Shown: positions 1 through 64,000 of the stretch, in pieces
Position numbering within the stretch: position 1 is the stretch's first letter
Layout of the letters: each line of letters begins with the position of its first letter
DNA from: Candidatus Bathyarchaeia archaeon
Lineage (GTDB): Archaea > Thermoproteota > Bathyarchaeia > Bathyarchaeales > Bathycorpusculaceae
DNA length: 64,000 nucleotides
Assembly (NCBI GenBank): GCA_038728085.1
Contig: JAVYUU010000002.1
Location: 186,001-250,000 of the forward strand
Direction: 5' to 3'
The notes under the pieces: model-generated
The model's input: the letters and a program-made list of their open reading frames with translations, nothing else
Databases searched by the model: none
Told to the model about the DNA's origin: nothing
Made by a program: the position numbers and the translations under genes

Positions 1-1022
1 CAGCCGTTTACTATAGTCAAAGAGACATAAGGGTGGAGGAGGTTCCAACTCCGAAAATAGGGCGAGACGAAGTTCTGGTGGAGATGAGAGCATGCGGTAT
101 ATGCGGCTCGGACCTAATGGACTGGTACTTGAAAAATCGGGCGCCGCTGGTTCTTGGACACGAGCCAACCGGCGTGATAGTTGAGAAGGGCGATGATGTT
201 GAAGGCTTCGACATTGGCGACAGAGTCTTCGTCCACCATCACGTGGCATGCTTGAAATGCCACTACTGCCAGCGGGGAGACTTCACCCTTTGCGAGCAAT
301 TCCACAGGACAAATATTGTTCCGGGCGGGTTTGCGGAATACTTCAAGGTTCCAGCTCCAAACCTAAAACTGGACACGCTTAAGATTCCGGAAAATCTATC
401 CTTCGAGGAGGCAACCCTCATAGAGCCGGTTGGATGCTGCATAAGAGCATTGAGGAAATGCGGAATCCAGAGCGGCGACACCGTGGCGATCATAGGCGCC
501 GGGGCAACAGGCATAATTCACGTAGCCTTGTCGAAGATTTTCGGCGCCGAAAAGGTTATTGCATGCGATTTTGTTGAGCCTCGCCTTGAATATGCTGAAA
601 GGTTCGGCGCGGACGTGGTGATCAACCCACAAAAAACAAGCCTAACCCGCGTGGTTATGGATGAAACCAGTGGCAGGGGCGTGGACTTGGCTGTTGTAAC
701 CGCGCCAAGCCTAGAAGCCTATAAGGCGGGTGTGGGCATACTCCGAAAGGGTGGAAAACTCTGCGTCTTTGCGCCTACGAGCCCCGGAGAATTTCTGGAG
801 TTAAGCCCGAAAGAGCTCTTCTTCAATGAGTTGCAGATAATACCGTCTTATTCAACCTCGCATATCGAAACGAGGGAATCCCTAGAGTTGATTAAGACTG
901 GAAAGTTGAGGGCTAGAGACTTGATTACACACCGCTTTCCCCTAGAAGAGGCTGCCAAAGCCTTTAAAACAGCCTTAGAGGATAAAAGAAGCCTAAAGGT
1001 TGTCGTGCTTGGTAAGGTGTAG
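1..1022 (+). CDS. Zinc-dependent medium-chain alcohol dehydrogenase (5' partial)
   Basis: A zinc-binding medium-chain dehydrogenase that would oxidise an alcohol or polyol using NAD(P). The reading frame is open to the left edge (codons from position 3 read AVYYSQRDIRVEE), and family members begin with M-K-A just before this, so the true start lies a few bases outside the window; the GTG at 33 is internal. Visible are the catalytic zinc Cys in CGICGSD, the GHEPTG motif, four structural-zinc cysteines in CLKCHYCQRGDFTLC, and the Rossmann motif GAGATG. It lies 3 bases upstream of a second, similar dehydrogenase, so the pair is probably one transcript of paralogues. The substrate cannot be told from sequence; threonine or sorbitol dehydrogenase-like activity is possible. 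Confidence 0.9.
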   Translation, partial: AVYYSQRDIRVEEVPTPKIGRDEVLVEMRACGICGSDLMDWYLKNRAPLVLGHEPTGVIVEKGDDVEGFDIGDRVFVHHHVACLKCHYCQRGDFTLCEQFHRTNIVPGGFAEYFKVPAPNLKLDTLKIPENLSFEEATLIEPVGCCIRALRKCGIQSGDTVAIIGAGATGIIHVALSKIFGAEKVIACDFVEPRLEYAERFGADVVINPQKTSLTRVVMDETSGRGVDLAVVTAPSLEAYKAGVGILRKGGKLCVFAPTSPGEFLELSPKELFFNELQIIPSYSTSHIETRESLELIKTGKLRARDLITHRFPLEEAAKAFKTALEDKRSLKVVVLGKV

Positions 1023-1025
1023 CGG

Positions 1026-2054
1026 ATGAAGGCTGCTATGCTTTATGGGATAAGGGACCTCCGAGTGGAGGATGTTGAGACGCCAAGGGTTGGAGCTGGC
1101 GAAGTTCTTGTTAGGGTTAGAGCCGCTACAACATGCGGCACAGACCTCAAAATTTTCCAGAGAGGCTACGTGGAGCGAGTGATAAAGCTTCCAACAGTTT
1201 TTGGCCATGAATGGGCTGGCGACGTGGTTGGAGTTGGCGAAGGCCTAGATTGGCCAAGAAAAGGCATGCGAGTTCGCGCCGGAAACAGTGCACCGTGCCT
1301 GCGGTGCTTCATGTGCCAGAAGGGCAAGTACAACCTCTGCGAGAACATGACTTGGCTTTGGGGCGCCTACGCCGAATACATAAAGGTTCCAGCCCACATG
1401 GTCCGCGTGAACATGCAGGAAATCCCATCGAATGTATCCTACGAGGAGGCAGCAATCACCGAGCCTCTGGCCTGCGTGCTCCACGGAATTGAGGAAGTTG
1501 GGGTTGGGCTGGGCGACTCGATAGCGATAATAGGCGCAGGCCCTATAGGGCTTCTTCATCTCTTGACAGCCAAGAAAGTGGGAGCTGAAAAAGTTATCAT
1601 AGTGGATCTTGTGGAGGAAAGGTTAAACTTCGCTAAAAAACTCGGAGCTGATGAAACAGTAAACGCTGCAAGGGAAAATGTAGAAGAGAGAATTAAACAA
1701 TTAACCAATGGATATGGAGCGGACATAGTTATCGAAGCCATAGGCAGACCGGAAACGTGGGAACAAGCCATAAAACTTGTGCGGAAAGGTGGAAAGGTCC
1801 TAGAGTTCGGCGGCTGCCCGCCCGGAACAGAGGTACGGGTCAACACGGAGCTTCTACATTATGGAGAAGTCACGGTTATGGGAACTTTCCATGCAACGCC
1901 CTTGCATTTCAGGAAAGCTCTAAACCTTATAGCTTCAAGAACCATAAACGTGGCGCCCCTAATCACGCGGAAGATGCCCCTAGAGAGGATTAAGGAAGCT
2001 TTTGAAATCCTTGCAACTTCAAAGAGTGAAATCAAGATAGCTATACAACCTTAA
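1026..2054 (+). CDS. Zinc-dependent medium-chain alcohol dehydrogenase
   Basis: Full-length (342 aa) second member of the tandem dehydrogenase pair. The start ATG is 3 bases after the preceding stop. Seen directly: catalytic zinc motif TCGTDLK near residue 37, GHEWAG near 60, a structural zinc lobe with CLRCFMCQKGKYNLC, and the nucleotide-binding GAGPIG near residue 170 followed by an acidic residue (VDLVEERL), which suggests NAD rather than NADP. The family includes threonine, sorbitol, glucose and butanediol dehydrogenases. The two copies differ enough to have different substrates. Substrate is not inferable. Confidence 0.88.
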   Translation: MKAAMLYGIRDLRVEDVETPRVGAGEVLVRVRAATTCGTDLKIFQRGYVERVIKLPTVFGHEWAGDVVGVGEGLDWPRKGMRVRAGNSAPCLRCFMCQKGKYNLCENMTWLWGAYAEYIKVPAHMVRVNMQEIPSNVSYEEAAITEPLACVLHGIEEVGVGLGDSIAIIGAGPIGLLHLLTAKKVGAEKVIIVDLVEERLNFAKKLGADETVNAARENVEERIKQLTNGYGADIVIEAIGRPETWEQAIKLVRKGGKVLEFGGCPPGTEVRVNTELLHYGEVTVMGTFHATPLHFRKALNLIASRTINVAPLITRKMPLERIKEAFEILATSKSEIKIAIQP

Positions 2055-2074
2055 ACATGGCTGGGCATAGGTTT

Positions 2075-2704
2075 TCACCAGAAAGGCTGTATGTAGTCTC
2101 TAACCCTAAATTTGACGCCCAGCCTTTTCGCAATCTCCTCTGCAGCTTGGATGTCAACTTCTGGAATCCGTACAACGGTCACCTCCACGTCCAAAAGTTT
2201 CTTGGCTTTTTCAATGAACTCCAAAATGCTTTCGAAGGCGTTCTCGAACTTCGGCCTGCAAACTTGGTTGTATGTTTCCTTGTTGTGGGCGTTTAGGCTT
2301 ACACTTACCTTGTCCACGCCAGCCATTTTCAACTCCTCGACGACGTTTCGCCCCCTGTTGATGAGTAAGCCTTGCCCGTTGGTGTCAACCCTTAACTTCA
2401 CGATTTTTCCATAATGCCTTTTTACCCATTTGCTGACCTCTAACACGCAGTCCAGCCTTTCCATGGGCTCGCCGAACCCGCAGAAAACGATTTCCCGCCA
2501 ATTCCTCTTGTTTATGACATTTTCAAGTTCGGCAATTACCTCGGCGTTGGATGGCTCTTTTTCAAGTTTTAGGTTGAAGCCTCCAACACCCCTCGAGAAG
2601 TTTTTTAGGCAAAAGTAGCAGTTGTTTGGGCATCGGTTAGTTATGTTTAGGTAGAGGTTTTCTCCAAGCCAGTATATCACGCTGGATTGTCCCTTGAAAG
2701 CCAT
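2075..2704 (-). CDS. Radical SAM protein, TatD-associated type
   Basis: A short (209 aa) radical SAM protein. The cluster motif CPNNCYFC (C-x3-C-x2-C) is near residue 24, followed by GFGEP (the GGE-type SAM-binding strand) and a half-barrel pattern including VDTNGQG and VSLNAHN. The sequence resembles the small radical SAM family often encoded beside TatD nucleases. No TatD gene adjoins it here. It converges on the dehydrogenase pair and diverges from CTP synthase. The reaction is unknown; the assignment rests on recalled family resemblance plus the visible motif. Confidence 0.75.
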   Translation of the reverse strand: MAFKGQSSVIYWLGENLYLNITNRCPNNCYFCLKNFSRGVGGFNLKLEKEPSNAEVIAELENVINKRNWREIVFCGFGEPMERLDCVLEVSKWVKRHYGKIVKLRVDTNGQGLLINRGRNVVEELKMAGVDKVSVSLNAHNKETYNQVCRPKFENAFESILEFIEKAKKLLDVEVTVVRIPEVDIQAAEEIAKRLGVKFRVRDYIQPFW

Positions 2705-2845
2705 CCGCCAACCAGCCAGATGTCAAGGTTCAAGTAAACATTGGGCAGCCTTGAAATTTAGCCTTTGGTTTATATGCCTTTACATGCTAGAATAAGCTTA
2801 AATGCTGAAAAGCTTCTAGGTTCTGTTATTTACGGGGGAAGCCGT

Positions 2846-4471
2846 TTGACGAAGTATATTTTCGTCACGGGCGGCGTTTTAAGCTCCGTAGGCAAGGGCA
2901 TCGTAACATCCTCTATTGGAAAGATGCTTCAGGCTAGAGGCTTCAAGGTTACAGCTATAAAAATTGATCCGTATGTGAATGTTGATGCTGGAACAATGAA
3001 CCCCTACATGCACGGCGAGGTTTATGTGACGGAGGATGGAGGGGAAACGGATCTTGACCTCGGCTGGTATGAACGTTTCCTCGACTTGAATTTGAAAAGG
3101 GAAAACAACATCACAACAGGGCTGGTTTACAAGGCTGTCATCGAGAAGGAGCGGCGTGGAGACTTTTTGGGGAGATGCGTCCAAATTGTTCCCCACATAA
3201 CAAATGAGATTAAGAGCCGCATAAAGGGGATGGCGGCAGACTCAGACGTTGACGTTGTCTTAACCGAGGTTGGCGGAACCGTCGGCGACATTGAAGGACT
3301 ACCGTTTCTTGAGGCTATCAGGCAAATGCGCTTGGAAGAGGGATACGAGAACACTTTGTATGTGCATGTAGCCCTTGTCCCAATATTGGATGTCACAAAG
3401 GAAATGAAGACGAAGCCCCTTCAGCACAGCGTGAACGAGCTTCGCCGTATAGGCATTCAGCCAGACATAATCGTTGCCCGATGCTCGCAAATGATAGACT
3501 CGGAGGCATTGAGAAAAATAGCCCTATTCGGCACAATACCTGAAAACGCAGTTTTCTGCTCCTACAATGTTGAATCCATTTATCAGGTTCCGCTCATCCT
3601 CGACGAGCAGGGAATGGGCGACTTCATATGTAGAAGGCTTAAACTTCCGGAGCGCAGACCGGACTATGCTGACTGGAAAAAGTTTGTTGAAGCCATACTT
3701 AACCCGGAACATGAAGTCAAAATAGCGCTTGTCGGCAAGTACGCTGGCTTAGTGGACAGCTACGTAAGCATGAACGAGGCGCTGCGGCATGCTGGGGCAG
3801 CATGCAGAACAAGAGTTCACATTCACTATATTGAGGCTGAAACCTTCGAGAAAAACCCGGAAAAAATTGGAATGCTAGGGGTTTTTGATGGGATTTTCGT
3901 CCCCTATGGTTTTGGTTCAAGAGGGGCTGAAGGAAAAATTGCAGCCATAAAGTTTGCAAGAGAAAATAACATACCCTTTCTTGGAATATGCTTCGGCTTT
4001 CAGTTGGCTGTTGTAGAATACGCCCGCAACGTATGCGGTTTAGAGGGGGCGAACAGCACCGAAATCAACCCCAACACGCCACATCCAGTTATCGACCTAA
4101 TGCCAGAGCAAAGGGGCATAGAACTAAAAGGAGCTACAATGCGATTAGGCGCCCACAAGATAGTCATAAAACCGGGCACTCTGGCCCATAGGCTCTACGG
4201 AAGCGAAGAAATCCTCGAACGCCACCGTCATAGATTCGAGGTGAACATGGAATATGTGGAAAAACTTGAGAGGGAGGGCTTGGTGTTTTCGGGTAGAAGC
4301 CCCGACGGCAGAAGGATGGAAATCTTGGAGTTGCCAGGCCACTACTTCTTTTTTGCATCCCAGTTCCATGGCGAATTCAAAAGCCGACCTGGAAGGCCTG
4401 ATCCGGAATACTATGGCTTTGTTAAGGCCTGTCTAGACCGCAAGCTTGGGAAGCCCAAGCCGGAATTTTAA
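2846..4471 (+). CDS. pyrG: CTP synthase
   Basis: Makes CTP from UTP, ATP and glutamine. The N-terminal synthetase domain starts TKYIFVTGG with the P-loop-like SSVGKG; the C-terminal class I glutamine amidotransferase has nucleophile Cys in GICFGFQ and the His/Glu pair in [10 protein letters not shown]. The open frame reaches back to 2765, but family members begin at M-T-K-Y, so I place the start at the TTG at 2846, which has a purine-rich GGGGGAAG just upstream; this gives 541 aa, the usual length. The product also feeds the CTP-dependent riboflavin kinase encoded in this window. Confidence 0.95.
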
Positions 4472-4473
4472 CA

Positions 4474-5040
4474 TCACAAGCCTATCCCAGCGGCTATTTC
4501 CTTCAGTGCATTTAAGGCTATTTCAAAAAACTTCTCCCGTGGGATGCCTATTTCCTCGCATAGGAGAATTCGATCCCTCTCCGCGCCCCTTGCAAAATCC
4601 TTGTCCTTGAACTTTTTGGCCACTGTTTCCACCTTCACTTCTGCCAGTTTCTTTGATGGCATGACAAGGGCGCATGCCACCAGCAAGCCTGAAATGGCGT
4701 CGCTGGCGATCAACGCCTTTTCCATTCTGCTTTTCGGTTCAACACCCGTATGTTTGAAGTTGTGAGCCTTTATAGCCCTCAAAAGTTCTTCTGGTAGTGC
4801 CTCCTTAAGAATTTGCTCGGCTACTAGGCTATGTTTTTCCGGCGTAGCCTCGGTCTCCTCGTAGTCAATGTCGTGGATTAAGCCCACCAAACCCCACCTC
4901 TCCTCGTCCTCCCCGAAGTGTCTCGCTAAACCCCGCATTATGGCTTCGACGGCAAGCATGTGATAGAAAATATTCCTCTTCGAAACATGCCTCTTGACGA
5001 GGGCTAGGGCTTCTTCTCTAGTCAGCATGGGCGACGCCAT
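4474..5040 (-). CDS. HD-domain metal-dependent phosphohydrolase
   Basis: A 188-aa HD-superfamily protein. The metal ligands are visible as H near residue 27 (FYHMLAVE), HDID near 55 and H/D residues in KAHNF and SDAIS. Proteins of this type hydrolyse phosphomonoesters or phosphodiesters of nucleotides. Its stop lies 3 bases from the convergent pyrG stop, so the two share a terminator region. Substrate unknown. Confidence 0.75.
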   Translation of the reverse strand: MASPMLTREEALALVKRHVSKRNIFYHMLAVEAIMRGLARHFGEDEERWGLVGLIHDIDYEETEATPEKHSLVAEQILKEALPEELLRAIKAHNFKHTGVEPKSRMEKALIASDAISGLLVACALVMPSKKLAEVKVETVAKKFKDKDFARGAERDRILLCEEIGIPREKFFEIALNALKEIAAGIGL

Positions 5041-5165
5041 AAGCCTTTTTCATTAGGGCTTAACCATTTAAGCCTTTTCGAATCGGATACGTTGAAGAGA
5101 GTGGAAACGGGTAAAACATATAACCGGCCGGAGGACTTTCTGGGTCAATATAGGATGCAGTGGGC

Positions 5166-6242
5166 ATGGTTTCCACTAAGCCTACGATAACATGGAAAAC
5201 CGTGATCCTGCCATTAATAGGCATAATTGCCTTTCTCGTATACCTATACCTTTTCCAAGTGGACATACCGGAAATTATTGCAACCATTCAAGCTGCTGAC
5301 GCCTTGATTTACTCTATAGCAGCCCTGCTGATTTTTGTTGACACCCTCCTTTATGCCATGGCATGGCGCACCCTTCTGACTCATTTGTCCGTGAAACTTT
5401 CAGTTTTGAGGTCTTACCTATACGTTTGGTATGGAACATTCATGGACCTGATTATTCCAGCCGAATCTATAAGCGGGGAGATTTCAAGAGCCTATCTGAT
5501 TATGAGGGAACAGGGCAACGATGTAGGCGGTAAAGTGGTGGCCTCCCTAGTGGCTCACAGGCTTATAAGCATGAGTGTTGGCTTAACAACCCTCGTGGTC
5601 GGTGTTGGCCTCCTCCTAGCAGAGGCAGGCTTGGACAGTCTTGTTTTCAATTTAAGTCTATTCTTAGCCGGGATAACAGCGTTTTTCCTAGCCTTAATCC
5701 TACTGTTATGCGTCAAAAAGGAATGGACCCTGAAGGTGATCCATCAAATTCTAGGGTTTGCCGAACGTGTAAGCAGGGGACGATGGAAACTTGAAAAGTT
5801 TAAAGAGGACGTTGCCAAAGCTGCTGAGATGTTCCACGACTCTATGAAGGAGTTTAGGCATTCCCCAAGAATTATAGCGGCATCCACCCTCCTGTCCAGC
5901 CTCTCATGGCTTTTTTGTCTAGCCATTTCGTACATGGTTTTCTTGGCCATAAAGTTTCCAGCGGGTTTCCGCTTGTGGAGCATAATTCTCGTAACTCAGT
6001 CTATAGTGAATGCTGTGAGGTCCATTCCGGTGGGTGTCCCCTTCGAGGTTGGCTTGCCAGAAATAACCATGACTACGCTATACGCTGTTCTAGGGGTGCC
6101 CTTGCAGGTGAGTGCAACCGTAACGATATTGACGAGGCTTTTAACAGTGTGGCTGCGGTTTTTTGTCGGCTTTATCGTCCAGCAGTGGGTTGAAGTTCAA
6201 GCCGTGAAGGCTTCTCTGAAAAATGTTGAGGGGAAAGGCTAA
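5166..6242 (+). CDS. Lysylphosphatidylglycerol synthase TM-region/flippase-like membrane protein
   Basis: An integral membrane protein (about 358 aa) with about eight hydrophobic helices, in the UPF0104/AglD C-terminal/MprF-flippase-like family; such proteins are thought to flip or handle polar lipids or dolichol-linked sugars. Family features seen are the early W-x-T-L-L segment, the PAESISGEISRAYL motif near residue 100, and GVPFEVGLPE in the late part. Start taken as ATG 5166; GTG 5160 is an in-frame alternative. It precedes an acetyltransferase by about 30 bases. The substrate is an inference only. Confidence 0.72.
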   Translation: MVSTKPTITWKTVILPLIGIIAFLVYLYLFQVDIPEIIATIQAADALIYSIAALLIFVDTLLYAMAWRTLLTHLSVKLSVLRSYLYVWYGTFMDLIIPAESISGEISRAYLIMREQGNDVGGKVVASLVAHRLISMSVGLTTLVVGVGLLLAEAGLDSLVFNLSLFLAGITAFFLALILLLCVKKEWTLKVIHQILGFAERVSRGRWKLEKFKEDVAKAAEMFHDSMKEFRHSPRIIAASTLLSSLSWLFCLAISYMVFLAIKFPAGFRLWSIILVTQSIVNAVRSIPVGVPFEVGLPEITMTTLYAVLGVPLQVSATVTILTRLLTVWLRFFVGFIVQQWVEVQAVKASLKNVEGKG

Positions 6243-6276
6243 ATTTTCGCAGTAGGACACTTGAAGATTGGGGTTT

Positions 6277-6729
6277 ATGCCAATAACAATAGAAGACGCT
6301 TCAATCAAACATTTGGATAGGCTTTACGAGATTGAAATGGAGTGCTTTAAGAAGGAGGCTTTCACAAGGCAGCAAATAGCCCGGCTGCTTCAAAACAGCA
6401 ACTCCATAAGCCTAGTTGCGAAGGAAAATGGAAACATAATAGGGTTTATTATAGGCGCATTATCCATGGAAAACGGGAACCTCGTCGGACACATTTTAAC
6501 CATAGATGTTGCTCCAAGCCACCGTCGAAAGGGGGTTGGGATAAGGCTTCTCCAAGAGATTGAAAAGATCTTTAAGAGTAGACAAGTGAAAATTTGCCGC
6601 CTTGAAGCCAGGGAAGACAACATAGCCGCCCTGAACCTATACCAAAAACTTGGGTACAAAAGGGTTGGCAAATTGAAATATTACTATGGGAATGCTCACG
6701 GGATTCTTCTCGAGAAAACCTTACTATAG
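6277..6729 (+). CDS. GNAT-family N-acetyltransferase, RimI-like
   Basis: A 150-aa GNAT acetyltransferase that would transfer acetyl from acetyl-CoA to an N-terminal amine. Strand-4 motif LTIDVAPSHRRKGVG carries the RxxGxG acetyl-CoA loop, followed by LEARxDNxxALxLYxKLGYK, the RimI/Naa10-type signature. Start ATG 6277 preferred over TTG 6268. Ends by overlapping the convergent PPC-domain gene by 6 bases. Probably an N-terminal acetyltransferase of ribosomal or other proteins. Confidence 0.82.
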   Translation: MPITIEDASIKHLDRLYEIEMECFKKEAFTRQQIARLLQNSNSISLVAKENGNIIGFIIGALSMENGNLVGHILTIDVAPSHRRKGVGIRLLQEIEKIFKSRQVKICRLEAREDNIAALNLYQKLGYKRVGKLKYYYGNAHGILLEKTLL

Positions 6730-7152
6730 GTCGAGAAGCCTAAGCCTTGTTTTCTCGTCGAAAAACCTTTTCAAGTTCACGTCTAAAGCCTCGATTATTG
6801 CGAGTTCCGCTGTGGCGCCAACGAGGGAACCTTGCATCAAATGGCCGCCGAAGGCTTCGCCCTTCTCGTTTGTGGCAACTATATGCGCATGGATCACCAT
6901 CTCGCCCTTCTCGTCAAGGGCTATGTTTCCGATGCACGAGACTATTTCTAGGGGACCATCCAAGCGGATTACTTTGTACTCGCCCTCCCTATAGTAGCCC
7001 AGCGTCGCTCTTTCCAGGCTTCCGATAGCGAAAAGCAATCCAGCCCTAACTCCGCTTTTCTCGGCTCTTTCTTTGATCGCTTCAATCAAGTCTTCACCAG
7101 TACCTAGTCTATAGAAGATTATCCGCCCAACCCTGCCCTCAACCATTTTCAA
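6724..7152 (-). CDS. PPC/DUF296 domain protein
   Basis: A single-domain (142 aa) PPC (DUF296) protein, the domain found next to AT-hooks in plants and alone in prokaryotes. Seen: EDLIEAIKE at the start, then HAHIVA and FGGHLMQG with the conserved histidines (HxH and GGH) that bind a metal in solved prokaryotic members, and a GATAEL motif. Role in prokaryotes is unsettled: DNA binding or a small metal-dependent activity. Transcribed toward the acetyltransferase. Confidence 0.8.
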   Translation of the reverse strand: MKMVEGRVGRIIFYRLGTGEDLIEAIKERAEKSGVRAGLLFAIGSLERATLGYYREGEYKVIRLDGPLEIVSCIGNIALDEKGEMVIHAHIVATNEKGEAFGGHLMQGSLVGATAELAIIEALDVNLKRFFDEKTRLRLLDL

Positions 7153-7250
7153 TCACCGGATTTAGTTTTAACTTTTGTTCATTGTATTTTAAGCTTCTGA
7201 AAGGATTGCAAAACGTAAACTCTAAATGCTGCCGGACATAAAATATAATT

Positions 7251-7517
7251 GTGGTTGGTTTGAAGAGGAAGAATGAAAAGCACAGGTTTGGAAAAGCTAT
7301 AATAGTTCTTTTGAGGAACACCACATGGCGTTGTGGAAAACTTGAACGTTTGATAGTTGAGCATCTTCTCCGTAGGAAAAGTGTTGGGTTTAGGTCTGAA
7401 ATCTCCCTGAATGAGATGCTGCAAAGCTTTAACGTGACGGGGAAGAAAAGGAACGAGTTTTTGGATGCGTTGAAGAGGTTGGAGAGAAGAAATATCGTGA
7501 GAATTCTGAGGTTATAG
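7251..7517 (+). CDS. Small basic protein, possible winged helix
   Basis: An 88-aa, lysine/arginine-rich protein from GTG 7251 (TTG 7260 possible). The C-terminal half (LNEMLQSFNVTGKKRNEFLDALKRLERRNIVRIL) looks like a helix-turn-helix with a recognition helix, fitting a small DNA-binding protein. No family recognised. It stands alone between two minus-strand genes. Confidence 0.5.
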   Translation: MVGLKRKNEKHRFGKAIIVLLRNTTWRCGKLERLIVEHLLRRKSVGFRSEISLNEMLQSFNVTGKKRNEFLDALKRLERRNIVRILRL

Positions 7518-7534
7518 GTTAGCTGATTCCGCCA

Positions 7535-7987
7535 TTACTTTTCTAGAAGTCCCTTTGCCTCTTCAATCCATTTCTTGGTGATTTTTGGCGAAATCTTGAG
7601 TTTGGAGGCTAATTCCTCCGCGGAGGCTTTTGCCAGATCCTCAAGACTTATTATGCCTAAGGCTTTGAGTTGCTCAGCCCTCTTAGCGCCTATACCCTTC
7701 ACGTCTGTTAGGTCCAGCGTTTTTGTTGGAGCTGCTTCTATGGGCTTCTCCTGGGCCGTTATGGTGGTTGTTGGTGGAGTTGCAAGCATCGCGGTTGGAG
7801 ATGTTTCAAGGGTTGTGGTTTTCGCTGTTTTTGGTCTTTGGGTGTACCCCATTCCCGCGAAGAAAAGCCCTAGAACAGCCGTTGTGATTATCCAGAGCTC
7901 CCGATATTCCACGCTGTGGAGACAGACTATTCCAGTTATTATAAAGAATATTATTGCAACCGTGTATAAGGCATAGTCTGATCGCAT
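7535..7987 (-). CDS. Membrane-anchored helix-hairpin-helix protein
   Basis: A 150-aa protein with two N-terminal transmembrane helices (about residues 7-23 and 30-46), a Thr/Pro-rich linker (about 50-90), then a helix-hairpin-helix pair (LTDVKGIGAKRAEQLKALGI then SLEDLAKAS and a second turn). This HhH layout is typical of DNA-binding or protein-protein modules; attached to a membrane anchor it could tether DNA or a partner to the membrane. Function not known. Confidence 0.6.
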   Translation of the reverse strand: MRSDYALYTVAIIFFIITGIVCLHSVEYRELWIITTAVLGLFFAGMGYTQRPKTAKTTTLETSPTAMLATPPTTTITAQEKPIEAAPTKTLDLTDVKGIGAKRAEQLKALGIISLEDLAKASAEELASKLKISPKITKKWIEEAKGLLEK

Positions 7988-8065
7988 TCCACCTTCTCCC
8001 TAGCCACCTAGATTTTTGCGAAATTGCTTAAATAATTTTTGCAAAGTTGTAAAAAGATGGGTGTT

Positions 8066-9460
8066 CTAGGTTTTATAGGATTTGAGAAGCTCTTCTTCCG
8101 AGGGCGGCTGCCTTATTAATCCCGCCTTCATTAGAGCTTCTAGGCTTTCTCTGGCATTCTTGATTATTGCAACAGCCCTTTCGTAGAGTTCTTGCCTACT
8201 GAGTTTTATTCTGGCTACTCCTTGTTCAATGGATTTGAGGGCGCATGCCACGGCTTCCCGTGGGAAAACCTCCCACTCCTCCATTCGTGGCAGAATGTCA
8301 TCTTCATGTATGCCCCTCTCCTCGGCGAATTTAGCCAATTCCTCTGCGGCTGCAATGCACATGTCATCCGTAACTGTTTTCGCCCTCACGTCTAGTACGC
8401 CCCTGAAGATTGCTGGAAAACCTAAGCTGTTGTTGACTTGGTTTGGGAAGTCGCTTCTTCCGGTGGCCACTATGCGGGCTCCAGCCTCTTTAGCCTCCCA
8501 AGGCCAGATTTCGGGTATTGGGTTTGCACAGGCAAAGACTATGGCGTTGTCAGCCATGGAGGCCACCCACCCCTTCTTTATTGTGCCCGGTCCGGGTTTA
8601 GATGCGGCGACAACGGCGTCCACGCCCTTGAAGGCTTTGGATATGTCGCCTGTTCTGCCCTCTGCGTTTGTTATTTGGGCTAGCTCGTATTTCCATGGGT
8701 CTGCCTCCTTTGAGAGGTCTTCCCTTCCAGCGTGGATTATGCCTTTAGTGTCAACCATTATGATGTTTCCGGGCTTTACCCCCCATCTTATTAGGACGTA
8801 GGCTGTTCGAATGTTGGCTGCTCCGGCGCCTATAAGGGTTATTAGGCTTTCCTTCGGGTTTTTGCCAACTATTTTGAAGGCGTTTATTAAGCCCGCCAAT
8901 ATGACGGTGGCTGTTCCCTGTTGGTCATCATGCCAAACAGGTATCTGCAGTCTTTTACGGGCCTCTTCCAAAACGTAGAAGCACTTCGGCTTTTCAATGT
9001 CCTCGAGGTTTATTCCGCCGAAGGATGGTTCTAGAAGCTCGCATGCCCTAACAATTTCGTCTGGATCCTTAGTTTTTAGGCATATTGGAAAGGCGTCAAC
9101 GCCGCCGAGATACTTGAAGAGGAGGGCTTTCCCCTCCATAACGGGCATGGCGGCTTCTGGACCTATGTCGCCTAAACCTAGAACTCGGGTTCCATCTGAA
9201 ACAACCGCCACATAGTTCCAACGGTTTGTTAACTCGAAAACTTTTTCCGGGTTTGCCTGTATTTCCCGGCATGGAGCTGCAACGCCGGGCGTATACCATA
9301 TGGCGAAGTCCTCATAGCTTCTTATTGCGCATTTTGGCATAACTTGAACCTTACCCTCATAGAACTTGTGCATGGGCGGGGCAAGTTGGGACGGTTTTTT
9401 CGCTTTGGCGAGAAGCTCTTCAACCGTTGGTTTTCTCTCCTCTTTTCCAGTTGAACACAT
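8066..9460 (-). CDS. Malate dehydrogenase (oxaloacetate-decarboxylating), malic enzyme
   Basis: Converts malate to pyruvate and CO2 with reduction of NAD(P). The 464-aa length matches short prokaryotic malic enzymes without a phosphotransacetylase tail. Motifs: YTPGVAAPC near residue 57, VVSDGTRVLGLGDIG, the metal-binding CLEDIEKP-like stretch (INLEDIEKP), WHDDQQGTA, and Rossmann GAGAANIR. It would supply pyruvate and reducing power in a fermentative metabolism. Confidence 0.93.
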   Translation of the reverse strand: MCSTGKEERKPTVEELLAKAKKPSQLAPPMHKFYEGKVQVMPKCAIRSYEDFAIWYTPGVAAPCREIQANPEKVFELTNRWNYVAVVSDGTRVLGLGDIGPEAAMPVMEGKALLFKYLGGVDAFPICLKTKDPDEIVRACELLEPSFGGINLEDIEKPKCFYVLEEARKRLQIPVWHDDQQGTATVILAGLINAFKIVGKNPKESLITLIGAGAANIRTAYVLIRWGVKPGNIIMVDTKGIIHAGREDLSKEADPWKYELAQITNAEGRTGDISKAFKGVDAVVAASKPGPGTIKKGWVASMADNAIVFACANPIPEIWPWEAKEAGARIVATGRSDFPNQVNNSLGFPAIFRGVLDVRAKTVTDDMCIAAAEELAKFAEERGIHEDDILPRMEEWEVFPREAVACALKSIEQGVARIKLSRQELYERAVAIIKNARESLEALMKAGLIRQPPSEEELLKSYKT

Positions 9461-9718
9461 ACGATTTTACTCCTCCATTCACTTTGGAGATTTGTTGTCT
9501 CGCATACTAGAGCTTTAAGGGTTGCGGTGAGCAGCAGCAAAAGAGTTCAAACCACTCTTGTTTTAAATTCCGAGTTAAATTCTGAATAACAGACTTCAAA
9601 AATCAGTATTCGCCCTTCACAAGCCATTTTAAAGAGCCTTTTCGGTATTAACGAGTGAAAACAGCATGCAAACTCTGAAACCGAAAACCGCTTTAACGCC
9701 GTCCAAAAGGGTGTCAAA
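9461..9718. other. Intergenic region with divergent promoters
   Basis: A 258-base AT-rich spacer between divergently transcribed genes. AT-rich patches are present upstream of both genes, but I see no convincing ORF, RNA gene or repeat. Confidence 0.4.
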
Positions 9719-10473
9719 ATGCCGAAAATCTACGGACTAAGCGCTCTGGTGATGGTTAGCTTAGTGCTGTTTTACGTTTTTCAGGGCTACTATCCAGACC
9801 TTATGTACTTCTTCTCCAACGCCTTTCCACCAGTGATCTCCGGCATAGCTGTGGTTGTCTCAGGTTTTTCATTGGAGAGGTATTGGCGCAAAGCCAAGGG
9901 CCCCTTCTCAAAAGTTTGGCTCCTCTTCACAGCGGGGCTTTTTCTTTGGTTTATGGGCGAAGCTGTCTGGGCTGGCTACACGCTGGTTTTGGGCGTTGAG
10001 GTCCCTTATCCTTCAGCTGCTGACGTCTTTTGCTTGCCGGCTACATCCCCTTCTTCATCGCCCTATACCTTTACGTCAAGATTTTCGGCAGTGCATTGAC
10101 AAGGAAAACCTTAGCCGCATCCATGGCTGCCACTGCTATCTTAACAGTCATCGTTACGGGTGTGCTGCTCGCCCCTCTATTAGGATCCGGGGAAGATTTG
10201 GCAATGTTGGTTTTCAACTTTGCATATCCTCTCTTTGACCTTGCACTGTTCGCCGTAGCCCATTTGGGTCTCATCATTTTCTGGAAGGGAAAACTTGGAA
10301 GAACTTGGCTTTTCATTAACGTAGCCATAGTCATGTATGTGTGTGCGGACATTCTTTTCAGCTATGCAACGGCGAAAGGCACATATTACTGTGGACACAT
10401 GCTTGAGCTTCTATACCATTTCGGCTACATGCTCTTCGCTTTAGCGTTCTATCTCCACACAAAAGAGCTTTGA
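9719..10473 (+). pseudogene. Multi-pass membrane protein, split by a one-base frameshift
   Basis: Two overlapping reading frames together make one hydrophobic protein of about 251 aa with six or seven membrane helices. The first frame runs well to PYPSAADVF, then becomes nonsense; the second frame picks up as LAGYIPFFIALYLYV. Adding one base at about 10030-10034 (TTTTGCTTGCC read as TTTTGGCTTGCC or TTTTTGCTTGCC) joins them as DVF-(W/L)-LAGYIPFF. Either a genuine frameshift or an assembly error. It is followed by a NitrOD5-like gene 9 bases downstream, consistent with a membrane sensor plus output module, but no function is established. Confidence 0.75.
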
Positions 10474-10482
10474 GGGCTTGCC

Positions 10483-10833
10483 ATGAGCAAGGAGAAAAAC
10501 GCGTTCGAGAAGGCGTTAACCGAGGCTGTTGACGAAGGCTTACTCATGCTTGGAGAGAGTGGAAGAGAGGTGGTTTACTTTCGCCTCCGCCACTCCTACG
10601 CCATGGACAAGGAGGACGTGCCAACTCATCCAGAAATCTTCATTAAATGTTTGCAGGGCATTTTCGGCGGGGGAGCAAAAGCCCTTGAAAAGGCAATAAT
10701 AAAGATTTTGTATCGCAAGCTAGGATTGATTTACGTGGAAAAGAAAAACTTCGATTTCCTAGAATGTCTAAATGAGGCAAGGAGGCAATCGAATCTCCAG
10801 AATCATCAAGTGTCAGACAAGGGTGTATTTTAG
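10483..10833 (+). CDS. NitrOD5-like domain protein
   Basis: A 116-aa soluble protein whose core (VVYFRLRHSYAMDKEDVPTH, then FGGGAKALEKAI and LYRKLGL) resembles the archaeal output domain called NitrOD5, seen in signal-transduction proteins. Starts 9 bases after the frameshifted membrane protein, so the pair is probably co-transcribed. Ends by a 4-base convergent overlap with the SSB gene. Assignment is by recalled resemblance. Confidence 0.55.
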   Translation: MSKEKNAFEKALTEAVDEGLLMLGESGREVVYFRLRHSYAMDKEDVPTHPEIFIKCLQGIFGGGAKALEKAIIKILYRKLGLIYVEKKNFDFLECLNEARRQSNLQNHQVSDKGVF

Positions 10834-11336
10834 TATCTTCTTTGACGGAATCCGCCTCTCCTTTCTCGCCCGCCGAAGTCTCTGCCGCCTCTCCCACGGA
10901 AAGGGCGTCTTTGCTGTTCGTAAACCTTTGAGGACAAGTTGTTTTGGGTGTTTACCTCGCATGCCAACGCTTCTTTTGCGATTTCCAGTGTGCCGTATCT
11001 GCCCACGTTTAGGCGCATACTCCCCTTAAATAGGGTTACGTAGCCGTTTCCTATGGTTATGGTTTCGCCTTCCCTGACTTTTTCTATGTTGTCGTCCCAG
11101 AGGGTTAGGTATATGCATCCTGTTTCATCTCCAATCAACGCGTCGCAGACTGTGTGTGGTGCACCATCCCTGCCGGAGGCTACGTTTCTAATCTCGCTTT
11201 TGGAAACAACCTTTGCCTTAACATTTACAGCCCTTGAGTTGGGCGTTAACTCGCCTATTTTCACGTCTACGGGTTTTCGGCTTCTGGAGAAACCTTCAAT
11301 CGCCAAATTCCAATCAACACCTGTGCTGTTTGCCAA
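10830..11336 (-). CDS. ssb: Single-stranded DNA-binding protein, crenarchaeal OB-fold type
   Basis: Binds single-stranded DNA in replication and repair. A single OB fold (about residues 25-125) with VKIGELTPNSRAVNV, CDALIGDETGCIYLTLWDDN and FKGSMRLNVGRYG, followed by a flexible Arg/Gly-rich tail, the layout of Sulfolobus SSB. The open frame begins at TTG 11336; the conserved fold starts only at VKIGEL, so a GTG start inside the frame is possible. Convergent with the NitrOD5-like gene. Confidence 0.82.
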   Translation of the reverse strand: MANSTGVDWNLAIEGFSRSRKPVDVKIGELTPNSRAVNVKAKVVSKSEIRNVASGRDGAPHTVCDALIGDETGCIYLTLWDDNIEKVREGETITIGNGYVTLFKGSMRLNVGRYGTLEIAKEALACEVNTQNNLSSKVYEQQRRPFRGRGGRDFGGRERRGGFRQRRY

Positions 11337-11369
11337 CAGATATGTCGCCTATTCACTTAAGGCTTTTGG

Positions 11370-12239
11370 TTAAGTCTTGAGTTTTGGTCCTCTGCCCTCA
11401 GCCTCGTATGGAAGCCTCCGCACTCTGAAAACGACAAGTTTATCCTTAAACTCTGCAAGATAAGCCAAAACATAATTCTTGCCCTTCTCTGTTAGGGCGT
11501 AAACGGGGATAGATACGCCCAACTGTAATAGTGCTTTTTCACCTATTTCCTCTCGAATGATTTTCGAGGCGCTTGCACAGACGATGTCGGCTTTAGCTAT
11601 GTGCTTCAAGTCTTCTCCGCCGACACAAGTGTTGCAAACAGAAAAAATGAGGACTTCCGCTTTTTCGCCTGCTTCGAGGTTCCTGATTTCACTTATGGCT
11701 CCGGCTTGAAAACCTGCAACGCTTACAGCGACACGCTTGAATCCCAGATTTAAAGCCTTCTTCACGCCTGCAACCTGGTCAATGACTGCTGTTTTCTCGT
11801 CCAGAACAAATCCGCCCTCACTTTTAATTCGCTCAATTATTTCCGGAATGGGCGAAGTCCTGATGATGCCCGTCAGGCGGGCGCCTATGGCTTGAACAAG
11901 ACGTCCATTGGACGTCAAGACTGTTCCGGCGCCTTCGCAGACAACAACTGCACAGTCAACAAGTCCCTTTTCAAGCCAAATTCGCATCATTTCCGAGGCG
12001 CCATAAGCCACAACCGGCTCAGCGTCGAAAACGCGATTGGCGCAACAAAAGCCAAAACCAGCAATCTTCATCTCAACGCTTCTGCGAACCGCCTCGGCGT
12101 CTATCTGCTTTGTGCCGTATAAGGCTTCATGAAGCGGGCAATACTCGATCAGCGGCTTGCTTAAGACTTCCACGCCTTTCTCGGAGATGCGCACACGGGT
12201 GCCGCAACAGAATATTTCATGCTCGCCCTTAACCCGCAA
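11370..12239 (-). CDS. DUF2099 protein, methanogenesis marker 8 homologue
   Basis: A 289-aa protein resembling methanogenesis marker protein 8 (DUF2099): VLSKPLIEYCPLHEALYG, FGFCCANRVF, CAVVVCEGAGTV, IRTSPIPEIIE and DQVAGVKKALNLGFKRVAV are the recognisable segments. Paired cysteines (CC near residue 11, near 64, CNTC near 207) suggest a metal or cluster site. The biochemical role is unknown even in methanogens. Transcribed with a DUF59 protein and upstream of SSB. Its presence next to glycine decarboxylase is unusual; no methyl-coenzyme M reductase gene is in this window. Confidence 0.72.
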   Translation of the reverse strand: MRVKGEHEIFCCGTRVRISEKGVEVLSKPLIEYCPLHEALYGTKQIDAEAVRRSVEMKIAGFGFCCANRVFDAEPVVAYGASEMMRIWLEKGLVDCAVVVCEGAGTVLTSNGRLVQAIGARLTGIIRTSPIPEIIERIKSEGGFVLDEKTAVIDQVAGVKKALNLGFKRVAVSVAGFQAGAISEIRNLEAGEKAEVLIFSVCNTCVGGEDLKHIAKADIVCASASKIIREEIGEKALLQLGVSIPVYALTEKGKNYVLAYLAEFKDKLVVFRVRRLPYEAEGRGPKLKT

Positions 12240-12276
12240 CCCCTAGACCAGCCGAACAAGGCTAGGAGGAAGCTTT

Positions 12277-12564
12277 CTACTCCTTGTTTGTTGCCTCGTT
12301 GATTTGTTTCTCCATCATGTGCCCGCGACAGTAAACCAGCGCTTTCTTCACGCCTGGAACCTTTAGGGCTTCCCGTTTGATGTCCATGGCTAGCTTGAAG
12401 GCTATGGGACAGAAGGGGCTGGATGGAATAAACTCGATCTTGACGATTCCAGGCTCCTCTTCCTTGACGCTTTTTATCATGTGCATTTCAGCGAAGGTCA
12501 AGCCAGTTTCGGGGTCAACAACTTTGCCAACAGCTTCAAACACTTTACTTTCAAGCTCATTCAA
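12277..12564 (-). CDS. DUF59/MIP18-family protein, Fe-S assembly factor
   Basis: A 95-aa MIP18 (DUF59) domain protein; relatives (SufT, PaaD, Cia2) help mature Fe-S proteins. Core motifs VVDPETGLTFAEMHMI and the Cys-containing SSPFCPIAFKLA are visible. It lies between gcvPB and the DUF2099 gene, all on the minus strand, and may serve the Fe-S proteins encoded in this region. Confidence 0.78.
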   Translation of the reverse strand: MNELESKVFEAVGKVVDPETGLTFAEMHMIKSVKEEEPGIVKIEFIPSSPFCPIAFKLAMDIKREALKVPGVKKALVYCRGHMMEKQINEATNKE

Positions 12565-12618
12565 TTTTCAACACACTTCCAGTTTTCTAGGAATAAAGGA
12601 CACGCATGATATAAAAGG

Positions 12619-14151
12619 TTATGGCTTTGCCATAGCCTGCCTCTTCAAGTACATTCGCCAACTTAAAGCCATGCTCTGCGGGTGAGAGGCCTTTGCCTCG
12701 TCAAGCCTTGGGACCGCTGTATTGTGTGGGGCCTTCAAAACTTTTTCCGGGCTTGTTTGGGCTTCACGGCAAATCTCGCAGACAGCCTCCACAAAGCGGT
12801 CAAGTTCCTCCTTCTCGAAGGTTTCCGTCGGCTCAATCATCAGGGCTTCCTCAACAATCAGAGGGAAGTATATGGTTGGCGCGTGAACGCCATAGTCGAG
12901 AAGCCTCTTCGCAATGTTTAGAGCTGAGACGCCCGTCTTAGCCTTTAACGGCTTAGCGCTGAAGACACACTCATGCTTTCTAGGTGTGTCCTCTCCGTAC
13001 GGAAGCATCAAGCCATCAACATCCTTAAGCTTGTGTAAAACATAGTTGGCGTTTAAAACTGAAACTTCAGCCGCTTCGCGGAGCCCCTCAAAGCCTAAAC
13101 TTAAAATGTAGGCATAAGCCTTCAAGAGAACAGCCACATTCCCATAAAAGCTGCGGATTTTCCCAACACTATAGGGCCTGTCGTAGTCTAGGCGGTATTG
13201 CTTACCATCAAAAACAATTCGTGGCACCGGCAGAAACTTGGCAAGCTCCTCCTTAACGCCAACAGGGCCGGCTCCGGGACCCCCGCCGCCATGGGGTGTG
13301 CCGAAGGTTTTATGGATATTTATGTGAACTATGTCGAAGCCCATGTCTCCTGGCCTAACCTTGCATAAGATGGGGTTAAGGTTCGCCCCATCATAGTATA
13401 GGAGCCCACCAGCCTCGTGGATTATTTCGGCGATTCCCTCAATGTTTTTCTCGAATATTCCAAGGGTGTTTGGATTTGTCAACATTAAACCGGCAGTTCT
13501 CTCTGAAACTGCTGCCTTCAGGGCTTCCACGTCAACGCATCCATCCCTGTCGGAGGGTATGACTACCACGTTGAAGCCGGCCATGGCGGCGCTTGCGGGA
13601 TTAGTCCCATGGGCTGAATCGGGTATGAGCATGTCCCTTCTTTGATTTAGTTCGCCGTTGTGTTTGTGGTAAGCCCTTATCAACAAGGCGCCCAGAAACT
13701 CGCCGTGGGCGCCGGCTGCTGGTTGCAGGCAAACCTCCGCCATGCCCGTTATCTCCGCCAACCAACGCTCAAGCCTATAGAGGATTTCGAGGATGCCCTG
13801 CACTGTGCGCTCGTCCTGGTAGGGGTGAAGCATTCCAAGCTTCGGCGAACTCGCCAGTTCCTCGTTGATTTTTGGATTGTATTTCATGGTGCAGCTTCCA
13901 AGGGGATATAGGCCGGAATCAACGCCATAATTCATTTCAGAAAGCCTCAAGTAATGCCGCACAACCTCCGGTTCTGAAAGCTCCGGAAGTTTCGGCGGAT
14001 TTTTCCGCTTCATGTTCTCGGGAATAAGCTCATTTAGGTCGCCCACCGCCGTTTTAACCGTTTCTTCGGCTTCCGGCAGTAGGCAGCCTCTTCTTCCGGT
14101 CTTTCCAAGAGTGAATATTAACGGTTCGTCCCAAGAGGCTTGCCTAAACAT
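12619..14151 (-). CDS. gcvPB: Glycine dehydrogenase (decarboxylating) subunit 2
   Basis: PLP-binding subunit of the glycine cleavage P-protein, which decarboxylates glycine and passes the aminomethyl group to lipoyl-GcvH. The PLP lysine lies in NIHKTFGTPHGGGGPG; SAHGTNPASAAM is a further hallmark. 510 aa, the usual length for split P-proteins. Overlaps the gcvPA end by 8 bases, indicating translational coupling. Neither gcvH nor gcvT is in the window, but two candidate lipoyl-synthase genes lie at 58-60 kb. Confidence 0.95.
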   Translation of the reverse strand: MFRQASWDEPLIFTLGKTGRRGCLLPEAEETVKTAVGDLNELIPENMKRKNPPKLPELSEPEVVRHYLRLSEMNYGVDSGLYPLGSCTMKYNPKINEELASSPKLGMLHPYQDERTVQGILEILYRLERWLAEITGMAEVCLQPAAGAHGEFLGALLIRAYHKHNGELNQRRDMLIPDSAHGTNPASAAMAGFNVVVIPSDRDGCVDVEALKAAVSERTAGLMLTNPNTLGIFEKNIEGIAEIIHEAGGLLYYDGANLNPILCKVRPGDMGFDIVHINIHKTFGTPHGGGGPGAGPVGVKEELAKFLPVPRIVFDGKQYRLDYDRPYSVGKIRSFYGNVAVLLKAYAYILSLGFEGLREAAEVSVLNANYVLHKLKDVDGLMLPYGEDTPRKHECVFSAKPLKAKTGVSALNIAKRLLDYGVHAPTIYFPLIVEEALMIEPTETFEKEELDRFVEAVCEICREAQTSPEKVLKAPHNTAVPRLDEAKASHPQSMALSWRMYLKRQAMAKP

Positions 14152-15568
14152 GCCCTTTTCGCCTCCTAACCGAAACGATCTCCCCTAGGACCTCGGCTAG
14201 AAGCCTAATCTCCGCTTCTGTGTGGATTTCCGTCACGCAGTAGAGGGCTGTTTCCCCTAGCTCCGGAAACTCTTTCGAGATGTCTTTTCCGCCGTGAATT
14301 CCCCTTCCGAGGAGGGCCTCGTGAACCTCTTGAACCCCTAAGCCGGCACCCTCAAAGTTTACAGTGAATTCTTTGAAGTGAGCCGTCTTGAAAACAGGCA
14401 CCTTTAAACCCTCGATCTTTGAAAGCAGCCGCATTGCATAGTTCGCCTTATACATTATGGTTTCGCCGAGCTCCCGCAAGCCGTTCGGTCCTAGCAAAGC
14501 CAGGTAGACGGCAGCTGCCACGGCGCATAAAGCCTCGTTGGAGCAAATGTTGGAGGTAGCCCTTTCCCTGCGAATATGCTGTTCACGGGTTTGCAAGGCC
14601 ATACAATAGCCATGTCTGCTCCCGTCCACCGTTGTTGTTAAGCCTATTATGCGGCCCGGCATCTGCCTAATCATGTTTGGGTCGTCGCGACATGCAAATA
14701 TGCCTAGGAGCGGCCCCCCATAGTTCATGGGGTTTCCAAGGGGCTGCCCCTCCCCGACAACTATATCTGCGCCGTACTCGCCGGGCGGCTTCAAGATTCC
14801 AAGGGACGTTGGATCCACACCCACTATGAATAGTGCGCCATGGGCGTGGGCTGTTTGGCTTATTTCCTCAACCTGCGTTTCAATAAAGCCTAAATAGGAT
14901 GGATTTTCTATGTAGACGGCGGCGGTTTCCCTTGAAATCTTGTTTTCCAAGTCGTTTAGGCTGAGCTGTCCAGTTTCCCGGTTATACTCCACCTCCCTCA
15001 CGCTTAAGCCGGCTGGTTCAGCGTAAACATGCAGTGTCGCCTTTCTCTCCGGATGAATTATTTTTGGGACTAGGATTTCACTGCGTTTTGTGATGCGCGC
15101 CGCCATGCGGGCTGCCTCGCCGAGGGCTGAAGCCCAATCATACATGGAGCAGTTAGCCACGTCCATGGCTGTCAACTCGCAAATCATGCTCTGATATTCG
15201 AAGAGGGCTTGAAGCATGCCCTGCGAAACCTCAGCCTGATAAGGCGTATAAGCCGTTAAAAACTCGCTTCGCCGCACAATTTCCCCCACAGCAGCGGGCA
15301 CATAATGGGGCCAGCATCCAGCCCCCAAAAAAACAGGCATGTCAGCGCATGTCTTATTTTTTGAAAGCAAGTTTTCAATATGCCGCTTAACCTCAAATTC
15401 AGATAAGCCCTTTGGAAGGTTCAAAGGCTTTTTCAAAAAGTATTTTCCCGGTATGTCCAAGTAGAGTTCGTCTATGTTTTCTATGCCGATTTCCCGCATC
15501 ATCATCCTCTTAATTTCCGGGTGAGAGTTTGGAATGTATGGGTGGCAACGTTTAGCCAAAGCCTTCAC
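14144..15568 (-). CDS. gcvPA: Glycine dehydrogenase (decarboxylating) subunit 1
   Basis: First subunit of the two-subunit P-protein. Begins with HPYIPNS; contains FLGAGCWPHYVPA, TAYTPYQAEVSQG, YDWASALGEAA and GEGQPLGNPMNYGGP, all typical of GcvPA. 474 aa. Located directly upstream of gcvPB with overlapping ends, forming the gcvPA-gcvPB pair typical of archaea. Confidence 0.95.
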   Translation of the reverse strand: MKALAKRCHPYIPNSHPEIKRMMMREIGIENIDELYLDIPGKYFLKKPLNLPKGLSEFEVKRHIENLLSKNKTCADMPVFLGAGCWPHYVPAAVGEIVRRSEFLTAYTPYQAEVSQGMLQALFEYQSMICELTAMDVANCSMYDWASALGEAARMAARITKRSEILVPKIIHPERKATLHVYAEPAGLSVREVEYNRETGQLSLNDLENKISRETAAVYIENPSYLGFIETQVEEISQTAHAHGALFIVGVDPTSLGILKPPGEYGADIVVGEGQPLGNPMNYGGPLLGIFACRDDPNMIRQMPGRIIGLTTTVDGSRHGYCMALQTREQHIRRERATSNICSNEALCAVAAAVYLALLGPNGLRELGETIMYKANYAMRLLSKIEGLKVPVFKTAHFKEFTVNFEGAGLGVQEVHEALLGRGIHGGKDISKEFPELGETALYCVTEIHTEAEIRLLAEVLGEIVSVRRRKGHV

Positions 15569-15637
15569 CTTGACGGATAGAATTAAAACCTAAAAGGGCT
15601 AAAGCCTCTTTAAGCTTTCCAGCATCCGCTACGCTTT

Positions 15638-16405
15638 TCAGCTTTCTACCAAAGCCCTTAAGGCAATTTCAACAGCCTTTCTCGAGTTTTCTCTGACCGC
15701 TTGCTGTCCGAAAGCTTGAAGCCAACCCTCCTCCGACAAAAGGTCGGAAATCACTTGAATGGATACAGCTTCAACGTTCCGATATTTTGCAACTGCGAAA
15801 ACGGCGGAAGTCTCCATGTTAACCGCTAAAACTCCGGCATCCCTAAACCTGCGGAACTTTCCCAAAGTTTCTCTGTACACGCCGTCTGTAGACCATACAG
15901 TGCCCATGTGATACGCAATGCCAAGTCTCTGAAGTTGTTCAAGAATTTGTTCTCTCAACTCCTTCGATGATTCAACTTTAACATGTAGCGGAAAGTAGTG
16001 ATAAGAAGTTCCCTCGTCTCGAATAGCATCCGTTACGACAATAATGTCTCCGGGCTTAAGAAAAGATTGCAGTCCACCGGACACCCCAACCTCCACAATT
16101 TTTCTTGCACCACACGCAATAACTTCTTCCAGCGTCATGGCGACTGCTGGCGCTCCAACCCAGAAACACCCTAAACCAACATCAACGTTGTTGAATTGTC
16201 CTATACAAAGGGGTTGGCGCTCACCGTAAATCCACCAGTCAACAGGCTTCCCGTCAATAAGGTTTTTAGCGTGTTCGTATGTTCGTGGCTGATACGTGAA
16301 AACGAGACGTTCCGGCACTTTAATGGCTTCTGCCGGAACATTTCTAGTTTTGGCTAGGTAGCGAATAAAATCGAGAGGTGTGAAAACTGGTTCGTCTTCA
16401 TTCAA
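15638..16405 (-). CDS. Uridine/purine nucleoside phosphorylase family protein
   Basis: A 255-aa nucleoside phosphorylase that cleaves nucleosides with phosphate to base and ribose-1-phosphate. Seen: VEVGVSGGLQ (phosphate/ribose loop), GDIIVVTDAIRDEGTSYHY, and the ribose-binding NMETSAVFAVA motif, with uridine-phosphorylase-like spacing. It stands alone between the gcv operon and aIF2 beta. Base specificity not assignable. Confidence 0.83.
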   Translation of the reverse strand: MNEDEPVFTPLDFIRYLAKTRNVPAEAIKVPERLVFTYQPRTYEHAKNLIDGKPVDWWIYGERQPLCIGQFNNVDVGLGCFWVGAPAVAMTLEEVIACGARKIVEVGVSGGLQSFLKPGDIIVVTDAIRDEGTSYHYFPLHVKVESSKELREQILEQLQRLGIAYHMGTVWSTDGVYRETLGKFRRFRDAGVLAVNMETSAVFAVAKYRNVEAVSIQVISDLLSEEGWLQAFGQQAVRENSRKAVEIALRALVES

Positions 16406-16588
16406 GAGTTGAAGCCCTCATATGTAGATTTAACTGATGATTACCTAAAGTTTATGTTCTCTTGAACAATCTATTGCCAGCTTGCACTTCACAAGCTCTT
16501 ACTAAGAATAAACGCCATGGATGGATGATGGAGCAAAATAGAAGACATTAGTTTTAAATATCATGCTTTCCTCATTGTTTTTGGAGCT

Positions 16589-17005
16589 ATGTCAATGAAG
16601 TATGACTATGAGGCTCTGCTTAAGAGGGCGCGTTCCCAACTGCCCGAAACCGTTGCGAAACGGGAGCGACTGGAAATTCCTAAACTTCAATATGTTGTTG
16701 TTGGAACACGCACCATAATCCACAACTTCAACGAGATAGCTGAGGTTTTGAACCGTGACCCCCAACACCTGCTGAAGTTTTTGACCGGGGAATTGGCAAC
16801 GGCGGCGCTTATACAGGAGGGGAGAGTTATCTTTCAAGGCAAGTTTCCCAGGGAAACCCTTGAGAAGCTCCTGCAAAGGTATATGGACGCTTTTGTCACG
16901 TGTCCAGTATGCAAGCGTCCGGACACGAAGATTGTTAAGGAGAAGCGTCTATCCTTTCTTGTGTGCATGGCGTGCGGCGCCAAGTCCTCGGTTAGAACGC
17001 TGTGA
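16589..17005 (+). CDS. Translation initiation factor aIF2 subunit beta
   Basis: Beta subunit of the factor that brings initiator tRNA to the ribosome. The alpha/beta domain is followed by a C-terminal zinc ribbon with C-x2-C near 111 (CPVC) and C-x2-C near 130 (CMAC). 138 aa, standard. A GGAG at 16583-16586 is better spaced for the second in-frame ATG at 16595 than for 16589, so translation may begin there. A TATA-like TTTTAAATAT lies about 30 bases upstream. First gene of a translation/ribosome-assembly run. Confidence 0.94.
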   Translation: MSMKYDYEALLKRARSQLPETVAKRERLEIPKLQYVVVGTRTIIHNFNEIAEVLNRDPQHLLKFLTGELATAALIQEGRVIFQGKFPRETLEKLLQRYMDAFVTCPVCKRPDTKIVKEKRLSFLVCMACGAKSSVRTL

Positions 17006-17016
17006 GAGGCTGAAAG

Positions 17017-17313
17017 TTGAAGTGTTACATGAAAGTTAGGAAAATCGGCAACCACGTCTTGCTATCCATTTGCGACGCTGAAATTTTGGGGAAAACCTTC
17101 CGTGAGGGGAAAATAGTCTTTCAGGTGACGAAGGAATTTTATGGAGAGGAGGAGGTGGAGATTGAAGAAGCTATAGCCATGATTGAAAATTCAACCATCG
17201 TGAATCTTGTGGGCAAAAATGTTGTGGAAAAGGCCGTTGAGAAGGGCTATGTTCACCCGGAGGCAATCTTGAGGATTGAAGGAGTTCCCCACGCGCAAAT
17301 CGTGAAATTGTAG
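17017..17313 (+). CDS. DUF424 protein
   Basis: A 98-aa archaeal DUF424 protein of unknown function. The conserved stretch LGKTFREGK followed by FYGEEEVEIEEA is visible. TTG start 17017, with GAGAGG overlapping the previous stop as ribosome site. DUF424 is repeatedly found beside aIF2 beta, as here, suggesting a translation-related role. Confidence 0.82.
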   Translation: MKCYMKVRKIGNHVLLSICDAEILGKTFREGKIVFQVTKEFYGEEEVEIEEAIAMIENSTIVNLVGKNVVEKAVEKGYVHPEAILRIEGVPHAQIVKL

Positions 17314-17391
17314 GGTCTTATGCCGAGTATGGCTTTAAATGCTTTTAAGGGAGAGGCTTCATCTTTTAAGGGGATAGATTGAGGTGCCTAT

Positions 17392-17697
17392 TTGGGTAAG
17401 AAGAAGGTTATAAGCGAAGAAGAATTGAGTGAGATGGTTTACCCTACGGAGAATGATGTTTTAGGCGTGGCTGTGAAGCTTCTCGGTTTTGACCGTGTCT
17501 TGGTTAAATGCCAAGATGGGCATGAACGTTTATGCCGTATTAGGGGTAAGATGAAGAGGCGTGTTTGGATAAGGGAGGGCGATGTTGTTCTCGTTTCGCC
17601 ATGGGATTTCCAGTCTGACAAGCGGGGAGACATTATTTGGCGGTACACCCACGCCCAAGCAGAGTGGCTTCGCAAGAAGGGCTACCTGACCATTTAA
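17392..17697 (+). CDS. Translation initiation factor aIF1A
   Basis: S1-like OB-fold initiation factor, 101 aa. Typical segments are VLGVAVKLLGFDRVLVKCQDG, RIRGKMKRRVWIREGD and VSPWDFQSDKRGDI. TTG start at 17392 preceded by a GAGGTG ribosome site. It binds the ribosomal A site in initiation. Followed by the RIO1 kinase gene after 19 bases. Confidence 0.95.
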   Translation: MGKKKVISEEELSEMVYPTENDVLGVAVKLLGFDRVLVKCQDGHERLCRIRGKMKRRVWIREGDVVLVSPWDFQSDKRGDIIWRYTHAQAEWLRKKGYLTI

Positions 17698-17716
17698 AGT
17701 TTTGTGAGGAACAGTT

Positions 17717-18514
17717 TTGAGTTTTCGTGAACGCGTCGAGAAAAAACTTCACGAAGAGGAAAAGGAATACGAAGTTGAACAGTTGATGAAGGAGAAGCGA
17801 AGCGAGGAATACGAGGTTCTAGAGGAAGTTTTCGACCGCTCAACCCTCATGGTCATATATGATTTCATGAACAGCGGCGTGATAGACCGCATATACGGCG
17901 TGGTAAAAGCCGGCAAGGAAGCCCGCGTCTACTGGGGAAAAGACAAAACTGGAAGGGAATTAGCCATCAAAATCTACCTAACTGTTTCAGCGGAATTCCG
18001 CAAGGGGATGCTAAAATACATCGAGGGAGACCATAGGTTTAAGAACGTGAAACGGGACACCCGCTCATTGATTTTCGCATGGGCCCAGAAGGAGTTCAAG
18101 AATCTTGAGCAGGCTTTGGCGGCGAATGTTAGGGTGCCGAAGCCCATTGCGGTTAGGAACAATGTGCTTGTCATGGAGTTCATAGGGAAAAATGGTGTGA
18201 GCGCCCCGTCTATGAAGGAGCAGCCTCCATCTAATCCAGAGAGGATCTACAAAATCCTAATAACATACCTTGAAAGACTTTATCAGAAGGCGGAGCTTGT
18301 CCATGGAGACCTAAGCGAATATAACATCATGATCTGGAGGGGTTTACCCGTGCTTTTTGACATGTCGCAGGCTGTTCCGCTTTCCCATCCGCTGGCAGAC
18401 TTTCTATTGAACAGGGATATCGCCAACCTAAACAGGTTTTTCAGCCGTTTAGGCGTTGATATCCTGCCAGCTGAGGAGGTTTACCGGAGGGTGACGGGTC
18501 GTGGCTCAGCCTAG
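17717..18514 (+). CDS. rio1: RIO1-type serine kinase
   Basis: An atypical kinase/ATPase of small-subunit ribosome maturation. Seen: an N-terminal helical extension, VKAGKEARVYWG (nucleotide loop), IKIY with the invariant Lys, HGDLSEYN catalytic loop and LFDMSQAV metal-binding loop. The absence of a winged-helix start and the STLMVIYDF region fit RIO1 rather than RIO2. TTG start 17717. Overlaps the KH gene by 14 bases, a conserved archaeal pair. Confidence 0.92.
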   Translation: MSFRERVEKKLHEEEKEYEVEQLMKEKRSEEYEVLEEVFDRSTLMVIYDFMNSGVIDRIYGVVKAGKEARVYWGKDKTGRELAIKIYLTVSAEFRKGMLKYIEGDHRFKNVKRDTRSLIFAWAQKEFKNLEQALAANVRVPKPIAVRNNVLVMEFIGKNGVSAPSMKEQPPSNPERIYKILITYLERLYQKAELVHGDLSEYNIMIWRGLPVLFDMSQAVPLSHPLADFLLNRDIANLNRFFSRLGVDILPAEEVYRRVTGRGSA

Positions 18515-19073
18515 CATGTTCGTGCGAATTCCCAAGGAGCGAATTGGCGTTTTAATCGGGCAAGGCGGCGAAACGAAAAGGGCCATTGAGAACGCCTTGT
18601 CCGTCAAGCTCCAAGTGGAAAGCGACACGGGCGGCGTGACGATAACCCTTTCGGAAAAGGCGGAGGACCCCTCGGTGCTTTTGAGAGCCAAGGACTTGGT
18701 GACAGCTATCGGGCGGGGCTTCTCGCCTGAACACGCCTTTAGGCTCATCCAAGATGAAGAAGCTATGCTAGACATAATTGACTTGAGGGCTATCTTTGGA
18801 AGATCCGAGTCCGACATAACCCGCGTCAAGGGGCGAATCATAGGAATGGATGGCAAAACAAGGCGGATAATAGAGGAGCTAACAGACACCCATGTGGCAG
18901 TTTACGGCCACACCGTGGGCATCATAGGCAAAATTGAAAATGTTCAGGTGGCAAGGGAAGCCATCCAAATGCTAATCGAGGGAAGCCAGCACTCCACGGT
19001 CTACCGGTTCCTCCACAGAAAACGCAGAGAACTCAAAGAAAGAATGCTGGAATTATGGGAGAAACCCGAATAA
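18501..19073 (+). CDS. KH-domain RNA-binding protein, Dim2/Pno1-like
   Basis: A 190-aa protein with two KH domains: the first with RIGVLIGQGGETKRAIE, the second with GRIIGMDGKTRRIIEELT, each carrying the GxxG loop. Archaeal Dim2 homologue binding the 3' end of 16S rRNA and aIF2 components. GTG start inside the rio1 end, so translation is coupled. Last gene of the run. Confidence 0.9.
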   Translation: MAQPSMFVRIPKERIGVLIGQGGETKRAIENALSVKLQVESDTGGVTITLSEKAEDPSVLLRAKDLVTAIGRGFSPEHAFRLIQDEEAMLDIIDLRAIFGRSESDITRVKGRIIGMDGKTRRIIEELTDTHVAVYGHTVGIIGKIENVQVAREAIQMLIEGSQHSTVYRFLHRKRRELKERMLELWEKPE

Positions 19074-19114
19074 ATTCGGAGAAACCCGAGTATGGCAATA
19101 TAGCATCATAGCAT

Positions 19115-19288
19115 TTATTTCCTCTTTCTGAAGTATGCAAGCCCTTCATGGGTAAACACATATTCAAACCCTGCTTCCAAAAGCTCCGTTATTTCCCCTT
19201 TGGTTCTGGCAGCCTTGACGTGGAACTCATCGTTGGCTTTGAAGGCTCCAAGCTTAATTTCGCGCCATATTCTGTGTTCTTTTGGCAC
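19115..19288 (-). CDS. Small conserved-looking protein, start unclear
   Basis: From GTG 19288 the frame encodes 57 aa (VPKEHRIWREIKLGAF... ending YFRKRK). The same frame continues upstream with sensible protein (FEISPNKWIRAAD and further to 19390) before a stop, yet no ATG, GTG or TTG exists there. So either the protein starts at the internal GTG, an ATA at about 19328 is used or is a mutated ATG, or the gene has lost its 5' end. Composition (LLEAGFEYVFTHEGLAYF) looks like a genuine small alpha-beta protein. Family not recognised. Confidence 0.5.
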   Translation of the reverse strand: MPKEHRIWREIKLGAFKANDEFHVKAARTKGEITELLEAGFEYVFTHEGLAYFRKRK

Positions 19289-19493
19289 ATCGGCGGCTCT
19301 AATCCACTTGTTTGGCGAGATTTCGAATATAAATCGAAACCCGTGAAGAGCAAGGGAGACAAGGAGGGATTTACAACTAGACCGAATGTTTTATAATAAA
19401 AAAAATGAAACTTCCTTTTTTCGTTGGGCTTGGGATAAAAATAAAGTATTATAGAGCCTCAGAGTTATTTTGCTTATGAGGGGTGGAGGGTTT

Positions 19494-20171
19494 ATGGTGG
19501 ATGTTGAAAGAAGGGTTACATATTTCGAATATTGCGGTGAGGTGAACACCGAGAAAGTTCTCTTTTTGGCTAAATTGTATTGCGAGAATTCAAAGATTGA
19601 TAAAATTGTGATAGCTTCTGAAACTGGCAAAAGTGCGGTAAGAGCCCTTGACATATTTAGGGGAACAAACGTTAAAATTATTGTTGTAACCCATTATCCA
19701 GCTGAGACTTGGGGTCCGAAGGGAAACATTCCCATAGGTTTAAAACGGAATGAGTACTCAAAAAATCTTAAAAAGCTTGAAGAGTATGGATGTAGAATTG
19801 TTCAGGGAACCAGACCCTTCGCCCCACCTTCACGTTCCATATATTGGGAGCATCCCACCCCTGAAGGCATCATCGACAGAGTTCTTGAAATTTTCGGAGC
19901 CGGCACAAAAATAGCCATAGAAGCCGCAATAATGGCTACAGACGCAGGCGAAGTAGATGAAGGGGAAGAAATCGTATCATGCGCAGGTACATACAAAGGC
20001 TTAGACACAGCCCTTGTAGTAAAAACAGCCTGTAGCATGAACTTCTTCAAGAATTTTGAAGTTAAAGAAATAATAGCCAAGCCACTATGCCGCGTAAAGG
20101 AACTCCCAGAATACAAATATGAAAAATGGAAAGGCGACATAGACAGCTATTATGCACAATTAGCATATTAA
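19494..20171 (+). CDS. Pyruvate kinase alpha/beta-domain protein
   Basis: A 225-aa protein resembling the stand-alone pyruvate-kinase C-terminal (alpha/beta) domain of archaea: KIVIASETGKSAVRALDIF, IIVVTHYP and the late GTYKGLDTALVV. It has no TIM barrel and so cannot be pyruvate kinase itself; possibly a ligand-binding regulator. The start is the ATG at 19494, 3 bases after the strong site GGGTGGAGGG, rather than the upstream frame start at 19470. Confidence 0.7.
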   Translation: MVDVERRVTYFEYCGEVNTEKVLFLAKLYCENSKIDKIVIASETGKSAVRALDIFRGTNVKIIVVTHYPAETWGPKGNIPIGLKRNEYSKNLKKLEEYGCRIVQGTRPFAPPSRSIYWEHPTPEGIIDRVLEIFGAGTKIAIEAAIMATDAGEVDEGEEIVSCAGTYKGLDTALVVKTACSMNFFKNFEVKEIIAKPLCRVKELPEYKYEKWKGDIDSYYAQLAY

Positions 20172-20655
20172 ATTAAACTGGTTACACAAAAGCAAACAAC
20201 AGCAAGATGTTAAAGAAGGTAAATCCTTGCCGTATGCACGAACACTCCAACTATAGGCATTCACGTCGAGACCGACCACATGTCGGATAATGCTTAAAGA
20301 CTTGTCAACCATCACAGCCACATAAATCATAAGCGGCATGCTTTTGCGCGGTAATACGCTGGCACTTTTTAGTTGTCAATCCGCAAACACCACTGCCACC
20401 ATCAACTCGCTTTCGTCATTTCGAAAATCAAAAATCACAAACTCATGCAACAAACCCCAGTATACTTCTTTTTTTTGTATGAACTGACACTCCAATTGTA
20501 GGCGTCCACGTTGAGCCCGACAACGTTGCAGAGAATCTCTAAAGCCCTCTCAACGGCTCTAGCCCTCCACTCGTGTCCTGTGCAAAAACACTTCTGGACA
20601 GAGGCACCAGCACAAGCAATAAAACTAACGAGAGGATGAAGGGTAGACGGCACAT
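20160..20655 (-). pseudogene. Decayed secreted protein related to the 27.5-28.75 kb gene
   Basis: Reading down the minus strand from ATG 20655 gives a clear signal peptide (PFILSLVLLLVLVPL, cleavage near VFAQD). At the GGG run 20563-20565 the frame slips; adding one base yields SGGARAVERALEILCNVVGLNVDAYNWSV. At the A8 run (20469-20476) it slips again; adding one base yields EVYWGLLHEFVIFDF. A TGA near 20387 then interrupts, after which the frame continues with a second copy of the motif (HVVGLDVNAYSWSVRAY). The motif matches FLQNVVRLDLARYNVTLASCY of the gene at 28.7 kb. Two frameshifts and one stop indicate real decay, though homopolymer errors may contribute. Confidence 0.65.
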
Positions 20656-20740
20656 TTTAGAGGAAAACATTTCCACTAATAGTGAACTCCAAATCGATCC
20701 TTATTTCACTTTCGCATGCAATGTTGTTTGTCCAGGCGAT

Positions 20741-21028
20741 TTAAACCCTTTTCCAAATACATGTGATTGCTTTCGGCTTGCATGACATGACGCATGGCGG
20801 TGTTTTTTGTTCCGGTTTGCATGGCGCACATGTATACTTGATTTTTTTGCGGTGTTCCTCTTTTACGGAGGCTACTTGCTGCTCTTCAAGATCCACCATC
20901 ATGATGGTTATTTCTAAGGCGTTTTGAGGACAGTTTTTGATGCATTCGCCGCATCCATTGCATTTCTCGGAATCTACAACTATGTAGTATTCGCCTGAAC
21001 CGTCTGCATAACCATAATAAACTATCAT
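20741..21028 (-). CDS. Two-cluster ferredoxin, electron carrier of the BadF operon
   Basis: A 95-aa ferredoxin counted from ATG 21028 (MIVYYGYADGSG); the open frame reaches 21076 inside the next gene, but the first 16 residues are a basic out-of-family stretch. The first cluster motif is CNGCGECIKNCP (C-x2-C-x2-C-x3-C). The second half has CAPCKP ... CVMSCKP, an unusual spacing with about ten residues between cysteine pairs. It is the last gene of the operon behind two ATPases and likely delivers electrons to them. Confidence 0.85.
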   Translation of the reverse strand: MIVYYGYADGSGEYYIVVDSEKCNGCGECIKNCPQNALEITIMMVDLEEQQVASVKEEHRKKIKYTCAPCKPEQKTPPCVMSCKPKAITCIWKRV

Positions 21029-21035
21029 GATTTTC

Positions 21036-21935
21036 CTACGCCTTGTTTTGGTTTTTCTCGTATAGGGCTTTGGCAAATAAGGCGGCGCCTATGGCTCCAG
21101 CGGCCATGGGATCTCGACCGTTTTCCCTCCAGTTTGGCGGTGGAAGCGTCTTTAGGCCCGTGATCTCCTCCACTCTGGAGACTATGCCTATGTTTTTTGA
21201 TTGCCCGCCTGTTATTACGAGGTCTTTTTCGCATCCAACCCTCTCGAGGAGGTGGCACATGCGAATGGCCATGGCCCTCATGTAGGAGGCTAAAACCTTC
21301 TCCTTTGACCATCCTCTGCGGAGAAGGCTTATTGCTTCTGTTCTGGCAAAAGCCACGCATGTGCAGCTTACGGGGTCCGGCTCTTCATCCACCTTTAGGG
21401 AGGCTGCGCCCATTTCCTCTATTGGAATTTTCAGTAGGTCGGCGAGAACCTCCATGCCTCTGCCGGTGCCAGCTGCGCACTTATCGTTCATTAGAAAGGA
21501 TAGCACTCTGCCCTTTTCGTCGCATTTTATGGCCTTAATGTCTTGGCCTCCCACATCTAGAATTGTTCTGACGGTTGGGCCCCAAATGTAGTTGGCGCCC
21601 CTTGCATGACAAGCGATCTCCGTGAGAGTGCTGTTGGCCATTGGAACATTTACCCGCCCATAGCCCGTTCCGACAATGTAGTTTATGTCGCTTGGCTTAA
21701 GCCCGGTCCCCTCAAGGGCCCAATCCAAAACCTTTTTGGCGCTGTCGGGGCTGCTGGATCCGGTTCGCATGACGGCCACAGCATATATTTCGCCATTAAC
21801 CATAACCACGGCTTTTGAGCTTACAGAGCCCACATCTATGCCAGCGGTTATGACCTTGGCTTTTTCCAGTTTAACGTTTGGAACTGTCAGGCGGTACTCG
21901 CTCCAACGCCAATACTCGACGCCCTTACCGCTCAC
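21036..21935 (-). CDS. BadF/BadG/BcrA/BcrD-type ATPase, activator subunit
   Basis: ATP-driven electron-transfer activator (ASKHA fold) that fires single low-potential electrons into a partner dehydratase/reductase. Seen: GIDVGSVSSK phosphate loop near residue 32, GTGYGR near 89, DVGGQDIK near 127, and the bridging [4Fe-4S] ligands C153 (NDKCAAGTGRG) and C191/C193 (VSCTCVAF). 299 aa; the first about 25 residues (WRWSEYRLT) look like an added N-terminus. Start overlaps the previous gene by 4 bases. Paired with a divergent second ATPase, as BcrA/BcrD in benzoyl-CoA reductase. Confidence 0.88.
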   Translation of the reverse strand: MSGKGVEYWRWSEYRLTVPNVKLEKAKVITAGIDVGSVSSKAVVMVNGEIYAVAVMRTGSSSPDSAKKVLDWALEGTGLKPSDINYIVGTGYGRVNVPMANSTLTEIACHARGANYIWGPTVRTILDVGGQDIKAIKCDEKGRVLSFLMNDKCAAGTGRGMEVLADLLKIPIEEMGAASLKVDEEPDPVSCTCVAFARTEAISLLRRGWSKEKVLASYMRAMAIRMCHLLERVGCEKDLVITGGQSKNIGIVSRVEEITGLKTLPPPNWRENGRDPMAAGAIGAALFAKALYEKNQNKA

Positions 21936-22720
21936 CTTCGGCTTCCTCCAACCCTTTCCATGGCGCAGAGGGCGGCGCCAAGGGCTCCAGCCAGCTCTGG
22001 ATACTTGGGTATTAGGATTTCTGTTTCAAGCTTCCGTTTTAGGGCGGTAGTGAACCCCACGTCCCTGGCAACTCCGCCCACCAGCATAACGTCGGGTTCC
22101 AAGCCAACCCTATGGATCATAGAGGCTATCCTCTCGGCTAAAGCGTCATAAATGGCCCTTGCAATTTCATATTTCGGCTCCTGTTTATGGATCAGGCTAA
22201 CCACATCTGACTCGCCGAAAATAACACATGTAGCACTTATGGAGGCTGTTCCCTTGGCCTTTAGGGAAAGCTCCCCCATCTCCTCAAGCCTAACTTCAAG
22301 GGCCCTCGCCATAGCCTCGAGAAAGGCTCCGGCGCCAGCAGCACATCTCTCATTTAGGGCGAAATCTAGAACGTTGCCCTTTCCATCGCATCGTATAACC
22401 CTAGACTCCTCGGCTCCAACGTCTATTACTGTTCTAGCCGATGGGAATAAATAAACCGCTGCCATCGCATCGGCGGATACGATGCTCACCTTGCTGTTCA
22501 CCATGGGGGCCAGTTCAACTCCAACACCGGTGGCGGCTACGTGCTTGATGTCGTTTAGGCTTATTCTGGCTTTTTCCAAGGCCTCTTGGAGAGCTTGCCT
22601 CGCAGCTTTTTCAGGCTCAAAGCCCGAGGGAGCCAACCCATGGGATAGGATTTCGCCGTCCCTTAGTAGGACGACTTTGATGTTTTGAACCCCCATGTCT
22701 ATTCCGGCGACAACCGTCAT
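21932..22720 (-). CDS. BadF/BadG-type ATPase, second divergent subunit
   Basis: A 262-aa ASKHA ATPase. GIDMGVQNIK loop near residue 6 and VATGVGVE-like turn near 63 are present; the cluster cysteines C126 (NERCAAGAGAF) and C165 (SATCVIFGE) are kept. The motif that reads DVGGQD in its partner is here DVGAEES, resembling the altered second subunit of heterodimeric activators. One full 4Fe-4S site could form between the two subunits. Located 14 bases after the dehydratase-like gene. Confidence 0.87.
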   Translation of the reverse strand: MTVVAGIDMGVQNIKVVLLRDGEILSHGLAPSGFEPEKAARQALQEALEKARISLNDIKHVAATGVGVELAPMVNSKVSIVSADAMAAVYLFPSARTVIDVGAEESRVIRCDGKGNVLDFALNERCAAGAGAFLEAMARALEVRLEEMGELSLKAKGTASISATCVIFGESDVVSLIHKQEPKYEIARAIYDALAERIASMIHRVGLEPDVMLVGGVARDVGFTTALKRKLETEILIPKYPELAGALGAALCAMERVGGSRR

Positions 22721-22734
22721 GGCTTGTCCTCCTT

Positions 22735-24063
22735 CTAGAGCTCAACCCTCGATTTTAACATTTCCAGAAAGGCTTCAACCCTTGTTTTTATTTGGCCCAC
22801 ATCTTCCCTTGTATAGTCGGTGTCAAGGTAGTAGATGGGGACGTTTATTCTGTCAAGGGCTCTTTTTATTCGCATGTATTCCATGGCGTAGAGCATGCAC
22901 CCTCTAAAGACATGGTAGATTACTCCGTCAACCCGACGCTCCTTGATCATGGCTGTTAACCAGTTAATCCTATCCTCGTTTCCGTCCTCAGAAGTGAAGT
23001 AGGGACATGTGGATGGAAGCAGATATCTTTCGGATACAGCGTTGAACATGTCGTCCATGGTCCACTCGTCCACGCCTACAGGGTCATAGAGGAAGCGGTC
23101 TCCAAAGCAGAATTCGTCGGCAACAATTACGCCTTGGGGACTAGCCTCCTCAACTATGTTTGGAAGCTTCCAGTTGTCAGGCCAGATGGCGGGTGAGCCA
23201 GCAAGCATAACCCTCGGTGTGTCAGGCTGACATGCCCAAACCTTTTCCCGCACTCTCTTCTCGAGTTCTAGGCAAAGCTCCTCCGTTTTCGCCGTCCACC
23301 TTTCAATGTCATCCCACATAACTGTCTGATTTACAAGCATGGCATCCCGGCCCATTATCACCGAAGGAATGTTTCTGCGGATTTCTTGAAGTCTCTTGAA
23401 GGCCCGGGTTGCCCTGTGCATGGTTTCTATGGCCGATTTCAGCCTCTTAGCCGTTATCCTCGTCCCTGTGAGCTTTTCAAGCTTCGCTTTAACGGCTTTG
23501 AGCTCTTCTCGCCAGAATTGGGTGGATTGGGGAGAATCTTTCAAGCGTGGGGGACAGAGGGTCCAAACTGGTTTTTTGTCGCTTAAGATTTCACTCAGTT
23601 TAGTCATGCCGTCACATGTTAAAGCCGTTATTAGAGCATCGCTTAACTCAAGAAATGGCGACAAGCCAACCATTCCAATGCCTATGGTGGACCGCACAAC
23701 GGGGCAAACTTCAACGGGCACTATCCTATTCCCAAGCTTTACAGCGTCGTATATCCCACAAGCTACGCGAACAGGGATGGCGCCTGCAGCCAATATAAGC
23801 TCGATGGGCGCAAACATGCACGTGTAGCCCACAATTTTTCGGCCTTCCTCCTTGGCTTCGAGAAGCTCCCTCTCACGGGTGCCATAGAGCATGGCGATGT
23901 CGTCGAAGTACTGCATAACGTCGGGTCTGTTGGGCCATGCCCTCCTCATTCGCGTGATGTATTCATCCATCAACCTCGTCGAAGCCCTTTTCATGGCTTC
24001 TCTGATCTCCTCAGCCTCTCTCTGGGAGAGCTCAGCGCCGTATTTTTTGTCAGTCTTCGCCAT
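22735..24063 (-). CDS. 2-hydroxyacyl-CoA dehydratase / benzoyl-CoA reductase-like subunit
   Basis: A 442-aa member of the HgdB/BcrB/BcrC family, which hold an active-site or double-cubane Fe-S cluster reduced by the BadF-type ATPases. The three usual cysteines are visible: C82 (GYTCMFAP), C120 (VEVCPVVRS) and C150 (LTCDGMTK), with extra C102 and C170 (TLCPPR). Only one such subunit is encoded here, whereas hydroxyglutaryl-CoA dehydratase and benzoyl-CoA reductase use two different ones, so a homodimer such as the double-cubane cluster protein is plausible. The substrate is unknown. Confidence 0.85.
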   Translation of the reverse strand: MAKTDKKYGAELSQREAEEIREAMKRASTRLMDEYITRMRRAWPNRPDVMQYFDDIAMLYGTRERELLEAKEEGRKIVGYTCMFAPIELILAAGAIPVRVACGIYDAVKLGNRIVPVEVCPVVRSTIGIGMVGLSPFLELSDALITALTCDGMTKLSEILSDKKPVWTLCPPRLKDSPQSTQFWREELKAVKAKLEKLTGTRITAKRLKSAIETMHRATRAFKRLQEIRRNIPSVIMGRDAMLVNQTVMWDDIERWTAKTEELCLELEKRVREKVWACQPDTPRVMLAGSPAIWPDNWKLPNIVEEASPQGVIVADEFCFGDRFLYDPVGVDEWTMDDMFNAVSERYLLPSTCPYFTSEDGNEDRINWLTAMIKERRVDGVIYHVFRGCMLYAMEYMRIKRALDRINVPIYYLDTDYTREDVGQIKTRVEAFLEMLKSRVEL

Positions 24064-24073
24064 TCATGCACCC

Positions 24074-25039
24074 TCACTCTATTTTTGAAGGCTCTAACCA
24101 GTTCCGCGACTTAAAAATGGTTTTGCCCGCCAAATTAAGCCTCAAGCAGTCCTCGTAGGGGCACAGTTCCACACAGCGGAGGCAAAGCATACACATGGAA
24201 GTTTTTATGTCTCCGCCCTTTTGCTCATAGACATCTGTAACCTGCGCTGGACAAACCCTCTTGCAGATTCCGCATTTAGTGCACTTCTCCTCAACCTTAT
24301 TTAGGCGGAGAAGGGGAATCCAGCGGAAAGGCTTAAACCTATTGAGCACCGAGAAGGAGGCTCCTGTTGGGCAGAAGCGACACCAGAAACGCCTCACCAC
24401 AAAAGAGCTTGCCAAAGTCAGCGCAACGAAAATTGAAATGCAAAGAAGAGCATAGGATTCTCCGGAGTAAAAAGCAATCACAGAGGCGTAGGGATAGCTT
24501 AGGTTCACGCCATAAACTTTTATGGTGCTCTCCCATGGAATAACCAAGGGCTCCACGGGGCTCAGTAGCACAGATATGGGTTTAAAGGGTCCCGCCAGAA
24601 ACTTGGCTAGGGGCCACTGCCAAGGCTCTATCTCCCCAAGCATGAAGGGCAAAAAGACAAAGAGAGCTAGAAGGGCGTACCTAAACTTGTCAAGGATTTT
24701 GTTAAGCCCATCTTGAAGGTTCCAGTAGCGGATTTTGAGGGTTTTTCGGAGGGCGGCAACCAAGTCCATGTAAAAGCCGAAGGGGCAGAGCCAGCCGCAG
24801 AAGAATCGCCCCCAAAAAATGGAGAGAAGGAAGATCACGACGAGCACGAATAGAAGCTCTGTCGTGTATGAGAATAGGAGGTAGAAGGCAACCATGGCGG
24901 CTGCCTGCACGAGAAAACGCATGTAGGTTACCTTGGTTTTCAGGTCCCTCTTCCATATTATGATGGCGAGGATTCCAGCCAGTGTTAGACCAGCGAAAAC
25001 GGTTAGCTTGAGGATTTCGCTTAATATCTGAAGCCACAT
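24074..25039 (-). CDS. NapH/NosR-like membrane 4Fe-4S protein
   Basis: A 321-aa membrane protein with about five helices. Two Cys motifs at membrane edges, CGWLCP near residue 86 and CRFCPTG near 229, and two ferredoxin motifs (CTKCGICKRVCP near 258, CMLCLRCVELCP near 290) match the NapH/NosR/RdxA/CcoG group, which moves electrons from the membrane quinone pool or a flavin toward soluble carriers. The gene is 10 bases from both neighbours, so it most likely feeds the ATPase-dehydratase genes downstream. Confidence 0.87.
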   Translation of the reverse strand: MWLQILSEILKLTVFAGLTLAGILAIIIWKRDLKTKVTYMRFLVQAAAMVAFYLLFSYTTELLFVLVVIFLLSIFWGRFFCGWLCPFGFYMDLVAALRKTLKIRYWNLQDGLNKILDKFRYALLALFVFLPFMLGEIEPWQWPLAKFLAGPFKPISVLLSPVEPLVIPWESTIKVYGVNLSYPYASVIAFYSGESYALLCISIFVALTLASSFVVRRFWCRFCPTGASFSVLNRFKPFRWIPLLRLNKVEEKCTKCGICKRVCPAQVTDVYEQKGGDIKTSMCMLCLRCVELCPYEDCLRLNLAGKTIFKSRNWLEPSKIE

Positions 25040-25049
25040 TAGCCTTCGC

Positions 25050-27338
25050 CTACACGTCGCCAGCGTCTTCCGGAGGCTTTATAACCCGTGTATTGTAGGT
25101 TGTGAGGTACTCCCAGTGCAGTTCGTAGGGGTAGCTTTCCTTGTCCAGCGGATATGGAAAGCCGCTCATATCCTTGAAGGGTAAAGGCTCCACCGTGAAG
25201 TCGAAGCCGTAACCCCAATTGCCAGCCTCATCCTTGAACCAGCATGCCACAAAGAGGAAGTAGCTTCTCTCCATGCCCTCCGCCGAAGGCGGAAGATCAC
25301 CCACTGGAAATAGGAGGCGAACAGCGTCGCCCTGCCTCCCGATCACAAATTCATCGTCATAACTCAATATCAGTGGGGTTACATCGCCATACCTTGTGAA
25401 GTTTCCATAAGCCCTTGAGGGACTATAAAATTCCTGGTATAGGATTGCGTTGGGGTAGATTTCCCGTATCACCACGGGCTTTTGGGGAGTCACGTCCACT
25501 CCAATGTAGTCGAAGGTCACATTCCAGAAGTTGCTGATTCGAATCACGTATCTCTCAACGTCCGGTGGGAAAAGCCCAGTTAACTCAACAACCCACGTTC
25601 TTGGATTCACGTCTGGCGGCAGCGGGAACTGCCTCTCCCATGGCACCATTATCCAATTTCCATTCTTGTCTAAAATCTCCATGTATGGTGGCGGTGTAAT
25701 CTGGGTGCCGTTTGGTACATCTTCGGCGAAGAACTTGTCAATCCACGCTGTATAATCTTCTGGAGAGCCCCAGTCGACTTTTCCGGTTACTATGAGTTTG
25801 ATTTGCTGGGCTCCGGAGAGGTTGCCGAGGTCTATGGTTAACCTGTTCCATGTGATATTGTTCCATGAGGGGCTCTGAAGCCCGTTAACGCCCGGCGTGA
25901 AAACGCCATCCCTATAAAGTATGCAGTGGAGTACGTCCTCGCCCTTCTCGTTGTAGGCTGCTACAGGCGAGAGGGGTGTTCTGCTAACCGTGTATATTTT
26001 GCCCATGTACTCTGGGCTTAGGTATTGTTCAACACCCGTGGAGTAAACGTCCACATCCGCCGGATGATCGACAACAACAAGGTACACAGCGTCCAAGTAG
26101 AATATTTCATTCCACCTCTGGGATAGAATCATTTCGAAAAATGTGCCGTTAACGAGGCCAAGCTGGCTTTTATCGAGCTTCAAATAGTCCCACGGGTTGT
26201 TCCGCCAATATGCAATGGGCCAGTCCGGGTCGCCAGTTATATAGTTCATGTAGCCAAGCCAGCCGTGATTTGAAATCTCTGCCACGTACACGTAGCTTGA
26301 CCCATTCCAGACGAACAGCGATGGACAGGAGGAACCGCCACTGTAATATGCGAAAAGCGACAGTCTACTCTGCAGGTTTATAGTCCTCGTGGGGTTTTTG
26401 TAGCCGTCAGCCCAGTTTAGAAAGACAGCTTTGCCGTCTGGACTTGTGGGCGGCATCTCAATCAAATAGGTGCCAACAGGCAGCAGGGCGGAGAAGGGCA
26501 CCTTTTTCGTTGAGCCATTGAGCTTAAACTCCAAGTTGAAGGTGCTTGCGCTTATAGTTAACGTGTGGAAGCCCGTGGGAACTATGGTGAAGGATCCGGT
26601 TAGGGTTAGGTATGCGCCGCCTACACGCTCCACGATTACGCTGTAGGTTCCCGTGCTGTTCGGCGTGAAGGTTACGGACTCCGTTGACACGCCTCCGGCG
26701 GGAAGAGAAACTGTGATGGTTCTGAGGTATAGGGTGGCTGTGGAGTTTCTAATGGTTAAGTCAACTGAAACTGAGCCGCTTTCGCCTCCAACATTCCGGA
26801 CAAAGAAGGATATCCGAACAGTCTCGTTAACCCAACCCTCGTCGGGGATTATTGTCAAGCCGTAAATGGTGAATTCCGCCGGAATGGGCTGAGGCTGGGA
26901 GGTTGGAGGCTCATAAACCTCAAAGGTTCCAGTTAAGCCGCCCACTTTAACCGTGTATGTTCCAGCGGTTCCCCGCACAACCACAAAAACCACTGTTGTG
27001 GAGTTTCCTCCATCAAGCAGAACAGTCCTATTCTCCTCCACCACATCATTAATCATGAGGGTTAGGAGGGATGTTCCGGCTTCTTCGCCTACGTTTGCCA
27101 CATCAACCTTTATTGTTACCGGCCGGTTCACCTCCACGCGGCTCGGAGTTATCGTCAAATTTCCAAACACAAACTCGGCAGGCTTAGGTCCCGGCGGGGG
27201 AGGCACAACAACGGCCTCAAGAATATTTTGAATGTAAAAGTAGCCTCCGGCAGCTAAACCAACAATCACAAGGTCGAGGAGGAGAACGGCCTTAAGTTTA
27301 GCCAACGCTGAATTAGATAACATGAACATGCGCCACAT
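25050..27338 (-). CDS. Large surface protein with CARDB-like domains
   Basis: A 762-aa exported protein. An N-terminal hydrophobic helix (about residues 16-38) acts as signal anchor, then a Pro-rich hinge (PPPPGPKPAEF). Two CARDB-like beta domains follow (about 50-145 and 155-255), each starting with a FxxxxLTITPxxVxVNxxV pattern, then a large beta-rich C-terminal region beginning near CPSLFVWNGSSYVYVAE. Only a few cysteines and no recognised catalytic motif. As first gene of the operon, 10 bases before the NapH-like gene, it may bind a substrate or tether the system outside. Function unknown. Confidence 0.75.
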   Translation of the reverse strand: MWRMFMLSNSALAKLKAVLLLDLVIVGLAAGGYFYIQNILEAVVVPPPPGPKPAEFVFGNLTITPSRVEVNRPVTIKVDVANVGEEAGTSLLTLMINDVVEENRTVLLDGGNSTTVVFVVVRGTAGTYTVKVGGLTGTFEVYEPPTSQPQPIPAEFTIYGLTIIPDEGWVNETVRISFFVRNVGGESGSVSVDLTIRNSTATLYLRTITVSLPAGGVSTESVTFTPNSTGTYSVIVERVGGAYLTLTGSFTIVPTGFHTLTISASTFNLEFKLNGSTKKVPFSALLPVGTYLIEMPPTSPDGKAVFLNWADGYKNPTRTINLQSRLSLFAYYSGGSSCPSLFVWNGSSYVYVAEISNHGWLGYMNYITGDPDWPIAYWRNNPWDYLKLDKSQLGLVNGTFFEMILSQRWNEIFYLDAVYLVVVDHPADVDVYSTGVEQYLSPEYMGKIYTVSRTPLSPVAAYNEKGEDVLHCILYRDGVFTPGVNGLQSPSWNNITWNRLTIDLGNLSGAQQIKLIVTGKVDWGSPEDYTAWIDKFFAEDVPNGTQITPPPYMEILDKNGNWIMVPWERQFPLPPDVNPRTWVVELTGLFPPDVERYVIRISNFWNVTFDYIGVDVTPQKPVVIREIYPNAILYQEFYSPSRAYGNFTRYGDVTPLILSYDDEFVIGRQGDAVRLLFPVGDLPPSAEGMERSYFLFVACWFKDEAGNWGYGFDFTVEPLPFKDMSGFPYPLDKESYPYELHWEYLTTYNTRVIKPPEDAGDV

Positions 27339-27549
27339 CCATTAACCTTTGAATAGCATGGAAAACATGCCAAACCATTTAAGACTTTCGCACACGAAAA
27401 GGCAAAAATCATTAAGCGGCGGACTCACGCACTCAAGATCCCAATCACAATTTCAGTGGGGCCAGAGTCGTCATCGCCCGCCATGCAAAATTAAATGTTG
27501 GACTTGGATAAAAAGTTATAGCCAAAGCCTTGTTGGCTGAAGGCTGATT
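27339..27549. promoter_or_regulatory. Operon promoter region and terminator-like spacer
   Basis: A spacer of about 210 bases. On the minus strand an AT-rich CTTAAATGG element lies about 45 bases ahead of the CARDB gene and is a possible TATA box. An AGCCAA...TTGGCT inverted repeat near 27521-27540 may terminate or separate transcripts. No gene seen. Confidence 0.35.
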
Positions 27550-28751
27550 TTAGGGTAGCTTTGTTTTCTTGCATATTACTGTTAATGTTATTGTTGTGGC
27601 TGCTGTGATGGTGAGGGCGGCTATTAATGGCATCGTGCTGATGTTTGTATTTTGCTTTTGTTCTGGCTCCGTGCCTGCCGGCGGATTCTCCTCTGGCTGT
27701 TCAGGCTGTTCAAGTGGGTTTTCTCCTTGAGGAGTTTCTGTTGGAGTCTGCGGCCATGGTGGGGTTTGTGTTGCTGGGGGTGTGTTGCTGGGTGGTGAGG
27801 TTGCTCCCATGAATCCAAGCGGGTAGATTGTTCTTATCTCTCCAGTGTCTGCCCAAATTTCAACAGCAACCGCATAATACATGCCGTAAACTTGGTCAAA
27901 GTATAATTGGACATACCATAATGGATAAAGCGTTAAAGGCTCCCTAGCAGCAGTTAACAACCTGACTCTGGGAGGAGTGCCCCCGAGCGTTGGCTTAACA
28001 GCTATAGTCTCATTGCCTTTACGCATATACAAGGTGGGAATATCCTTCAAAGCCTCCCTAGCAATGCTAACAGCCTCATCCGCATCAACATTCACATCAT
28101 CGCTGCCAATTCTATAAATATTCCATTGATCCATAAACGAAATAAACTTTCCACTTTTAAAGGCAAAGGCTACCTTTTTCCCGGAAACTCCATGCCGTTA
28201 GAATTGTATATCCATTCAATGTCAGTAGAAGGTCCATTAAGTGATATTATAAGCTTAACATTACCTACAGTTACGTTTGAAGACTTCAATTCGCTGACAT
28301 GCTCTAAAATGCTTAACATTTGTTGAATATATGCCGCCTTAGAATAGTTTTGATATCTCTGCATAAACCTCTTTGCCATGCCGAGAACATCGTCAGGTAA
28401 TGGTTCGGAAAGAATCAGCGAACCTTTATATGGATACACTTTAAGCCATACTAACGTATCGCCTATAAGTTGACCCTGAACATCCATTTTGCTTTCTTCA
28501 GATTCAAAAGTGTACAAAAACCAAGTTTGGGGTAGACCGCCAAGCTCAGACGGATATTCCGTGTAACAGCTTGCAAGAGTGACATTGTACCTTGCTAAAT
28601 CTAACCTTACAACGTTTTGTAGAAAGTTCAACGCCTTCTCCGGCGAAGCAGACTCTGCAGATTGCACAGCAGACATTTGCAAAAGCATAAATCCAGTCAA
28701 AAACACGGGAACCAAAAAGGCGCGAAGCCACTGTAAATCCTTTTTATTCAT
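27550..28751 (-). pseudogene. Membrane-anchored secreted protein, one gene split by a -1 shift
   Basis: Two frames form one protein of about 400 aa. The first (from 28751) has a signal peptide (FLVPVFLTGFMLLQM), then NFLQNVVRLDLARYNVTLASCY and a Tyr-rich helix, ending FPGKR-stop. The second frame continues as VAFAFKSGKFISFMDQWNIYRIGSDDVNV, with a second alpha/beta part, a Pro/Gln/Glu stalk and a C-terminal membrane helix ending KKTKLP. One extra A in the A5 run (28175-28179) restores a continuous protein. Layout recalls PepSY-like secreted proteins. It follows a clan-CD-peptidase-like gene by 16 bases; it may be an inhibitor or chaperone of it. Confidence 0.75.
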
Positions 28752-28767
28752 AATTCATTCCTCCATT

Positions 28768-29715
28768 TCAATGTGGCAAAGTGTTGCCTCCGTTGCCGTA
28801 AACATGCATTTTCCCAAACCACAAGCCACGCCCAGGAACACTGTCCCAATATCCGTTATAAAGTACTGTGTCATCAAAATATTGTACTCCCATATATCCC
28901 CATATTGCACGTGATGCTTGATTTATTGAGCGGCCGTTTTGCAGTAGGTTTTGGTAGAAGTTTTTTACGAAGTCTCCATAGTTTTTGTTAGTGCCAGTTA
29001 TCTGTTCGCTTAGGGGTTTCGACCAACCTTCAAATCCTATGAAGCAGTAGGGACCATTGTCTGGATTAGCATAACCATCAGAACTCATCTGTGTATAGTT
29101 CCTATGAGTCCATGCGCAAGGCATTCCAGCTGCTCCTGTGCCCGCGTAATAAATGGACTGAGAAATCCAATAGCTTGCATGGTAGCTTCCGATCTCTTTT
29201 CCTTGGGCGCATGACCAAATAAAAATGAAGTAAATAACACTTGAATTGGTCTTTGGCCAAATTTCATAGTCATTAACTGCTTGGTCATAAGAATCCCAGA
29301 ACTGATAGTGTTGTACGGGATAATAGGCCGCAGGGACCCAGCCTCTGTAAATCACAGAAATGTAAACAACATCGTACATTGTATAATTTATTCCATGCGT
29401 ATAAATAAAAAATGTTGCATAATCATAACTGTTAAACTCTTCAATAAGGCTAAGTATGTTACTTTTACTTACGGCGATATCATTGCCATAGTAGCCATGA
29501 TTATATGCGGAGGAACCCCAGAAGAGATTAGAAACATAGGATACCTCATCTTCATTTGACCATCCATTCTGCTCAAACCATTGTAGGGCAGTACCCGTGG
29601 CCCGAAGAACTACATGACCTCGGTCCACTGCTTTAACCGGTTCTATACTGACAAAATGCAAACCTAACAATGAAAACAAAGCCAGCAGCGAACCGACAAC
29701 TATTTGGTGTTTCAT
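28768..29715 (-). CDS. Secreted clan-CD-like cysteine peptidase candidate
   Basis: A 315-aa exported protein with a signal peptide (residues about 1-28, ending VKAVD). The interior shows FFIYTHGINY, a hydrophobic strand ending in His-Gly, and about 60 residues on IYFIFIWSCAQG, a hydrophobic strand ending in Cys; this His/Cys pairing resembles the dyad of caspase, gingipain and legumain-type (clan CD) peptidases. Rich in Tyr, Trp and Asn as expected outside the cell. Upstream of the anchored protein at 27.55-28.75 kb in the same direction. Peptidase activity is an inference. Confidence 0.6.
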   Translation of the reverse strand: MKHQIVVGSLLALFSLLGLHFVSIEPVKAVDRGHVVLRATGTALQWFEQNGWSNEDEVSYVSNLFWGSSAYNHGYYGNDIAVSKSNILSLIEEFNSYDYATFFIYTHGINYTMYDVVYISVIYRGWVPAAYYPVQHYQFWDSYDQAVNDYEIWPKTNSSVIYFIFIWSCAQGKEIGSYHASYWISQSIYYAGTGAAGMPCAWTHRNYTQMSSDGYANPDNGPYCFIGFEGWSKPLSEQITGTNKNYGDFVKNFYQNLLQNGRSINQASRAIWGYMGVQYFDDTVLYNGYWDSVPGRGLWFGKMHVYGNGGNTLPH

Positions 29716-29795
29716 GGGTTCTCCTATAAGACATATATAAAGTTAAAGCTATAAGCCTTTTGCCGTCCCTTGCCTCTAGCAGCAAGCACATTAAA

Positions 29796-29805
29796 TCTAT
29801 AAAAG
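29796..29805 (+). promoter_or_regulatory. TATA box of the metallohydrolase gene
   Basis: TCTATAAAAG lies about 20 bases before ATG 29821 and 29 before the in-frame ATG 29830. At archaeal TATA-to-start distances the transcript would be nearly leaderless. Confidence 0.5.
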
Positions 29806-29820
29806 TAACGCTAAACTTTT

Positions 29821-30828
29821 ATGGTCTTAATGAAACTAAAGGCTGTGCTTAGACATCTGTACGTTGTTCCTTTGGCTGCCGAAAGTCTAGGCGTCCGTTC
29901 AATGTGCACATACGTGGAAACTCCAGATGTTAGAGTTCTATTGGACGCTGGTGTTTCGCTTTGCCCAAACCGTTTCGGCTTGCCTCCTCACCCGCTGGAA
30001 TACAAGGCCATAATCGAGTCAAGGAAGAGAATAGCTGAGGCAGCTGAAAAAGCTGATATAGTGACAGTTAGCCATTACCATTTCGATCACCACACGCCCT
30101 CCTATGAGGACTGGCTCTGCAACTGGACAGCGGAGGACGAAACTGCCAAGCAGATTTATCAAGACAAAATCGTTTTAATGAAAAACCCAAAAGAGTGGAT
30201 TAACTCCAGCCAGAGACGCCGAGGCTGGGTTTTCCAGAAAACCGGTGGGAAACACGCCAAAAAACTGGAGGTGGCGGACGGCAGAACCTTCACCTTCGGA
30301 AAAACCACCGTAAAATTTTCGGAACCCGTGCCCCACGGCCCAGAAGACTCCGCCCTAGGCTGGGTTCTAATGACAACAATTGAGTATAAAGGCGAAAAAT
30401 TCCTCTTCGCCCCAGACGTGCAGGGCCCCATTTCAACAAAAACCCTCGAGAAAATCATGGCTGAAAAACCCAAACTCGCCATAATCGGCGGGCCACCTTC
30501 CTACCTAGCCGGCTTCAGAGTAAACCATGAAGAGCTTCAGCTGGGACTAGAAAACCTAGAAAAACTCGTTGAGAACATCCCATACATCATCCTAGAACAT
30601 CACCTTCTAAGAGACGAGGAATGGCGGGAAAAAGCAGCCAGAATCTTCAAAAAAGCCGAAAAAACAGGGCATAAAGTTTTAACAGCCGCCGAGTTTCTAG
30701 GCTCAGAAAACACCTTCCTAGAGGTGGCGAGGCAAAGGCTTTTTGCGGAAAAGCCTCCCCCAAAAGAGTTTGAAAAGTGGATGAAACTCGGCATAGACAA
30801 GAAAAGGAAAATCAAGCCGCCAATTTAA
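29821..30828 (+). CDS. UPF0282-type metallo-beta-lactamase-fold hydrolase
   Basis: A 335-aa archaeal MBL-fold protein of the UPF0282 family. Seen: [17 protein letters not shown] at the conserved N-terminus, LLDAGVSL, the metal motif [29 protein letters not shown] and [11 protein letters not shown]- or nucleotide-directed hydrolysis is usual for such folds, but the substrate is unknown. Relatives begin close to VPLA, so ATG 29830 may be the real start. Overlaps the convergent chelatase-like gene by 17 bases. Confidence 0.85.
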
Positions 30829-33232
30829 CAGCAGTTCTTTCTGGGACCATCCCACGCTGGTCCTCTTTTATCAGTTCAACAATTTCCCTAACCATGTCCT
30901 TGGTTGTTTTTAATTTGCCAACTTCATGGTGGCTTCCGCGGGTGATGTTGGCAATTACTCTTGTCACAAGGAAGCCGTAAGTTTCACGCCCATAAAAGTG
31001 GGGATTTGTGTTCACGATTATGGTGTGAATACCCTCTTGCCTAACCAGCTTCGAAACGGATATCACATCTTTAACGGCTAGATTTTCGTATTCGCGGACA
31101 GCCACGCGAATTTCGTCAATCTGCCTAATTTCTCCAGTTTCAAGGCTTCGCCGCAGAGGAACATTGGCACTTCCATCTGTTATCAAAACCATGATGGGCA
31201 CCACGTGTGGATTTCTCCGCTTCTCCTCCTTCAAAACCTCCCATGCCTTTAGCATGCCAGCCGCGAGAGGCGTGTAGCCGCTCACCTTTAAGTCTAATAG
31301 CTTTTTAGCAACCACACGGAGATTCGTTATTGGATGTTGAACGACAACAGCCCCCAGATCTTTTAGGGCAACTATGCCTACGCGATCCCTACAACGATAG
31401 GCGTCGCTGTGCAGTCCCAAGAGGGCTTCCCTAACAGCCTCAATGTTTAGAAGCATCGAACCGCTTAGATCCACGACGAACACTATGGTTGCAGGCGCCC
31501 TACAAAGCCTCAATTTTTCACGAATATCTTCCATGCATATTTTTAGGGCTAAACCTGCCGGTTTTTCACGGTTCTTTTGTCTTCGAGCAGACTCTCGAAT
31601 TGAAGCCGAAAGATGAATGTCAACGGGTTTTCCCTTTGGAATATTCCAACTATAAGGTTTGCCCCGTTGAAGAGTTGTAACTGTTTGGGCGCGTCTACCA
31701 ACATGAACGTGCCTTCCTCGAGCCTTAATTTTCCCCAATTTTAGAAAAAAACTTGATGACGAGGCTATTTTGGTTATGCTGGACACTACGGGGGTGCCCT
31801 CGGAAATTTTTGGAGATTCGGCGGCGCCGCTCACCGTTGGAATTCCTTTAAGCTCCGCCTTCTTTTGTTCAAAGGGTTCCTCCTTAACTTCTCCTCGAAG
31901 TTTTTCTGAGCCTACCTGGAAGCCCTCTACCTCCGGAGCCTTTCTTGGAGGTTTTCTGCTGAGTCTTTTTCCAAATCCAAAGAAGACTCCGCCCATTATC
32001 CTTGTTAGGCGATATAGAAATTCAAACCATTTAGCCCGTGCTTTGTTGATGAAGCCTTCTTCTGCTGCCCGTTTTTCCTCTTTTTCAGCAGCGTCCCTTC
32101 TAACCAAGAATATTCCTTTCCCTTTTAGAAGTTTCCTTTTCTCATGTTCTTTTGGAACTGTAGACTCACCTATTCTTTCAACCTCGAAAACTTTTTTCAG
32201 TTTCGCCGTGAAGACTTCCCTTATTTCTTGGGGTGTTGCTGGCTCTAGGAAGCCTCCCTCCCTTGTTCTATGGCTAAGGGCAAGTTCAGCCGCCACCAAA
32301 ACATCTTCGATTGTTACTTCTGTCCTATTTTCGTAGGCCGCAAGGGCTACAGCAGCTTTTGCTATGACAATGTCCGGGCGCATGCCGTCAACTTTAAGGT
32401 CTAGACAAGCGCTGCAGATAGCCTCTAAAACGGCATCAGGTATAATCACTTTTTCCAGCATCTGCCGTGCTTGGATTATGCGGTTTCGCAGTTCCTCCTG
32501 CATTGGTCTGTATTTCTCGTAAAATTTTTCCGGGTCAGCTTCAAACTCCATGTTCCGCTTAACTATCTCCATTCTATCCTTCACGGAAGTTATGGGTTCA
32601 ACGGTTACAGACAGCGGGAAGCGATCAAGGAGTTGCGGCCGCAGTTCACCTTCTTCCGGGTTCATCGTGCCTATGAATATGAAGCGGGATGGGTGACTTA
32701 CGGATATACCTTCCCGCTCCACAATGTTCCAACCTGTTGCCGCCGCGTCCAATAGGTCGTCGGCTATGTGGTCTGGGAGGAGGTTAACCTCGTCCACGTA
32801 GAGGATGTTCTGGTTTGCCTCTGCCAGTATGCCGGGTTCAAGGGCTTCTATCCCGTATTTTATGGCTTTTTCGACGTCTAGGCTTCCCACAACACGGTCT
32901 TCCGTAGAGCCTAAAGGCAAGTCTACAACAACCATGTCCCTTTCTTCTACGGGAAGTTGTTCGCCTCTAGCGTATCTTTCGCTACATTTAGAGCACATGT
33001 TTGAAGGATCGTAGGGATTACAGTTGAAGGGACAATCCTTAACAACAGTTATTTTTGGGAGAATATCGGCTAGAGCCCTCACAATGGTGCTTTTTCCAGA
33101 ACCCTTCGGCCCCCTTATTAGGACGCCGCCGATTTTCGGGTTTATGGCGTTAATCAAAATTGCCAGCTTAAGCTTTTCAAGGCCAACAATAGCCGTGAAA
33201 GGATAAACCAGCCTTTTTCTCCTAGCAGCCAC
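30812..33232 (-). CDS. Magnesium chelatase-like ChlI-ChlD fusion protein
   Basis: An 806-aa protein joining an AAA+ ATPase (ChlI/BchI-like; Walker A GPKGSGKS near residue 42, [11 protein letters not shown] Walker B, LLDRFPL sensor) to a von Willebrand A domain (ChlD-like; MIDAS start VFVVDLSGS near 575) through a long basic/acidic linker. A four-cysteine insert (CPFNC ... CSKC) follows Walker A. These motors power insertion of Mg, Co or Ni into tetrapyrroles together with a large CobN/ChlH subunit, which is not in this window. Alternatively a MoxR-VWA type chaperone. Confidence 0.83.
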
Positions 33233-33332
33233 AAACCTTCACTTCAAGAAATAATACGGACACTTTAAACCTATTAGCTTTAACTTGGCGTCTTAAACGA
33301 GCTATGTAGCAATAGCGAAGCTGTTCGGAGAA

Positions 33333-34117
33333 TTATTTTCTTCTGAGGAGGATCATGTTGATGTCGAGTTTTGATTCTTCGGTTTTTTCGAGGGGTTGGT
33401 TTAGGTGCCACCAGTCTGTGTTGCCGGCCCACCAGCCGAGGAACTCAAATTTGTTGTTTAGTTTGATGAGGAGTTTTAGTTCTTGTGGGAAAACCAGCTT
33501 TAAGTCTTCTTTGTGGGTGAATGTCTGTTTCTTTCCATGGTCATTGACGTTTAGGGTTATTTTCTCTGTTATTATTTGGTTTACGACGTCTTTTACGTGA
33601 GTTTCGTAAGTGGTTTTTACTTTTATTCCGTTTTTCTCTGTCTCCCAGCTTTGCTTTTTGGGTTTTGTCCAGTCGATTTTCCAGTTTACTCCAAAGTTTT
33701 GGATGAAGTATAAACCGCCCTTATTCAGCGAGGCTGCTGTGGAGTTTAAGTGGCTAAGCAGGGCTTCGTTTGATTTGAAATTGAAGGAGCCCATCATTAT
33801 GAAGGCGTAGTCAACCTTTTTCCTAGCTTGAAGTTTGTCATGTCGGCGTGAACCGTTTCTATCTTCAAGCCTTCTTCTTTAGCTTTGGCGCGCAAATATT
33901 CAAGCATCTCGCTGCTTATGTCTAGTTCAATGGTTTCGTAGCCTCTTCTTGCCATTTCCCTTAGCTGTAAACTGGGGCCGCAGGCTATGTCCAAGACTCT
34001 GCGGACTTTAATCTTGCTGAATTTTGAGATGATCTCTTCAAAACAGTCCACTTGCCTTTTAGCGTCTATAAAGCTGAATGCAATCTCATAATATAGGGGT
34101 TGATGATAAACCGCCAT
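33333..34117 (-). pseudogene. SAM-dependent methyltransferase split by a -1 shift
   Basis: The first frame (from ATG 34117, with GGTGGATG before it) has the SAM-binding motif VLDIACGPSLQLREMARRG, LDISSEML and HADMTNFKLG, then ends early. The second frame, from 33.81 kb, gives VDYAFIMMGSFNFK and a beta-rich C-terminal half. Joining them needs one extra A in the A5 run at 33817-33821, giving KLGKKVDYAFIMMGS, exactly the strand-4 pattern of class I methyltransferases. Total about 261 aa. The slip site GGA-AAA-AGG equals that in the gene at 27.55-28.75 kb. Confidence 0.75.
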
Positions 34118-34190
34118 TTACATCCACCGTTTTCCCTTACAATTTGGAGGCTAAAACTTAAATTGTTATAGATTCGAGCGTCCAGCCTCT

Positions 34191-35333
34191 CTAGATTTTG
34201 AAGTATTTTGCATGGAGGATTACGCCTACGGCTAAAATGGCGATGCATGATAGTGTCACAACCGCTAAGTCTAAAATTATTGTCGGACTTGTGGCGGAGG
34301 CTCCTCTAAGGAAAAGCGATGTCAAAGCATCCGTAACATAGTAGCTTGGCACGAATCGGCTGACAGTTTGCGCCGTAGATGAAAGCGAAGCGCCAACGAA
34401 GGTTCCGAGGAAAAGCTGCGGCAACACGAAGAGGAAGGATATTCCAGTGGCGGCTCCAGACGTTTTTGAAACAGTTGCCGTGATTAGGCCGAAGCCTACG
34501 TTAGACAAGGAGAAAACCAAAATGAAAACGAAGGCTAGGAGATAGGCGGAAAAGCTGACGGCGGGTCTGAAGCCCATCAAATAGACCGCAACAAAGACTA
34601 GAACTGCTTGGATTAGGGCTATAAGCATGTATGCCAGCACTTGGCTTACCATAAATTCGGCTGGTGTTATGGGCGTTGTCCTAATCCTTTTCAGCATGCC
34701 GTTTTCACGGTCTTGTGTAAAGGACTGGGCAACCATCATTATTAGGAATATGGAGGCGAAGGTGAACATGCCAGGCGCCATAAACTCGAAGGCTGAAACC
34801 TGCTTAGCCTCTATTAAAGAGGCGATTTGCACGTTTACGGGACTTGGAGCAGCCTTCTGGTTTAAAAATGCAGCTAAAACGTTTTGAATTATGGGCTTCA
34901 CTGCCTGTGTAGCGACAACTGAGCCTTTATCCAAGTAAAGCAGAACGGTGGCGTTTACCCAGCTGCCGGGATTGTTTGGCGCCGCAAAATAGGAGGCGAG
35001 GCTTTGGCTGAAATCGGCTGGGATAACTATGACTGCTTGAATTTTCCCTTGGGATAAATCGTTTTGAGCTGTCTGGCTGTCGGCGTATGTGTGCACTCGC
35101 AAAAGCGTAGTGTTTGCCAGTGCTTCAATGAATGCCTGTGAAAGGCTGCCGGAGTCCATGTTGACGACGCCTATGTTATAGACTGGTTGGGAGCTGCCTA
35201 AACCGCCGAAGGAAGCCCCAAAAGTTAGGACAAAAACTAGGGGGAACAGGAAGATCATGAATAGGACGGCGGGTTCCCGAAAGGTTTTCTTCAACTCCTT
35301 TTTTGTTAGGGCGCTTATCCTCTGAAAATTCAA
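34191..35333 (-). CDS. ABC-2 type transporter permease
   Basis: A 380-aa permease of the ABC-2 (ABCA/DrrB/YhgE-like) family: one N-terminal helix (FLFPLVFVLTFGASF), a large extracytoplasmic domain with VIVIPADFSQSL, then five helices including the SFTQDRENGMLKRIRTTPITPAEFM segment typical of the family. Its start directly abuts the ATPase gene stop, forming a two-gene exporter for drugs, lipids or polysaccharides. Confidence 0.88.
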   Translation of the reverse strand: MNFQRISALTKKELKKTFREPAVLFMIFLFPLVFVLTFGASFGGLGSSQPVYNIGVVNMDSGSLSQAFIEALANTTLLRVHTYADSQTAQNDLSQGKIQAVIVIPADFSQSLASYFAAPNNPGSWVNATVLLYLDKGSVVATQAVKPIIQNVLAAFLNQKAAPSPVNVQIASLIEAKQVSAFEFMAPGMFTFASIFLIMMVAQSFTQDRENGMLKRIRTTPITPAEFMVSQVLAYMLIALIQAVLVFVAVYLMGFRPAVSFSAYLLAFVFILVFSLSNVGFGLITATVSKTSGAATGISFLFVLPQLFLGTFVGASLSSTAQTVSRFVPSYYVTDALTSLFLRGASATSPTIILDLAVVTLSCIAILAVGVILHAKYFKI

Positions 35334-36080
35334 TTAGATTTCCTCCCTTATCCTTCGCCCGGTTAACTTTATGAAGACTTCTTCAAGGTTGCTTACGCTG
35401 TTCTGTGAGATCAGGTTTTTTGGCGTGTCAAGGGCGATGAGCCTTCCATGGTCGATTATGCCTACACGGTCGCAGAGGGATTCAGCCTCCTCCATGTAGT
35501 GGGTTGTTAGGAAAATTGTTTTGCCCTCCTTTTTCAGTTCCCGCATGAAATCCCAGACGGCGTGGCGGGATTGTGGATCCATGCCCACGGTGGGTTCGTC
35601 TAAGAATATGATTTGCGGATTGTGAATTAAAGCCAGAACAATGCTTAGCCGCCTTTTCATGCCTCCGCTGTATTTCTCAACCCTTCTATGGGCGTCGTGG
35701 GTTAAACCCAACTTTTCAAGAAGCATGTCCCGCCTACATCTAAGCGTGCTTTTGTCTAGGGTGTACAGATTTCCGAAAAGCTCCACGTTCTCCACACCAG
35801 TCAAGTACGGGTAAACCGCGGTCTCTTGCGGGCAAACTCCAATAAGCCCTTTAACCTTGGTATTCTCCCTCTGCACGTCATATCCGCCAACCGAAACGAA
35901 GCCACTTGTGGGCTTTAAAAGGCCGCAGAGCATGTTCACAGTTGTGGTTTTGCCAGCACCGTTGGGCCCAAGCAAGCCGAAAAGTTCACCTTGAACTACT
36001 TTAAGGCTTACGCCATCAACAGCGACAACATCCTCAAAACGCTTAACAACATCCTCCATAACTATGGCAAACTCGCCCAT
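35334..36080 (-). CDS. ABC transporter ATP-binding protein
   Basis: ATPase partner of the permease. Walker A GPNGAGKTTT, Q-loop CPQETAVYP, signature YSGGMKRRL, Walker B IIFLDEPT and H-loop TTHYMEEA are all visible. The frame is open to 36152, but the fold starts at FAIVMEDVVKRF, so I take ATG 36080; ATG 36059 is an alternative. The left end of the integrated element lies only about 70 bases upstream and may have altered its promoter. Confidence 0.88.
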   Translation of the reverse strand: MGEFAIVMEDVVKRFEDVVAVDGVSLKVVQGELFGLLGPNGAGKTTTVNMLCGLLKPTSGFVSVGGYDVQRENTKVKGLIGVCPQETAVYPYLTGVENVELFGNLYTLDKSTLRCRRDMLLEKLGLTHDAHRRVEKYSGGMKRRLSIVLALIHNPQIIFLDEPTVGMDPQSRHAVWDFMRELKKEGKTIFLTTHYMEEAESLCDRVGIIDHGRLIALDTPKNLISQNSVSNLEEVFIKLTGRRIREEI

Positions 36081-36150
36081 AACAAACATCCACATGACAG
36101 CCACTATGCAACCGCAAGCCCAAGTAAATAAGGCTTTGCCAAAAACGGGC

Positions 36151-36194
36151 AAATGGCGGGCCCGCCGGGAATTGAACCCGGGACCTACGGGTTA
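36151..36194. repeat. attL, 44-bp direct repeat (displaced tRNA-Lys 3' half)
   Basis: Identical over 44 bases to 41483-41526. It covers tRNA-Lys from anticodon position 36 through the encoded CCA plus three flanking bases. Homology stops immediately after (ttaGAGG here against ttaAGAG in the intact gene). No 5' half is present, so this is not a working tRNA. Confidence 0.93.
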
Positions 36195-37085
36195 GAGGCG
36201 AAAACCTACGGTTTCCGCGCTTCCCTTGGCGATTTAGGCGATTTCTATGATTTTTTGGTTGTGGATTTGCAGAAAAGTCCATGCACGGCTAAGTGTTATG
36301 TTGGTGTTGTTAGGCGGTTTCTAAGTTGGCTTGATGGTGGCTGTTTAAGTGTTGAGGCTGTTCGCGGTTTTCTGCGGCGGGTTAATGGGGAGTGCAGTCG
36401 GGACCGTTATAATTTGACGCTTAGCGCTTTGAAGGCTTACCTTAGGGATTTTTTGGGGTTGGGGTGGCTTGTGGCTGGTTTTAAACATCCGCCTAAAGTG
36501 TTTAAGCCTAAAACTATTCCAAGCCGTGAGGATTTGAGGCGGTTTTACATGGCTTTGCCAAGCCTTAGGCTTAAAGCGTATTTTCTGGTGGCTGCCAGCA
36601 GCGGTTTGAGGCGGGGCGAAATTTTGGGTTTAACGTTGGATGATGTGGATTTTGAAAGGCGTATGCTTCGCCCCCACAGCCATAAGGGCGCCTCTAAACA
36701 TTCATGGGTTAGCTTCTACAACCGTGAAGCCGAGGAAGCCTTGAAGGTTTACAGGGCGAGTTTGAAGGGTAAAGCAGCAAGGTCGAATAGGCTTTTCCCG
36801 ATAAGCATCCGCGACTTCAAGGCTGAATGGCGAGCAGCCCAGCTTAAAACCGGCTTGAAGATTACAAGTAAAAGCCTCCGCGACTGGTTTGCTGAGGAGA
36901 TGAGCCGCCTAGGCGTTGCTGACCGCTACATAGACGCTTTTCAGGGGCGCACTCCCGCCTCAATACTGGCTAGACACTATACGGACTATTCGCCTACAAA
37001 GCTTAGGGAGATTTATGAAAAGGCAAACCTGAAAATTCTAGAAGCAGAAAAAGAGGGGGAAGTTGGTGTAGGCGGATCCGCCTAG
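36153..37085 (+). CDS. int: SSV-type tyrosine integrase, int(C) catalytic part
   Basis: A 310-aa archaeal tyrosine recombinase. The first 14 residues (MAGPPGIEPGTYGL) are translated attachment site, like PPGFEPGTSG in SSV1 integrase. After an alpha-helical core-binding domain (about 25-115) the catalytic residues fit the SSV order: R153 (GLRRGEI), K178 (HSHKG), R243 in KSLRDW where the usual box His is Lys, R266 (QGRTP) and Y276 (ARHYTDY). Integration has cut off its N-terminal part, int(N), now at 41254-41526. The ATG within the repeat may permit weak expression. Confidence 0.88.
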   Translation: MAGPPGIEPGTYGLEAKTYGFRASLGDLGDFYDFLVVDLQKSPCTAKCYVGVVRRFLSWLDGGCLSVEAVRGFLRRVNGECSRDRYNLTLSALKAYLRDFLGLGWLVAGFKHPPKVFKPKTIPSREDLRRFYMALPSLRLKAYFLVAASSGLRRGEILGLTLDDVDFERRMLRPHSHKGASKHSWVSFYNREAEEALKVYRASLKGKAARSNRLFPISIRDFKAEWRAAQLKTGLKITSKSLRDWFAEEMSRLGVADRYIDAFQGRTPASILARHYTDYSPTKLREIYEKANLKILEAEKEGEVGVGGSA

Positions 37086-37324
37086 AATCCTCCGCCTCTT
37101 CCTCCGCTGAAGAAGGTTAGGAGGGCTACTGCTCCTACGATGAGCGGCAATATCACCAGAAGCCCGAATACTGTCCAAACGTTGTTTACTAGGCTTGTCC
37201 AGGTGGCGTTTGCTTGGGCGCTCCAGCCTGAACGGTTTACAGAGTTTATCAGGGTGCCTACGACAACCATGCCTATCATGAATGCTATGATGATGCCTAT
37301 TACCGCGCCTATAACAGCCCTCAA
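37082..37324 (-). CDS. Small two-helix membrane protein, possible virion coat protein
   Basis: 80 aa: a hydrophobic helix right at the N-terminus (about 4-27), a polar 25-residue middle with Asn and three Trp (SGWSAQANATWTSLVNNVW), a second helix (about 51-72) and a short Gly-rich tail. This layout and the Asn/Ser/Thr middle resemble the VP1/VP3 coat proteins of spindle-shaped archaeal viruses. Overlaps the int stop by 4 bases. The virion role is an inference. Confidence 0.6.
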   Translation of the reverse strand: MRAVIGAVIGIIIAFMIGMVVVGTLINSVNRSGWSAQANATWTSLVNNVWTVFGLLVILPLIVGAVALLTFFSGGRGGGF

Positions 37325-37408
37325 AGTTTAAACCTCTCCAGAGAAATTTAGAGAGCGGATTGAACGTTTAAACTTTTTAGTGATTACACTAGTGATGATA
37401 CATTCTCT

Positions 37409-37975
37409 TCAGCCTTGTTCTAACATGGTTGAGGCTTCTCGGAGCAGGAGTGCACACGCCCGCTTAAGCCCATGCGAATAGAGAAGCTGGGCGCCCTGCA
37501 TAAGCTCATAGAAGCCATCATCTTCACAGTTTGAGTTTTGAGGCTTAAGCGTGGGCTTCGCTTCAGCCTTATTTTCCCTCTCCCTCATTTTCATTTTACG
37601 CAAAACAGTCGTGGCGCTGGTTTTGAAGCCCATTTCCCTAAGCCTTTCAGCAATCCGCATATAACTGAAACCCTGATCTCGCATGTTCTCAACAAGCTTG
37701 AAGGTTTCCTCGTTCCACACGAGAGGCTTAAGATCCGGCTTAGGCTGTTGCTGAGAAGCCGATGGGGCTTGCGGTGGTTCAGAAACGCTGTTCTTTTTGC
37801 GGACAAGAAAAACCATGCGGTTGTTTAGGGCTGACTGGAAAACTGAACAGTTTTCAGCCTTCAACTGCTCAGCCCATTCCGACTTGAAGGCTTGAGGTGG
37901 AATAATCAAGCAGACGCCATAGGGCTCGACAAAATCTTCAGGGAAACTTTCAGCTAATTGTTCATAGAGGCTCAA
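37409..37975 (-). CDS. Helix-turn-helix protein of the element
   Basis: 188 aa. The middle (VENMRDQGFSYMRIAERLREMG, then KTSATTVLRKMKMRE) is a resolvase-like helix-turn-helix, reached after a Pro/Gln-rich linker (SASQQQPKPDLKP). The N-terminal 60 residues form an alpha/beta unit; the C-terminal helix (LLYSHGLKRACALLLREAS) may dimerise. Likely a regulator or accessory recombination protein. TTG start. Confidence 0.6.
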   Translation of the reverse strand: MSLYEQLAESFPEDFVEPYGVCLIIPPQAFKSEWAEQLKAENCSVFQSALNNRMVFLVRKKNSVSEPPQAPSASQQQPKPDLKPLVWNEETFKLVENMRDQGFSYMRIAERLREMGFKTSATTVLRKMKMRERENKAEAKPTLKPQNSNCEDDGFYELMQGAQLLYSHGLKRACALLLREASTMLEQG

Positions 37976-38067
37976 GCCCGCAAGCCCTTATAATATTGAG
38001 GCAACTGAGCATTTAAAGAGTTTCCCCAGCCCAAGCCCAACCAAACGTCTTTCGGGTTTGCTCATTA

Positions 38068-38086
38068 GACATTATTTTGTAATGTC
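38068..38086. repeat. Perfect 7-bp inverted repeat
   Basis: GACATTA-TTTTG-TAATGTC. Arms of 7 bases with a 5-base spacer. Confidence 0.75.
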
Positions 38087-38175
38087 CAACACATGAAAGC
38101 CTCACCGAAAAGAAGCCAGAAAAAAGCCCCGTTTGAGCCCGTATTAATTAATCACATATATATACGGGTGAATGA

Positions 38176-38198
38176 GTTTCGGTCTACTGCACCGAAAC
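38176..38198. repeat. Perfect 8-bp inverted repeat
   Basis: GTTTCGGT, spacer CTACTGC, ACCGAAAC. Sits just after the AT-rich stretch; operator or origin hairpin. Confidence 0.75.
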
Positions 38199-38373
38199 CA
38201 TGAACTTCAACATTCAAACCATACACTTAACTGTATAAGCCCTTTAATGCGGTGGTTTCGTCTAGGTGTATATACATACAAGGGCTGTCGGCAGTTAAAC
38301 CACGTATTCCCTGACTCTCTTAACACGCTCCCTATCTCTACGCAAATTCTCACTTGTCAGAAGATTCTCAAGC

Positions 38374-38559
38374 CTAAGCTGAATGAGAATTTCCCTGTCC
38401 ACTAAATCCTGAAGGCTCCGCTTCCGCCTCTTCCTTCCGCTCATTTCCAGACAACCGCCTCTCAAGCCAACTCAATAGCCAAACGAGTTTAGAGTGAAAC
38501 CAGAGCCCAATCAAGAAACCACTAATCCAGCCTAACAACAAAAAGCCAACTTCATTCAA
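38374..38559 (-). CDS. Small single-pass membrane protein
   Basis: 61 aa from TTG 38559. One N-terminal hydrophobic helix (VGFLLLGWISGFLIGLWF), then an amphipathic WLLSWLERRL segment and a charged tail. Its start overlaps the preceding stop (TTGA), so it is part of the leftward element operon. Unknown function. Confidence 0.55.
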   Translation of the reverse strand: MNEVGFLLLGWISGFLIGLWFHSKLVWLLSWLERRLSGNERKEEAEAEPSGFSGQGNSHSA

Positions 38560-38729
38560 GCTTTACCACGCTCCCGCTCCAAAATCTGAGGCTCACCATG
38601 GGCTTCATCGGCTCCACCTCCGCCTCCACCCGCCCCTACACACTCACGCCACCACCTGCAAGCCATACAGACAACAGCCGGATACCGCAGAAAACACCCG
38701 AAACATCTAGGCTTACTACGGCTGCTCAT
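38556..38729 (-). CDS. Small Cys-rich, zinc-finger-like protein
   Basis: 57 aa, below the usual length cut-off. ATG 38729 overlaps the upstream stop (ATGA) and the stop overlaps the next TTG, which is the main evidence that it is coding. Cysteines C9, C12, C21 and C24 form a compact CxxC-x8-CxxC pair followed by C30 and a Gly-rich run. Possibly a zinc knuckle; function unknown. Confidence 0.55.
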   Translation of the reverse strand: MSSRSKPRCFGCFLRYPAVVCMACRWWRECVGAGGGGGGADEAHGEPQILERERGKA

Positions 38730-39070
38730 TTACCCACCTTCTTAACAGCCTTCCGCCCCACAATCGGCTTATCAGTAAACTCGAACAGCCAGTAGAAGTA
38801 GCCGCCCCTACGCATTTTACCACCATGCAACTTCAAATCCGCAACCATACTGTCAAAGTCTTTAACGCCATTATTCGCCTCAATCGTCGCCTTCTCATAC
38901 TCGCCCTTATCAGACTCCGCCCGCTCCCACCGGACATTAGCAGGGTCCCACACGGGCTTAGACTCATTCAACTTCTGCGCCAAATCATAGAGATTCTTTT
39001 TCAACTGAACCACAGCCGCCTCAACACCCATGCAGAAATCCATAAGACTATCCAACAACTCCTCATCCAT
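38726..39070 (-). CDS. Element-encoded hypothetical protein
   Basis: 114 aa. The N-terminal part is helical and acidic (DEELLDSLMDFCMGVEAAVVQLKKNL), possibly coiled coil; the C-terminal part is basic with beta character (MRRGGYFYWLFEFTDKPIVGR). Overlaps both neighbours by 4-8 bases in the leftward operon. No family recognised. Confidence 0.55.
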   Translation of the reverse strand: MDEELLDSLMDFCMGVEAAVVQLKKNLYDLAQKLNESKPVWDPANVRWERAESDKGEYEKATIEANNGVKDFDSMVADLKLHGGKMRRGGYFYWLFEFTDKPIVGRKAVKKVGK

Positions 39071-39530
39071 TCAACTCACCTCCCTCAACCTTTTTCTTAA
39101 CGCGAGAACCATCCTCATCCAACCTGAAAGACGGAGAATCCTTCAACAACCGCTCCATAATAGAGACTATCTCATTCGCAACCTTTTCACGCTCACCAGC
39201 AATCCGCATGAAAACCTCAGCCTCCCGCCCACTCAAAGCCGCCAGTGGCTTAGGCGCACCCACAGGCTTCCCCAACCGCCTCCGCACATAATCCTCAAGA
39301 TAAGCGCCGCTCCGCAACATACAATTCTGAACCCGCCGCAACTCAGCCTCCCGCCTCAACAACAACGCCAACCTAGCCCTCAACCGCAACTCCTCACCAC
39401 CACACCCACCCTCCACAAGAAACCGCTGAACCGCCAAATTCACAGCCCGATTAAAACTAACACCATACTCCCGACAAAACCGCACCAACAACGGATACAA
39501 ATCCCGCCAAAAATTAACCGTCCTACGCAT
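39063..39530 (-). CDS. Element-encoded basic helical protein
   Basis: 155 aa, very Arg-rich and helical. The beginning (YPLLVRFCREYGVSFNRAVNLAVQRFL) has ribbon-helix-helix-like spacing; the middle (LRLRARLALLLRREAELRRVQ) is a probable coiled coil. May bind DNA. ATG start follows a GAGGTGG site and a stop codon one base upstream. Unknown function. Confidence 0.55.
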   Translation of the reverse strand: MRRTVNFWRDLYPLLVRFCREYGVSFNRAVNLAVQRFLVEGGCGGEELRLRARLALLLRREAELRRVQNCMLRSGAYLEDYVRRRLGKPVGAPKPLAALSGREAEVFMRIAGEREKVANEIVSIMERLLKDSPSFRLDEDGSRVKKKVEGGELNG

Positions 39531-39531
39531 A

Positions 39532-39885
39532 CTAGGACACCACCTCTACGGCTTCTAAAGGCGAAAGGTGACACCTCAACTGAACGGCTTGAAAACGACT
39601 TGTTTCGCCGAAAACAGCTTGAAAAAAGCCGCTTTCACCCACCCTTTCAGGGTGACACCTTTCACCCCTAGAAGCCGAAGCGGTAGCCCTCTTGTAGGGG
39701 CATGGTGTTGTGCATAGGGTTATTGTTGAGTTTGAGCGTGTGCAGTTGGTGTAGCCTAAATTGTCGGTTATGGCGTGGGGGCAGTTTTGCGGTGGTGTTA
39801 TATGTGGTTTGGTGTTGTTTGTTGTGTGGGGGTGGGTGGTTGGCTGCGGCTTGTTCGCCTTTACGGGTTGGCTGTTTGTCTGCAT
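39532..39885 (-). CDS. Element-encoded Cys-containing protein
   Basis: 117 aa. After a Thr/Pro/Asn/His-rich start there are four cysteines (C35, C48, C58, C62; CPHAITD, YTNC, TLCTTPCPY), a possible zinc site. A good ribosome site (GGTGAAGG) precedes ATG 39885 and its stop is next to the following start, supporting a real operon gene. The last third overlaps a long imperfect inverted repeat and may be junk. Confidence 0.45.
   Translation of the reverse strand: MQTNSQPVKANKPQPTTHPHTTNNTKPHITPPQNCPHAITDNLGYTNCTRSNSTITLCTTPCPYKRATASASRGERCHPERVGESGFFQAVFGETSRFQAVQLRCHLSPLEAVEVVS
39549..39677. repeat. Long imperfect inverted repeat
   Basis: Arms 39549-39576 and 39650-39677, both starting (outside in) with CGGCTTCTA, diverging for 5 bases, then sharing GAAAGGTG and CACC. 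The 73-base interior has two GCTTGAAAA repeats. It lies in the 3' part of a small ORF; it could fold as a long hairpin in RNA or DNA. Confidence 0.6.
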
Positions 39886-39892
39886 AGGGCCT

Positions 39893-40147
39893 TCACCCGC
39901 CCTCTCCGTTTTTTCCGCTTGTTTTGAGCAGTTGTTCGATTTCGGGGATGTGGCGGATTATTTTGAGTAGGGTTTCTTGGTTGGGGACGCCTATCCAGAT
40001 GCTGTTTGCTACGCAGAATACGGTGTCGGTTCCATGTTGTTCTACAAATTGTTTTGGGACTGTGAGTAGGTATTGTTTGTAGGTTTTTCCTTCTATTTCC
40101 TTTCTTATTGTTAGGATTTTGCGTTTGGTTATGGTTAGTTCAGCCAT
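39893..40147 (-). CDS. AbrB/SpoVT-like DNA-binding protein
   Basis: 84 aa. The core TYKQYLLTVPKQFVEQHGTDTVFCV matches the swapped-hairpin AbrB pattern (xxxTVPKxFVxxxG). Likely autoregulates the leftward element operon as its first gene; divergent from the winged-helix gene across a hairpin-rich spacer. Confidence 0.65.
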   Translation of the reverse strand: MAELTITKRKILTIRKEIEGKTYKQYLLTVPKQFVEQHGTDTVFCVANSIWIGVPNQETLLKIIRHIPEIEQLLKTSGKNGEGG

Positions 40148-40173
40148 TTTATCACGCTCCTAAAGCTTGTTTC

Positions 40174-40196
40174 GCCAGCCCCGCGTGTGGGCTGGC
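40174..40196. repeat. Perfect 8-bp inverted repeat
   Basis: GCCAGCCC, spacer CGCGTGT, GGGCTGGC. Just upstream of the AbrB-like gene; operator or hairpin. Confidence 0.75.
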
Positions 40197-40281
40197 TTTG
40201 AAACAGAAAAAGGTGGGACGGCTGTTTACTGTTTTGTCCTGTGCCCCGCCGTTGAGGGTGCCCTTCACTTTTCCGGGCTCC

Positions 40282-40303
40282 CTACACGAGAAGGCTCGTG
40301 TAG
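40282..40303. repeat. Perfect 9-bp inverted repeat
   Basis: CTACACGAG, loop AAGG, CTCGTGTAG. In the divergent spacer about 85 bases before the winged-helix gene; a strong hairpin, perhaps an operator. Confidence 0.78.
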
Positions 40304-40385
40304 TTCATTTGATTATGAGTTGAATATGGAAACTATTAAATACTTCGTTTTGAAATAATTATTATTCGAATTTGAGGTTTTGAAA

Positions 40386-41261
40386 ATGAATAATTCAAAT
40401 TCAGATAGCAAAAATCGGAGTATCCGCAGAAAAGAAGACAAAGCTAAGCGGAAAACATTGATTCGATTAATTGGAAAGGATAGAATAGACAGCAGAAGTT
40501 ACCAGAATTTGAAGGCTGTTTTCCGCTTTATAGGAAACCGTGAAGAGTTTACAGGACCGCAAATTAGGAAGAATACTGGAATCAGAGATTCTGTTCTCTA
40601 TGATCTGCTCGACTCTTTAAAGAGTAGAGGTCTAATCGAGGAGGCTGGGAGCTTTAAAAGTCCAGGTAGGGGTGAAACCATAGTTTACCGTTTAACCCTT
40701 GCGGGGAAGATTGTAGCATCCTACGTTAATAATGATGCTAGGCTTTTAACTTCCGCTCTCAGAGAAGTTGCAGAGAGAGAGGCTAACCCTCTCAAACAGT
40801 TCTTTATCGAGGCTTTCCTAGAAAACTATCCAGGCGAATTAATGCGGGAAATTTTGGAAATTTCCATTAGCACAATTAAAGATTTAGAGGAAGGCTTCGA
40901 CGTTGACGACTTGCTAAGCTACGTTTTCGAGGAAGCCTTCATCATGATGCCTTTCATAGAGATGGATAAAGAGTTAGAGGCTGTTTTCAGAAAAAATGCT
41001 GAATTAATGGAGAAGTCGCCTCACCGAGATTGGATTTTCACCTACCTTAAAATGCAGTTGGAAAGCAACTTCCTATACATACTTGAAGGCGAAAAGCTGG
41101 CAAAATATGCAGAGTCTTTAAAGTTGAACCCTCAGCTTCTACATATTCCATGCGAAAACCCAGAATGCACCAACGTTATTATGGTTGACAGCTTGCTTAA
41201 AATGAGCATCCCCACATATTGCGGAAAATGCAAAGCTAAAGAGGGAGCTAATAATGATTGA
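40386..41261 (+). CDS. Winged-helix transcription regulator with C-terminal zinc motif
   Basis: 291 aa from ATG 40386. After a basic N-terminus comes a winged helix (about 40-105: FTGPQIRKNTGIRDSVLYDLLDSLKSRGLI, then a GETIVYRLT wing), a long helical middle, and a C-terminal four-Cys unit (CENPEC ... CGKC). Overlaps int(N) by 8 bases, so it probably governs integrase expression in the circular form. Confidence 0.72.
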   Translation: MNNSNSDSKNRSIRRKEDKAKRKTLIRLIGKDRIDSRSYQNLKAVFRFIGNREEFTGPQIRKNTGIRDSVLYDLLDSLKSRGLIEEAGSFKSPGRGETIVYRLTLAGKIVASYVNNDARLLTSALREVAEREANPLKQFFIEAFLENYPGELMREILEISISTIKDLEEGFDVDDLLSYVFEEAFIMMPFIEMDKELEAVFRKNAELMEKSPHRDWIFTYLKMQLESNFLYILEGEKLAKYAESLKLNPQLLHIPCENPECTNVIMVDSLLKMSIPTYCGKCKAKEGANND

Positions 41262-41619
41262 GGAGGCTTTGAGCCATCAAACAGGCTCCTCGAGGAAAAC
41301 TGCGGCTCCTCGAGGAGAAAAAATCACGGTGGGCGTTTACCTCCCCAAAACCCTAGTGGAAAAGGCACGCAAACACGGCTTAAACCTGTCCAGAATCCTC
41401 ACAGAAGCCCTCACAAGCCAAATAAACGCCATAGAAAACCGCAACAGCCAAAACAAGGGAGGTTTCGGAACCGTAGGTTCTGAAATGGCGGGCCCGCCGG
41501 GAATTGAACCCGGGACCTACGGGTTAAGAGCCTCAACCCATCCCGCGCAGCGGTTTGGTCCGCCGCTCTACCTTGCTGAGCTACGGGCCCATTGGCATAT
41601 TCTAGAATATGCATTTTAG
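41254..41619 (+). CDS. int(N): ribbon-helix-helix N-terminal part of the partitioned integrase
   Basis: The element part (about 91 aa to the repeat end) has a ribbon-helix-helix-like segment, ITVGVYLPKTLVEKARKHGLNLSRILTEAL, close to CcdA/CopG antitoxins. It then reads SEMAGPPGIEPGTYGL through the right repeat in the same frame that starts int(C). In the circular element it would continue into the catalytic domain, giving one protein of roughly 390 aa. In the integrated state it reads on into the tRNA gene and stops at 41619, so the last 30 residues are not functional sequence. Confidence 0.75.
   Translation: MIEEALSHQTGSSRKTAAPRGEKITVGVYLPKTLVEKARKHGLNLSRILTEALTSQINAIENRNSQNKGGFGTVGSEMAGPPGIEPGTYGLRASTHPAQRFGPPLYLAELRAHWHILEYAF
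41483..41526. repeat. attR, 44-bp direct repeat inside tRNA-Lys
   Basis: Identical to 36151-36194. It restores the 3' half of the tRNA-Lys gene at the right boundary of the element. Confidence 0.93.
41486..41590 (-). tRNA. tRNA-Lys(CTT) with an intron, CCA encoded
   Basis: Reverse strand from 41590: acceptor GGGCCCG pairs with CGGGCCC, then G73 and encoded CCA. D arm GCTC/GAGC, T arm CCGGG-TTCAATT-CCCGG. The anticodon arm is GCGGG-CTCTTAA-CCCGT only if 28 bases (about ACCAAACC...GGTTGAG) are removed within the 5' anticodon stem, near position 30/31, leaving a 74-base tRNA. The AACC/GGTT pair could be the central helix of a bulge-helix-bulge. Intron edges are uncertain by one base. It is the integration site of the element. 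Confidence 0.88.
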
Positions 41620-41694
41620 ACGGTGTTAATAAGGTGTGCGGTTATGCCTTTTTGGAAATGGTTTTAAGGCTTCGGTGTCTGGTATGTGGTTGGG

Positions 41695-42498
41695 ATGGTT
41701 TTGGGCGAACTTGTGTTTGTGGGTTTGGGCTTGCACGATGAGAGGGGCATTAGCCTAAAGGGCTTGGAGGAGGCTAGAACAGCGTCGGCTATTTTCCTAG
41801 AGGCTTACACGAGCTTTATGCCGGGCTTTTCCCTAGAAAGTTTTGAGAGGCTTGTGGGTAGGCGAGTTGTGGTTGTTTCGCGGAGGCAGCTTGAAGATGA
41901 GAATGGACGGGTTGTTTTGGAAGCTGCCAGCGATGGGAAAGCGGTTTTGCTTGTTCCCGGCGATCCGCTTGTCGCGACTACGCATGTGGCGCTTAGACTT
42001 GAAGCTGAAAAGCGGGGAATTAAAACCCGGGTTGTTCATGGCACCTCCATTGTTTCCGCTGTTATGGGCTTATGTGGCCTCCACAACTACAAGTTTGGTA
42101 GGAGCGTGACCATCCCGTTTCCGGAGAATTTTTCGGAAACGCCTTACATGGTTTTGGCTCAAAACAGGGGTTTGGGGCTTCACACATTATGCCTGCTGGA
42201 CCTCGACGTGGAGAGAAACCGTTTCTTAACTGTTCGGGAGGCTCTTGAAACTCTTTTGAAGATTGAGGCTGAAAAGCGGTTGGGTGTCGTGGATATGGAA
42301 ACGCTTGTCGTGGGTGTTGCGAGGGCTGGAAGCCCGAATCCAACGGTTAAGGCCGGCACCGTCGGAGAGTTGTTGGATTATGATTTTGGCGGTCCACCCT
42401 ACAGCCTCGTTTTTCCCGGGAAGCTTCACTTCATGGAGGCTGAAGCCCTCATAGCTTTTGCCAAGGCGCCCGCAACGGTTAGGAGGCTTGTGGAGTGA
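41695..42498 (+). CDS. dphB: Diphthine synthase
   Basis: SAM-dependent methyltransferase of diphthamide synthesis on elongation factor 2. Tetrapyrrole-methylase fold: GLGLHDERGISLKGLEEA, then LLVPGDPLVATTHV and IPFPENFSETPY. ATG 41695 chosen (GTG 41686 possible), giving 267 aa, usual for DphB. Followed by DUF357 with a 4-base overlap. Confidence 0.94.
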   Translation: MVLGELVFVGLGLHDERGISLKGLEEARTASAIFLEAYTSFMPGFSLESFERLVGRRVVVVSRRQLEDENGRVVLEAASDGKAVLLVPGDPLVATTHVALRLEAEKRGIKTRVVHGTSIVSAVMGLCGLHNYKFGRSVTIPFPENFSETPYMVLAQNRGLGLHTLCLLDLDVERNRFLTVREALETLLKIEAEKRLGVVDMETLVVGVARAGSPNPTVKAGTVGELLDYDFGGPPYSLVFPGKLHFMEAEALIAFAKAPATVRRLVE

Positions 42499-42782
42499 GC
42501 CTTGAACAGCTTGTTTCAAGGTATATTGCTTCAGCTGAGCATGTGTTAGGCACTCTGCAGATAACCGTCAACAATGATGTTTTATGTTTGTCTAGGAAGT
42601 CCATTTCGGAGGTTATTGAATTGGCAAAAGCCTATTTGCAGGATGCCAAATATTATAGGGATGGCAAGCGTTTTGACGTAAGCCTAGCCTCGGTGGCTTA
42701 CTGTGAAGGCTTGCTAGACGCTTTAAGGATGTTGGGGGCGGTGAAGTTCGAATGGCCAACGAGAAAAGAGGGGAACCCGTGA
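42495..42782 (+). CDS. DUF357 protein
   Basis: 95-aa archaeal helical DUF357 protein. The stretch LAKAYLQDAKYYRDGKRFDVSLASVAYCEGLLDALR is the family core. Unknown function; overlaps the FAD synthetase gene by 31 bases, so translation is coupled. Confidence 0.8.
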   Translation: MSLEQLVSRYIASAEHVLGTLQITVNNDVLCLSRKSISEVIELAKAYLQDAKYYRDGKRFDVSLASVAYCEGLLDALRMLGAVKFEWPTRKEGNP

Positions 42783-43228
42783 AAAAGCGAACGGTGGTTC
42801 TGGCTTCTGGAGTATTTGACCTGCTGCATCTTGGGCACGTCAGATACTTGGAGGAAGCCAAGAAGGCTGGTGGAGAAAACGCCGAGTTAATCGTCATCGT
42901 AGCAAGGGACAGCACTGTTGAGAAGCGGAAGGGATATAGACCCGTCATGTCCGAAAACCAGAGGCGGGCGCTTGTGGAGTCATTGAAAGTTGTGGATGAA
43001 GCCATTTTGGGCTACGAGGAGTTCGACATCGGCAAGGTTATCGAGAAAATTAAGCCGGACATAATCGCCGTGGGCCACGACCAAGACGGCATGGAAAAAG
43101 CCGTTAAGGACTATATTCGCGAGAAAGGCCTAAACATAAAGGTTGTGCGCATCAGCAAGTTCAGTGAAGATGAGTTGGACAGCTCCTCAAAGATTAAACA
43201 GAAAATAATCGAGCATTATAGGCGGTGA
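42752..43228 (+). CDS. ribL: FAD synthetase, archaeal RibL
   Basis: Adenylates FMN to FAD. Nucleotidyltransferase signature FDLLHLGHVRYLEEAKK near residue 23 and SSKIKQKI at the end; the two-Cys C-terminal tail seen in some RibL is not present. 158 aa. Lies 12 bases from the convergent riboflavin kinase gene, which makes its substrate. Confidence 0.88.
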   Translation: MANEKRGEPVKKRTVVLASGVFDLLHLGHVRYLEEAKKAGGENAELIVIVARDSTVEKRKGYRPVMSENQRRALVESLKVVDEAILGYEEFDIGKVIEKIKPDIIAVGHDQDGMEKAVKDYIREKGLNIKVVRISKFSEDELDSSSKIKQKIIEHYRR

Positions 43229-43240
43229 TGGCTGCTCTCT

Positions 43241-43930
43241 TCATGGAAGGGTTAAAACTTCAACTTTTACTCTGCTGCCATCTTTTAGGTTAAGGTGTTT
43301 TCTTAGGCATGTGGGGGCGATTAGCTCTATTACAGAGGTATCGTAGTGGCTTCTTATAGCTGCCACAAGGGCGCCCTTAACCTTGTTTTCTATTATGGCG
43401 GGATAGCATTTCACTGGTCCAAAAGTGCGGTCTTCGCTTTTGAAGCCCTCAATCTCTATGGCTGGGTAAGCCTCCAATTCAAGGCGGGTTTTAACGTCGT
43501 AATCCGATAGGAGTTTTAGGTTTAGTGTTCCCGGGTAGGGGTCGAAGCCAAGCTTCTCAATAAACTGCCGCCTATAATGGTCTCTTGTCACATAGTAGGC
43601 GCCTTCTCCCAGCCCGGTGAAAACCACGCCTTCAAGGGTGACTGATGGCGGGTAGGCGGTTTCCATTAGAAAGCGTAGGTTTGCATAAAGCCTCTTAAGC
43701 TGGTTTACACCGGCTTCGGCGATTTGCACTAGGCAGCCCTCCGGCGTTATAGTGCGTTTAATCCAGCCTCTATGTTCAAGCTCGATTAGGTGGCGGGAGG
43801 CTGACTGCTGCGAGACACCCAATTTTCTGGCAAGAAATTCTGTGGAGATTTTTGCTGTTCTCCTGTGGGCGCCCATCTCGGCCAACTTCAAAAGCGTGTA
43901 GAGGTGTCGCCATTCCCGCCTTTCGCTCAT
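43241..43930 (-). CDS. ribK: CTP-dependent riboflavin kinase with N-terminal helix-turn-helix
   Basis: 229 aa. N-terminal winged helix (about 10-80: LARKLGVSQQSASRHLIELEHRGWI) fused to the archaeal RibK barrel (VVFTGLGEGAYYVTRDHYRRQF, GFDPYPGTLNL, AIRSHYDTSVIELIAP). Phosphorylates riboflavin to FMN using CTP. The DNA-binding part suggests it also regulates flavin genes, as proposed for fused archaeal RibR-type kinases. Confidence 0.92.
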   Translation of the reverse strand: MSERREWRHLYTLLKLAEMGAHRRTAKISTEFLARKLGVSQQSASRHLIELEHRGWIKRTITPEGCLVQIAEAGVNQLKRLYANLRFLMETAYPPSVTLEGVVFTGLGEGAYYVTRDHYRRQFIEKLGFDPYPGTLNLKLLSDYDVKTRLELEAYPAIEIEGFKSEDRTFGPVKCYPAIIENKVKGALVAAIRSHYDTSVIELIAPTCLRKHLNLKDGSRVKVEVLTLP

Positions 43931-43994
43931 ACCCTTAGCCCTTCGCTTCCCATTTAAGGGTAGGTGTCTCCATATTTAAAGAACACGAAAGTGA

Positions 43995-44762
43995 CTAGGC
44001 TTGGCTGCACGTGGCGTTTGCTACAACAAAAATGTTGCGGGCGTCAGCCATTTGTACTGAAACACGCACGGCATCGGAGCTTGTTGCCACAGTGAAGGAT
44101 ATAAGGTATGTGCCGCTACCACAATCCACAATGTATGGGTTTTGAACGGGCAGCCAGACTTCGGGGGTCTGCTCCCAATAGACAGCTGCCTGTTTGGCTG
44201 CAGCAGGCTTGTTCTCGTTGAAAATTCTGCATGTTAAATTTACGGTTTTAATGGACTTGTTTTCGTTGGCTCTGTAGTAGCCTTCAACCATTAGGGTGGT
44301 TGTCACGTTTATGGCGCCGTTTATGACTAGACTGGATTTGGACTCAAAAATTTTAAGCGTGTATAGGACGTGGGCGCTTGAAACGCCGAGTCCAAGGCTG
44401 CTCCATGAAATCTTCACGCCATCCTCGTATCCTCCGCCGTCCAAAAGCGTGTAGCGAATTTGGCATGGCTGCTGGGGTTGCAACCGCATGTAAGCGCCTG
44501 CTAACATGTCAAGGTTTTTCGCTAGAGCCGTTTTCTGTCCACCAGCCGTGATGTTGGCGAGGGCGCTTACCACGGCATTTCTTAAACCAGTTTTTAAGGC
44601 TAGAGCTAGCTCGGCGGTGGGGCTGCTTTCCACGTTTTGGCTTTCAGCGGCAAGCTCGTAGACGTAGATTGATGTGGAGGCTATTAGGATGGCGATGGCT
44701 AGGGCTGCCACTATCAAAAGTTGCCCAGAAGAGTTAGCTCCAAACGTTTTGGCAGTCTTCAT
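43995..44762 (-). CDS. Pilus operon: pseudopilin-like membrane protein
   Basis: 255 aa from ATG 44762, which overlaps the preceding TAA and follows GGTGGCG; the longer frame to 44828 is discounted. Sequence: short basic N-terminus (KTAKTFGANSSGQ), a hydrophobic helix (LLIVAALAIAILIASTSIYVY) and a beta-rich Thr/Asn-rich exterior. Resembles minor pilins/exported archaeal proteins. Last gene of the operon. Confidence 0.7.
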   Translation of the reverse strand: MKTAKTFGANSSGQLLIVAALAIAILIASTSIYVYELAAESQNVESSPTAELALALKTGLRNAVVSALANITAGGQKTALAKNLDMLAGAYMRLQPQQPCQIRYTLLDGGGYEDGVKISWSSLGLGVSSAHVLYTLKIFESKSSLVINGAINVTTTLMVEGYYRANENKSIKTVNLTCRIFNENKPAAAKQAAVYWEQTPEVWLPVQNPYIVDCGSGTYLISFTVATSSDAVRVSVQMADARNIFVVANATCSQA

Positions 44763-45184
44763 TATTTCGCCACCGCCAAGCACAGATAAATTACGTAAAC
44801 GCAGAACTCGCAGCCTTGGCTTGTGCAAACATACCTCACGAGAGTTATTTCTTGACTTTTTGAGCCTCCATTGGAAATTGTTTCCGTGTTAATCTGCCGC
44901 ATTTGGCTGTCGTAGATGGTTAAGTTGAAGATTACGCCTGTTGGCAGCAGTAGGTTTAGGGCTTCTCTAAGCCCAGACCAGTTGCCGGCGGTTATGTAGG
45001 CGGCTAGGCTTCCATCGGAGTCTAACTGCAAAAGTGCCTGCATGCCAATGGAGGCTAGACTGTTGTCTGTTTGGGGGCTTACACTTTTGGTTGCTAGGTT
45101 CGCCGAGATGGTTAGGGCTGAAAAGATTATGAATATGGCTAGGAAAGCCTCAATAACCCGAATTTGCCCATGATTTTGTCCCAT
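44762..45184 (-). CDS. Pilus operon: pseudopilin-like protein
   Basis: 140 aa from ATG 45184, which overlaps the previous stop (TGATGG). N-terminal MGQNHGQIRVIEAFLAIFIIFSALTIS is a class III-like signal followed by a helix; a small exported domain ends in CEFCVYVIYLCLAVAK. Probably a minor pilin. Operon-coupled at both ends. Confidence 0.7.
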   Translation of the reverse strand: MGQNHGQIRVIEAFLAIFIIFSALTISANLATKSVSPQTDNSLASIGMQALLQLDSDGSLAAYITAGNWSGLREALNLLLPTGVIFNLTIYDSQMRQINTETISNGGSKSQEITLVRYVCTSQGCEFCVYVIYLCLAVAK

Positions 45185-46239
45185 CACGTCTTTGGTCCTC
45201 CAATGAAAATTGTACATTTGTATATTCCATAGCCAATGCTGACAAGGTGCTCGAAGGCGTAAACGTCTGAAGCACTCCTTAAACTTGTGAAGTCAACGCC
45301 TGCATGGATGGGAATCTGCGGATAAACTGTCCACTCTGCGAAATGCCGTGTAGAGTCTAAGCCAAAAACCATAAGCACTGTGGGACTTGCATCAGTGAAT
45401 TCTGGAATTCTAAAGGTGTTGCTTCCAGTTTGCGTCAACTGCCACAAGCCGTTGAATGTTAGGGCATAGGCGCCTGTCAAAACCGCCCCGCTACTGGTCG
45501 GCTTGACGATCAACGTGTGGTTTATCGGTGATAGCTTCAAAAATGCGCCTCTTGGAAACAGCCAACCCTGAACGGTTAGAGGATAAACGCTGTAGGAGAC
45601 TATGCGGCTGTTGCATGTGGATTTTGCAAAAACAACAAGCAGTGCCGGGCTTTCAAGGCTTGTTGGAACCGTTATGTTGAAGTTTACTCTTCCACCAGTG
45701 TTTTGAAGGGTATACGCCCGTAGAAGGTTCTCCGCCAGAACAAACGCCTTTAGGCTTGTGGAAACTGGTGAACCTTCATCCCTTTTTGTCGCAGCTTGAA
45801 ACATATAGATGGTTTCGTCTGAATCTTGGATAACCGATGTTAGGTTTAGCTCCACATTGAAAACCGGCTTAATTTCAATTCTAAACGAGAGGTCTGGCGA
45901 CCTTAGGCTCGTGAATATTTGGGCATAGCTTAAACAGTAGATGTTTTCGCTATTCAACCTTGAAACCTTGTCCACATCGAGAGCATAGGGACTCTCCGCT
46001 ACAGCGTCGGCTAAGCCAAACTCTTCTGGAACGGTCTGCCCATCCTGCCCCCAGTCAGCTGGTCTTCCAGCATGAAGCAGTACATGCTTGGCGATTTCGC
46101 CGAATCTCTGGGCGGCTTCATGACTAGCCATCGTGTTTACAAGGGGTTGGAAGATTCTGGCTGTGGCGCTCATGGCTGAAAGAACCAGCAAAACCATGAG
46201 CGAACATGCGAAAAAAGTGTCTATGGATACGGCGGGCAT
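45184..46239 (-). CDS. Pilus operon: exported protein with N-terminal membrane helix
   Basis: 351 aa. Starts with a helix (SIDTFFACSLMVLLVLSAMSATA), then LLHAGRPADWGQDG, a recognised feature of archaeal pilus-operon proteins, and a large beta-rich exterior. Likely a minor pilin or assembly factor; unknown in detail. Confidence 0.65.
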   Translation of the reverse strand: MPAVSIDTFFACSLMVLLVLSAMSATARIFQPLVNTMASHEAAQRFGEIAKHVLLHAGRPADWGQDGQTVPEEFGLADAVAESPYALDVDKVSRLNSENIYCLSYAQIFTSLRSPDLSFRIEIKPVFNVELNLTSVIQDSDETIYMFQAATKRDEGSPVSTSLKAFVLAENLLRAYTLQNTGGRVNFNITVPTSLESPALLVVFAKSTCNSRIVSYSVYPLTVQGWLFPRGAFLKLSPINHTLIVKPTSSGAVLTGAYALTFNGLWQLTQTGSNTFRIPEFTDASPTVLMVFGLDSTRHFAEWTVYPQIPIHAGVDFTSLRSASDVYAFEHLVSIGYGIYKCTIFIGGPKT

Positions 46240-46255
46240 AGGCTTCCCACGCCTC

Positions 46256-47761
46256 TTAGGCTTGAGCGGTCAAGCCAAGCATTCCTCCCAGTAGGCTCTG
46301 GGAGAGCGCCAGTGAAATGTGCGCCGTTAAGACAAGCATGGCTGAATACTTGAAGCCAGCTGCAAAAGTGCCCTCATTCACCTTGCCCACAAAAAAGCCT
46401 GAAAGCCAACACTGCAGCAGTATGCCAAGCGAGAAAATGTTCATCTGCTCCTGCAAAACAAAGAAGGGCATAGGCGTAGCCCCTGGAAGCGAGAGGCTGG
46501 TTAAGGCGTAAACCGTCAAAGCCACCATAGTGGTTGTTAAGGCTATCAGAACACTCCAGATGAAAGCCAAAATCACATAGGGCCTTAGGAGAGCTTTCTT
46601 GTTAACCTCCACATCCTTCTGTTTCTCGCTATACTCCGTTAGAATTTCGAGGGCTAAGCTGGAGCCTCCCCCAGTCTTTATGGTTTCCACCAGAATTAGA
46701 AAGTTCACGAGAACCGGCCAATTCTGAATCTTCCTCTTAACGCTTCCAAAAATCTTCCGCAGGGGGACACCCCACTCCATCTGGCTTCTTATAAGCGTTA
46801 AAACTTCCGAGAACTTGCCGTAGCCAGGGCGTCCAGCAGCGTGGATTATACTTTTCTCCGGGGAAAGCCCTGTTTTCCGCGCTTCAGTCACATCCCTCAA
46901 AAAGCTTGGCATGGCGTTTTCAGCCGCATTGTTTATCCTAGCTATTTCCATGTATACGCCCGCCGCTGGAATGGAGATTGTTAGGAGGCAAGCCGTCACC
47001 ACGAGGGGGGCAACTTGCGGCGCTGTCAGGTATTTAAGCTGTGGCATGGTGAAGGCCAGCGCTAGGAATGCTGCGGAGCCTATGGCGGCTATTACGGCCA
47101 CTTGATATGGCTTTTTGATTCCCACGAGGTTGCCTTTTCTTTCTATGTGGGCGAAAATCATGAAAATCACCGAGATAAATGGCGTCAAGACAAATATGAG
47201 GAGGCATACAACCTCCGTTGGTAGACCCGGCGCCCCGGAAGCCCTCATGGGGTCGAAGATGGCTGTTGATGAGAAGATTATGAAGAGGATGTAGGAGCAA
47301 AGCGTCACGATAAGCATGACGGCGTAAGCCTCCACGAGGGTTCCAAGCCTTTCGATGCTTCGAAGGGCAGCGGCGCTTTGAATCTCGAAAATGGAGCGAA
47401 GCTTGCTTCTCAAATAATTGACGATATTGCCGCCGCTTCTGACGGCTGAAACATAACCCAGCAGGAATTCACGGTAAACCTTAGACTTGGTTTTTTCAGC
47501 TCTCTTCTGCATGACCGTCAGTGGGTCGTAGCCCAAAACCTCCACTTGGCGCACAACCTCTTTGGCTTCCTTCTGGAACGTGGGTAAGTGCTCGACGCCG
47601 CGGAGCTTCCTCCAACTCTCGTAGAGGGTGACACCGCTTGCCGCCAATATGGTGAAGAGCAATGCTGCAAAGGGCAGCTCCCGGTTTATTTCGCTTGTAT
47701 CCTCCTCCACGAAGCGGCTTAAAATGCGCCCGAAAATTTTCGGTTTAAACGATGCTTGCAT
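46256..47761 (-). CDS. Type II/IV pilus platform protein, TadC/FlaJ-like
   Basis: A 501-aa membrane protein with two GspF-type halves: the cytoplasmic unit around AKTKSKVYREFLLGYVSAVRSGGNIVNYLR followed by paired helices, repeated around ARKTGLSPEKSIIHAAGRPGYGKF and FLILVETIKTGGGSSLALEILTEY. Anchors the assembly ATPase. Stop is 3 bases from the ATPase gene side. Confidence 0.88.
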   Translation of the reverse strand: MQASFKPKIFGRILSRFVEEDTSEINRELPFAALLFTILAASGVTLYESWRKLRGVEHLPTFQKEAKEVVRQVEVLGYDPLTVMQKRAEKTKSKVYREFLLGYVSAVRSGGNIVNYLRSKLRSIFEIQSAAALRSIERLGTLVEAYAVMLIVTLCSYILFIIFSSTAIFDPMRASGAPGLPTEVVCLLIFVLTPFISVIFMIFAHIERKGNLVGIKKPYQVAVIAAIGSAAFLALAFTMPQLKYLTAPQVAPLVVTACLLTISIPAAGVYMEIARINNAAENAMPSFLRDVTEARKTGLSPEKSIIHAAGRPGYGKFSEVLTLIRSQMEWGVPLRKIFGSVKRKIQNWPVLVNFLILVETIKTGGGSSLALEILTEYSEKQKDVEVNKKALLRPYVILAFIWSVLIALTTTMVALTVYALTSLSLPGATPMPFFVLQEQMNIFSLGILLQCWLSGFFVGKVNEGTFAAGFKYSAMLVLTAHISLALSQSLLGGMLGLTAQA

Positions 47762-47764
47762 TTT

Positions 47765-49363
47765 TCACCACCCGCCCTTCTCGAGGAACTCCCGCTGGAA
47801 GAGCTCGGGGTTATTGTAGTATTTGCTTAGGACTTTGTTGACGCTTCGGTAGTCGCGGATGCCGTGCTCCACCATGTGGGCTAGAACCCGCTTGCGGTAC
47901 TCTAGCTCGTCCAGAAGCCTTTCCACTGGGATGTCGAGGCTTGCGGCCATCTTCCTCAGAAGGTAGCTTTCCCGCAGATTTTCGCGGAACATGTCTGTGG
48001 AGGGGTTCCAGCTGAAAACCTCCTGGTAGCTGTTGTAGTCCTTGATTTCCGTGACGCTGACGAATTTTCTGCTTGAAAGCCTCCTTCCAGACTCGAGGAA
48101 AACGGGCGCCCGCACATGCTTGACCGTTATGACACAGTTCATAAGCGGAATAATGGACGGCGGTATGTTCATAGGAGGCTGCGTAAGCCGTTTAATGGCT
48201 GTGTCCACGTCCTCAGCGTGCAAAGTGCAAAGTCCACCATGGCCCGTGGCAAGCGCTTGAAACAGCACGTAGGCTTCTTCTCCTCGGACCTCGCCCACGA
48301 TTATGAGGTCTGGGCGGTGGCGCACCGCCGACTTGATTAGGTCGTATAGGGTGATTTCGCCTTCGCTTTCCGGTCCGAAGCCTGAACGCGCTATTGTGGA
48401 TGTCCAGTTTTCATGGGGCAGGTTTATTTCGGCAACCTCTTCCACCGAGATGATTTTGTAGCTTGGTTTTATGAGGCATGCAATGGCGTTTAGGGCTGTG
48501 GTTTTTCCGGCGCCTGTAGCCCCGATAATCATGACGGACATTTTGTTTTCCATTAAAAGCCAAAGGTAGGCGGCGATGCTTTCGTTTATGGTTTCGTTTT
48601 CAATTAGGTCTATTATGGTGAAGGGGTCTCTGCGGAACTTGCGGATGGTGAAGGCCGTCCCATAGGGCGTGGTTTCCCTTCCAAAGGAGACTGCCAAACG
48701 ATGTTTTTCTGGAAGCGTCACATCCACTATTGGGTAGGCTATGCTCACGTGTTTGCCGGACTTGTGCACCATACGCATGACGAAGTCTTCAAGCTCCTGC
48801 TCGTCTCGGAAGACGATGTTGGTTTTGAGGTTCTCGTATTTACGGTGCCATAGATAGACGGGTTTGCTGACGCCGCTGCAGCCAATATCCTCCACATAAT
48901 CATCGTACATTAGCGGGTCTATCTTGCCGTAGCCCACAATGTCCCTTTCAAGATAGTAGAGGATTTTCCGCACTCCGACGGAGGATATGCCCTCTAGCAC
49001 CTTCCTGTGTTTGGCGAGGATGGAGGGCATCTGCCTCCGGAAAGATTCAGCCAGCGTCTCCTCGCCCTCGGGAGCTTGAAGCTCGAATTCCAAGATGTTT
49101 CTCAGTCGAGTATAGCCTTCCCGCTCCTCCCTTGAGAGGGGAAGCTCGTCCAGAACGTACATGTACTCAAAGGTTTCCTCATTTTGGACAATAGCCGCAT
49201 AGGAGAAGGGCGGCTTAAGCGGGTAATATTCTACTTCCACATAGCCCTCGGGAACGCTCCACCTTTGGGCTTCAAGCACGCCGGCTAGCTCAGCTTCATC
49301 CCAAAACTTGTCCCTAGTCTCCTGTTTCTCAGCGTCCTTCCAAAGTTTCAAATTAAACTTCAA
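47765..49363 (-). CDS. Type II/IV secretion assembly ATPase
   Basis: 532-aa GspE/VirB11-like ATPase powering pilus assembly. Walker A GATGAGKTTALN near 285, an Asp box (IISVEEVAEI), Walker B LIIVGEVRGEE and His box ATGHGGLCTLHAE. The N-terminal 120 residues are typical of archaeal pilus ATPases. Encoded directly upstream of the platform gene. Confidence 0.92.
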   Translation of the reverse strand: MKFNLKLWKDAEKQETRDKFWDEAELAGVLEAQRWSVPEGYVEVEYYPLKPPFSYAAIVQNEETFEYMYVLDELPLSREEREGYTRLRNILEFELQAPEGEETLAESFRRQMPSILAKHRKVLEGISSVGVRKILYYLERDIVGYGKIDPLMYDDYVEDIGCSGVSKPVYLWHRKYENLKTNIVFRDEQELEDFVMRMVHKSGKHVSIAYPIVDVTLPEKHRLAVSFGRETTPYGTAFTIRKFRRDPFTIIDLIENETINESIAAYLWLLMENKMSVMIIGATGAGKTTALNAIACLIKPSYKIISVEEVAEINLPHENWTSTIARSGFGPESEGEITLYDLIKSAVRHRPDLIIVGEVRGEEAYVLFQALATGHGGLCTLHAEDVDTAIKRLTQPPMNIPPSIIPLMNCVITVKHVRAPVFLESGRRLSSRKFVSVTEIKDYNSYQEVFSWNPSTDMFRENLRESYLLRKMAASLDIPVERLLDELEYRKRVLAHMVEHGIRDYRSVNKVLSKYYNNPELFQREFLEKGGW

Positions 49364-49370
49364 TTCCTTT

Positions 49371-49832
49371 TCACGCCTCCCCTTGGCTTGAACCCGAAAT
49401 AGTGATTCTGGGAGCTTTCACACCCACGGAGCATGTTAGGCGGATAAGCCCATAACCGCTAACATAAAAGCCTGAAACCTCAGCCTTGCATGGCAGATAA
49501 ACATGTAGTGCACTGTTTTCGATTGGAGTGTTTCCGAATCCTCCCTCCAGCCAAGCCCTAGCCGAGTCGTTTCTGAAACTGAGCCAGTACTGCCTGCCGC
49601 CTATGCTTGGCGGTGCATATATTAGGGTTTCAGCTGAAGCGTTTATGGTTGAAGCCATTGTTAGGAGTTTTGTGGTTTCCGCAGCCACGCGGTTCGCTAA
49701 ATCCTCGAGTTTCCTGGTTTCAGAGGAAAGCCGTATAGCATTGGCATAATCCATAAACGAGACTAGAAGGATGCTGGAGACGGCGATTAGGGCGAAGAAA
49801 GTGTAGAGATAGGCGGGCGTTATGGCTGGCAT
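49371..49832 (-). CDS. Pilus operon: pseudopilin-like protein
   Basis: 153 aa. N-terminal MPAITPAYLYTFFALIAVSSILLVSFMDY helix, then a helix (LEDLANRVAAETTKLLTMAST) and a small beta domain. Typical of small exported pilus-operon proteins; its gene abuts the next by 1 base. Confidence 0.65.
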   Translation of the reverse strand: MPAITPAYLYTFFALIAVSSILLVSFMDYANAIRLSSETRKLEDLANRVAAETTKLLTMASTINASAETLIYAPPSIGGRQYWLSFRNDSARAWLEGGFGNTPIENSALHVYLPCKAEVSGFYVSGYGLIRLTCSVGVKAPRITISGSSQGEA

Positions 49833-49833
49833 C

Positions 49834-50634
49834 CTATGAACTCACCACCTGAAAGACAACATGGCAAATGTAGACCTCAACATTCACAATGGCGCCTTCC
49901 AAGGTGCATTCTATTGGAAGCCAAACCCTCGCCTCAAACCCATCATAGACGGCCTCTAGGGCAAGAAGGGAAACCGTCCCTTCAAAAGTGAAAGAGTGCA
50001 CGGTGGAAGCAACTTTGGCGGCTGAAACCTTGAGGTTGAAGCCTCCGCCCAAAGTCAAGGGCTGCGTTTTGTTTAGGCTTATAATGTATATGCGTATAAT
50101 GTTGTAGGCTTTCCCATCCCTAATGCTGGAAGCCAAGACCGTGGCGGCTGGGCGATAACGCAAAACAAACTGTTGAACGCTTCCATTTCTGGCAAAAAAC
50201 AGCTGGGATTGAGTGGAGCCACCAAATCCAACGAGGGCTCTGCCGTCGCCTCGAACAAAAGTGCCCTCCATGCTTTCATGCAAAGCGCTCAACGCGTAGA
50301 GAACCCTCCCCACAGAACCATTAAAAACCAAGGTGGAAAAGCCGCCGCCATCCGCAAGCCTCAAAACAAGGGTTCCAGCGTTAGGCTCAGTTTGGAAAAT
50401 GCCGCCGCAATCCTCCATATAAACGGTTCTTGAAGCTCCAATATTCCAAGCCACAAGGCGAACAGCATCATCCAAAGCCTGCATATTCCGCCTAGCAACA
50501 GCCACCCCAAAAGCAGCACCCTCAACCCTCAACCGAGCCACAGCAAAACCATAAGCCACAGAAACCAAAACCAAAAGCGAACCAAACAATATGAGGTAGG
50601 TTACCGGAACAGCCAAACCCCGCCTCGAAACCAC
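49834..50634 (-). CDS. Pilus operon: pseudopilin-like protein
   Basis: About 266 aa if started at GTG 50634, which has a GGGGGG purine site just upstream; the open frame to 50775 reads through a palindromic motif and is not credible. Start of protein VVSRRGLAVPVTYLILFGSLLVLVSVAYG is a basic-then-hydrophobic class III-like signal, followed by a beta-rich exported part. First gene of the operon after the pilin. Confidence 0.65.
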   Translation of the reverse strand: MVSRRGLAVPVTYLILFGSLLVLVSVAYGFAVARLRVEGAAFGVAVARRNMQALDDAVRLVAWNIGASRTVYMEDCGGIFQTEPNAGTLVLRLADGGGFSTLVFNGSVGRVLYALSALHESMEGTFVRGDGRALVGFGGSTQSQLFFARNGSVQQFVLRYRPAATVLASSIRDGKAYNIIRIYIISLNKTQPLTLGGGFNLKVSAAKVASTVHSFTFEGTVSLLALEAVYDGFEARVWLPIECTLEGAIVNVEVYICHVVFQVVSS

Positions 50635-50730
50635 GAACCCCCCAAACCCTTTCCCAGACAACACTAGACAGTCTACTCTCCTGCAAATAGCCATCAACAA
50701 ACCTTTCACAACCCTGAAAAGATAAGACAG

Positions 50731-50753
50731 TGTGCGTAGTTTTGTTCTACACA
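50731..50753. promoter_or_regulatory. Palindromic motif, copy 1
   Basis: TGTGCGTAG, spacer TTTTGTT, CTACACA. The arms are the same as in copy 2 at 51400-51422 and the 7-base spacers differ. It sits about 97 bases upstream of the pseudopilin start, the right place for an operator. Confidence 0.7.
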
Positions 50754-50811
50754 TAGAATCAGTACAAAAAATCAAGACAGCAGTTCCAGAAAAAGAAAAA
50801 TGGATAGAGGG

Positions 50812-51348
50812 TTATGCGCTGCTAGGTTCTATGTAGGCTTCGACGTTTGTCTCTTTATAGTACTGAGCGTTAGCAGTGAACACCACAACGCTAATGGATA
50901 CTCCGATGTCGCTGGTTGATATGTGAGGCATACCGAATAGATAGATCACCATACGCGTGCCAGAAGGCAGCACTAGGTATTCACCACTTTTGACATCACT
51001 GAAATTACCCCAACTAGAAACATCCGACTTTGAGGCATATTTAGGATCAATCATTTTCGTTGTAATGTTGTACCAAATTTCTTGGGGTTCTACACCTCTG
51101 ATTGTTATTTTGTTTATGACCGCGTCGCGCCCACCTGTGTTTGTTATTACGAAGGCTGCTGATGCTGTGCCGCTTGAGCTGCACCATACGTGGAGGTTTG
51201 TTATTTGGAGGCTTTCTTCTTGTACGCGGGTGGTTGTGACGTTTATGGCGTAGAAGGTGACGACGGTTGCTAGGAGCACTGAAACCACTAGAATAATGAG
51301 CGTTGTTACCACTGTGCTTAGGGCTTTCCTATTCTTTAGCAGCTTCAT
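50812..51348 (-). CDS. Archaeal type IV pilin
   Basis: 178 aa from ATG 51348. N-terminus MKLLKNRKALSTVVTTLIIL is the archaeal class III signal: basic head, cut near KNRKA, then a long hydrophobic helix (STVVTTLIILVVSVLLATVVTFY). The exterior is a beta-rich, immunoglobulin-like unit with FVITNTGGRDAVI. The frame is open to 51423 but the extra part overlaps the palindrome. Probably the main pilin. Confidence 0.85.
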   Translation of the reverse strand: MKLLKNRKALSTVVTTLIILVVSVLLATVVTFYAINVTTTRVQEESLQITNLHVWCSSSGTASAAFVITNTGGRDAVINKITIRGVEPQEIWYNITTKMIDPKYASKSDVSSWGNFSDVKSGEYLVLPSGTRMVIYLFGMPHISTSDIGVSISVVVFTANAQYYKETNVEAYIEPSSA

Positions 51349-51399
51349 TCTCTTTTCGCTCCGTGTCTGCAATTTCCGCCATGTTTTAATATGATGGTT

Positions 51400-51422
51400 T
51401 GTGCGTAGAACAGAGCTACACA
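51400..51422. promoter_or_regulatory. Palindromic motif, copy 2
   Basis: TGTGCGTAG, spacer AACAGAG, CTACACA. About 52 bases upstream of the pilin start; arms identical to copy 1. Confidence 0.7.
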
Positions 51423-51533
51423 TACCCGTTCAACAGTTCAACACAAAGTCAAGTTTAAACATGTTTAAACAATTCATAGGAAATTTTTATTTACTGAGCC
51501 GGCCAAACCACGCCTAGGGAACGCCGGGAGAGT

Positions 51534-52298
51534 TTGAGAATGGCGAGGAAAGCCTTTAGCGTTGCCATGGCTGGGGTATGCGCCGCCCTATACGCCCTAA
51601 TAGGCCGCTTAACAGATTTGGGCATAACCTTTGGGGGTGTTGCCTTCTGGCCTGCAGCCGTTATTCCAGCGGTTTTCGCCGTTCTCTTTGGGCCTTGGGT
51701 TGGCGGAACTGGCGCCGCCATAGGCATATTTATTCGAGACATGCTTTTCCATGGAGATGCCTTGCTAAGCCTTTCCGCCGGTGTGACGGCAAACTTTGCC
51801 GGAGGCTTTTTGATTGGCTATTTCGCCCGCAAAAGCCCGGACTGGAGGAAGATAGGCACAAGCATGTTTATTGGCAGCCTCACTGTGGTGGCTGGCCTGC
51901 TGCTGCCAACGGTGCTTTTGCCAGCTCAGTCTGAAATCTTCACGGGTTGGCCCGCCTACGTAAGCCTCATAGTTTTCACCGTGGCGGTTGTGGCAAGCAT
52001 AATCATCATGACCGTTGTGGCTAAACGTTGGCCTGAATGGAGAAGCTACACTATAGGCTCCATAATTGGCCTAGGTGTCGCCAGCCTCATAATTGCCCTA
52101 GTGGTTTGGGGCTACAGCCAAGTCTTCTGGAGTCCGGAAGGCTACTTTAAGGCGCCTATACCGCCGGAATTCATGCCCCTAATATTCGTCTGGACCTTCG
52201 CCACGGAGATCCCCTTCGTCCTACTCCTCGGACCGCCCATAATCAAGGCTTGCCGCAACGCCTTCCCATCTCTGACAAGCCCTAGGAAGAGCGAGTAA
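51534..52298 (+). CDS. ECF transporter S-component-like membrane protein
   Basis: 254 aa with about six helices. The early AMAGVCAALYALIGRLTDLGITFGGV and GPWVGGTGAAIGIFIRDMLFHGDA pattern match substrate-binding S-components of ECF vitamin transporters. The gene is 3 bases before pantoate kinase and just ahead of PPAT, so a pantothenate-related or other CoA-precursor substrate is likely. No EcfA/T genes nearby; a shared module is presumably elsewhere. Confidence 0.75.
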   Translation: MRMARKAFSVAMAGVCAALYALIGRLTDLGITFGGVAFWPAAVIPAVFAVLFGPWVGGTGAAIGIFIRDMLFHGDALLSLSAGVTANFAGGFLIGYFARKSPDWRKIGTSMFIGSLTVVAGLLLPTVLLPAQSEIFTGWPAYVSLIVFTVAVVASIIIMTVVAKRWPEWRSYTIGSIIGLGVASLIIALVVWGYSQVFWSPEGYFKAPIPPEFMPLIFVWTFATEIPFVLLLGPPIIKACRNAFPSLTSPRKSE

Positions 52299-52301
52299 AA
52301 G

Positions 52302-53234
52302 TTGAAAACCGCCAGAGCCTACAGCCCAGCCGGCATCTCAAGCTTCTTCGAAATATGCGACACCATGCCAGATGGGACGCCCATCACAGACCTTGAAAGG
52401 GTGGGCGCCAGAGGCGGAGGCTTCGGAATCCAGAAGGGCGTAACAACGGAAGTTGCCGTTTCACCAGCCGAAAAGACAAGCATAAACATTTACATTAATG
52501 GGCGGCTTGCTCCGGAGGCGGAGACAACCCGAACAGTTGTGGAAACGCTTTTGGAGAGGGCTGGCGGAAACCATCATGTAGAGGTTAAACATTGGGTTGA
52601 TGTCCCCATAGGAGCTGGTTTCGGCACAAGCGCTGGTGGCGCCCTAACCGCCGCCCTTGCACTGTCAAAGGCTTTGGGGTTGAGGCTAACCCTAAACCAG
52701 CTTGGCAGAATAGCCCATGCGGCGGAGATCAAATGCAAGACTGGCTTGGGCACGGTGGCGCCGCTAACCATAGGCGGAGGCTGCGTCATAACCGTTGAGC
52801 CCGGCGCACCCGGCACAGCCATAATCGACCGCATTCCAATACCGCCGGACTACGTGGTTGTTGTTGGAACTTTTGGTCCAATTCTGACGAGGGATGTTTT
52901 ATCCTCACCCGAAAAGCGTTTAGCCGTTAACAGGTGGGGGAGGCAAACCCTCGAAAAGATTCTAGCTGAGCCATCCCTCGAGAATTTTTTGGCGTGCTGC
53001 CGCGAGTTCGCCGAGAAAACGGGCTTCGCCACGGAGCGGGTTCGCAGGCTTTTCAGGGCTGCCGACGAGGCTGGGGCTGTGGGTGCGGCGCAGAACATGG
53101 TCGGCGAGGCTGTCCACGCCGTGGCAACATTGGAAAACGCCGAGAAGGTGGCTCAAGCTTTTAAGCGAATCCTTCCAGAAGACATGGTTCTCGTGGCTAA
53201 CGTGGAGCTTTATGGGGCGAGGCTGCTGGGATAA
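52302..53234 (+). CDS. Pantoate kinase
   Basis: GHMP-family enzyme of the archaeal CoA pathway, phosphorylating pantoate. Seen: AYSPAGISSFFEIC, GARGGGFGI, GAGFGTSAGGALTAAL (ATP loop near residue 106) and the closing GGGCVITVEPG. 310 aa. TTG start, 3 bases after the S-component gene. Phosphopantothenate synthetase is not in the window. Confidence 0.9.
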   Translation: MKTARAYSPAGISSFFEICDTMPDGTPITDLERVGARGGGFGIQKGVTTEVAVSPAEKTSINIYINGRLAPEAETTRTVVETLLERAGGNHHVEVKHWVDVPIGAGFGTSAGGALTAALALSKALGLRLTLNQLGRIAHAAEIKCKTGLGTVAPLTIGGGCVITVEPGAPGTAIIDRIPIPPDYVVVVGTFGPILTRDVLSSPEKRLAVNRWGRQTLEKILAEPSLENFLACCREFAEKTGFATERVRRLFRAADEAGAVGAAQNMVGEAVHAVATLENAEKVAQAFKRILPEDMVLVANVELYGARLLG

Positions 53235-53236
53235 AA

Positions 53237-53722
53237 TTGGCGGCTAAAAGGTTTAGGGTTGTGGCGGTTGGCGGAACCTTCGACGAACTCCACAAGGGGC
53301 ATAAAGCCCTACTCCTAAAGGCTTTCGAGGTCGGCGAACAGGTTTTGATAGGCTTATGCACCGACGAGTTCGTAGCCAAAATGAACAAGCCCCACCCAGT
53401 AGCCCCATACAGCGAGAGACTGGCGGAACTGGAAAACTTCCTAAAAACTCACGGGCTACTGGAAAGAGCAAAAATAATACCGCTCAACGACGCTTACGGC
53501 GTAACCCTGCAGAGAGGCTGCCTGGAGGCGCTGGTTGTCAGCCGGGAAACCGAACCTACAGCCCACAAAATAAACGTGGAGAGAGCAAAACTGGGACTTG
53601 AACCCCTCCACATAATTGTCATAGACATGGTTCCGGCGGAGAACCACGTGCCCATCTCCACAACAAGAATCCGCCGGGGCGAAATAGACCGGGAAGGACG
53701 CCTAATAAAAAGGCCGACATAA
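53237..53722 (+). CDS. Phosphopantetheine adenylyltransferase, archaeal type
   Basis: 161-aa nucleotidyltransferase making dephospho-CoA. AVGGTFDELHKGHKALL carries the HxGH-type motif (HKGH), GLCTDEFVAKM and ISTTRIRRGEID the late ISTTxI motif. TTG start 2 bases after pantoate kinase, third gene of a CoA set. Confidence 0.9.
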   Translation: MAAKRFRVVAVGGTFDELHKGHKALLLKAFEVGEQVLIGLCTDEFVAKMNKPHPVAPYSERLAELENFLKTHGLLERAKIIPLNDAYGVTLQRGCLEALVVSRETEPTAHKINVERAKLGLEPLHIIVIDMVPAENHVPISTTRIRRGEIDREGRLIKRPT

Positions 53723-53845
53723 AAATTATCATTTTCAAGCTCCAAAGTTTGACTATGAAAGGCGAAAAGGTAGATAGAGGGCTGGAGGAAATAGACTGAA
53801 AGCAGACGCCATTTTCAGACATCCGCCGAAACCCTAGAGGGGGTA

Positions 53846-53880
53846 TCAATTTTGCAGTTCGCCGCCAACAACAAAATTGA
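53846..53880. repeat. Perfect 9-bp inverted repeat
   Basis: TCAATTTTG ... CAAAATTGA with a 17-base spacer, in the 222-base gap behind the PPAT gene and 65 bases before the DUF763 gene. Terminator hairpin or operator. Confidence 0.6.
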
Positions 53881-53944
53881 CCCGGCAAGGTAAAAATAAG
53901 GCGAAAATAATGGTATACTTAGGTTTGAAAGGGCGACAGGCTGG

Positions 53945-55078
53945 ATGCAGAGAACAGGCGTGGCAAAGCTTCCCCTTCACGATGGAAAAGCGCCTAGGTG
54001 GCTAGTTGTTCGAATGCGAAAGCTAGCCAAGGAAATCGTGACAATCATTATTGACGAGTATGGCACCGGCGAGTTTTTAAAACGCCTATCTGACCCATTC
54101 TGGTTTCAGGCTTTAGGCTGCGTTTTGGGCTATGACTGGCACTCCTCAGGCGTGACAACAGTAGTTACGGGCGTTTTGAAGCAGGTTGTTGTTCCAGAAG
54201 AGCATGGCGTGGCGGTCTGCGGTGGAAAAGGCAAGGTTTCGAGGCAGACACCCCTAGAAATCGGCGTGGCTGGCGAAAAGTTTGGCTTTTCAGATGAAAG
54301 GATTGCAAGCCTCCAGTATGCGAGTAGAATGAGCGCCAAAGTGGATAACACGGCTATTCAGGCGGGATACCAGCTTTACCACCACGCCTTCTTCGTAGAC
54401 GAGGATGGACGGTGGGTGGTCATCCAGCAGGGGATGTGCCCCCAAGACCGCACCGCAAGGCGCTATCACTGGCTCTCGGAAAACGTCAAGAACTTCGTGG
54501 TTGAACCCCACAACGCCATCGTGGGCGATGCAAGACGGCAAATAGCCCTCGACATGACGGCTAAGGAAAGCGAGGGATGCCGCAAGGCATCCGTGGACTT
54601 AGCCTGCGAACCGCCTAGAAAGCTCATGCGTCTAGTAATGTCCATTCGCCCAGCCTACCAGAAATCCCTTGAGGACTGGTTGCCGGCAACAGTCCAAGCC
54701 CATTGGACAGACTACATCTTAGACGTCTTGTCCATGCCAGCCAACATAAACTGGAAAGCCCTCCAAGAGGTTTATGAATTTCAACCTCGCAACTACGAGG
54801 AGCTTTTAGGCTTTAGGGGCGTAGGCGCCGCCACAGTGCGAGGCTTAGCCCTCATAGCCGAACTAATATATGGCGAAAAACCCAGCTGGAAAGATCCGGT
54901 GAAATACTCTTTTGCCTACGGGGGAAAAGACGGTGTCCCCTATCCCGTAGATAGGAAAGCCATGGACGAGTCCATCCAAATTCTCAGAAGAGCTGTTGAA
55001 GAGGCAAAACTCGGCAGCAAGGAGAAGCTGGATGCATTAAATAGGCTTAGGGTCTTTGTCCCACCCACGCGGCAGTAG
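53945..55078 (+). CDS. DUF763 protein
   Basis: 377-aa DUF763 protein. The start TGVAKLPLHDGKAPRWL, then CGGKGKVSRQTP, QGMCPQDRTARRYHWLS and DLACEPPRKLM are family hallmarks; a helix-hairpin-helix-like ELLGFRGVGAATVRGLALIAELIYG near residue 290 suggests DNA contact. Function unknown, proposed nuclease or DNA-binding. Confidence 0.85.
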   Translation: MQRTGVAKLPLHDGKAPRWLVVRMRKLAKEIVTIIIDEYGTGEFLKRLSDPFWFQALGCVLGYDWHSSGVTTVVTGVLKQVVVPEEHGVAVCGGKGKVSRQTPLEIGVAGEKFGFSDERIASLQYASRMSAKVDNTAIQAGYQLYHHAFFVDEDGRWVVIQQGMCPQDRTARRYHWLSENVKNFVVEPHNAIVGDARRQIALDMTAKESEGCRKASVDLACEPPRKLMRLVMSIRPAYQKSLEDWLPATVQAHWTDYILDVLSMPANINWKALQEVYEFQPRNYEELLGFRGVGAATVRGLALIAELIYGEKPSWKDPVKYSFAYGGKDGVPYPVDRKAMDESIQILRRAVEEAKLGSKEKLDALNRLRVFVPPTRQ

Positions 55079-55226
55079 CCCTCGGGCTTCGATGCGCTTG
55101 ATGGTTGCACTAAAAGTGTCATTTAATGCTAAATCACATTCAACCTCATGTTCAGCTCACGGGCAACGTTCAGATAAGTTTATATCTGACCTCCCGAGGT
55201 TTGTGGGGAAATGACTGCAGAAATGC

Positions 55227-56180
55227 ATGGGTTTACATATGATCCTAATGCTAAGCTTTGTCGCCTTCATAGCAAGCTTGCTGCTCCTATACATTGGCTC
55301 AAAAAAGATAGTTCAAGCAGCCGCAAAGTTAGCGGCAAGTCTAAATCTCCATAAAGTTGTTGTTGGAACAGTTTTCGTGGCAACAGTAACCTCAGCACCA
55401 GAATTCTTAAGCTCAATAGCCGCCGCCTTTTATGGCTCCTCACAGATGGCTCTGGGCAACATAATAGGCTCAAACATATACAACATCCCCTTAATCATAG
55501 GAATATGCGGGCTCCTCGGCACCTTCAAAATCAAAAACTCCACCATAAACAAAGAATGCCTATTCATGACTGGAATCGCAGCCCTCCTCATGATTTTAAC
55601 AATCGCGACTGGCATGGTGACTCAGTGGATTGGGCTAATCTTCTTGGCGTTATACCCAGCCTTCATCTACTACTCCCTTCGAAAAGGAAACGGCAACGGA
55701 AAACCAGAAAACCCGCAACCCAAAAAACTGGCGAAACCAGCTGCCGCCCTAGTCTTAGGCGGCGTAGCCCTGATTGCTGGAACCTTCCTCCTCGTCTACA
55801 GCGCCGTGTCCATGGCTGAAATATTCGGCTTAAGCCAGTTCTACGCCGGGCTCACCATAATGGCTTTGGGCTGCGTGGTGCCAGAAACAGCCGTTTCAGT
55901 GGCTGCAGCCATCCGCGGCGAACAGGAAATTTCCATTGGCAACGTGATAGGCGACAACATTATAACCATGACTCTTGTGCTTGGAATAGTCGCCCTAATA
56001 AGGTCTTTCACGGTTTCCATAGAGGAAATTTTGACGACTGTTCCCTTCGTAATACTCGTAACCCTTGTTCTGTTTATAATGAATAAGCGAAGCCACAAAA
56101 TAACGAAGCCATGGAGCATACTAATGTTGGCTATAGCCGCAGCAGCCTTTATCCTAGAAACATTAAATCACTTAGCTTAA
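55227..56180 (+). CDS. Calcium/sodium antiporter, CaCA family
   Basis: 317-aa exchanger with ten helices in two inverted repeats. The alpha repeats read VATVTSAPEFLSSIAAA ... GNIIGSNIYN and GCVVPETAVSVAAA ... GNVIGDNIITM, with the ion-binding Glu and Asn/Asp. A TATA-like TTTATATCT lies about 55 bases upstream. Confidence 0.9.
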   Translation: MGLHMILMLSFVAFIASLLLLYIGSKKIVQAAAKLAASLNLHKVVVGTVFVATVTSAPEFLSSIAAAFYGSSQMALGNIIGSNIYNIPLIIGICGLLGTFKIKNSTINKECLFMTGIAALLMILTIATGMVTQWIGLIFLALYPAFIYYSLRKGNGNGKPENPQPKKLAKPAAALVLGGVALIAGTFLLVYSAVSMAEIFGLSQFYAGLTIMALGCVVPETAVSVAAAIRGEQEISIGNVIGDNIITMTLVLGIVALIRSFTVSIEEILTTVPFVILVTLVLFIMNKRSHKITKPWSILMLAIAAAAFILETLNHLA

Positions 56181-56213
56181 CCTCAAAGAAGACCCTCTTT
56201 TGACCTCTGTTCC

Positions 56214-56417
56214 TCACTCTTCAACAGTTATCGCTTGTGTTGGGCATGACGTCACACATGCCATGCACATTATGCAGTCGCCTTCTCTAACGGGAACCGA
56301 CTTCATAGTGTCAGAGTACTCTGGCAGCTTCTTAAGCTCAAAGACGTTTACTGGGCAAATTTCAACGCATATACCGTCGCCGTTGCACTTACTCCAATCA
56401 ACCTTAACCTTAGGCAT
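56214..56417 (-). CDS. Ferredoxin with Asp in place of one cluster cysteine
   Basis: 67 aa. The first motif is CNGDGICVEICP, in which the second ligand position is Asp rather than Cys; the second motif CIMCMACVTSCP is complete. Asp at this position is known from Pyrococcus furiosus ferredoxin, giving a cluster that converts between 3Fe and 4Fe. Convergent with the antiporter gene. Confidence 0.88.
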   Translation of the reverse strand: MPKVKVDWSKCNGDGICVEICPVNVFELKKLPEYSDTMKSVPVREGDCIMCMACVTSCPTQAITVEE

Positions 56418-56531
56418 AACATCAACCTATCGCAATAAAGTCTGACGGATTAAGCTTTTAATTCTTTTCACCTCTGAAAGAAAGGCAAACGCTTTATCAA
56501 CAATCCCCCTAATTAAAGGGCTGAAAAAGAA

Positions 56532-56981
56532 ATGCCCAGTAAAGACGAAGGAAAAAGCCAGGCGGAAGGCACAAGCATCGAGGAGTTAAGCAGAAAACTG
56601 GACCTGATAATCAAGAGGCTGGAAGCCCTAGAAGCAATGCTTCTGAGCAGCCCCGAATATGCCGAGTTAGCATCCTATTTGCGGTTAAGCCGCTTCGGGG
56701 TAGGCTTGTATGGTGAGCCGCTGAAGCTGGCGGCAAGGCTGAAGACTGCTGAAAAACACTTGAGGAAAGATTGGATACAAAAGGATGAAATTTCAAGGTG
56801 CATAGTTCAGGCCCTAGCCATAAACGAGAAACTAAACATTTCAGCGATAACGAGGCAGGTGCAGCGAATGCGAGGAAAAGCCTCAAGACGCATAATACGA
56901 GAAAGGCTAAAACGTCTAGAGAAGGAAGGCATAGTCAAAAAGGCGGAAGGCTACGGAAACGTTTACCAGCTGGCCGAGTGA
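56532..56981 (+). CDS. Coiled-coil winged-helix regulator
   Basis: 149 aa. An N-terminal coiled coil ([21 protein letters not shown]) then a winged helix ([33 protein letters not shown]). First of four same-strand small genes. Target unknown. Confidence 0.7.
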
Positions 56982-57056
56982 TCACCTAACTGACCACTTT
57001 TCTCCACAATAAATAACAAGATTAGCCATGCCATTAGTTTCCATGGAGGTGGAAAA

Positions 57057-57284
57057 ATGAACCTAAACAAAATGGGTTCAAACTCGAGACATTTGGGCTC
57101 TTCTCTTAGCAAAAAGCTTGGCATAATCTTAAAAATTGGAAAACGCGAGGAACCACTAAAACAAGCCGTATTTAAAGAACAACAGTTCACTGTTTTAAAT
57201 GATAATTTGAGAAAGGCGCTCAACGAAGCTGAGGCAAGCAAGAGCCTAGCAATAGAGTATGCCACCAGATTCCAAAACCGTTAA
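57057..57284 (+). CDS. Small hypothetical protein
   Basis: 75 aa, preceded by a GGAGGTGG ribosome site. Basic first half (SSLSKKLGIILKIGKREE), then a helix (LNDNLRKALNEAEASKSLAIEYA). No family recognised. Confidence 0.55.
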   Translation: MNLNKMGSNSRHLGSSLSKKLGIILKIGKREEPLKQAVFKEQQFTVLNDNLRKALNEAEASKSLAIEYATRFQNR

Positions 57285-57319
57285 TTGCTACAAAAATAAA
57301 TGAGAATGAAGGTGGAAAG

Positions 57320-57736
57320 ATGGCTGAAAAAGAAAGGGAATGCTGTAGCGAAAAAAGGAAGGAAAAAGAAGAAAAGGAGGATATCGAGGAGCTAAGAGAA
57401 GTTCTAAGCGTAGTCTCAAAGGAAGTGCCAGCCTTGATAAAGGGGATAATCGGCAGCATTTTCTCTGAAGAAGCCGGCAGAGACATGGGACGTGCAGCCG
57501 CCGCCTTTTACAAGGAGCTTAAAGAGGCGGGGTTACCTGAGGACGTGGCTGTAAGGATGACTGAAGGCTACATATCCGCCTTCACAAGCCTAGGCGAAGT
57601 CCTAAAACAGGCTGTAGGTGGAAAAAAGGGAGTAGAAAGCAAGGAACTGGAAAAGGAAATTTCAAGGCGAATTAAAGAGAAGTTGGTAGAGAAGGGCTTA
57701 GCGGAAAAAGAGGAAGGGGAAAACGAGGAAGACTAA
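57320..57736 (+). CDS. Charged helical hypothetical protein
   Basis: 138 aa with a GGTGGAAAG site before the ATG. Highly charged ends surround a central helical pair (VPALIKGIIGSIFSEEAGRDMGRAAAAFYKELKEAG), a potential membrane-surface or dimer unit. Unknown function; likely acts with the next gene. Confidence 0.6.
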   Translation: MAEKERECCSEKRKEKEEKEDIEELREVLSVVSKEVPALIKGIIGSIFSEEAGRDMGRAAAAFYKELKEAGLPEDVAVRMTEGYISAFTSLGEVLKQAVGGKKGVESKELEKEISRRIKEKLVEKGLAEKEEGENEED

Positions 57737-57757
57737 GATAGACAATAGGCTGTGCGG

Positions 57758-57994
57758 ATGAAGCTTCGCAGCATAATCAGCATAATCCTCCAAGCGACAC
57801 GCTTATTGTTAATATTGCTGGTTCTATGGCTGAGCTTCGATTGGAAAGTGCGAAAAGCTAGAAAAGCCTTTGAAAAAGAACTCTTAGAAGCGGGAATGGC
57901 TAAGAAGGACGCGAAAAAGCTGAGCGCATGGTTTTCAAAACTTGAAAAGGAAATCAAACAAGCTGTAAAGACAACCATTTTCGCCCAGCGTTAA
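57758..57994 (+). CDS. Small membrane protein with charged tail
   Basis: 78 aa from ATG 57758 (GTG 57752 also in frame). One hydrophobic helix (SIISIILQATRLLLILLVLWLSF) then a basic helical tail (KARKAFEKELLEAGMAKKDAKK). The tail resembles the helical pattern EAGLPEDVAVRM of the preceding protein, so the two may be related or interact. Confidence 0.6.
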   Translation: MKLRSIISIILQATRLLLILLVLWLSFDWKVRKARKAFEKELLEAGMAKKDAKKLSAWFSKLEKEIKQAVKTTIFAQR

Positions 57995-57998
57995 AGCC

Positions 57999-58976
57999 TC
58001 AAAAGTCTAGGTATATCCGCGAACAACAGTAAGATGAAAAACTCAGTTTAAAGTCATGCTCCTCGGCGAATCTTATAGCTTCTTCTGCTGGAAAAGCTAT
58101 GGCGTCCACGCCTGCCTTAACTGCTAAAACATCTGTTTCTGCCCTGTGCCTACCCTTAGGACGCATGCAACCAAGGGCTATGGGCGTTTCCGGAAACATG
58201 CTTCTTGCAACGGCTAGAACACGTGCTATATCAAGGGGCTTCGGTGGCTCCACATGGGCCATGGCCGTTCCACGAATTGGCATAAAAGCGATTATCACGA
58301 GGGCTGAAGGCTTATAACGTGAAATCATTTGTAGGGCGTTAAGTTCGCCCTTAAGCCTTCCATAGTGAAGCCCAACAATGATGTGAGGGACAAAGGGCAA
58401 GGCTGCTTGGCTTAGGGCCTTCAAGGCCTCGTCATAACTTTCAACTGTTAAATTGAGATTGTAAACCTCCTTGATGGTTTCATCATCCCCCAGAATGTCT
58501 ATCAGAGCTGCGTCTACCCCCGCCTCTCTAAGCTTTAAGGCCTTCTCGAAGTCTATAATGCCAACGTGGGCGAAAATTGTCAATTCAAAATCATCTTTAA
58601 CCCGCCGAATAGCATCCACAAACCTTTCTAGGGGTACAGAACCGTCTGGAAGGCAGCCGCCGCTGATTAGGCAGCCCACAGCCCCCTCGGCTTTAAGTCT
58701 CCCGCATAGACGGTAAAGCGCCTCAGGAGCTGTAGCTGGATACATAGTTTCCAAGACTTTGCCGCCGCAGTGTTTACACCTTAAAGCGCAGCCCTTGCCG
58801 GTTACGGAGATTGTCGGAAAATCTCTCGACGAAGAACAAAAGTAGGCTGTTCTGTAGTACATGAAGCTTGGAACGTAAAAGTGTATCTTTCTTGGTTCTG
58901 AATTCTTGAAGTTTGCATTTAAAAGGTATAGAAGTTCTTCATCTGACATTTGCCAAATTGTTTCAGGCTTCGCCAT
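57999..58976 (-). CDS. Radical SAM protein, LipS1-like
   Basis: 325 aa. Cluster motif CALRCKHC near residue 63, LISGGC SAM-binding strand, IFAHVGI, PHIIVGLHYG, IAFMPIRGTAM and GCMRPKGRHR. The pattern recalls LipS1, one half of the two-protein lipoyl synthase of archaea, with its usual partner a BioB-like radical SAM protein as found at 59410. Lipoyl synthesis would be needed by the glycine cleavage genes at 12.6-15.6 kb. The exact role is an inference. Confidence 0.6.
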   Translation of the reverse strand: MAKPETIWQMSDEELLYLLNANFKNSEPRKIHFYVPSFMYYRTAYFCSSSRDFPTISVTGKGCALRCKHCGGKVLETMYPATAPEALYRLCGRLKAEGAVGCLISGGCLPDGSVPLERFVDAIRRVKDDFELTIFAHVGIIDFEKALKLREAGVDAALIDILGDDETIKEVYNLNLTVESYDEALKALSQAALPFVPHIIVGLHYGRLKGELNALQMISRYKPSALVIIAFMPIRGTAMAHVEPPKPLDIARVLAVARSMFPETPIALGCMRPKGRHRAETDVLAVKAGVDAIAFPAEEAIRFAEEHDFKLSFSSYCCSRIYLDF

Positions 58977-59019
58977 CGTCCTCGCTAGTAAAGCCCTACG
59001 AGGTGGTTAATAAACCTCT

Positions 59020-59367
59020 TTAGGCTTCATCCTTTGTGTTCTCGTTTTCGCCATCTGTTATTACTGGAGTTGGCGCCGTCTCAACCCCTGCCGCCTTTAT
59101 GGACTTTGCAATTTTGTCCAAATACCTCTGGAAGCTTAGGGTTCTGAAAACAGCCATACCCCTCTCTGTTATGGCGTAAAGCCTCTTTTTTCCTCCAACC
59201 CTCTCCTGAACAAGCCCGTACCGCACAAGCGACTCTAAGTACTGCTGGAGCAGCGTACAGTCCATGCTTGTTCTGTAGGCTATGCTATCAACGGTTAGGG
59301 GTCTCTTCGCTAAGGCTGATAAAATCGCCTCATAGATTTCAAGCTTCGACCTTCGCAAGGCTCGCAC
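59020..59367 (-). CDS. Winged-helix transcription regulator
   Basis: 115 aa. LEIYEAILSALAKRPLTVDSIAYRT followed by LESLVRYGLVQERV is the ArnR/PadR-like winged helix that occurs in crenarchaea and thaumarchaea. Lies between and divergent from the two radical SAM genes, so it may regulate them. Confidence 0.75.
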   Translation of the reverse strand: MRALRRSKLEIYEAILSALAKRPLTVDSIAYRTSMDCTLLQQYLESLVRYGLVQERVGGKKRLYAITERGMAVFRTLSFQRYLDKIAKSIKAAGVETAPTPVITDGENENTKDEA

Positions 59368-59409
59368 GCTCTGAAAAAGGCTTGTTGATGCAGATATAAT
59401 AAAATACTT

Positions 59410-60462
59410 ATGAATTTAGAATATTTAGCGGAACAATACATTCCAGTGTGTGGCGCGGATTTGGATAGCTGCCTCCCAGAGAAAGTGCGGGTTTCCCTTG
59501 GCTCCGCCATATCCATGGACTTGCTAAGTGGGAAGCTTGACGCTCAGCCTACAACAGCCTACCTCATGACATATCTAGAGGGGAAGTGCACGGCGAACTG
59601 CGGCTTCTGTCCCCAAGCTAGGGAAAGCCGCAGCAGAGCAGACATGCTCTCAAGAGTTTCATGGCCGGCTTTCCCAACAATAAAGGTTGTTGAAGCCATA
59701 GCCAAGGCTTTCGAGAGAAGAGCGATAAGACGTGTATGCATTCAAGCCCTAAACTATCCAGAAGTTTTCGCCCACCTTCAAGCCCTTGTAGAGGCAATAG
59801 TCAGAAATACAAATGTTCCAGTATCCGTTTCATGCCAGCCATTAAACCCAGAAAACATAAGGCGTTTGGCCAAAGCCGGAGCCGAGAGAATTGGAATACC
59901 AATAGACGCAGCAACAGAGGAGATCTTCAACAAAGTTAAGGGATCACTGGCTGGAGGTCCCTATGAAATGCGGAGGCAACTGGCCCTCCTCGAGGAAGCG
60001 GTAAAAGTTTTCGGAATGGGCAGGGTTAGCACCCACTTGATTGTGGGTTTGGGAGAAACTGAAAAAGAGATGGCATGCATGATACAAAAGTGCGTTGACA
60101 TGGGCGTTTTGCCGGCCCTATTTGCGTTCACACCGGTGGCTGGAACGGCACTAGAAGACCTAAAGCAGCCGTCCATCCAACAGTACAGGCGAATTCAGCT
60201 AGCCCGCCACTTGATAGTGCATGGGATAACAAGGTTTGAAAGCATGAAATTTGACGAGGCGGGACGCATAACAAGCTTCGGCGTCGACATGCAGACTCTA
60301 GAACGAATAGTTGATTCGGGAGTGCCTTTTCAAACATCCGGCTGCCCTAATTGTAATAGACCATACTACAATGAGAAGCCAAGCGGCCCCATATACAACT
60401 ACCCAAGACCATTAAGTATAGAGGAAATTAAAAGGGCTGTTGAGGAGCTGGCCCTAACTTAG
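59410..60462 (+). CDS. Radical SAM protein, LipS2/BioB-like
   Basis: 350 aa. Cluster motif CTANCGFCPQAR near residue 59, typical of the biotin/lipoyl synthase group; VSVSCQPLNPE, GLGETEKEM and a late CPNCNRPYYNE pair. Matches the second subunit (LipS2) type of archaeal lipoyl synthase. Biotin synthase is a possible alternative. AT-rich TATA-like DNA sits directly before the ATG, so a downstream start cannot be excluded. Confidence 0.65.
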   Translation: MNLEYLAEQYIPVCGADLDSCLPEKVRVSLGSAISMDLLSGKLDAQPTTAYLMTYLEGKCTANCGFCPQARESRSRADMLSRVSWPAFPTIKVVEAIAKAFERRAIRRVCIQALNYPEVFAHLQALVEAIVRNTNVPVSVSCQPLNPENIRRLAKAGAERIGIPIDAATEEIFNKVKGSLAGGPYEMRRQLALLEEAVKVFGMGRVSTHLIVGLGETEKEMACMIQKCVDMGVLPALFAFTPVAGTALEDLKQPSIQQYRRIQLARHLIVHGITRFESMKFDEAGRITSFGVDMQTLERIVDSGVPFQTSGCPNCNRPYYNEKPSGPIYNYPRPLSIEEIKRAVEELALT

Positions 60463-61787
60463 GGTTGTTTAACCTCCAGCGGCGGCACCGGAAGCTTAGG
60501 CTTCTGCTTTGTAACCTCCGCCACTATTTGCCAGAACTCTTCTTCAGTTATGCCTCTCCGCAGCTCCTTCATCAGCTTCTTGATCTGGTAGAAAGTCATC
60601 TGTGTTCCACCCTTGTCTAGGCTTTCCTGCATGCTTCTGATTCTCCTAACAATTTCGTCTACCTGCCAGGGCGTGGCCTTTATTCCGGCGGCTTCGAGGC
60701 GCTTTTGGACAAGCTGCCTTCCGCCGCTCCTGCTGATGTAGAATTGCGGTTCCCTTTCAATCATCTCTGGTGGAAACGGCTCATATATGAGTGGGTGGGC
60801 GAAAATCCCCTCCACATGCTCGTCAACCTCGTATGCGAAGGCGTTTTCACCCACTATGGGCTTGTGGAATTGTATTGGTAAAGCAAAGCTTTTCTCCGCC
60901 TGTTGGGCAAGCCTATAAAGCTTCTTCATATCCACGCCCGTGTCTATGTTGTATAGGATTTCTAGGGCTGCGACAACCTCCTCTAAGGGTGCAACGCCAG
61001 CTCTTTCCCCAAAACCAGCGATGCACGTGTGAACATAGGCGACGCCCTCCTCCACAGCGGCCAGCGTGTTCGCCGTGGCTAAACCAAAATCGTTGTGGCA
61101 GTGAACGGAAAGAGGCGGCTCCCTCCCAAATATTTGTTGCAATCCATCCCTAACATGAGAGACCAAATAACGCATTGACAGAGGCCTCAAAAAGCCCACA
61201 GTATCCGCAATAACAAGCCTATCCGCACCAGCCTTCAAGGCAACCTCAAAAATTTGCAGAATGTCCGGCAAAGGAGTTCTCGAAGCATCTTCCAATACAA
61301 AATCGACGGTAACGCCGTGTCTCTTCGCATATTCTATGCATTCAACGGTGTTTTTGAGAACTTGCTCCTTTGACATTTTAAGCCTATACTGAAGGTTAAG
61401 GCCGTTAAAGGGCGTGAAAATTGGAATTTCCTTAACACCGCAGTCAAGGCAAGCCTCCACATCGCTTTTTATGGCGCGCGCCGGGGCAGCTATGCTGGCC
61501 TGCTGAAAGCCTTCATTGGCTATACGTTTAACAGCTGTCTTCTCCTCCTCTGATAGGGCTGGAAAACCGACGGTTATTATGGAGACACCGGCCTCGTCTA
61601 GAAGCTTAGCCAATTTAACCCTCTCAACGTAGGTCAAAAACACCGTGGGGGTTTGAACGCCCTCCCTTAGAGTTTCATCCCAAATGAAAACCCTTTCGGG
61701 AAGCCTCGGCGGCAAATTCTTTCTCAGACGATTGTAATTGGCTATTAAACCTTGAGCTTCAAGCTTTTTAAATATTGTTTTCCGCAT
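60459..61787 (-). CDS. 2-isopropylmalate/homocitrate synthase-family enzyme
   Basis: 442 aa from ATG 61787 (frame open to 61835). DRE-TIM motif as WDETLREGVQTP, the metal His pair in VHCHNDFGLATAN, and GFGERAGVAPLEEVVAAL. It condenses acetyl-CoA with a 2-oxo acid, or cleaves. The C-terminal extension (about 100 aa) lacks the LeuA regulatory signature. Product not inferable: isopropylmalate, citramalate, homocitrate or related. Confidence 0.8.
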   Translation of the reverse strand: MRKTIFKKLEAQGLIANYNRLRKNLPPRLPERVFIWDETLREGVQTPTVFLTYVERVKLAKLLDEAGVSIITVGFPALSEEEKTAVKRIANEGFQQASIAAPARAIKSDVEACLDCGVKEIPIFTPFNGLNLQYRLKMSKEQVLKNTVECIEYAKRHGVTVDFVLEDASRTPLPDILQIFEVALKAGADRLVIADTVGFLRPLSMRYLVSHVRDGLQQIFGREPPLSVHCHNDFGLATANTLAAVEEGVAYVHTCIAGFGERAGVAPLEEVVAALEILYNIDTGVDMKKLYRLAQQAEKSFALPIQFHKPIVGENAFAYEVDEHVEGIFAHPLIYEPFPPEMIEREPQFYISRSGGRQLVQKRLEAAGIKATPWQVDEIVRRIRSMQESLDKGGTQMTFYQIKKLMKELRRGITEEEFWQIVAEVTKQKPKLPVPPLEVKQP

Positions 61788-61930
61788 GCCATCACGTTCC
61801 AATAAGGGCGGACGCATTCTAATTAAACAAGGCAATTATATAAGAATTGAGCGCTCTTCAAGAATGTCTATGCGCTGGCCTTTGAAAATTTAAATTAAAA
61901 CATGGGAATAGTTATTTGGGGTGTCTTTGT

Positions 61931-62842
61931 TTGGTTGAAGCGCCGGTGGAAGATAAGAGAATAACCCTCAAGGAAGCGGCTAAACTTATTCCAGACGGAG
62001 CTCACGTTTTTTGGGGCGGCTTCGGCTTTCAGAGGCCTCCCATGGCCTTTGCCCATGAGTTGGTTAGGCAGAAAAAGCGGAACCTAACTATCTATACTTG
62101 CGGCTCAGAAATGGACATTGACATCCTTGCAGGAGCCTATGTAGCCTCCCGCTTTGAACTAGCCTTCTTCGCAATTGAGGGTATAGGGTTGGCTCCAAAT
62201 ATCCAGCGGAGAATCCGTGAGGGCGCCGTCCAAATAGAGGACTACACGAACTTGGCGATGGCGCTGCGTTTCCTAGGCGGCGCTTTGGGGGTTCCATTTA
62301 TGCCCCTTAAAAGCATGCTTGGAACAGACTTGCTAACGAAGAAAAGGTTTAGGGAGAAAAAGGCTGAAGTCATAACTTGCCCATTCACCGGCGAGAAGGT
62401 TGTGCTTGTGCCTTCAGTGCGTCCAGACTTCAGCATAGTGCATGTCTCCCGCGTTGATAGGGAGGGGAACGCCCAAATAGATGGTATTAAAGGCGAGGAC
62501 GTTGAAGGCGCCAGGGCTGGCAAAAAAGTCATTGTTCTAGCCGAGGAAATCGTGGATACCGAGTTCATCCGCTCCCAACCAGACCAGACGGCAATTCCAA
62601 ACATTTACGTGGATTATGTTGTAGAGTGCCCATGGGGATCCTACCCCATGATGGTTTACAACTACTACGATTATGACCTAGAACATATACGCATGTATTA
62701 CCAGCAGTGCAAGACAGAGGAGGGCTGGCAGAAATACTGCGAAGAATATATTACGGGCGTTGAGGACCACATGGAGTTCCTCAAGAAAATCGGCTTTGAA
62801 CGTCTCTTAGGGCTCAGGGCTAAAAAGCCCTTCCCATACTAG
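61931..62842 (+). CDS. CoA-transferase subunit alpha, glutaconate CoA-transferase-like
   Basis: 303 aa from TTG 61931, with TTGGGGTG upstream. Family I CoA-transferase fold: GAHVFWGGFGFQRPPMAF, EGIGLAPNIQ and VDREGNAQIDGI. Moves CoA between acyl groups, as in glutaconate/3-oxoacid metabolism. Partner beta subunit follows after 14 bases. Confidence 0.85.
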   Translation: MVEAPVEDKRITLKEAAKLIPDGAHVFWGGFGFQRPPMAFAHELVRQKKRNLTIYTCGSEMDIDILAGAYVASRFELAFFAIEGIGLAPNIQRRIREGAVQIEDYTNLAMALRFLGGALGVPFMPLKSMLGTDLLTKKRFREKKAEVITCPFTGEKVVLVPSVRPDFSIVHVSRVDREGNAQIDGIKGEDVEGARAGKKVIVLAEEIVDTEFIRSQPDQTAIPNIYVDYVVECPWGSYPMMVYNYYDYDLEHIRMYYQQCKTEEGWQKYCEEYITGVEDHMEFLKKIGFERLLGLRAKKPFPY

Positions 62843-62856
62843 GAGGATGTGGAAGC

Positions 62857-63660
62857 ATGGAGAAGAATTACGCCAAATTGGGCGAATACAGCACTCTTGA
62901 GCTTATGGCGGTTTGCGGAGCCAGAGCCATAAAAAACGGTGAGGTGGTTTTCGTTGGAACTGGTTTACCCATGATCGCCGCAATGCTCGCCAAAAGAACC
63001 CATGCGCCCAAGGCAAAAATAGTCTACGAGGCTGGCTTCATAGACTCAAACGCCATAGACATAGCCCTATCCATAGCGGATTCAAGGCTCGGCTACAGGG
63101 CGTCGGCAGCCATAGGCCTAATCGAAACCCTTGGATTGCTCCTTCAAGGAGGACATGTCGATGTAGGCTTTGTAGGAGCTGCCCAAATAGACGAATACGG
63201 AAACATAAACACCACTTACATAGGCGACTTCGAAAACCCAACCGTGCGACTTCCAGGAAGCGGAGGCGGAAACGACATAGTCTCTTCGGCTAAACGAATC
63301 GTCATAATAATGACCCATGAAAAACGGAAAATGGTGAAAAAACTCGACTACCTAACAAGCCCAGGCTTCTTAACTGGTCCAGGGGCGAGAGAAAAGGCCG
63401 GTCTACTCGGCGGCGGCCCATCCCTGGTTGTTACAAACCTCTGCCAAATGGATTTTGATCCGGAAACGAAGAGAATTAGGTTGGCAACTATTCATCCGGG
63501 TGTGACGTTGCAACAGATTATGGAGAACACGGGATTCGACCTCATTATACCGGAGCGTGTTCCCACAACAGAGCCACCGACCTACGAGGAGCTTGCCATT
63601 TTGAGGGCTATAGATCCCCATGGAATCTACATACCCAGACCAGCCCAAACCCAGCAATAG
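62857..63660 (+). CDS. CoA-transferase subunit beta
   Basis: 267 aa. VFVGTGLPMIAAMLAKRTHAP then VYEAGFID, the place of the catalytic Glu in the beta subunit, and AAQIDEYGNINTT, GGGNDIV. Preceded by AGGAGG. With the alpha subunit and the following acyl-CoA dehydrogenase it points to acyl-CoA or dicarboxylic acid degradation. Confidence 0.87.
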   Translation: MEKNYAKLGEYSTLELMAVCGARAIKNGEVVFVGTGLPMIAAMLAKRTHAPKAKIVYEAGFIDSNAIDIALSIADSRLGYRASAAIGLIETLGLLLQGGHVDVGFVGAAQIDEYGNINTTYIGDFENPTVRLPGSGGGNDIVSSAKRIVIIMTHEKRKMVKKLDYLTSPGFLTGPGAREKAGLLGGGPSLVVTNLCQMDFDPETKRIRLATIHPGVTLQQIMENTGFDLIIPERVPTTEPPTYEELAILRAIDPHGIYIPRPAQTQQ

Positions 63661-63740
63661 TTAACACCCTTTTCGTTGCATTTTTGTCAAGAAAGTGTTT
63701 TATAGAGTTGCCTTAAAATGTGAAACCCGGGTTGTGAACT

Positions 63741-64000
63741 ATGGATTTTGAGTTGACGCCGGAGCAGAAAATGATAGTGGAAACTGCCGCCGAGATTGCC
63801 CGCGATTATGGCCCGAAATATTGGCGGGAGAAAGACCGCAAACACGAGTTTCCGGAGGACTTTTGGCAAAGCCTTGTGGAAGCTGGTTTTCCGGGCATAG
63901 TGATTCCAGAAAGGTATGGCGGAAGTGGCATGGGCATGTTTGAACTTTTGTTGGCAATGGAGACGCTGGTCTCTGAGGGCTGCGGATTAGCGGGAGAATG
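63741..64000 (+). CDS. Acyl-CoA dehydrogenase (3' cut by window edge)
   Basis: An N-terminal fragment of 86 codons, open to the window end. MDFELTPEQKMIVETAAEIARD and FWQSLVEAGFPGIVIPERYGGSG are the standard start of FAD acyl-CoA dehydrogenases. Same strand as the CoA-transferase genes; likely the next step of the same pathway. Confidence 0.88.
   Translation, partial: MDFELTPEQKMIVETAAEIARDYGPKYWREKDRKHEFPEDFWQSLVEAGFPGIVIPERYGGSGMGMFELLLAMETLVSEGCGLAGE

Follow-up and report, generated by a model that had tools for sequence, protein, structure and literature searches.

A small element of Bathyarchaeia whose ribbon-helix-helix integrase is very probably split by insertion at a tRNA-Lys gene

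At opposite ends of a 5.3-kb segment of the window, the 64,000-nucleotide stretch of Candidatus Bathyarchaeia archaeon analysed here (contig JAVYUU010000002.1, positions 186,001 to 250,000), lie an open reading frame (ORF) for the catalytic part of a tyrosine recombinase and another for a small ribbon-helix-helix (RHH) protein, each reaching into a copy of the same repeat. Are these unrelated genes, or two parts of a single integrase gene that was separated when a mobile element inserted itself? We consider it very probable that a 5.3-kb element used its own tyrosine recombinase to integrate at the 3' half of tRNA-Lys(CTT), splitting the RHH from the catalytic half; the role of the RHH is proposed more conditionally. 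The features, in positions of the window, are as follows.

36151 to 36194, no strand: attL, a 44-bp fragment identical to the 3' part of tRNA-Lys(CTT); the neighboring sequence to its left matches the flank of an intact tRNA-Lys(CTT) in congener G077
36153 to 37085, plus strand: int(C), the 310-aa tyrosine recombinase part with core-binding and catalytic domains (Pfam PF00589 and PF16795; PHROG integrase, 5e-23)
37082 to 37324, minus strand: cargo protein of 80 aa with two hydrophobic stretches, also present in the second element of the genome (L055)
37409 to 37975, minus strand: cargo protein of 188 aa, common to the L055 element
38726 to 39070, minus strand: cargo protein of 114 aa with a homologue in the L034 element
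39063 to 39530, minus strand: cargo ORF of 155 aa without family match
39893 to 40147, minus strand: cargo ORF of 84 aa without family match
40380 to 41261, plus strand: winged-helix-like protein of 293 aa with weak PadR/TrmB Pfam matches
41254 to 41526, plus strand: int(N), a CcdA-type RHH followed by a linker that enters attR in frame (Pfam CcdA; alignment of 19 int(N) or fused N-ends)
41483 to 41526, no strand: attR, the 44-bp repeat within the intact tRNA gene
41486 to 41590, minus strand: tRNA-Lys(CTT), the integration target, with encoded CCA and a 28-nt intron at about 41531-41559 (Rfam 51.9 bits; ARAGORN with introns)

The preliminary description of this DNA had reported perfect repeats of 44 bp, and this is borne out by repeat analysis: attL and attR are identical, with a start-to-start spacing of 5332, and no other long direct repeat is present within 34000-44000. 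Starting in the anticodon loop and ending three bases beyond the encoded CCA, the repeat covers the 3' part of the minus-strand tRNA-Lys(CTT), and int(N) runs antisense into this gene. Because of its intron, the tRNA was missed by ARAGORN without introns (a bacterial-mode scan), but was found with the intron option. It had furthermore been claimed that the right-hand ORF shares its frame with int(C), yielding one ORF of about 390 residues upon circularisation. Indeed, joining 41254-41526 to 36195-37085 in silico generates a single stop-free ORF of 387 residues, with exactly matching frames.

The C-terminal half, the first 14 residues of which are encoded by attL, matches Phage_integrase PF00589 (1.8e-13, 51 bits) and the archaeal PF16795 (2.3e-9, 37.8 bits with a cut-off of 27). 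In the joined protein, the catalytic residues are located at R230, K259, K317 (the HxxR position), R320, R343 and Y353, congruent with the set proposed earlier, including its lysine-for-histidine box. The N-terminal half recovers only CcdA in Pfam, an RHH family, at 2e-6 and above cut-off, with the domain spanning residues 25-64 (41326-41445). A beta-alpha-alpha unit of about 45 residues is accompanied by a family match above cut-off, and the N-terminus that had been termed putatively RHH can be assigned to this fold.

Next, relatives were searched for in 163 genomes of the order, with matches in 47, and in the loci around them RHH int(N) ORFs run into many different tRNA genes. Ten complete elements can be closed, those of the window (Lys), L055 (Glu, 4.1 kb), L034, L040, L042, L044, L054, L063, L111 and L215, measuring 3.2-14.2 kb and occupying various tRNAs with att sites of 21-48 bp; the att of L063 and L215 is a tRNA 5' half. 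Every one of the ten junctions is in frame across the att repeat, expected by chance at about 2e-5 on frame alone, and the join in the window is thus no coincidence. Measured from the preceding stop, the ORFs of nine junctions span 323-403 residues; in the tenth, L054, a subsequent frameshift interrupts the core.

Unsplit homologues with an N-terminal RHH fused to a tyrosine recombinase, a search for which had been suggested as a check, were also recovered. Uninterrupted forms are present in Bathyarchaeota (L037/L101, 383 aa; L047, 394 aa; L051, 362 aa; L107, 356 aa; with truncated ORFs in L038 and L040) and in haloarchaea (L118, L131 and probably L112), and the free plasmids pT26-2 and pGE2 possess a divergent RHH-like head. 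In several of the unsplit Bathyarchaeota forms, the linker holds a tRNA B-box read antisense, a motif detected in 38 of 72 integrase ORFs and mostly located just upstream of the core. No B-box was detected in the linker of the haloarchaeal RHH-integrases, and these are therefore probably not self-splitting. Scans of viral contigs with single sequences, mixed alignments and A3 returned no relatives, and the A2 scan returned only four weak integrases, with no RHH fusion in the two that were inspected (L157 and L158). Similarly, no confident RHH-fused relative was found in the phage and plasmid collections except, on inspection, pT26-2 and pGE2.

To shed light on the linker, we exploited an AlphaFold model of the unsplit relative L101 (24-sequence alignment, mean pLDDT 79), computed as a monomer, RHH strands pairing only in the dimer. 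The RHH helices fall within residues 46-79 (46-54 and 59-79, pLDDT about 83-90), and the core-binding and catalytic domains are mostly above 90, with XerA as best PDB matches. Residues 80-109 in between, equivalent to the att-coded stretch, are predicted to be disordered (pLDDT below 50). The model fits an att site that would code for a flexible tether joining two folded parts, and a floppy linker offers a simple reason why different tRNAs, tRNA halves and reading frames are tolerated.

The gene split, the repeats, the common frame and the unsplit relatives are read directly from the DNA, and we propose the following course of events. In the circular form, one gene would encode the RHH domain, the attP-coded flexible linker, the core-binding domain and the catalytic domain. 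A crossover in the shared stretch of tRNA would then rebuild the tRNA on one side and leave the 44-bp fragment on the other, parting the RHH half from the catalytic half. As judged from knowledge of the family, the RHH half most likely serves dimerisation and contributes further contacts to DNA at att or close by, helping the enzyme to be seated there. The multimerising role is proposed since it matches that reported for the N-end of the SSV integrase, which controls multimerisation, Int(C) alone being weak (PMC8371274). Loss of the RHH would consequently cripple int(C) and favor one-way integration, with the element locked in, and rescue or excision may be provided by the intact integrase of a related element; excision by an exogenous integrase has been described (PMC8371274). 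The circular junction has no exact match in the viral contigs, and the assembly contains no second copy of the element.

Has this design arisen once or repeatedly? In a tree of 62 cores, the SSV/pT26-2 clade lies on one side of a branch (97/86) and the window clade, with the pNOB8-type integrases and XerA, on the other; the cores of L055, L063 and L215 fall on the SSV/pT26-2 side. RHH-bearing integrases are hence found on two distant core clades, both represented in the source genome, and their constraint to a single clade is rejected (p-AU 5e-5). Together with the best archaeal plasmid matches of the window core, which are pNOB8-type and score nearer (pAH1, 3e-15) than fuselloviruses (1e-6), this branch hints at self-splitting integrases having emerged at least twice, with the window core on the pNOB8/XerA side, apart from SSV/pT26-2. 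We hold this view tentatively, as a serious possibility that falls short of the probable. A tree with pNOB8-type and XerA together and all others opposite is not rejected (p-AU 0.32), and the same picture would result if self-splitting had arisen once and was lost later, or if a cassette of N-domain plus att had been transferred. Forcing the window and L034 into the SSV/pT26-2 clade costs 24.7 log units and is not formally rejected (p-AU 0.11). A single origin of suicidal integrases was inferred in a 2021 review (PMC8371274).

We then turned to the fate of the stranded RHH half. The stop of the winged-helix-like gene overlaps the start of int(N) by 8 bases, and due to this overlap the two are probably operon partners; similar overlaps or tight spacing are present upstream of int(N) in the L055, L044, L063 and L215 elements. 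It is conceivable, albeit rather doubtful, that the RHH half is still made after integration, as a small repressor acting on the element operon or on superinfecting relatives, and that excision re-fuses it to the recombinase. The int(N) frame stays open, as if co-expressed with the upstream gene, SSV1 encodes a separate CopG-like RHH protein, F55, that represses the integrase operon (PMC8371274; PMC4158269), and the sequence upstream of RHH-integrase starts is slightly richer in short inverted repeats (mean arm 4.8 vs 4.4, p 0.005, post hoc and with related sequences included). On the other hand, the leftover protein (121 aa in the window) would end in about 45 arbitrary residues translated from the tRNA strand and the sequence past it, and in known cases both int(N) and int(C) have been classed as inactive pseudogenes (PMC8371274). 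A bolder combination appears unlikely: that the RHH-plus-att front half represents a transferable cassette on two distant cores, by which self-splitting was made repeatedly, and that the stranded half in addition stays active as a small repressor or immunity protein, turning the splitting into a regulatory switch.

Several candidate features were set aside. A TGCA-N5-TGCA operator precedes 5 of 38 RHH-integrases, with 0.9 expected, a post hoc count in which four of the five stem from related copies in haloarchaea. A snoRNA at 37259-37332 was discarded, as it scored far under the Rfam cut-off and is located inside a protein gene. That the 80-aa cargo protein may be a spindle-virus capsid protein is kept as a lead, its virion-protein matches all being sub-threshold (PHROG 0.039, Pfam 0.75).

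Comparison with congeners further supports an insertion, as each junction has an uninterrupted counterpart: the left and the right flank each adjoin an intact tRNA-Lys gene without insert. In these congeners, the ABC-transporter flank lies at one tRNA-Lys locus and the dph5 flank at another, with the CTT and TTT genes swapped between the two. The source genome (G000) carries the exchanged pair, dph5-CTT-element-ABC, and has the former partners flanking TTT on a different contig; no clean empty site with both flanks together was found in three congeners. A supposed int(N) remnant beside the tRNA in congener G078 proved to be the tRNA antisense strand. A natural guess is that an exchange took place at tRNA genes, driven by the integrase or by homology, in the manner of pTN3, the integrase of which is reported to generate chromosome inversions between tRNA genes in Thermococcus (PMC5495485); mis-assembly at short repeats may also be responsible.

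Flanks from two loci would also be left by a recombination scar between two tRNA-Lys genes, with old tRNA fragments present by chance and the 5.3 kb never having moved as a unit. However, the matched anatomy of int(N), att and int(C) speaks against such a scar, as does the sister element L055 at tRNA-Glu of the same genome, which has its own split integrase and 1.6 kb in common with the window element at 83% identity, beginning where int(C) ends, and we deem a scar highly improbable. The shared cargo notwithstanding, the integrases of these two elements fall on different sides of the core tree. Finally, free-standing genes for CcdA-type RHH proteins are common, but that int(N) is an unrelated antitoxin-like or CopG gene ending by chance in the tRNA, next to an integrase consisting of the catalytic part only, is hardly credible given the ten of ten in-frame junctions, the uninterrupted RHH-integrase ORFs in several genomes, which contradict it, and the same domain order in the pT26-2 plasmid integrase.

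Integration by an integrase that splits its own gene, the reading we prefer, would extend such integrases to a large set of small elements of Bathyarchaeia and other uncultured archaea, and would place the design on cores of a family beyond the SSV/pT26-2 clade. It also suggests a likely fold, RHH, for the poorly characterised N-domain of the pT26-2 integrase, and the code for a floppy linker between folded parts as a simple explanation for an att within a gene. Two questions become testable: does the RHH half left behind by integration retain an activity, and did the design emerge a single time or repeatedly?

As judged from its gene, the window integrase works like an SSV-type ('suicidal') integrase, yet it is not a close SSV relative. 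The SSV-type split put forward in the preliminary description consequently holds for the architecture, with att inside the gene and being part of a tRNA, int(N) and int(C) at the ends, the tRNA restored on one side and a PF16795 match, and fails for descent, with PF07935 absent and the core outside the SSV/pT26-2 clade. In SSV1 and SSV2 (Fuselloviridae, pSSVi), a 44-bp att likewise derives from a tRNA 3' half and the gene is split upon integration, and the attP-coded linker reads PPGFEPGTSG, compared with PPGIEPGTYG in the window. The active site of SSV1 has K instead of H, in agreement with that of the window. The N-domain of SSV1 is on the contrary PF07935 (2.6e-34) without RHH, whereas int(N) matches CcdA only; the RHH profile gives no alignment with SSV-type N-domains (hhalign 0.03%), and the SSV core is only distantly related.

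The pT26-2 family resembles the window in that attP lies inside the gene, the linker is encoded by tRNA sequence, the N-domain is RHH-like though divergent, and a split into Int(N) and Int(C) upon integration has been reported. In hhalign, the RHH profile aligns to the N-domains of pT26-2 (Thermococcus) and pGE2 (Pyrococcus) with 84% and E 7e-6, and these domains match Pfam CcdA/BrnA weakly, at 0.005-0.03 and under the CcdA cut-off; the pT26-2 core on the other hand belongs to another clade, with 187 bits for PF16795 versus 38 in the window. In the 2021 review, the suicidal families comprise SSV, pTN3 and pT26-2, and RHH is not mentioned (PMC8371274); the literature searched, with partial coverage, gave no description of an RHH in the pT26-2 or pGE2 integrase N-domain. 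The RHH N-terminus, previously presented as new, thus appears new as a description, none having been found in that literature, but not unique, considering its many relatives and the heads of pT26-2 and pGE2.

The nearest known archaeal plasmid cores are of the pNOB8 type (pNOB8, pAH1 and pKEF9; profile E 1e-31 to 1e-33), which unlike the window integrase are unsplit (reported as type II) and have an N-part without RHH match. In Halonotius pteroides (L118) and Haloquadratum (L131), a single ORF combines RHH with a core of the same family, the linker being devoid of the tRNA B-box. The suicidal pTN3 integrase, likened here by description, uses tRNA 5' halves in the manner of L063 and L215.

A second element of the same kind was recovered from G000, the genome to which the window belongs, in this case at a different target tRNA:

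G000:C5 (L055:5698-9816): second element, 4.1 kb, target tRNA-Glu(TTC)

This element carries a ribbon-helix-helix (RHH) int(N) of its own, and its int(C) belongs to the PF16795/pT26-2 side of the core tree.

The target tRNA of the window element, tRNA-Lys(CTT), is itself interrupted, roughly five bases away from where att ends:

window 41531-41559: 28-nt intron of tRNA-Lys(CTT), non-canonical position

The intron is conserved in the congeners, at both loci. Moreover, the flanks of the window element (window 36150 and 41600) correspond to two separate tRNA-Lys loci in these congeners, and the tRNA-Lys(TTT) on contig C4 (G000:C4:148584) is surrounded by the reciprocal product of the flank swap. 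It looks as if chromosome arms were exchanged at tRNA-Lys genes in G000.

In two integrated elements of relatives, an RHH int(N) that is either decayed or incomplete adjoins attL on the outside (L034:4195-4446 and L040:9364-10284), which suggests that one tRNA received several insertions, successively or in tandem. Four haloarchaeal RHH-integrase genes (L118, L147, L131 and L134) are preceded, ahead of the RHH start, by repeated ATGTGCA boxes (TGCA-N5-TGCA), a candidate operator through which the genes might regulate themselves. An RHH-integrase of haloarchaeal type was also found on a contig labelled Bipolaricaulota (L112, JAGXLQ010000070), which is probably mis-binned and derived from a saline sample.

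Finally, the second element and the window element have 1.6 kb of cargo in common. Both also encode a small hydrophobic protein:

window 37082-37324: hydrophobic two-helix protein, 80 aa

This protein was detected in 3 of the 163 genomes of the order, both G000 elements included, and bears a faint likeness to spindle-virus capsid proteins.
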